Origin: a virus
Direction: 5' to 3' (one strand)
IMG/VR virus record: IMGVR_UViG_3300034956_000053
Span: 1 to 20,967 of that record
Length of the DNA: 20,967 bases
Part shown: piece after piece, positions 1 through 20,967 of the stretch
How the letters are laid out: every line of letters begins with the position of its first letter
How positions within the stretch are numbered: the first letter of the stretch is position 1
Translations under genes and position numbers: made by a program
The notes under the pieces: generated by a model
The model's database searches: none
What the model was told of the DNA's origin: nothing
Seen by the model: the letters and a program-made list of their open reading frames with translations, nothing else

Positions 1-338
1 CTACTGTGAAAGGTCAGAGGTTAATACCTACGGCTTGGGTGAACTTTAATGGCACAGGCACAGTGGCTATTAGGGACGATGAGAACGTATCAAGCATTAC
101 AGATAATGGTGTTGGTTTATATAATGTTAACTTTACTGTAGCAATGGCTAATACTAACTACTGTGCAGTTGGCGGTGCGACAACGGACTCAGCAGGAACT
201 GGCAACATTGTCGATAATGATATAGCCCTTAGAACCTATGAAACAGGTTTAGTAAAGGTAAGGTGTTATCGAGAAGCCGATAGCGCTTGGTACGACCCCG
301 CAATAGTTACCATAATAGTCTTAGGAGGCCAAGCATAA
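1..338 (+). CDS. Tail-fibre or adhesin-like protein, C-terminal part (cut by left edge)
   Basis: This reading frame is open from the first bases of the window and ends at TAA 336-338, so only the C-terminal ~110 residues are seen. A GTG at base 6 is in frame, but it lacks a visible ribosome-binding site and is probably internal. The segment carries the string AWVNFNGTGTVAIRD, then NVSSIT and an alternating polar/hydrophobic pattern that suggests a beta-rich domain. From general knowledge this AWVNFNGTGT module is common at the C-terminus of phage tail-fibre and adhesin-like proteins. The next gene carries the same module. Likely role is a distal tail component contacting the host surface. The family identification is by pattern only; the function is inferred from context. 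Confidence 0.6.
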   Translation, partial: TVKGQRLIPTAWVNFNGTGTVAIRDDENVSSITDNGVGLYNVNFTVAMANTNYCAVGGATTDSAGTGNIVDNDIALRTYETGLVKVRCYREADSAWYDPAIVTIIVLGGQA

Positions 339-700
339 TGTCAACAATCAAAGCAAACACCCTCCTGCACTCAGACGGCTCAACAACGACTCAGCCTAGT
401 ATTCCAGCGTTAGACCAGAGAATGGCTAAGGCTTGGGTTAACTTTGATGGTACGGGTACTATACGTTCTAGCTATGGATTTTCAAGCGTAACGGATAACA
501 GTACAGGCAGCTACACAGCTAATTTCACGACTGCGGAGCCTAACGCTCTATACAGCGCAGTAGCATCAGGAGGCTCTACTCCATTAAATCCTGAGTTAAA
601 TGGATTCACCACTAGCGGAGTGTGGGTCATATTTAAACACATTGACACCGCTGTAGCCACAGATGTGACATACGGCTGTATTACTGTCTTCTCCAACTAA
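338..700 (+). CDS. Small tail-fibre-like protein with AWVNF module
   Basis: A 120-residue protein. The start is ATG 338, which overlaps the previous stop (TAATG) and is preceded by a strong AGGAGG at 323-328; a longer in-frame start at 287 is rejected because this site fits better. The N-terminus (MSTIKANTLLHSDGS...) is typical of small phage tail proteins that begin with a short sheath of Ser, Thr and Lys. Residues 29-40 contain KAWVNFDGTGTI, followed by FSSVTDNSTGSYTANFTTAE, the same module as the preceding partial protein (about half of the aligned residues identical). It looks like an independent copy of the C-terminal domain of a fibre. Likely a virion tail component; the exact role is unknown. 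Confidence 0.65.
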   Translation: MSTIKANTLLHSDGSTTTQPSIPALDQRMAKAWVNFDGTGTIRSSYGFSSVTDNSTGSYTANFTTAEPNALYSAVASGGSTPLNPELNGFTTSGVWVIFKHIDTAVATDVTYGCITVFSN

Positions 701-711
701 AGGAACAACTA

Positions 712-924
712 ATGAAAATCATATACCAACAAACAGACGGCAGTGTAGCCGTAATAACACCAGCAGCGAACTGTTCCTTAACTGACGCACAGACTGCTTT
801 GAAAGACGTACCTACTGGCTTGAAGTTTAAGATTGTAGAAGACTCAGTTGTACCCTCAGACCGTACCTTCCGCAACGCATGGTCTGTTGACGAGGCTACG
901 TTGACGGATGGGGTGGGTGCGTAA
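712..924 (+). CDS. Small conserved tail-accessory protein (tail-fibre neighbour)
   Basis: A 70-residue protein starting at ATG 712 behind AAAGGAACAACT, giving a good ribosome-binding site. It opens with MKIIYQQTDGSVAVI and has the string PSDRTFRNAW near residues 49-58, then ends DGVGA. From memory, proteins with 'DGSVAVI ... KDVPxGxxYKIV ... PSDRTFRNAW' occur widely beside tail-fibre genes in marine and enterobacterial phages, with no proven function. Its stop overlaps the next start (TAATG), suggesting coupled translation with the adhesin-like gene that follows. A fibre chaperone or attachment role is inferred only from position. Confidence 0.65.
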   Translation: MKIIYQQTDGSVAVITPAANCSLTDAQTALKDVPTGLKFKIVEDSVVPSDRTFRNAWSVDEATLTDGVGA

Positions 925-1376
925 TGGCTACAGTAATACGAGGTGATGATAACTTTGATAGTGCTGATGCGGGTAAGGTGTTGCAGGTTGTTAGAAACTA
1001 TACTGCTAATCAGGGTTACATTAGTACAACTAGTGCGACTTTTGTGGCTTCGGGCATCTTGGTTACTATTACACCTACTCAGATCGGCAGTGAGATACTT
1101 GTAGATTATGGGAACACAATGAATGATGTAAATAGTGGAGGTCAGATGATAGCGCAGATGCGCATCAATGGTTCAGAAATGGCGGGGTCAAGTTCATATC
1201 ACGCAGGATACTGGAATAGGGGTTATATGCAATCTGTCTTTGGTGGTTCTTATACAACTACCTCTACATCACCAATTACCTTTGAACTTTACTTTAGAAG
1301 GGGTAGCGGTACTGCGGCGTATATTGCTCACACTGGTGGTTCAAACCACATAACAGCAACAGAAGTAGGGGCTTAA
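924..1376 (+). CDS. Putative tail-fibre/receptor-binding protein
   Basis: A 150-residue protein with ATG 924 overlapping the previous TAA. It begins MATVIRGDDNFDSADAGKV, a start resembling those of many short phage fibre proteins ('VIRGSDNFDS'), then KVLQVV, and continues as a Thr/Ser/Gly-rich, beta-strand-like sequence with TPTQIGSEILV (around residues 50-60) and a C-terminal EVGA. The 'VxITPxxxGSxILV' pattern recalls a beta-sandwich fibre head found in marine phages. It is followed two bases later by a small accessory gene, so it forms one fibre-plus-accessory pair of the cassette. Assigned by composition, start motif and context, not by a firmly recognised domain. Confidence 0.55.
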   Translation: MATVIRGDDNFDSADAGKVLQVVRNYTANQGYISTTSATFVASGILVTITPTQIGSEILVDYGNTMNDVNSGGQMIAQMRINGSEMAGSSSYHAGYWNRGYMQSVFGGSYTTTSTSPITFELYFRRGSGTAAYIAHTGGSNHITATEVGA

Positions 1377-1377
1377 T

Positions 1378-1668
1378 ATGCTTGATATAATGGCAGTAAT
1401 TCAAAGTCTACGCCCTAATGCTCAGTTATCAGTGAGAGGTGATGTAGTTGAATGGCTAGACACAGTTCAAACAGAACCTACAGCTGCCGAAATAGCTACA
1501 GAAGTCACACGCCTCCAAGCAGCCTACGATGCCCAAGCATATGCACGTTCACGCAAGGCAGCATACGACTTACTCAACCAAGATGAGATGCGCTATGACG
1601 ACCTCATCAACTCAACGACTACATGGCAAGACGCTATCGCTGCCATCAAACTGGAGTACCCACAATGA
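1378..1668 (+). CDS. XkdW-like tail-fibre accessory protein
   Basis: A 96-residue protein. ATG 1378 sits behind AGGGGCTTAAT; an internal ATG at 1390 has no comparable site. The first half has VIQSLRPNAQLSVRGD and then EWLDTVQTEPTAAEIATEV, with the 'P-T-x-x-E-I' pattern typical of the small XkdW-like / tail-fibre-assembly family. The second half is helical (YDAQAYARSRKAAYDLL) and ends with a region rich in Asp, Tyr and Leu. Such proteins commonly sit directly after fibre genes and are thought to help fold or attach them. The stop overlaps the next ATG (AATGA). Family call is moderate; the chaperone role is inference. Confidence 0.6.
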   Translation: MLDIMAVIQSLRPNAQLSVRGDVVEWLDTVQTEPTAAEIATEVTRLQAAYDAQAYARSRKAAYDLLNQDEMRYDDLINSTTTWQDAIAAIKLEYPQ

Positions 1669-1895
1669 TTACAGTAGATATGAACAAAGCAAAGGTAATT
1701 GCCCATGACGCTCGTAGGACAGTACGTAACAAGGCATTCGCCCCACTAGATGTAAAAGCAACGATCCCGTCTGAGGCTGCACAAGCTGAGGCAGATCGCG
1801 CTGCTATTCGTGAGGTAGACTCTGCACTACAGGTGTCAATGGACGCAGCTAGTGATGCGGATGCGCTAAAGGCTCTAATGCCAGCAGGAGAATAA
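1665..1895 (+). CDS. Small conserved tail-accessory protein
   Basis: A 76-residue protein starting at ATG 1665, overlapping the preceding TGA and following GGAGTACCCAC. A longer in-frame start at 1623 would lie deep inside the preceding gene and is rejected. Visible strings are HDARRTVRNKAFAPLDVKAT and then IPSEAAQAEADRAAIREVDS, a charged, Ala-rich helical protein. The 'RRxxRxxxFxPLDxxATIP' pattern is one I recall as recurrent beside tail-fibre genes in phages of several families, without known biochemistry. With the XkdW-like gene it makes a coupled pair behind the adhesin at 924-1376. Probably helps assemble fibres; this is from position only. Confidence 0.6.
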   Translation: MITVDMNKAKVIAHDARRTVRNKAFAPLDVKATIPSEAAQAEADRAAIREVDSALQVSMDAASDADALKALMPAGE

Positions 1896-1898
1896 CCT

Positions 1899-2912
1899 AT
1901 GAGCTATCTAGGTAGAAGCGCAAAGCTAAGTTTAAAAGCGCAAGAGAAAGTCTCATTCTTAGCCACAGCAGGACAGACATCAAAGACAGGTCTTAGCTAC
2001 ACACCTAGCTTCATTGAAGTCTACGTCAATGGCGTATTGCTAACAGACACAACAGACTTTACAGCGACTAACGGCAATAGTGTCACCTTCACTGTAGCAC
2101 TGCTATTGAATGATGAAGTGACTGTTGTGTCCTTGAAGACGTTTACTGTAGCTGATCATTATAATAAGACAGAGGCTGATGTGTTGTTGGCTGCTAAGTC
2201 TCCTTTGGCTAGTCCTAGCTTTACAGGTACTGTGAGTGCTGATGGGCTTGTTGTTAAGTCAGGCGGCACAACCGTTGGTAGTATTGGTAATGTTTCTGCT
2301 GACCTTATAATAGATAATTCAACCGCATCAGGTGGTGCTGGTTTAGCACTACAGAATAACTCAAGAGTTAATCCAAGACTGAACCAAGCATTTAGTGATG
2401 GTACTGTTGATTTAGGCTATTCAAACTCAAGATGGAAAGACCTATACCTATCAGGCGGTGTCTACTTAGGCGGCACAGGTGCTGCTAATAAGCTAGATGA
2501 TTATGAAGAGGGTACTTGGACTCCTGCATTCGCTGGCTATACAGGAACGCAGCCAACAATAGGCTCAACTCAGTATCACGGGACATATACAAAAATAGGT
2601 AATCTAGTAACTCTTAGTGCCTTTCTCCATGCTGGTTCAATTTCTGGAAACACTGCGGAAATTTTAGTCATCACTGGACTCCCATTTGATATGGCTACAA
2701 CAGGTCATGTATCAGGCAGTCATACGAGTCAAAATCTTAACTTTGTACGGCCCCCTGTAGGCAGCGGTCTGACAGGCGTTGTAGGAGGTAAATTAGCCTT
2801 TTTAACAGCAGTAAATAATGCCGCCCACGGGTGGGAAAAAGTAAGCATCTTGGGTACATCAGGCTATATTGACTGTGATGTAAGAATGACAGTGACTTAT
2901 AGAACAACCTAA
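1899..2912 (+). CDS. Tail-fibre/receptor-binding protein
   Basis: A 337-residue protein with ATG 1899 behind AGGAGAATAACCT. Modules seen in order: residues 1-85, a beta-rich N-terminal part with SFIEVYVNGVLLTDTTDFT and LLNDEVTVVSLKTFTVADHY, known from many marine phage fibre proteins; residues 88-112, KTEADVLLAAKSPLASPSFT, a collar-type linker; residues 171-188, DLGYSNSRWKDLYLSGGV, a repeat-like motif common in fibre shafts; then from about residue 203 a C-terminal globular domain starting YEEGTWTP with the typical GTYTKIGNLV. The last domain is likely the host-contact head. Large spread of Gly, Ser and Thr and no long hydrophobic segment fit an extracellular virion protein. Recognition as a fibre is strong; the receptor is unknown. 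Confidence 0.8.
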   Translation: MSYLGRSAKLSLKAQEKVSFLATAGQTSKTGLSYTPSFIEVYVNGVLLTDTTDFTATNGNSVTFTVALLLNDEVTVVSLKTFTVADHYNKTEADVLLAAKSPLASPSFTGTVSADGLVVKSGGTTVGSIGNVSADLIIDNSTASGGAGLALQNNSRVNPRLNQAFSDGTVDLGYSNSRWKDLYLSGGVYLGGTGAANKLDDYEEGTWTPAFAGYTGTQPTIGSTQYHGTYTKIGNLVTLSAFLHAGSISGNTAEILVITGLPFDMATTGHVSGSHTSQNLNFVRPPVGSGLTGVVGGKLAFLTAVNNAAHGWEKVSILGTSGYIDCDVRMTVTYRTT

Positions 2913-2922
2913 AACTAATTAT

Positions 2923-2940
2923 CTAGCGTGGATGCGCTAG
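2923..2940 (+). other. Small hairpin before the 2953 gene
   Basis: CTAGCG (2923-2928) and CGCTAG (2935-2940) are perfect inverted copies around a six-base loop. No T-run follows, so this is not a normal terminator. It lies immediately 5' of TGGAGAAA, the ribosome-binding site of the gene at 2953, and could influence its translation or messenger stability. The role is inference. Confidence 0.4.
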
Positions 2941-2952
2941 TGGAGAAATAAC

Positions 2953-3213
2953 ATGGCACTAACTAAAGAAATTACCCAAGACCGCATAGAAGTTGTAGGC
3001 GAGTTTAAAGCAGTACAAGTTCGCACCAAGACAGCAGTGATGGAAGACGGCGTAGAGCTATCCTCTGGCTTCCACAGGCACGTTGTAAGCGCAGGTGATG
3101 ACTACTCAGCCGAGAGTGCAGAGGTGCAAGCGATATGTGCAGCAGTACACACAGACGCTGTAGTAGCAGCTAAGGCAGCACATGACGCAGCAGAAGCAGC
3201 AATAGGAGAATAG
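2953..3213 (+). CDS. Small fibre-associated protein
   Basis: An 86-residue protein starting at ATG 2953, eight bases after a GGAG site. It reads MALTKEITQDRIEVVGEFKA, QVRTKTAVMEDGVELSSGFH with an HRHV string near residue 42, then an Ala-rich acidic helical tail (AAKAAHDAAEAA). The 'F-R-H' histidine pattern and the 'tail' composition match small proteins often found before fibre genes in marine phages. It lies in the 304-base gap-free run between two fibre genes. It may be a fibre connector or chaperone; I do not recognise a proven function. Confidence 0.6.
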   Translation: MALTKEITQDRIEVVGEFKAVQVRTKTAVMEDGVELSSGFHRHVVSAGDDYSAESAEVQAICAAVHTDAVVAAKAAHDAAEAAIGE

Positions 3214-3216
3214 CCC

Positions 3217-4131
3217 ATGACCAAGGCAAGAGAAAACTCAGACTACACAGGTCTAGCAGCAGACATTGTAGCAGGAGACACAGCAGCTAGGGCTGGTCGT
3301 AAGAACCTTATTATTAATGGTTCTATGCAGATTAGTCAGAGGGGTGATTACTCAAGTGCTACCGCCATTACTAACGGTACTTTTTATCTAGACAGGTTTA
3401 GACCTTATCGTAACGGTGCTGCCGCGACAGTACAACAAACAGATGTAACAATTAATAGTGTAAATAAGAAAGCAATGAAAGTAGCTGCAACCACTACTTC
3501 TAGTGGTTATATAGGCTTTTATCAAACTATGGAACTTCAAAATATTCCAGTAGGTGAAACTTTAACTGTTAGCTGTTGGGTTAGGTCAAATAATTCTAAT
3601 ACCAGATTTAGAGCAAACGACTTTAGAGGTGTAAGTGTAGATGGTAATGCCTTTACAAATGATGGTAATTGGGAAAAAGTGACTTGGACATTTGATTCTT
3701 CCAGCACAACCCAAGACCCTACTTTATGGGTAATGACTTACGATGCTGGTGCTGTTTCAGTTACTTCTGGTGATTATATTGAAGTAGCAGACTTCCAACT
3801 TGAGGTAGGCTCAGTAGCCACAGACTTCGAGCATCGGAGCTACGGTGAAGAGTTAGCGTTGTGTCAGCGGTATTATGAGGTTATAAGTCACTCACAAAGG
3901 TGTCAGGGTAGTGGCGGCGATAGCGAGGCAGGCTCTTCTGTACATTTTAAACAAACCAAGCGGACTACACCTACTATGGCATTTGTTTCCTATGGTGGTA
4001 CGAGACTTTCATTAACATTTAGTGTTTTTTTAGAAGTAAGTAAAGAGCAGGCAGGTGTGCAATTTACGGGGGCATCAGCGACACAAAGCTATGCATACGG
4101 AACTACCTTCACAGCAGAGGCGGAGTTATAA
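3217..4131 (+). CDS. Tail-fibre protein with carbohydrate-binding-like domain
   Basis: A 304-residue protein starting at ATG 3217 behind AGGAGAATAGCCC. The N-terminal segment has RKNLIINGSMQISQRG (residues 28-43), a well-known phage tail-fibre motif ('NLIINGxMxIxQRG'). The middle is a jelly-roll-like region with DRFRPYRNG, SCWVRSN and WEKVTWTFDSSS, followed by DFQLEVGSVATDFEHRSYGE, another hallmark of this family, then CQRYYE and a variable C-terminal part. This kind of domain resembles carbohydrate-binding modules and is used to bind glycans. The last ~80 residues are probably the variable receptor-contacting end. Fibre identity is strongly supported; the ligand is unknown. It is followed one base later by an accessory gene. 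Confidence 0.85.
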   Translation: MTKARENSDYTGLAADIVAGDTAARAGRKNLIINGSMQISQRGDYSSATAITNGTFYLDRFRPYRNGAAATVQQTDVTINSVNKKAMKVAATTTSSGYIGFYQTMELQNIPVGETLTVSCWVRSNNSNTRFRANDFRGVSVDGNAFTNDGNWEKVTWTFDSSSTTQDPTLWVMTYDAGAVSVTSGDYIEVADFQLEVGSVATDFEHRSYGEELALCQRYYEVISHSQRCQGSGGDSEAGSSVHFKQTKRTTPTMAFVSYGGTRLSLTFSVFLEVSKEQAGVQFTGASATQSYAYGTTFTAEAEL

Positions 4132-4132
4132 C

Positions 4133-4456
4133 ATGATTGAAAACAACACAGCATGGATAACCTCCTGCAAACTACAAAACTCTGGCTGGCTAGTCAACGG
4201 CAATATGTCAGTACCCAATGACCCTGCTAACCGTCACTGCGCTGATGTACTCGCATGGATAGCGGAGGGTAACACTCCTGCACCTGAGTTCACTGACTTG
4301 GAGATTGCAGCTAATACTCAAGCAGAGGTCAATAGTACAGCACGACAGTATCTAACAGACACAGATTGGTACGGACAACGAGCTTTTGAAACTGGTGTTC
4401 CTATCCCAGAAGACATTGCTACTGCTAGGGCAGAAGCTAGGGAGGCTATTGTCTGA
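4133..4456 (+). CDS. Tail-fibre assembly chaperone-like protein
   Basis: A 107-residue protein. The start chosen is ATG 4133, one base after the preceding stop, with GGCGGAG upstream; a longer start at 4055 would overlap the fibre gene and is rejected. The C-terminal half carries YLTDTDWYGQRAFETGVPIP and EDIATARAEAREAI, the classic 'TDWYxxRxxETGxxIPxDIxxARxxAR' signature of small tail-fibre assembly/accessory proteins. The N-terminal half has WLVNGNMSVPNDPANRHCAD. These proteins normally follow the fibre they assist. The stop overlaps the next ATG (CTGATG). Family recognition is good; the chaperone role is inferred from the family. Confidence 0.7.
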   Translation: MIENNTAWITSCKLQNSGWLVNGNMSVPNDPANRHCADVLAWIAEGNTPAPEFTDLEIAANTQAEVNSTARQYLTDTDWYGQRAFETGVPIPEDIATARAEAREAIV

Positions 4457-4686
4457 TGTACGGCATAGTGGTAGCTATCCTACTAGCGGGTGCCAGTGAA
4501 CCTAAGCTGCCTGTGCTAGTCGAGAGTTATGGTACTCTTGATAAGTGTAGGGCTAGTCTGATAGAAGTGAGTAAGTTACCTGACTTTAAGAGAGTAGTTA
4601 GTCCTTTGTTTGGCTACTCAGTAATCAAAGAAATAGAAGGTAGTACCACAATGGCTTTCTGTGTTAAGAACATAGTTAGCATCTAA
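4456..4686 (+). CDS. Small exported or membrane protein of unknown function
   Basis: A 76-residue protein, ATG 4456 overlapping the preceding TGA. The first ~12 residues (MYGIVVAILLAG) are hydrophobic and followed by a polar region, like a short signal peptide or single anchor; the preceding positive charge is missing. The rest contains VLVESYGTLDKCRASLIEVS, resembling short periplasmic phage proteins of the form 'VxSYxTLxxCxxxL', and a second cysteine near residue 69. It sits between the fibre cassette and the lysis-like cluster. A spanin-like or lysis role is possible but there is no lipobox (no Cys after the hydrophobic run) and no coiled coil. Function not identified. Confidence 0.55.
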   Translation: MYGIVVAILLAGASEPKLPVLVESYGTLDKCRASLIEVSKLPDFKRVVSPLFGYSVIKEIEGSTTMAFCVKNIVSI

Positions 4687-4687
4687 T

Positions 4688-4867
4688 GTGGTTAGCCCTT
4701 TAGAGTTATACCCTATCCATGTATCACCTGACCTTGCACCTATGGGTCAGCGGTTACTGGTAGAGCCGCAAACATATAAAGTAAATGTAGAATATCTCGT
4801 AGTGCAACCTTCTAGGGAGCCATATGGGATTCCCGTAGAGTACACAAAGAGGTTATGGATATGCTAG
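4688..4867 (+). CDS. Small hypothetical protein, GTG start
   Basis: An open frame of 59 residues starts at GTG 4688, just after the previous stop (TAATGTG), and ends at TAG 4865-4867. It overlaps the start of the next gene. The translation begins VVSPLELYPIHVSPDLAPMG and continues QRLLVEPQTYKVNVEYLVVQ, with six prolines and a balanced amphipathic composition that reads like real protein rather than chance sequence. There is no strong ribosome-binding site; translation would depend on coupling to the upstream stop. Without it the stretch 4687-4860 would be an unusual 170-base gap in a tightly packed region. No family recognised. Confidence 0.45.
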   Translation: MVSPLELYPIHVSPDLAPMGQRLLVEPQTYKVNVEYLVVQPSREPYGIPVEYTKRLWIC

Positions 4868-5304
4868 CTGAACTTGCTATTGCGAATGCTGCCTTTGCAG
4901 TGATTAAGCAAACGCTAATGAATGGAAAGGAAATTTCGGATGCTGGTAAAGCTGTTGGTGATTACTTTGGTGCTGAGAAAGATATTCAAATTCAAGCAGC
5001 TAATGGTTCAGGTGACAATTTACTAGAAGCATTTCAAGCTAAGAAACAACTAGAGAAACAAGAGGCTGAATTAAAATTCCTATTAAACAAACAATCTCTC
5101 CTAGGCTATCATGAGTTTCAGCAGTTCAAAGCACAGTTTAGTCGTGACAGGAAGGAAGCTGAGAAAGAGAAGTTAAGAAAGAAAGCAGCTAGAGCCAAAG
5201 CACTTCAGGAAAACTTAAGTATTACCTTAAAGGTAGGGTTAGGTTTAATAGTCACAATGGCTGCACTAATAGGTGCAGCTCTCTACATAAAAGGTTATTA
5301 CTAA
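4861..5304 (+). CDS. Coiled-coil protein with C-terminal membrane segment
   Basis: A protein of 147 residues from ATG 4861. An ATG at 4855 is in frame but lies only two bases from AAAGAGG (4846-4852), while 4861 gives the usual spacing. The N-terminus is helical and hydrophobic (MLAELAIANAAFAVIKQTLM); the middle is strongly charged with long heptad-like stretches (EAFQAKKQLEKQEAELKFLL, RKEAEKEKLRKKAARAKAL). The last ~27 residues form one transmembrane segment with GLGLIVTMAALIGAALYI. I recall similar 'MLAELAxxNAAFAVIKxxxxNGK' proteins beside holin genes in many marine and enterobacterial podoviruses. A lysis or membrane-related role is inferred from neighbours; enzymatic motifs are absent. 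Confidence 0.6.
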   Translation: MLAELAIANAAFAVIKQTLMNGKEISDAGKAVGDYFGAEKDIQIQAANGSGDNLLEAFQAKKQLEKQEAELKFLLNKQSLLGYHEFQQFKAQFSRDRKEAEKEKLRKKAARAKALQENLSITLKVGLGLIVTMAALIGAALYIKGYY

Positions 5305-5305
5305 A

Positions 5306-5524
5306 ATGTCAGGAAAAGACGAGTACGAAGCAGGGCAGCTTGCCAGTGCAGTAACACAGCTAAATAAAGATGTAGAGAAACTCATTGAGGCTATGAGTAA
5401 ACTAGATCGGAGGCTAGCATGTCAGGAGCTACAGTTAGCCAAGGGCAAGGGTATGGCGGCAGGTGCATTAGCACTAGCAGCTTTATTAGGTGGACTCAGT
5501 GCATACTTTATGGGGAAGATGTAG
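5306..5524 (+). CDS. XhlA-like small membrane protein
   Basis: A 72-residue protein starting at ATG 5306, two bases after the previous stop. Residues 1-45 form an amphipathic, coiled-coil-like helix (SAVTQLNKDVEKLIEAMSKL). Residues 50-70 form one hydrophobic segment (GMAAGALALAALLGGLSAYF), with a short charged C-terminus. This layout, an N-terminal helix and a single C-terminal membrane span, matches the haemolysin XhlA-like lysis accessory proteins. A ribosome-binding site is weak (GGTTATTACTAAA), suggesting coupling to the preceding gene. A holin accessory or spanin-like partner is possible; assignment is by architecture only. Confidence 0.55.
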   Translation: MSGKDEYEAGQLASAVTQLNKDVEKLIEAMSKLDRRLACQELQLAKGKGMAAGALALAALLGGLSAYFMGKM

Positions 5525-5526
5525 AC

Positions 5527-5621
5527 GTGGATAATAAATTAAGTAAGCTGGGATTGAAGGGTTATTCCATAAGAAAGATCTGTCAGCTACTGTAAAGAAG
5601 AAGCTTAGTAAAAAGGGGTAA
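5527..5621 (+). pseudogene. Broken or frameshifted small ORF
   Basis: Between two good genes, GTG 5527 opens a frame of 22 codons (VDNKLSKLGLKGYSIRK...) that stops at TAA 5593-5595. A second frame overlaps it and continues from about 5562 to TAA 5619-5621 as FHKKDLSATVKKKLSKKG. Joined by one -1 step in the A-rich stretch 5570-5576 they would give a basic peptide of about 30 residues. The first part recalls the 'KLSKxGLKGYNKPKRTPSH' start of small DUF6321-like phage proteins. This could be a decayed gene, a sequencing indel or a programmed frameshift. Evidence is suggestive only. Confidence 0.3.
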
Positions 5622-5627
5622 GGGTCT

Positions 5628-6062
5628 ATGTTTGGAATGCCAATAGAAGTAATTACATTACTGTTAAGCGTCATAGGAGGCGCTGTAATGAAGATGTGGT
5701 CGCAGAGCCAGAAGGATAAGGCTGACCAGCAAAAGGCTCTCCTACAGCAGTTCACAGCCTCTGAGGATAGTGTAGCTGCAGCAAGGGCGTATGATACTCC
5801 TAATGCACAATGGATACGTAGATTCCTAGTTGTATCCTTCATGAGTATGGCTGCTTTTATTCTAACTGCTCCTATCCTAGGGCTACCTACTGTAGTACCT
5901 GTTGAGGTAACCACTGGCTTTAAGATATTATTCTTTGACTTTACTAACACAGTTACGGAGTGGAGGACATTACAAGGTATGGTTACTCCTGAATGGTTAC
6001 CCCATGCAATTATGTCAGTTGTCGGTATGTACTTTGGACAAAGCATTGTATCTCGAAAGTAA
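5628..6062 (+). CDS. Holin-like multi-span membrane protein
   Basis: A 144-residue protein starting at ATG 5628 behind GGGGTAAGGGTCT. It begins with MFGMPIEVITLLLSVIGGAV, a membrane-like segment, followed by a charged coiled region (SQSQKDKADQQKALLQQF), then WIRRFLVVSFMSMAAFILTA as a second span, and HAIMSVVGMYFGQSIV as a weaker third span near the C-terminus. The 'FGxPIEVIT ... WxRR ... VGxYFGxSIV' pattern is common in holin-like proteins of marine podoviruses. Expected role is to form the lesion that releases endolysin or collapses the membrane potential. It is the last gene before a new promoter. Holin activity is inferred from architecture and position. Confidence 0.6.
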   Translation: MFGMPIEVITLLLSVIGGAVMKMWSQSQKDKADQQKALLQQFTASEDSVAAARAYDTPNAQWIRRFLVVSFMSMAAFILTAPILGLPTVVPVEVTTGFKILFFDFTNTVTEWRTLQGMVTPEWLPHAIMSVVGMYFGQSIVSRK

Positions 6063-6075
6063 TTGATAATATAGC

Positions 6076-6104
6076 TTGACTATTGGTTGTTCTCATGCTA
6101 TTCT
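6076..6104 (+). promoter_or_regulatory. Strong extended -10 sigma-70-type promoter
   Basis: TTGACT (6076-6081) and TATTCT (6099-6104) are separated by exactly 17 bases, with TG-C immediately before the -10 (extended -10). Transcription should begin near 6111, at a C-tract. It lies in a 156-base gene-free gap between the holin-like gene and the second virion block, the only sizeable gap on this strand. It implies use of the host RNA polymerase for these genes. Confidence 0.7.
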
Positions 6105-6160
6105 AGTGAAACCCCCACCCCCCGTGATACATATAGAATATATACTACTATAAGGTTACC

Positions 6161-6212
6161 ACACTCTCTAGTGTCTACTTCCCTTCCTAATCAATATTAT
6201 TTATAAGAGAGT
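6161..6212 (+). promoter_or_regulatory. Leader with hairpin and possible ribosome-site sequestration
   Basis: In the ~108-base leader of the 6219 gene, ACACT (6161-6165) and AGTGT (6170-6174) can form a hairpin with loop CTCT. The overlapping ACTCTCT (6163-6169) is also fully complementary to AGAGAGT (6206-6212), which contains the ribosome-binding site of the gene. The two pairings are mutually exclusive. This is visible in the sequence; a translation switch is inference. Confidence 0.35.
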
Positions 6213-6218
6213 CAATAT

Positions 6219-8114
6219 ATGCCTCAACAACAATTCAAAGGTTACAGTGAAGATCAGATGAAGCGTATTGCTTCAAAGCTGGGGCATACGGGTGACTTAA
6301 ATACATTCGATGGTTATCTGAATGGTAACCCTAAAGCTATGGGTAAGTACAATTCATTGAATGGTGCTGTTACTCAACGGTATGCTACGGGTGGTGTTGT
6401 TACTAAACGAGAAGCTGTATCTGAAGGTATAACTATTCCGACAGTACCTGAAGGTGAGGGTATTGCTGGTCAGCTTACAGTCAATCAAAGCTTAAGGCCA
6501 CAACTTCCCTCTGACGCAGCTACTGAAGTATCTAACATTAGACAAGATTCTAACCAGCTAATTGACAGCAATGCAGGTCAGGTATCCACTAATGCCCCCA
6601 CTGCTGCCTCTACTACTGCTACTACTACAACTGCTGCTACTCCAGTAACATCTGCAGCTAACCTAGCTACTACCTCAACTGCTGCACCTGCAGTGGCTCA
6701 AGACTTAGCAGGTGTTAATGCTGCTCAGGGTACAGTGACACAGAATGCACAAGTAGATGCTGCACAACAGGTAGGCACATCCGTAAGTACCTTAGATGCT
6801 GCACAGGGAACTGCTACACAAGTAGAAGGGGCACCAACACGTACTCTTGAAGGTGGTGAGTTAGTTAATCCTGTTGCTGATGCACAGAAAGCTGCTGCCT
6901 TTACTGAAACTATTACTGCAGCACAAGCAGATCCTTCTGCAAGGGCTACTGTACAAGGTCAGCTTGCTACATTGATGACTTCCTTCGATGAAGGTAAGAC
7001 ACCAGCGTGGGCAGCAGGGGCTATGCGTAACGTGACAGCACAGATGGCTGCCCGTGGTATTGGTTCATCTAGTATGGCAGGTCAGGCACTCATACAAGCA
7101 GCCTTAGAGTCTTCATTGCCTATTGCTACTGCTGATGCACAGACATATGCTAACTTTGAGATTACCAACCTTAATAACAAGCAACAACGAGCTATGTTAT
7201 CTGCACAACAACGTGCTACTTTCATGGGTCAAGAGTTTGATCAAGCATTCCAATCAAGAGTACTGAACTCTAACAAGATAAGTGAAGTAGCTAATATGCA
7301 GTTCACTGCAGACCAGCAGATTGCTATTGAGAATGCACAGCTAGCAGGTACCATGAACTTAGCTAACCTATCTAATAGGCAGGGTGTAGTTATGGCTGAA
7401 GCTGCTGCACTATCACAGCTTGATATGGCTAACTTAAGTAATCGTCAACAGGCCCAAGTGCAGAATGCTAAGTCCTTTCTTGATATGGATATGACTAACT
7501 TATCTAATAATCAACAGACTACTTTGTTCAAAGCACAACAGCGTACTAGTGCTCTACTATCTGATACTGCTGCTATGAATGCCACTAAGCAATTCAATGC
7601 TAGCTCTGAGAATCAGACAGATCAGTTCTTCTCTAACTTAACTAGTAGTGTATCTCAGTTTAACTCTGCACAAAAGAATGCACAGGCTAAGTTTAATGCA
7701 GGTGAGGCTACTGCAGTTAGTAAGTTTAACACTGAAGTACAGAATCAAAGAGAGCAGTTCAATGCTACCAACAGTCTAGTAATTAATCAGTCTAATGCTC
7801 AATGGCGTAGGTCTGTAGCTACTGCTGACACTATGGCTGTTAACAGGGCTAATGAGATTAATGCTAAAGCACTTCTAGACATTAGTAATACTGCTTACAG
7901 CAACCTATGGCAAGAACATAGAGATGAAATGGATTGGGCCTACAAGGTAGCTGAGGGTGAGAATGAAAGATACAATGCTATAGTACGGGCTACCATTGCA
8001 GCAGAAGCAAATATTTCAGCAGCAGGAGCTACCGCAGACTCTGATATGTGGAGTAGCTTAGGTGGATTAGTAGGTACTATTGCTGGTGCATATATAAAGA
8101 ACAAAGTAGCTTAA
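6219..8114 (+). CDS. Virion structural protein with long 11-residue-repeat coiled coil
   Basis: A 631-residue protein from ATG 6219 (AAGAGAGT upstream). Residues 1-60 begin with QFKGYSEDQMKRIASKL and RYATGGVVTK, an N-terminal pattern seen in virion proteins of marine podoviruses. Residues 120-210 are a low-complexity Ala/Thr/Gln linker. Residues 210-310 are helical. Residues 316-548 show strict 11-residue periodicity: N317, N383, N405, N427, N460, N482, N493, N504, N515, N526 and N548 share one phase, with F459, F470, F481, F492, F503 and F514 one residue before it. The C-terminus (SSLGGLVGTIAGAYI, 612-626) is a short hydrophobic Gly-rich segment. Likely a tail-tube, internal or connecting virion protein; the exact part is not identifiable from sequence. 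Confidence 0.65.
   Translation: MPQQQFKGYSEDQMKRIASKLGHTGDLNTFDGYLNGNPKAMGKYNSLNGAVTQRYATGGVVTKREAVSEGITIPTVPEGEGIAGQLTVNQSLRPQLPSDAATEVSNIRQDSNQLIDSNAGQVSTNAPTAASTTATTTTAATPVTSAANLATTSTAAPAVAQDLAGVNAAQGTVTQNAQVDAAQQVGTSVSTLDAAQGTATQVEGAPTRTLEGGELVNPVADAQKAAAFTETITAAQADPSARATVQGQLATLMTSFDEGKTPAWAAGAMRNVTAQMAARGIGSSSMAGQALIQAALESSLPIATADAQTYANFEITNLNNKQQRAMLSAQQRATFMGQEFDQAFQSRVLNSNKISEVANMQFTADQQIAIENAQLAGTMNLANLSNRQGVVMAEAAALSQLDMANLSNRQQAQVQNAKSFLDMDMTNLSNNQQTTLFKAQQRTSALLSDTAAMNATKQFNASSENQTDQFFSNLTSSVSQFNSAQKNAQAKFNAGEATAVSKFNTEVQNQREQFNATNSLVINQSNAQWRRSVATADTMAVNRANEINAKALLDISNTAYSNLWQEHRDEMDWAYKVAEGENERYNAIVRATIAAEANISAAGATADSDMWSSLGGLVGTIAGAYIKNKVA
7164..7862 (+). repeat. Protein-level hendecad (11/22-residue) repeat region
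   Basis: Codons 316-548 of the 6219 gene encode imperfect repeats of 22 residues (NLNNKQQ at 317, QFTADQQ at 361, NLSNRQG at 383, NLSNRQQ at 405, NLSNNQQ at 427), passing into exact 11-residue repeats centred on QFN/KFN (458-515). The DNA copies differ, so it is a maintained protein pattern, not a recent DNA duplication. About 21 units of 11 fit a straight or right-handed coiled coil. Confidence 0.75.
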
Positions 8115-8132
8115 CACAGGAACAATATACAT

Positions 8133-8321
8133 ATGTCAAAACATATACGAAAGCTGTATACAAGGGTAGATAATCACATTACCTCCGCACCTAAGAAATC
8201 AGAGCCTACTAAAGGTTTAGTGGGTAAACGTGGTGTTGCTAGTAACGAAGGTCTTAATCCTGTTATAGATTATGTTACCTACATAAGAGAATCACGGGAG
8301 AAGCGCAATGCCAATACTTAA
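8133..8321 (+). CDS. Small basic hypothetical protein
   Basis: A 62-residue protein starting at ATG 8133 behind AGGAACAATATACAT. It is rich in Lys and Arg and begins MSKHIRKLYTRVDNHITSAP; near residues 30-36 it reads LVGKRGVA, and it ends RESREKRNANT. It overlaps the next start by 14 bases, with the next gene's ribosome-binding site (GGGAGAAG) inside its own last codons. No family recognised. Position between virion genes suggests a minor virion or assembly protein. Confidence 0.55.
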   Translation: MSKHIRKLYTRVDNHITSAPKKSEPTKGLVGKRGVASNEGLNPVIDYVTYIRESREKRNANT

Positions 8322-8808
8322 TGAACCTGATCTATTAGATGCTCCTATTGCAGGGCAGTCTCTAACAGGTGAGCCTGGTGCTACTCCTTGGGAACAACCC
8401 CCTCAGTTAAACACCGTAGATGAAGCAGTAGAACATTATGTTCCTATGTTTAATGAAGACGAGATACTAAGTGGCATACTAAGTCACATTGAAGGTGGCG
8501 TTGCTTTAACTACAATGGCTGATCTAATTACTAAAGGTGGAGTAATGACAGGCCTTCATAGTATTGATGTAGGCATTATGGTGACACCTGTTCTGGTAGA
8601 GATGATGATTAGTGCTGCAGAGGCTGCTGATATTGAATATAAGGTAGGTACTGAAGTAGAGAAGAAGCAAGGTTCCACCTCAGCCTCCATACGAGCGGCT
8701 ATGAGTAGCGTAGAAGAAAAAGATGAACCTATGCTAGAGTTAGAAGAGACACCCGTAGAGGAGCCAGAAGAAGCTTCTATGGGCATGATGACAAGGAGGG
8801 GTGTGTAA
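8308..8808 (+). CDS. Conserved phage protein of the virion block
   Basis: A 166-residue acidic protein from ATG 8308, well placed behind GGGAGAAGCGCA. The N-terminus has DAPIAGQSLTGEPGATPWEQ and then PPQLNTVDEAVEHY; the centre has EGGVALTTMADLI, TKGGVMTGLHSIDVGIMVTP and VLVEMMI. This 'DAPIxGQSLTxEPGxxPWExPPQ' start followed by 'GVMTGLHSIDVGIxVxPVLVE' is one I remember as a widely conserved unknown family among marine tailed phages. The C-terminus is strongly acidic (EEKDEPMLELEETPVEEPEE) and ends in a basic RRGV. It overlaps the next gene (TAATG, after AAGGAGGGG). Role unknown; probably structural or assembly. Confidence 0.65.
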   Translation: MPILNEPDLLDAPIAGQSLTGEPGATPWEQPPQLNTVDEAVEHYVPMFNEDEILSGILSHIEGGVALTTMADLITKGGVMTGLHSIDVGIMVTPVLVEMMISAAEAADIEYKVGTEVEKKQGSTSASIRAAMSSVEEKDEPMLELEETPVEEPEEASMGMMTRRGV

Positions 8809-10598
8809 TGGGTTTTAGTTTAAAAGGTTTTGCAGGTGGCCTAGCAGATAGTGCTACTTCATACATTGAAGATAGAGAGAAAAATCGGGACGAGAGTACT
8901 ACCCTTAAGCGTGGACTTATTTACAATGCTACTGAAAGTATGTATGGCAAAGCTGCTACATTGAAAGAAGAGAATGATAAGTTAGTTAAAGCAGATAAGC
9001 AGTACCTCAGTACTATCCTAAGTATCGACCCTCAAATCTCTAAAGATAACCAGAATAAGTTATTATCACTGGGAGTGGATGATCGTAAGAGAGCAGAAGA
9101 AGAGTTCTACTACCAGAAGGCTAGCAACCCTAGTGTAACATTTGGGGATTTCATGCAGTATGTTAATGAGCCTGAAGACATAGGTAACACTGAGGTAATG
9201 CAGTCTAACCAAGTTGCTGCCACTAAGCCTGCACCTAATGTTGTTTCAGCCTTCTATGATAAGACAGGTTTAATATCTGACTCTACTGTGGATGACATCT
9301 ATGATGAAGCTGTAGGTGTAATGACTAGCATACATGGATTCTCTGCAGCTAAGGCTCAGTCAATTATCTCTGAAGGAGTTTACAATGTTCAACATCCTCC
9401 TATTAAGATTAACTGGTCTAAGAATTTAGGAATTGCAAATGAAGCTGCAAAAGATAGAATTTATAAGGAGGCATTACAGAATGCTAACTTAAAAGATGCA
9501 GCTCTAGGCATAACTAATAAGCAGATCGAAGCTACTAACAGTGCAATAGATTCAATGAGAAGTCTATGGCAGTCTAACTATATGATTCCTGTAATGAAGG
9601 ATGGGGAAGAAGTAATAGAGAATGGTAGGGTAAAAATGCAAGCTATGCCTGCTATAATGGCAGGTACTAGGTCAGGATTAGAGCAGGAATTTAGAAACTC
9701 ACCAGAGTATAAGCAGTTTGCTGTAGATTCTATGACTCCACACATTGTAGCTCTAGTGGAAAACCCTGCCCTTAGTAAGCAGACTTCCCTTAACTACATG
9801 AACACCACCTTTCCTGGCGTCTATGGAGGCACCTATGATTTATCTTCTGCTAGCCCTGAGAAAGTTGTAAAGGATCTTGACCCATCAAAGATTTACCATG
9901 TTCAGAGTGTTGATAGAGATGGCGGCCCTCCAAAGGGTTATGTATACACAGGTCAACAGGTAATAGCTGCAATGGGTACAACTGCAAGTACAGTTACTCC
10001 TGTTAAGGCTGCAGTTGACTCAGAAGTAGTTAGTGAAAATGTTAAAGCAGTTAAAGACGAGTTAGCTTTTGCAATAGAGATGGGTGCAGACTCAGAGACT
10101 ATAACTCGCATTGAAAATGAACTGGAAGATGCTATGTCTACTTCTAATTCTGATATTGCTAAGGTTAACCTAGAGGCTAGGGAGATTGAGAGTTCAAAAA
10201 TGTTTGAGCCTGATGCAGTTCAAATGAAAGACTGGGATAAGAATTTAGATTTGGCCATAGCCTCAGGTAATGCAGAGCAGGTACAGTTAGTAATAGACTT
10301 TATTGAAGCTCGTCCAGATAAGACATACAAGAGTAATATGTCACTGCGTAATCGCATCTGGAATCGCGCTGCAAAAGCTAGGAATGAGATTAGAAATAGT
10401 CAAAACCCTACTTTAGAAGATACGCTAGATCAGATTAATGAGGTACTTCCAGGGTCTTTGTTTACTAAAGCCAAGCGGATAGATAGTGCTCTTGCTAGGG
10501 ACTTCCTGAAGAGATTGGAGGAGTATGCCTTACCTGAGAACACAGATGATCTAGCTGAATTAAACAAAGTAAAGAAAGAACTGTATAGAAACATATAA
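8808..10598 (+). CDS. Large virion protein (probable internal/ejection protein)
   Basis: A 596-residue protein, ATG 8808 within TAATG and behind AAGGAGGGGTGTGTA. The N-terminus (GFSLKGFAGGLADSATSYIE) is an amphipathic, Gly-rich segment like those of ejectable internal proteins in marine podoviruses. The rest is mostly helical and polar without a recognised catalytic motif. A middle part has SFYDKTG-like and VQSVDRDGGPPKGYVYTGQQ strings (residues 363-382), a small beta-like insert. It lies in the usual position of the internal core proteins, ahead of a 1098-residue and a lysozyme-domain protein. Ejection-protein role is inferred from size, order and composition. Confidence 0.55.
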   Translation: MGFSLKGFAGGLADSATSYIEDREKNRDESTTLKRGLIYNATESMYGKAATLKEENDKLVKADKQYLSTILSIDPQISKDNQNKLLSLGVDDRKRAEEEFYYQKASNPSVTFGDFMQYVNEPEDIGNTEVMQSNQVAATKPAPNVVSAFYDKTGLISDSTVDDIYDEAVGVMTSIHGFSAAKAQSIISEGVYNVQHPPIKINWSKNLGIANEAAKDRIYKEALQNANLKDAALGITNKQIEATNSAIDSMRSLWQSNYMIPVMKDGEEVIENGRVKMQAMPAIMAGTRSGLEQEFRNSPEYKQFAVDSMTPHIVALVENPALSKQTSLNYMNTTFPGVYGGTYDLSSASPEKVVKDLDPSKIYHVQSVDRDGGPPKGYVYTGQQVIAAMGTTASTVTPVKAAVDSEVVSENVKAVKDELAFAIEMGADSETITRIENELEDAMSTSNSDIAKVNLEAREIESSKMFEPDAVQMKDWDKNLDLAIASGNAEQVQLVIDFIEARPDKTYKSNMSLRNRIWNRAAKARNEIRNSQNPTLEDTLDQINEVLPGSLFTKAKRIDSALARDFLKRLEEYALPENTDDLAELNKVKKELYRNI

Positions 10599-10609
10599 GG
10601 GTACTCAAC

Positions 10610-13600
10610 ATGGAATTTGATTTAGACAACGTACCCTCTATAGCGGAGCTATCTAATGATACTCCACGTAGTAAGTTGGGTACTGCCTCCGCTAACCTTG
10701 AGGCTTACCATACCTCTGCCAATGTAGACTTAGGTGAAACTAGGTCTAGCAGTATGACAGAGAGGGACTTAGGTAATGACTATAGTGTCAAGAATTTGGC
10801 ACAGCATGACGGGTTTGTAAGTAAAGCAAACAACTATTTAAATGGACGGTATGGAGCATCTAGGGAGAAGGGTGAAACCAATGAAGATGTAGTCGAAGAG
10901 TACCTAACTCATTATCGCTATATGTCTAACAACACAGTAGACCTTATGCAAGAGGTAGACTTCCTACGTGAAGCAGATAAACAAACCAAAGACGACTTTC
11001 AGATACTGTACAACATCTATCAGGATACCCCTAACTTCTTATCAGAAGGTGGTGGTGGTGTTATGTCAGGTGTTGCAGACATAGTAGGCTCTGTACTTAC
11101 TGACCCTGCGACTGTGGTAGGTATGGGCTTTGGTGGCCCTATAGGTTCTATCCTAGCTCAAGCTGCTAAACAAGCAGGTAAGGGTGCCACTACACGTATG
11201 GTGCTAAAGACTGCACTGAAAGGTAACCTTGGTAAGATTGGTGGTATGACTTCTGTTGAAGGATTACTAGGCTCTATGCATGAATCTCAAAGACAAGAGA
11301 TGCTTATAGAAGCAGATATGATGGGCAAGAAAGATGTAGGTGACATTGTTACTGCAGGTGCATTGACAGGTGGACTATCTCTTATTGGTTACCCACTAGC
11401 TGCTAGGGGCTTGGCTAGTACAGTAGGTAAGGCGGTACCACATAGTCGTCTGGACAGAATAGCAGCCATTAAAAGTGAGGGTTCAGGTGCGCCTAAGGCT
11501 CCCCTAACTAGGGAGGATACCTTAGAATCCCTTGCGCCTTCAGAGATTGGTAAGTTTGATCCTGAAGTAGCTATGGGAATACGTAACAGGATTTCTCCAG
11601 GGACAGATCTCTTAGATACAAAGACTACTCTTCAGATAACTAAACTCACTAACCGTGTAGCTATTGATATGCATAGCAACATGATGTCCTCCCTTAAGCC
11701 TGAGCTACGGGACAAGTTCGCTAGGCAAAAAGGCGAGAAGATTTCAGACCTTATATATAGAACTATACTTCAAGCAAATACTATTGACGACGAGATAGTT
11801 GAACGTGCTATCACTAAGCAGGGTCTAACAGTGGCTGAATTTGGTGAGCTACATAGGCTTACTGCACGGGAGGCAGGTCAAACCCTACGATCTTTCCGTG
11901 GTATGGGAGCTAAGATTGAACAGATGGCAGCGGATGACCCTGACTTAAAGAAGAAGTTAGATGAACTATATGGTACGCCTAGTGACTCTAGGACAGCAGT
12001 AGGTACAGTGTATGATCTACTACGTAGGGCTGACCGTGAGACAAGAGCAATGATGGTAACACAGGTTGCTACTACAGCACGTAACGTATTATCAGGTGCA
12101 GCTTACTTAACCTTTGGTGCAGCAGCTAAGGCACTAGAAGGTACCATCTATGGTGTAGGTAAGAGTATTCAGTCTATTGGCAGAGGTACTGCATCTATAC
12201 AAGGTACTACAGAGGGCACTACTAAGATAGTTAAGGATGCCGCTAGCACACTAATAGCTGTTATGAATAGCAAAGATAGTCAGGCACTAGCTAATGCCAT
12301 GTTAGAAAATACACCTAAGCTACACGGTACCCTATTCAGATCATTGCAGGAAACAGGTAACGAGACTCTTAGTAAGTTTACACGATCTATGAACGGGTTG
12401 AACATGGCACAAGATGTGGTGTTACGCTCTGGTGTTTTCACTGACAGTGTTAATACTCGTATGATGAAGGTAGGCTTAGACATGGAAGAGTATATCGCTA
12501 AGAATAAAGATATACCTATGGAGATACTAAAGTCAGCCATAGATGATTCATTAGAGGCTACGTTTGCTCGTACCCCTAGCTCACCACTGCTCAAAGCTTT
12601 TGTTCAGGGCGTAGAGCGGATGCCATTCTTACCTATCATTGGTACATTCACATTCCCATTCGCACGTTTCACTGCAGATGCTCTAGCCTTCCAAGCTTCG
12701 TACAGTCCTGCTAACTTCTTCAGTGCTATGGGTTCTGGATATAGATGGACTAAGCAGGCAAGAGAAGCTAAGAATACTCCTGAGGGAGAACTTAAAAGGT
12801 CACTGCTTAGGCAGAGTGAGACTAGTATGGAAGAGACAGTTCAGCGTCTATCAAAAGGTGCTGTAGGTTCTTCTGTGCTGTATGGTGCCATGATGTACCG
12901 AGAGGAACACCCTGAGCTTAAGTGGTATGAAGTGATGCAAGAAGGTAAGCCTGTAGATATACGAGCTATCTTCCCTATGTCTCCTTACCTAGCCATTGCA
13001 GATATTATAACTAACCTAAATAACAAAGCACCCGATGAAGTGTTCAGTCAGATCATGGAAGGTGTAACAGGTTCACAGATGAAAGCTGGCTCAGTTAGTG
13101 GCTCCGTTGGTGACTTTTTTGAAGCCTTACGTGACCTTGATTCCTCCGATGTATCTTCAGAGAAGGTAGGCGAGATGTTTGGTAACTGGACAGGTGCAAT
13201 CACAGGTAGAATACTTACACCTGCTGCAGTAGTACGTGACGCATTTGCAGTGTTTGATAGTTCAGAAGCTATTGTACGTAGCACACGTATAGCAGGGGGT
13301 GACACTGGCACTGATAAGTTCATAAGCGCATTCACCAATAACTTGAAAGCTAAGATGCCTGTACTACAGAAAGACTTACCTGAGTACCAGTCACCTACTA
13401 AGGAAGGTGCAGTATACAGGCAGAGTCCCTTCGCTACACAGCTAACAGGTATGAAACCCTCTGAGCATCGTAGTGTTGTAGAGACAGAGTTTGCAAAGCA
13501 TGGCCTTGAAACATACAGGTTGTTCTCTAGCACTGGCAGTAAGCAGTCAGACTACTTGGTTAATAAACATGCCCCACCTTATGTGAACACGATGATAGGG

Positions 13601-13906
13601 GCAGTCATATCTACTCCTTGGTATAAGAGTTTACCTAAGAGTTCCCAACGTGTTGTATTGAAGAAGAGATTGCAGGGTGCTCGTAAGATGATTAAGGAAG
13701 TAGCAGAAGGCGAGGCTATAATGCAGGCATACCGTAAGGGTAAAACCTTTACAGTGTTTGACAAAGCCAACTGGTCAAAGCTACCTACCTCACAAAGGCG
13801 TTTAGCAGACGAGTACTTTAAGATGTACTACGGTGGTTCAGTAGACGAGCTAGGTTCATACAAGGCTGCTATTACAATAGGCCGAGCATTAGAGAGAGCA
13901 CTATAA
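10610..13906 (+). CDS. Very large virion protein (probable internal/ejection protein)
   Basis: A 1098-residue protein, the longest in the window, starting at ATG 10610 after AAGGGTACTCAAC. Residues 100-145 (YMSNNTVDLMQEVDFLREAD, YNIYQDTPNF) precede two hydrophobic, Gly-rich regions: 147-189 (GGGGVMSGVADIVGSVLTDP, VVGMGFGGPIGSILAQAA) and 244-269 (GDIVTAGALTGGLSLIGYPL). Similar 'YxDxPNFL ... GxxVGxxLTDPxxV' segments occur in ejection-type proteins of marine phages. A further hydrophobic part near residues 670-700 has LPIIGTFTFPFARFTADALA. No lytic transglycosylase motif is visible. The layout fits a T7 gp16-like protein that inserts into the host envelope to carry DNA. This role is inferred. 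Confidence 0.6.
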   Translation: MEFDLDNVPSIAELSNDTPRSKLGTASANLEAYHTSANVDLGETRSSSMTERDLGNDYSVKNLAQHDGFVSKANNYLNGRYGASREKGETNEDVVEEYLTHYRYMSNNTVDLMQEVDFLREADKQTKDDFQILYNIYQDTPNFLSEGGGGVMSGVADIVGSVLTDPATVVGMGFGGPIGSILAQAAKQAGKGATTRMVLKTALKGNLGKIGGMTSVEGLLGSMHESQRQEMLIEADMMGKKDVGDIVTAGALTGGLSLIGYPLAARGLASTVGKAVPHSRLDRIAAIKSEGSGAPKAPLTREDTLESLAPSEIGKFDPEVAMGIRNRISPGTDLLDTKTTLQITKLTNRVAIDMHSNMMSSLKPELRDKFARQKGEKISDLIYRTILQANTIDDEIVERAITKQGLTVAEFGELHRLTAREAGQTLRSFRGMGAKIEQMAADDPDLKKKLDELYGTPSDSRTAVGTVYDLLRRADRETRAMMVTQVATTARNVLSGAAYLTFGAAAKALEGTIYGVGKSIQSIGRGTASIQGTTEGTTKIVKDAASTLIAVMNSKDSQALANAMLENTPKLHGTLFRSLQETGNETLSKFTRSMNGLNMAQDVVLRSGVFTDSVNTRMMKVGLDMEEYIAKNKDIPMEILKSAIDDSLEATFARTPSSPLLKAFVQGVERMPFLPIIGTFTFPFARFTADALAFQASYSPANFFSAMGSGYRWTKQAREAKNTPEGELKRSLLRQSETSMEETVQRLSKGAVGSSVLYGAMMYREEHPELKWYEVMQEGKPVDIRAIFPMSPYLAIADIITNLNNKAPDEVFSQIMEGVTGSQMKAGSVSGSVGDFFEALRDLDSSDVSSEKVGEMFGNWTGAITGRILTPAAVVRDAFAVFDSSEAIVRSTRIAGGDTGTDKFISAFTNNLKAKMPVLQKDLPEYQSPTKEGAVYRQSPFATQLTGMKPSEHRSVVETEFAKHGLETYRLFSSTGSKQSDYLVNKHAPPYVNTMIGAVISTPWYKSLPKSSQRVVLKKRLQGARKMIKEVAEGEAIMQAYRKGKTFTVFDKANWSKLPTSQRRLADEYFKMYYGGSVDELGSYKAAITIGRALERAL

Positions 13907-15210
13907 TGGGATCAATATACGATGAAATGGAAACAGCTAATTTTAATCATGGGGGTGTTGTTCATGGGAAAGCGGATGCCTCGGATGCAGGGGCCGAACT
14001 GTTAAGAAGTATAATGTCAAAGTATAAGGGGGGTGACTACGCTGCAAGGGACTCAAGAGAAGAGGCTTTCTTAAAACCTGCAGCACCTGCCCCTGCTGAC
14101 GCTGCTTTAATAGAGATGGTAGCCAAGCACAAACGCAAGAAGGTAGAGCAAGTAGAAGAGGTGCCACAGTCACCCCAGTATACCTTTGGTGATAGTCTAT
14201 CTAGTGCAGCAGATCAAGCTGCAGACAAGCTATCTGTTGCTGGCCCTGCCTTAGGTGCGGCTGCTATGGATGGTGCTAGTGATGCCCTGTCTACTGTCAC
14301 TGCTAGTCTAGCCAGTGCTGCACAGTCCGTGTCTGGTGTAGGTGAGTCTATGTATGACTCGGGTAAAGGTATGCTTAAGGGCGTTAGGGATACAGCTATA
14401 GGTGCCTATTCAGCGTATAAGAAGCGTAGTATAGAGGGAGAGATGTCAGACCTAGGTGACCCAAGACCTGAGGAAGACAATGTATACAGTTCCGAGATGA
14501 CTGGAATTACCCGTGAGCCTATGGTTAATACCTTTGACGAGGGTATGATGGATTGGTTTGCTACCAGTGAACAACTTACCACGGAGACAGTTAATGGAGT
14601 AGTAACATATCCCTACGGCGTAGAAGAAGGTAAGTTCCAAGGGGTAGACAGAGAGGCTTATAAGACTAAGGATGGTACGTATAGGGATAGGGACTTTGCA
14701 GTAGCTGTATTTCAAGCACATAAAAAGAAGTTGAAGTCTAACCACCCTGAGTGGGACACTTATCCATTAGGGGTTAGGGAGGCACTAGCGAGTTACAAAT
14801 GGAACTATGGACTGGGTAATAATGTCGTGAAACATGCAGTGGCTGCAGCTAAGGAAACAGACCCTGCCAAACAAAAGGCACTATTTAAAAAGTCAATGAT
14901 TTCTATGTTGGATACCTTTGGTGCAAAGGACACAGCTAAAGGTGTAGATAATAAAGGTGCAATGACAGGTCTAGTTAAGCGCAGGGCTAATGATTATAAC
15001 CGAGCGGCTACAGATTTAGGTTACAAGCCTATTGCCACGTACTCATTAAATAACAAAGGCAGTGGAGCAGAGGCAGTATACAAAGATGCAGATGGTAATG
15101 TTATATCTACTCAAAAGTCTACCTATAAGGTACACACTAATAACAGAGCAGTTACAGATAAAAACGTAGCAAGGGTAGACAAGACTAACTGGAATCAGAT
15201 GATTGCTTAA
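13906..15210 (+). CDS. Virion protein with C-terminal lysozyme-like domain
   Basis: A 434-residue protein, ATG 13906 overlapping the preceding TAA. Residues 1-180 are Ala/Asp-rich linker and helix (LSSAADQAADKLSVAGPALG). Residues ~208-370 resemble a GH24-type lysozyme: E222 before VNGVVTYPYGVEEGKF (T234-x-x-x-G like the T-x-G-x-G of T4 lysozyme), ALASYKWNYGLGNNVVKH (294-311) like 'SFAFNLGxGN', and GLVKRRANDYNRAA (355-368) like the 'GLVxRRxxExxL' end. The usual Asp between the Glu and Thr is not clear, so catalysis is uncertain. The last ~60 residues are an extra C-terminal part. Likely digests peptidoglycan during DNA entry rather than at lysis. The gene ends just before the terminator. Confidence 0.6.
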   Translation: MGSIYDEMETANFNHGGVVHGKADASDAGAELLRSIMSKYKGGDYAARDSREEAFLKPAAPAPADAALIEMVAKHKRKKVEQVEEVPQSPQYTFGDSLSSAADQAADKLSVAGPALGAAAMDGASDALSTVTASLASAAQSVSGVGESMYDSGKGMLKGVRDTAIGAYSAYKKRSIEGEMSDLGDPRPEEDNVYSSEMTGITREPMVNTFDEGMMDWFATSEQLTTETVNGVVTYPYGVEEGKFQGVDREAYKTKDGTYRDRDFAVAVFQAHKKKLKSNHPEWDTYPLGVREALASYKWNYGLGNNVVKHAVAAAKETDPAKQKALFKKSMISMLDTFGAKDTAKGVDNKGAMTGLVKRRANDYNRAATDLGYKPIATYSLNNKGSGAEAVYKDADGNVISTQKSTYKVHTNNRAVTDKNVARVDKTNWNQMIA

Positions 15211-15223
15211 ATAGCACCCAAAG

Positions 15224-15260
15224 AAAAGCCCCATTGCCATCACTAGCTTTGGGGCTTTTT
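15224..15260. terminator. Bidirectional rho-independent terminator
   Basis: AAAAGCCCCA (15224-15233) and TGGGGCTTTT (15250-15259) are inverted copies around a 16-base loop, with an A-run on the left and a T-run on the right. It therefore works as a terminator from both directions. It lies exactly between the plus-strand block ending at 15210 and the minus-strand block ending at 15266. Confidence 0.88.
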
Positions 15261-15265
15261 AATGC

Positions 15266-15472
15266 CTACTCTTTAGGCGGTGGTGGTGTCCATCCCATTC
15301 CAATGAGTGCCTCTACTAAGGCTTGCTCCTCCAACTCCACTGTCTTCCTTGATAGCTCGTCAGATATATCACCTACTGTAACACCAGAGACTAGCTCCAG
15401 TGTAGCAGGGTCTACATTCATCTTAGCATTAACAAACACACTCGCTGTGAATGCTTTAGTGTCTTCACTCAT
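15266..15472 (-). CDS. Small acidic hypothetical protein
   Basis: A 68-residue protein starting at ATG 15472, overlapping the end of the preceding gene. It reads MSEDTKAFTASVFVNAKMNV, then a Val/Glu-rich middle with SDELSRKTVELEEQALVEAL, ending in WTPPPPKE. The run of four prolines at the C-terminus is unusual. Its stop is six bases from the terminator, so it is the last gene of the leftward block. No family recognised; composition suggests a small soluble protein with one helix and a flexible end. Confidence 0.55.
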   Translation of the reverse strand: MSEDTKAFTASVFVNAKMNVDPATLELVSGVTVGDISDELSRKTVELEEQALVEALIGMGWTPPPPKE

Positions 15473-15659
15473 ACATCTTCCCTACTATTAAGTTGTTGTT
15501 CCAATCATATATAATGGGGGCATCTTGCATACACACTACGGGTGTCCCGTACTCCTGTGCCACCTCCTGTGGCGTTGACGCATCCTTGACTAACACTACA
15601 GCTAATGCAATACCCATGCCAATAACTACGGGTAGTATATAATCTTTAAATAATTTCAC
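15465..15659 (-). CDS. Small single-span membrane protein, GTG start
   Basis: A protein of 64 residues if started at GTG 15659, which is preceded by AGGAGGAGC at 5-base spacing. An ATG at 15686 in the same frame (73 residues) lies further inside the reductase gene without such a site and is less likely. Residues 5-25 (DYILPVVIGMGIALAVVLVK) form one transmembrane segment; the rest (PQEVAQEYGTPVVCMQDAPI) is polar with one Cys. It overlaps the reductase's last codons by 14 bases. No family recognised. A membrane anchor or host-envelope interaction role is possible. Confidence 0.6.
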   Translation of the reverse strand: MKLFKDYILPVVIGMGIALAVVLVKDASTPQEVAQEYGTPVVCMQDAPIIYDWNNNLIVGKMYE

Positions 15660-17496
15660 ACGCTCCTCCTGCACAAGCAGCCTCACCTGATAGGTCAGTC
15701 TCGTCCTCTGCCTCTATCACTCCAGTCAAGTCAATGTCGTTAAGGCTACGCTCTAACATATTGAATCGGTCTTCTGTGATATCCTCAAAGGGTGCTTGAG
15801 TATAAGTACCTCCGTTGTATGGTAGTACAGCAATACCATTGAAGGTGTTACGGTTCTTCCACATCCACTCACCTACGTCAGGCCACTCAGTGTCCTTAAC
15901 AGAGATAGTGCAAGACACGTTGTGTGAGTTCTGACCTTCTCTATGGCCTGGCTGAACCCATTCTGTGTTGAACTTACGTACACGGTCAAGTAAATCTAAA
16001 GCGTTCTCAGTGCGTAGTATAGAGCCTTCTGGAGCCTTCTGTGGTATCTCTACTACAGCCTGTGACTCAGGGTTAAAGAACTCGTCCTCTACTAACTCAG
16101 GGTGGTGCTTGGCTAAGTGCTGGTAGAGTGCTTCGTTCTTACCCAGTCTCTGCCTACGGATATAATAATCATTGTGCCAAGCATGAATGCCACTAGAGGT
16201 ACCAAGTACGCAACTAGAAGTGCCTGAAGGTTTAACAGTAGTGCAACGAGCAGCAACATTAATATCCAGTAACTCAGCAACACGCGCATTCTCTTCCTTA
16301 ACAATCTCAGCCGCTTCAGCGAGGTCATAGGGTAGTATAGCACCAGAACCAATTCCCGTTTGCCCAACACCAATAAGGGCATCACGTTCTGTAGTTTCTT
16401 TCCACACATCACGTAGGTAGTGGAAGTTAGTGTAGCCAGCTTGTAACGTACCGATAAGAGACGCTGCTTTAGACCGTTCATTTAAGTCCTCCTGTGATTT
16501 AATGTCGGATACATTTAGCTCACACAAATTGCAGAATTGATATGGGCGTAACCCGATTTCGCAACATGGATTCGTACCCCAGTCCTTGTCATTACTAAAG
16601 TAAACTCCTGGCTCACCTGACCCACTAGCCTCAACACGTTCCCACAATTTAAGGAAATCATCCTTGGTAGCACGGTGACGTAGGATAACAGCACTGTTGT
16701 TAGCACGACCACGCTGTGGGTTGTCAACATACCACTCACCTGATTTGCATGACATCATCTCAAGATCATCCATACTGAACAATGCAATCAATGCTGCCCT
16801 ACGAATACCACCAGCTAGTACTGCATCTGCAATGTAACACATGAGGTCATGCGCTTCTATTGTAGTAAGGTTACGACCTACTGCAGCATCCATTACCTTA
16901 GTCAGTTGGTGAATACAATCTTTCAATGGCTGAGGGCCAGGAGCTTTACCACCTGAGGTAATCAACATAGCACCCTTAGGGCGAATGTCACGATAGTCAA
17001 AGTCTACTGTCATACTACCTTTGAAGTAAGACTCCATCAGTACCTTCACTGCATCTGCCCAACCTTCAATGTTGTCAGACACTAAGAACCTACGCTTGCG
17101 TTTGTTAGGGCTACGCACTTCAGGTAGCTGTGTTACATGGTGGCGTTGCACTGAGTACCCTACACCTGTACCACCAAGTAGTAAGAACATAGTCTCACTG
17201 AAGGCTTCCACTTCCGACACAGGTAGGTAAGCACAGTTAAAGATACGGTTAGGTGCTAGCTCAATAGGTGCCCCACCGAACTGTAGGGAACGCATAGAGG
17301 GTAATACTTTCTTGTCATATACAAACTTATATGCACTGGCAATCTCCTCTACCATATGAGGATACTTACGTTGGTGCATGTTCATATTACGTGTCACTAA
17401 CTCGTCCCATGTTTCACGCCGTTGTAGGGTGGGGATGTATTTAGCATACTTAGAAAAGACTGTTATGTCGCTAAGTATTTTGTTTGATGTTTCCAT
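15646..17496 (-). CDS. nrdJ: Class II (B12-dependent) ribonucleotide reductase
   Basis: Reduces ribonucleotides (likely the triphosphates) to deoxyribonucleotides using adenosylcobalamin to make a thiyl radical, supplying DNA precursors. 616 residues, ATG 17496 behind GAGGTAACCAGTA. Landmarks: C88 in IFNCAYLPV (first redox Cys); GGTGVGYS (108-115); N309, C311 and E313 in TNPCCEIGL (active-site N-x-C-x-E); C322 in QFCNLCEL (second redox Cys); KPSGTSS (422-428), a substrate phosphate-binding loop; and C608 and C613 in CAGGAC, the swinging C-terminal thiol pair. These match C408, C119, C419, C731 and C736 of the Lactobacillus enzyme. It is shorter than that enzyme (739 residues), as in many phages. 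Extra C312 and C325 flank the active site. Highly confident on class; substrate phosphorylation level is inferred. Confidence 0.95.
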   Translation of the reverse strand: METSNKILSDITVFSKYAKYIPTLQRRETWDELVTRNMNMHQRKYPHMVEEIASAYKFVYDKKVLPSMRSLQFGGAPIELAPNRIFNCAYLPVSEVEAFSETMFLLLGGTGVGYSVQRHHVTQLPEVRSPNKRKRRFLVSDNIEGWADAVKVLMESYFKGSMTVDFDYRDIRPKGAMLITSGGKAPGPQPLKDCIHQLTKVMDAAVGRNLTTIEAHDLMCYIADAVLAGGIRRAALIALFSMDDLEMMSCKSGEWYVDNPQRGRANNSAVILRHRATKDDFLKLWERVEASGSGEPGVYFSNDKDWGTNPCCEIGLRPYQFCNLCELNVSDIKSQEDLNERSKAASLIGTLQAGYTNFHYLRDVWKETTERDALIGVGQTGIGSGAILPYDLAEAAEIVKEENARVAELLDINVAARCTTVKPSGTSSCVLGTSSGIHAWHNDYYIRRQRLGKNEALYQHLAKHHPELVEDEFFNPESQAVVEIPQKAPEGSILRTENALDLLDRVRKFNTEWVQPGHREGQNSHNVSCTISVKDTEWPDVGEWMWKNRNTFNGIAVLPYNGGTYTQAPFEDITEDRFNMLERSLNDIDLTGVIEAEDETDLSGEAACAGGACEII

Positions 17497-17660
17497 TACT
17501 GGTTACCTCGGATGCTGTGCTGTGTAAAATCTGAGCTAAGTTTTATCTCAAGGCAGGGGTTTGATCCCACATCATCCTTAAGACCCTTGCAGTTTATCGT
17601 ACTGACCAATCCTGCTGGCGCATTATCTTCTGTTGGTATTACTACGTTTGATGTTTCCAT
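17482..17660 (-). repeat. 15-base exact direct repeat at two gene starts
   Basis: GTTTGATGTTTCCAT occurs at 17482-17496 and again at 17646-17660 (plus-strand reading). Both copies are the first five codons (METSN) of minus-strand genes: the reductase and the 54-residue ORF upstream of it. Confidence 0.9.
17496..17660 (-). CDS. 54-residue ORF upstream of nrdJ with N-P-C-x-E-I motif
   Basis: A complete frame of 54 codons from ATG 17660, with AGGA eight bases upstream, to TAA 17498-17496, which overlaps the nrdJ start (TAATG). It reads METSNVVIPTEDNAPAGLVS, then TINCKGLKDDVG, SNPCLEIKLSS and ends QHSIRGNQ. The string G-S-N-P-C-L-E-I-x-L resembles the reductase catalytic motif G-T-N-P-C-C-E-I-x-L. 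Shared codons differ in their third bases, and the first five codons are identical to nrdJ. It sits under its own promoter. It could be a remnant of a partial reductase duplication, a small reductase partner, or a coincidence. Translation is likely; the function is unknown. Confidence 0.6.
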   Translation of the reverse strand: METSNVVIPTEDNAPAGLVSTINCKGLKDDVGSNPCLEIKLSSDFTQHSIRGNQ

Positions 17661-17691
17661 GTTATATCCTGTTAATTTATTGGGTCGTACA

Positions 17692-17719
17692 GTTATACTG
17701 ATTTATATCTAAATGTCAA
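17692..17719 (-). promoter_or_regulatory. Sigma-70-type promoter driving the nrdJ unit
   Basis: On the minus strand TTGACA (plus 17714-17719) and TATAAC (plus 17692-17697) are 16 bases apart. A perfect -35 and a near-consensus -10 sit in the 67-base gap after the SLOG gene, with transcription starting near 17685, just upstream of the 54-residue ORF. It would give the reductase transcripts independent of the upstream genes. Confidence 0.65.
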
Positions 17720-17727
17720 GGACTATT

Positions 17728-18096
17728 TTAGTATCGTACTACGTAGGTTGGTATAGACTTACGTATACCAATGTCATACATATGCTTAGTACCTTTAGAT
17801 ATACCATCCCAAAACACTACTATCTCGTCACATACATCTGCCATCTCTGCATTTCTCTTATAGCCTGCTGACTTGCCATGTGTGTCCCACTGGGCTGGCA
17901 TACGAACTATCTTAAACCCATGATCCTTTGCATACTGCTCCCCTAACTTGTCAGCTCCATTGGCAGTACCTGATATGACGGTGATCTCATACCCGCTTTC
18001 TATATGCACCTTCAACACCACATCCATCCTAGCGGTCATTAACTCATAGTCTGCAAATCCTCTGCCACCTGCTATTACTACGTTGTGTGTCTTCAT
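17728..18096 (-). CDS. DUF2493 / SLOG-family nucleotide-binding-like protein
   Basis: About 122 residues from ATG 18096 (MKTHNVVIAGGRGFADYELM). An ATG at 18108 (126 residues) is also in frame, but has no ribosome site and overlaps the micro-ORF upstream. Motifs of the Rossmann-like SLOG/YspA family are clear (numbered from 18108): VIAGGRGF (11-18), ISGTANGADKLGEQYA (45-60), PAQWDTHGKSAGYKRN (71-86), and VVFWDGISKGTKHM (97-110). The family binds nucleotides or nucleotide-derived ligands; no catalytic activity is established for phage copies. Its neighbours are endonuclease I and the reductase, so a role in nucleotide metabolism or in countering nucleotide-signal defence is possible but inferred. 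Domain assignment is firm. Confidence 0.85.
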   Translation of the reverse strand: MKTHNVVIAGGRGFADYELMTARMDVVLKVHIESGYEITVISGTANGADKLGEQYAKDHGFKIVRMPAQWDTHGKSAGYKRNAEMADVCDEIVVFWDGISKGTKHMYDIGIRKSIPTYVVRY

Positions 18097-18100
18097 ATTG

Positions 18101-18166
18101 TTACCCATTAAATATAATCATTGATAAAAATAAAGTAATAAGTACTCCCGACATTAGGTATTCCAC
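18101..18166 (-). CDS. Micro-ORF encoding a 21-residue membrane peptide
   Basis: GTG 18166 overlaps the endonuclease I stop (TAGTG) and lies eight bases after AAAGGA. The frame runs 21 codons to TAA 18103-18101: MEYLMSGVLITLFLSMIIFN plus G, almost wholly hydrophobic after the first four residues, as in a single transmembrane segment. It fills the 57-base gap between two genes and ends four bases before the preferred start of the SLOG gene, so its termination could couple to that start. Translation signals are good for its size; the function is unknown. Confidence 0.45.
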   Translation of the reverse strand: MEYLMSGVLITLFLSMIIFNG

Positions 18167-18708
18167 TAAGTTAATCCTTTGTTAAAGTTGTCCATGAAGT
18201 GCTGCATCTTACTCTCGTATGTATATGCAAACTCATTCTCAATCAACCAGTCTTCCATACTCCTACGTGTCCCATCCTTACGTTTCTGTGCTCCTGGAAG
18301 TGATACGTTCTCTGAGTGCAGTACAAATATAATGACTGCCATTGGGTTAGACCTACGTACATGTATGTACTTATCCATCTCATGCCGTGTCCTAAACCTA
18401 CCCTTAACCTCAAACCAGACGTTACCTAATACTCCATCGGGGGTGTACTTACGCTGCTCTACTACCTCATAGTCAGCCTTGATAGGCTCGTAGTCTATGT
18501 CCTTCATAGGGCCGTCTGCAAACAACCTGAACTCCAGCCATGAGCGGTAGGGCTTAGGCTGGTCACGGTTCATGACAAGATAATCACTCCATGTTTGGTA
18601 TGGTTCAGGTGGTATAGCTGTACAATTAAGACCGCAGGTTTTACCTAAGATGCTAGGTGTTACCTTGCGGTGCTTAGGTTTCTTCTCCTTCCTAACGGGG
18701 TATCTCAT
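18166..18708 (-). CDS. T7-type endonuclease I (Holliday-junction resolvase)
   Basis: Cuts branched DNA such as Holliday junctions and replication forks, helping to resolve replication intermediates before packaging; in T7 (gp3) it also degrades host DNA. 180 residues, start ATG 18708 overlapping the preceding stop (ATGA). Catalytic motifs: SWLE (E59, matching T7 E20), KYTPDGVL (D91, T7 D55) and FEVKGR (E100 and K102, T7 E65 and K67), followed by KYIHVRRSNPMAVIIFVL. T7's enzyme is 149 residues; this one has ~40 extra N-terminal residues with C25 and C29 and a basic start (KEKKPKHRK). All catalytic residues are present, so it is probably active. Confidence 0.85.
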   Translation of the reverse strand: MRYPVRKEKKPKHRKVTPSILGKTCGLNCTAIPPEPYQTWSDYLVMNRDQPKPYRSWLEFRLFADGPMKDIDYEPIKADYEVVEQRKYTPDGVLGNVWFEVKGRFRTRHEMDKYIHVRRSNPMAVIIFVLHSENVSLPGAQKRKDGTRRSMEDWLIENEFAYTYESKMQHFMDNFNKGLT

Positions 18709-18995
18709 AGAGTATCCAATAACTTATTCATGTACCAGATAGCTTTCTTGATGTTAGTATCTACATCATGCTTGCGGTTGCTCCTCCATGTATACTTGAT
18801 GTTGTTACCCTTGCAGAATCCTTGGAACTCCTCCTCTGTTAGTGCTGCTTGGATAGCATCAATACATTCAATGCCACTCGCCCCATCTGACTTGTAATGG
18901 TTGGGATGATTAACTAAGTCCTCCAGTGCATCATCTAAGTTGTCTACATTGAAGTTGTCAGCTACCTTGTCCATATCTTTACCATACATATCCAT
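18705..18995 (-). CDS. DUF3310 family protein
   Basis: A 96-residue protein from ATG 18995, close behind GGAGAAATAGC. The signature of the DUF3310 family is complete: VNHPNHYKSDGASGIECIDA (28-47), LTEEEFQGFCKGNNIKYTWR (52-71) and KKAIWYMNKL (83-92). An acidic extension of about 25 residues precedes it. DUF3310 proteins are common beside replication and nucleotide genes in phages such as T7 relatives and are sometimes annotated as nucleotide kinases, without good proof. Its stop overlaps the endonuclease start, giving coupled translation. Family call is firm; biochemical role is not known. Confidence 0.85.
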   Translation of the reverse strand: MDMYGKDMDKVADNFNVDNLDDALEDLVNHPNHYKSDGASGIECIDAIQAALTEEEFQGFCKGNNIKYTWRSNRKHDVDTNIKKAIWYMNKLLDTL

Positions 18996-18996
18996 G

Positions 18997-19218
18997 CTAT
19001 TTCTCCACTATATCCATAACTTTACCTAGGGTATTGGCTAACTGACTTACATGCTGGGTGATAACACGCTTCTCAATCTTCCAATCTTTAACGGACTTTG
19101 CTAGTACGTTCTCCTTAGTGAATGTATCTATCCAATAATCTTTAAGCTCCACCTCCTTATGGAGATGGGCAATGATTTCTTCTAAGTCCTCTATCTTACG
19201 TTGCTGGCCTTTGCTCAT
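18997..19218 (-). CDS. Small coiled-coil protein
   Basis: A 73-residue protein from ATG 19218, within TAATG and behind GGAGAAGGTT. It begins MSKGQQRKIEDLEEIIAHLH and forms heptad-like helices throughout (KEVELKDYWIDTFTKENVLA, VITQHVSQLANTLGKVMDIV), so an extended coiled coil or helical hairpin is expected. No enzymatic motif. One possibility is a small accessory of the replication or recombination proteins. No family recognised. Confidence 0.55.
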   Translation of the reverse strand: MSKGQQRKIEDLEEIIAHLHKEVELKDYWIDTFTKENVLAKSVKDWKIEKRVITQHVSQLANTLGKVMDIVEK

Positions 19219-19583
19219 TAACCTTCTCCTTCACATACCGTGTCAAAGTCTAGTGTAATAACATTACCTATCTTGCTTGTAACCTTTGCCTTAGGTTTAA
19301 TCTCGTATGGCTCCTCTGTCAGTAAGCCTAGCTCCTCTACTAGGGCACTGGTATGTTCAGTTAACATGTCGTCAAAGTCAGGGTTATCCTCACAGAACTC
19401 AAGCATTGCTGCCATCTTATATGCTAGAAACATATACTGTGCATGTGCTTCATCGTCTATGTCAGGCATACGCCCACTGAATACAGCAACTTCTACGGAA
19501 CCCCAAGAAGAACCATCGTCCTCCTCGTCTACCTTGGTGGGCCTGAGTATTACACCGAAGTCGTTCTCTTCCATATCAATCAT
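19218..19583 (-). CDS. Acidic hypothetical protein
   Basis: A 121-residue protein. Start ATG 19583 overlaps the exonuclease stop (ATGA) and is preceded by AGAGGAAGC; the second ATG at 19574 has no such site. It is rich in Asp and Glu (KVDEEDDGSSWGSVEVAVF; CEDNPDFDDMLTEH), with a possible helix around residues 45-62 (EAHAQYMFLAYKMAAMLEFC). A beta-like C-terminal strand ends GNVITLDFDTVCEGEG. Strong negative charge recalls DNA-mimic or inhibitor proteins, but that is only a composition argument. No family recognised. Confidence 0.55.
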   Translation of the reverse strand: MIDMEENDFGVILRPTKVDEEDDGSSWGSVEVAVFSGRMPDIDDEAHAQYMFLAYKMAAMLEFCEDNPDFDDMLTEHTSALVEELGLLTEEPYEIKPKAKVTSKIGNVITLDFDTVCEGEG

Positions 19584-20434
19584 GCTGCTTCCTCTACTAT
19601 GTGAATGTAGTTAACCATTGCAGGTGTCTTAGCCTTTGATGGTATGGAGGGGCGTTCTACTAAGGTATCCCAACACTTATACTTATGCTGACAGAAGCCG
19701 CACTCTACAGTTAGGGTTAGGTTACCTGTCTCTACCTTACGGAACTTCTCCTTGACTGGTTCATAACACCGTTCAAAGGAATCCCCATCTACTATGCGGT
19801 TAGCCTTGACCTCTAGCTTATCTAACTCAGCTTCCATATCAATGCCGTCAGCAGTTATAAACTTGAACTGACCATTTGCTTTGTTAATAACTATCCAGCC
19901 ACCAGCGTCTAAGTCTAATGCCCTACTGTACCCTACGAGTTGACCTACATACCCAAAGGAATCGTGATCCTTAACAGTAGCAAAGTCTATCCACTTGTTA
20001 GCATAAGCCCAAGGACTACAGGATTTAATATCCCATACAGCACCATCAATGATTAGGTCAGGCGTACCATTGATTACATGCTTACCTAGGTTAAGCTTTA
20101 AGTGCTCACCATCCTGCCATATTACACCAGCCTCTGTGAGGACACCTTTCATGATCGCTTCTACAAGATCACCGAGGATCATGTTAATTAAGAAGCTGTT
20201 GGGAAACGGTAAAGCATCTGTTGGCTGGTTCTTATCAAACCAAAGCTGGCAATAAGAACGACCTATGTTTGACATACGTAACCTAAAGTCTGGATTACGC
20301 TTGTCTACGAGTTGCTTTTCGAGAGCTAATTTAACATCGTTAACCATGAAGTCAAGGACAGGGCGACTCATGCCACCCTTCCCTGCCACTACACTATTAA
20401 GATATTTTTGTACCATTAATTCGTGTATGTTCAT
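19580..20434 (-). CDS. PD-(D/E)XK exonuclease with a probable Fe-S cluster
   Basis: A 284-residue nuclease of the RecB/Cas4-like superfamily, start ATG 20434 behind GGAGTAAGC. Motifs: C62 in SYCQLW; E92 in GDLVEAIM; the catalytic core D126 in NGTPDLIIDG and D135-I-K137 in VWDIKSCS; Q165 with Y169 in FGYVGQLVGYS; and C245, C248 and C254 in VECGFCQHKYKCW. The four cysteines, one early and three late, fit a 4Fe-4S cluster as in Cas4, AddB and Dna2. Expected role is 5'-end or single-strand DNA processing in recombination and host DNA turnover. It overlaps the next gene by four bases. No Cas1 or repeats are present, so it is not a CRISPR gene. Confidence 0.85.
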   Translation of the reverse strand: MNIHELMVQKYLNSVVAGKGGMSRPVLDFMVNDVKLALEKQLVDKRNPDFRLRMSNIGRSYCQLWFDKNQPTDALPFPNSFLINMILGDLVEAIMKGVLTEAGVIWQDGEHLKLNLGKHVINGTPDLIIDGAVWDIKSCSPWAYANKWIDFATVKDHDSFGYVGQLVGYSRALDLDAGGWIVINKANGQFKFITADGIDMEAELDKLEVKANRIVDGDSFERCYEPVKEKFRKVETGNLTLTVECGFCQHKYKCWDTLVERPSIPSKAKTPAMVNYIHIVEEAA

Positions 20435-20436
20435 GC

Positions 20437-20967
20437 TTACTCCACATCTATAAACTCATTAACTAGACTTTCATCTGCAGTGTTCAAAGTCTCTACCGCT
20501 TTAGCAGTAAACTCTGAGTTGATGTAGTCATTGTACTGAGTAATCCATTCTGAACTATTGCGGTGCATAGTTAATACATGCTCTGTAATAGCTAGGTCAG
20601 AAGAGAAGTCAACGTCTACCTTAGGTACAAAGTAGGACTGACCATTGTTCATCTCACGTTCTAACGCAGTTACATTAATGCTGAACTGAATGAAGGAACG
20701 GCTACGTCTTGCAATCTCCTTGAAAGAATCTCCAAAGGTCTTGAATGCCTCACGGTTATCTACTTCCCAAATGAATGGAGTACTAGGTACATCAATAGAA
20801 TCCCCCTTCTCATTGACGGCACCAACCATATCAATCTCACCAAACAAAGCACGTACACGCTTCACTGACTTGATAAGATCCTTCATCTCCTGTGGTACTG
20901 CATTCCAATCCTCAATGAAACCTGCAGGCTTACCACAGTTGAACCCACCATCTGTGTCCTTAAGATC
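20437..20967 (-). CDS. Conserved protein of the replication block, C-terminal part (cut by right edge)
   Basis: The frame is open to the right edge of the window: 27 codons lie before the first in-frame ATG at 20886, including FNCGKPAGFIEDWNAVPQEM, so that ATG is probably internal. The visible part has SVKRVRALFGEIDMVGAVNE, PFIWEVDNREAFKTFGDSFK and NGQSYFVPKVDVDF. I recall similar 'PFIWxxxNKxAFK ... LPNGxSFYxPxxxxD' proteins in the replication region of marine podoviruses, sometimes called single-strand DNA-binding proteins, but I cannot support that from sequence. It is upstream of the exonuclease in one operon, ending just before it. Confidence 0.6.
   Translation of the reverse strand, partial: DLKDTDGGFNCGKPAGFIEDWNAVPQEMKDLIKSVKRVRALFGEIDMVGAVNEKGDSIDVPSTPFIWEVDNREAFKTFGDSFKEIARRSRSFIQFSINVTALEREMNNGQSYFVPKVDVDFSSDLAITEHVLTMHRNSSEWITQYNDYINSEFTAKAVETLNTADESLVNEFIDVE

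Follow-up and report, generated by a model that had tools for sequence, protein, structure and literature searches.

We analysed an IMG/VR virus record of 20,967 bases (the window) that, judged by its sequence, is of the HMO-2011 type. A gene on the plus strand of the window encodes a 631-residue protein, P631, in which a long array of 11-residue units follows an N-terminal module, a linker, and a conserved anchor. P631 and the genes that follow it are laid out as listed here.

6219..8114, plus strand: gene of P631, 631 residues (open reading frame; relatives in 27 phage records)
6249..6389, plus strand: small N-terminal helical module of P631, residues 11-57 (AlphaFold2 blocks; pLDDT about 89-95 over residues 11-50)
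6390..6947, plus strand: Ala/Thr/Pro-rich linker, residues 58-243 (mostly low pLDDT; length freely variable)
6948..7133, plus strand: conserved helical anchor preceding the rod, residues 244-305 (alignments; helices in both AlphaFold2 models)
7134..7892, plus strand: rod of 23 in-register 11-residue units, residues 306-558 (periodicity; phase kept among relatives; lengths equal modulo 11)
7893..8111, plus strand: predicted C-terminal helix beyond the rod (LWQEHRDEMDWAY ...), from the AlphaFold2 model
8133..8321, plus strand: short 62-aa gene separating P631 from the 166-aa gene (open reading frame; relatives in 20 loci)
8308..8808, plus strand: partner gene, 166 aa, in close linkage with P631 (motif PG-x-SLT ... 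PW-x-x-PP)
8808..10598, plus strand: gene of a 596-aa protein that, judged solely by size and gene order, takes the slot of a tunnel protein of the T7 gp15 type
10610..13906, plus strand: gene of a 1098-aa protein, similar over its residues 68-261 to the T7 gp16-type internal virion protein D (tblastn and profile comparison)

Across its length, P631 shares 49% identity with a 'hypothetical protein' encoded by Puniceispirillum phage HMO-2011; other relatives were found in Roseobacter CRP phages, Pelagibacter phages, Slicky01, CHOED, MQM1, phiM6, and Rhizobium phages. The family was confined to HMO-2011-type and related phages, and in phage records its members were named 'hypothetical protein' throughout, apart from one that was unannotated and one that was misnamed; the relative in MW202701.1 (hit H10) carries the label 'huntingtin', evidently a misannotation. 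Metagenome-assembled genomes also yielded relatives (L166-L179), under labels that included Flavobacteriales, Neomarinimicrobiota, and Euryarchaeota, and here matching contigs recurred across different bins, which suggests that phage contigs had been binned wrongly. Searches of P631 against Pfam, PHROGs, and NCBIfam gave no significant family match, and a sequence search of the PDB returned nothing usable.

Alignment of the relatives revealed a conserved N-terminus, which includes the module at residues 11-57 and has a consensus like FKP...IA...G..G....F..YL, and the anchor of P631 (residues 244-305) carries the motif P-x-W-A ... ARG-x-GSSS ... LPIATADA. Some relatives (L002, L012, L020, L073, L087, and L088) have N-terminal extensions of several hundred residues, and the inserts include DUF4214 in L012 and EF-hand/dockerin-like matches in L020. 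Residues 612-626, at the end of P631, make up a short hydrophobic tail that is rich in Gly and Ala; when we looked for a clear transmembrane segment at this C-terminus, a hydrophobic tail was present in only about half of the relatives.

An original prediction, made from the window alone, described an exact 11-residue periodicity across about 230 residues, with Asn on one phase and Phe in the position just before. All of the Asn and Phe positions that it named were correct and in phase, and three more in-phase Asn residues (350, 372, and 416) lie beyond those first listed. A single phase holds 14 of the 34 Asn residues within residues 300-560, a count reached in none of 100,000 shuffles, and half of the 14 Phe residues sit one residue ahead of this phase, a count reached in 50 of 100,000 shuffles. 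A scan of periods 2-40 in P631 bore the periodicity out, with z = 8.6 at 11, 6.4 at 22, and 4.5 at 33; the top period that was not a multiple of 11 had z = 1.6. The array proved somewhat longer than claimed, as it covers residues 306-558 (7134-7892) in 23 units, some of which lack the Asn. The 22-residue NLSNRQQ units that had also been reported are in phase but are similar rather than identical (NLSNRQG at 383, NLSNRQQ at 405, and NLSNNQQ at 427). Overall, the repeat is confirmed and is stronger than first stated.

The DNA of the rod contained no 33-bp tandem array, in-register units shared only about 35% identity as DNA, and third codon positions were near the shuffled level. These properties indicate that the units are old, and the absent array and low unit identity rule out recent tandem duplication of DNA. 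Between P631 and its relatives dN was well below dS, and the rod units are under purifying selection.

All of the non-redundant relatives that we examined keep Asn on this phase and Phe in the preceding position, even those whose identity to the P631 of the window is as low as 22-35%. We determined rod length as the distance between conserved anchors outside the repeat, located with profile HMMs. Among 143 distinct sequences, there were 14 anchor distances, ranging from 193 to 611 residues, and all of them equalled 6 modulo 11, with no exceptions; the sets of sequences measured first gave the same result. Rods in the family comprise about 13 to 51 units, compared with 23 in the window. In the main clade, 76 sequences share one common rod length, the part before the rod takes about 50 lengths, and the rods themselves diverge by up to 45% in sequence at constant length. 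Because duplication of units alone could yield whole-unit steps, these steps show that register was kept but not that the rod functions as a ruler.

AlphaFold2, supplied with 61 aligned sequences, predicted helices at residues 286-399 and 407-630, with a pTM of 0.26 and pLDDT values mostly of 70-80 outside a weak middle. A rerun on residues 244-600 placed helices at 286-376 and 391-599, with a pTM of 0.23 and confidence of about 75-90 in the C-terminal third. No beta strand appeared in the AlphaFold2 predictions of P631. Thus, the rod is predicted to be helical, and its long helices were obtained at moderate confidence in single-chain models. The length of roughly 34 nm that had been proposed for the rod was about right, as 253 residues at 0.15 nm give about 38 nm. 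The original prediction had staked the rod on long helices and on an 11-residue phase shared by homologues, and, with long helices predicted and the Asn/Phe phase kept, the rod idea is not refuted by these two criteria. Confidence was low around residues 372-412 of the P631 models, and both models break the helix within residues 376-407 (7344-7439), at different residues and with low confidence; this break may be a hinge where the rod folds back, or an artefact.

Fold searches with these moderate-confidence models gave no Foldseek match to the PDB better than E 4, and the best VIA fold match to the PDB had a Z of 5.3 and an rmsd of 113. The PDB searches were uninformative, which is to be expected when the query consists of long helices. 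By sequence identity, the top viral fold matches seem to belong to the P631 family itself, and one has a DUF4214 insert, as L012 does; weaker viral matches were ordinary long helices.

We arranged the rod on a helical wheel of 3.667 residues per turn, with Asn in column 0. Hydrophobic residues occupy columns 1, 7, 9, and 10, which form two opposite seams near 131 and 294 degrees. In the first half of the rod, columns 1 and 9 are set against column 7, and in the second half, Phe (column 10) and column 7 are set against Ala (column 1). The face between the seams (columns 2 and 6) consists of uncharged Gln, Ser, and Ala, and the opposite face bears Asn and the charged columns 4 and 8, which rank with the more variable columns. 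Hydrophobicity over the 11 columns had essentially no first moment and a strong second moment. For the family, the fraction of power at k=3 (3/11) was about 0.001, and for the window it was 0.000, with values of 0.11-0.12 for the halves taken separately, and higher harmonics of hydrophobicity were strong in the 11-column folding of the rod.

This pattern does not support a hendecad coiled coil with a single core stripe, as there is essentially no power at 3/11 and the four hydrophobic columns make two seams; on the wheel spectrum, we reject the canonical hendecad coiled coil, with core positions a, d, e, and h. Asn had been assigned to the core edge, but on the wheel columns 4 and 7 flank it, which puts it close to the variable charged face and outside any core. 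Of all the columns, that of Asn is the best conserved (mean entropy 0.46) although it lies beside variable columns, and it therefore probably has a specific role, perhaps in hydrogen bonding to a neighbouring helix. It is possible that the Asn row sets register, as had been proposed. Single-face membrane-binding 3-11 helices are of the synuclein or apolipoprotein type, and the rod is a misfit to this class, having no single hydrophobic stripe at 3/11.

The 166-aa partner of P631 was present in 157 fetched loci and in 26 phage records, all among the 27 records that bear P631; the protein, with its PG-x-SLT ... PW-x-x-PP motif, had no family match. The 596-aa protein had no relatives in the phage collection. 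The 1098-aa protein matched the N-terminal part of internal virion protein D of Pelagibacter phage HTVC168P (tblastn E of 2e-5), and profile comparison of the same pair gave a probability of 95.7% and an E of 9.6e-9; direct comparison with T7 gp16 gave no match. HTVC168P (Autographiviridae) encodes internal virion protein D in T7-type order, with tail tubular proteins followed by gp14-, gp15-, and gp16-sized genes, and in the window and its relatives the order P631, 166 aa, 596 aa, 1098 aa parallels T7 gp14-15-16. This context, consisting of synteny and one profile match, with the gp14 and gp15 slots given by order and size, supports the assignment of P631 to an ejection-protein cassette. The original prediction offered both a rod that spans a short tail and an extensible ejection tube; the neighbourhood points to internal ejection proteins, and thus lies nearer to the tube. 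Adjoining the 1098-aa gene, a 434-aa protein encoded at 13906-15210 looks lysozyme-like by eye and had no family match and no relatives in the phage collection. In HMO-2011, tail fibre genes lie upstream.

Among known ejection proteins, phiX174 H forms a decameric helical tube (PDB 4JPP) of hendecads and heptads, 17 nm, with an inner face of mostly Asn, Gln, and Arg, and it shows that an amide-lined, hendecad-containing helical tube can carry a phage genome (PMC7354561). H and P631 have in common a helical domain with an 11-residue repeat (predicted to be helical in P631) and an amide-rich face, and H gave z = 4.9 at 11 in the same periodicity test. H delivers the genome through a cell-wall-spanning tube, and a similar function is proposed for P631. 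H contains three hendecads, a transition, and heptads, whereas P631 contains 23 hendecads and its relatives 13 to 51. In addition, H belongs to an ssDNA phage (Microviridae), and the lumen and decamer established for H are hypothetical for P631. Comparison of the P631 family profile with H (hhalign) gave a probability of 0.8% and an E of 0.066, and hence no detectable homology. P631 is thus similar to the H tube in its repeat and in its amides, a likeness that falls short of placing it in the H family.

The ejection proteins of T7 form helical tubes after ejection, when gp14 takes the form of a helical hairpin within a hexameric channel (PMC11784390). The likeness of the P631 locus to the T7 cassette lies in proteins of growing size in order and in the 1098-aa neighbour, which matches a protein annotated as internal virion protein D. 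T7 gp14 has a third of the size of P631, comparison of the P631 family profile with gp14 (hhalign) detected no homology (probability 0.1%, E 0.44), and T7 gp14-16 gave no clear period-11 signal in the periodicity test. P22 gp20, an ejection protein (L186, 3570-4985), had period 11 with z = 5.5 around residues 221-340 and RGQD motifs spaced by 11; its relatives (L188-L267) have one, two, or three RGQD motifs. Compared with P631, gp20 has only a few units, its hydrophobicity is mainly one-sided at 3/11, and the P631 family profile detected no homology to it. In the N4-like phage DEV, the ejection proteins gp72 and gp73 are helical and form a DNA-sized tube after ejection (PMC10925440). These proteins are likened to P631 by description, and the description consulted mentions no eleven-residue arrays. 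The HMO-2011-type relatives are short-tailed, and those heads that have been measured are about 70 nm (PMC8528129, PMC9038755).

We give roughly even chances to the view that P631 is an ejected internal virion protein of HMO-2011-type podophages whose rods form a long helical tube like that of phiX174 H. The N-terminal module and flexible linker would lead into the conserved helical anchor and then into a very long alpha-helix of 23 units. As each helix has two opposite hydrophobic seams, a neighbour can bind on both sides, and several copies of P631, possibly as hairpins, could close into a straight tube in which the uncharged Gln/Ser/Ala-rich face is the candidate lumen and the variable charged face with its Asn row the candidate exterior. 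By geometry, parallel helices set in one layer at a spacing of about 1 nm must number at least 10 to enclose a DNA lumen; ten copies, or six hairpins of the kind formed by ejected T7 gp14, would satisfy this requirement. Upon infection, the tube would lengthen the short tail across the envelope and let DNA pass, as the H tube does. We infer the oligomer, its stoichiometry, the lumen face, the virion location, and DNA passage. Against a tube stand the undetectable homology to phiX174 H, T7 gp14, and P22 gp20, the absence of a PDB fold match, and pTM values of 0.23-0.26, as well as the expectation of whole-unit steps from unit duplication and the absence of 596-aa relatives to back a gp15 role. 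Possible, if doubtful, is the further proposal that the family represents a separate class of genome-delivery tubes, independent of H, in which bifacial 11-residue helices form a barrel for dsDNA and the number of units sets a length tuned per lineage (about 13 to 51).

The same cassette evidence, including the internal virion protein D match, would suit an internal core or portal-surrounding protein that uses its long helices to brace the portal and the packaged DNA and that is perhaps ejected without its rod acting as a conduit. In DEV, 12 copies of gp72 ring the portal in the virion (PMC10925440), and bifacial helices can build rings too. Bracing alone, however, leaves unexplained the one exact rod length per clade and the whole-unit steps, and we regard this explanation as rather unlikely. 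A rod length that is fixed within a clade and altered only by whole units, next to linkers of free length, could instead mark a tape-measure or ruler-like spacer, a helix that sets the distance between attachment points in the virion or ejected channel and is not part of the channel wall. We consider such a spacer quite improbable: the relatives have no long tail to measure, and tape-measure names appeared in the fold search only at an E of 0.26 or worse.

The remaining alternatives concern the fold of the rod. Eleven-residue repeats are a known type of coiled coil, and the upstream tail fibre genes of HMO-2011 would be in keeping with a conventional parallel coiled-coil rod of 2 to 6 chains around one hydrophobic core, serving as a tail needle, fibre shaft, or spacer. 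The rod, however, has no single hydrophobic stripe at the helix frequency, and P22 gp26, a trimeric needle, showed period 7 in the same test, whereas P631 showed none; a structure of this kind is improbable. Asn and aromatic ladders are typical of beta-solenoids, and a beta-solenoid with stacked Asn and Phe ladders in place of the helix would accord both with these residues and with the spectrum, which peaks at 131 and 163 degrees per residue and has little power at 98-100. AlphaFold2 predicted helix throughout, though, and the rod is rich in Ala and Gln, with 4 Gly and no Pro in 253 residues. Given the helix prediction and this composition, we judge a beta-solenoid highly improbable.

Phages of the HMO-2011 type have been counted among the most abundant viral groups in the sea (PMC9038755); in the literature consulted, we found nothing on DNA passage through the envelope in these phages, and no virion proteomics of phages that carry P631 relatives. 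If the P631 rod is a tube, its length can be read from sequence in whole units and could be set against the dimensions of envelopes or virions in a range of natural phages. A tube would also suggest that amide-faced eleven-residue helices are a repeated solution for DNA-conducting tubes, used by phiX174 H, perhaps by P22 gp20, and by the P631 family. If the P631 family is indeed a separate family of tubes, then it would have originated independently of the phiX174 H tube, in a group of marine phages described as one of the most abundant.
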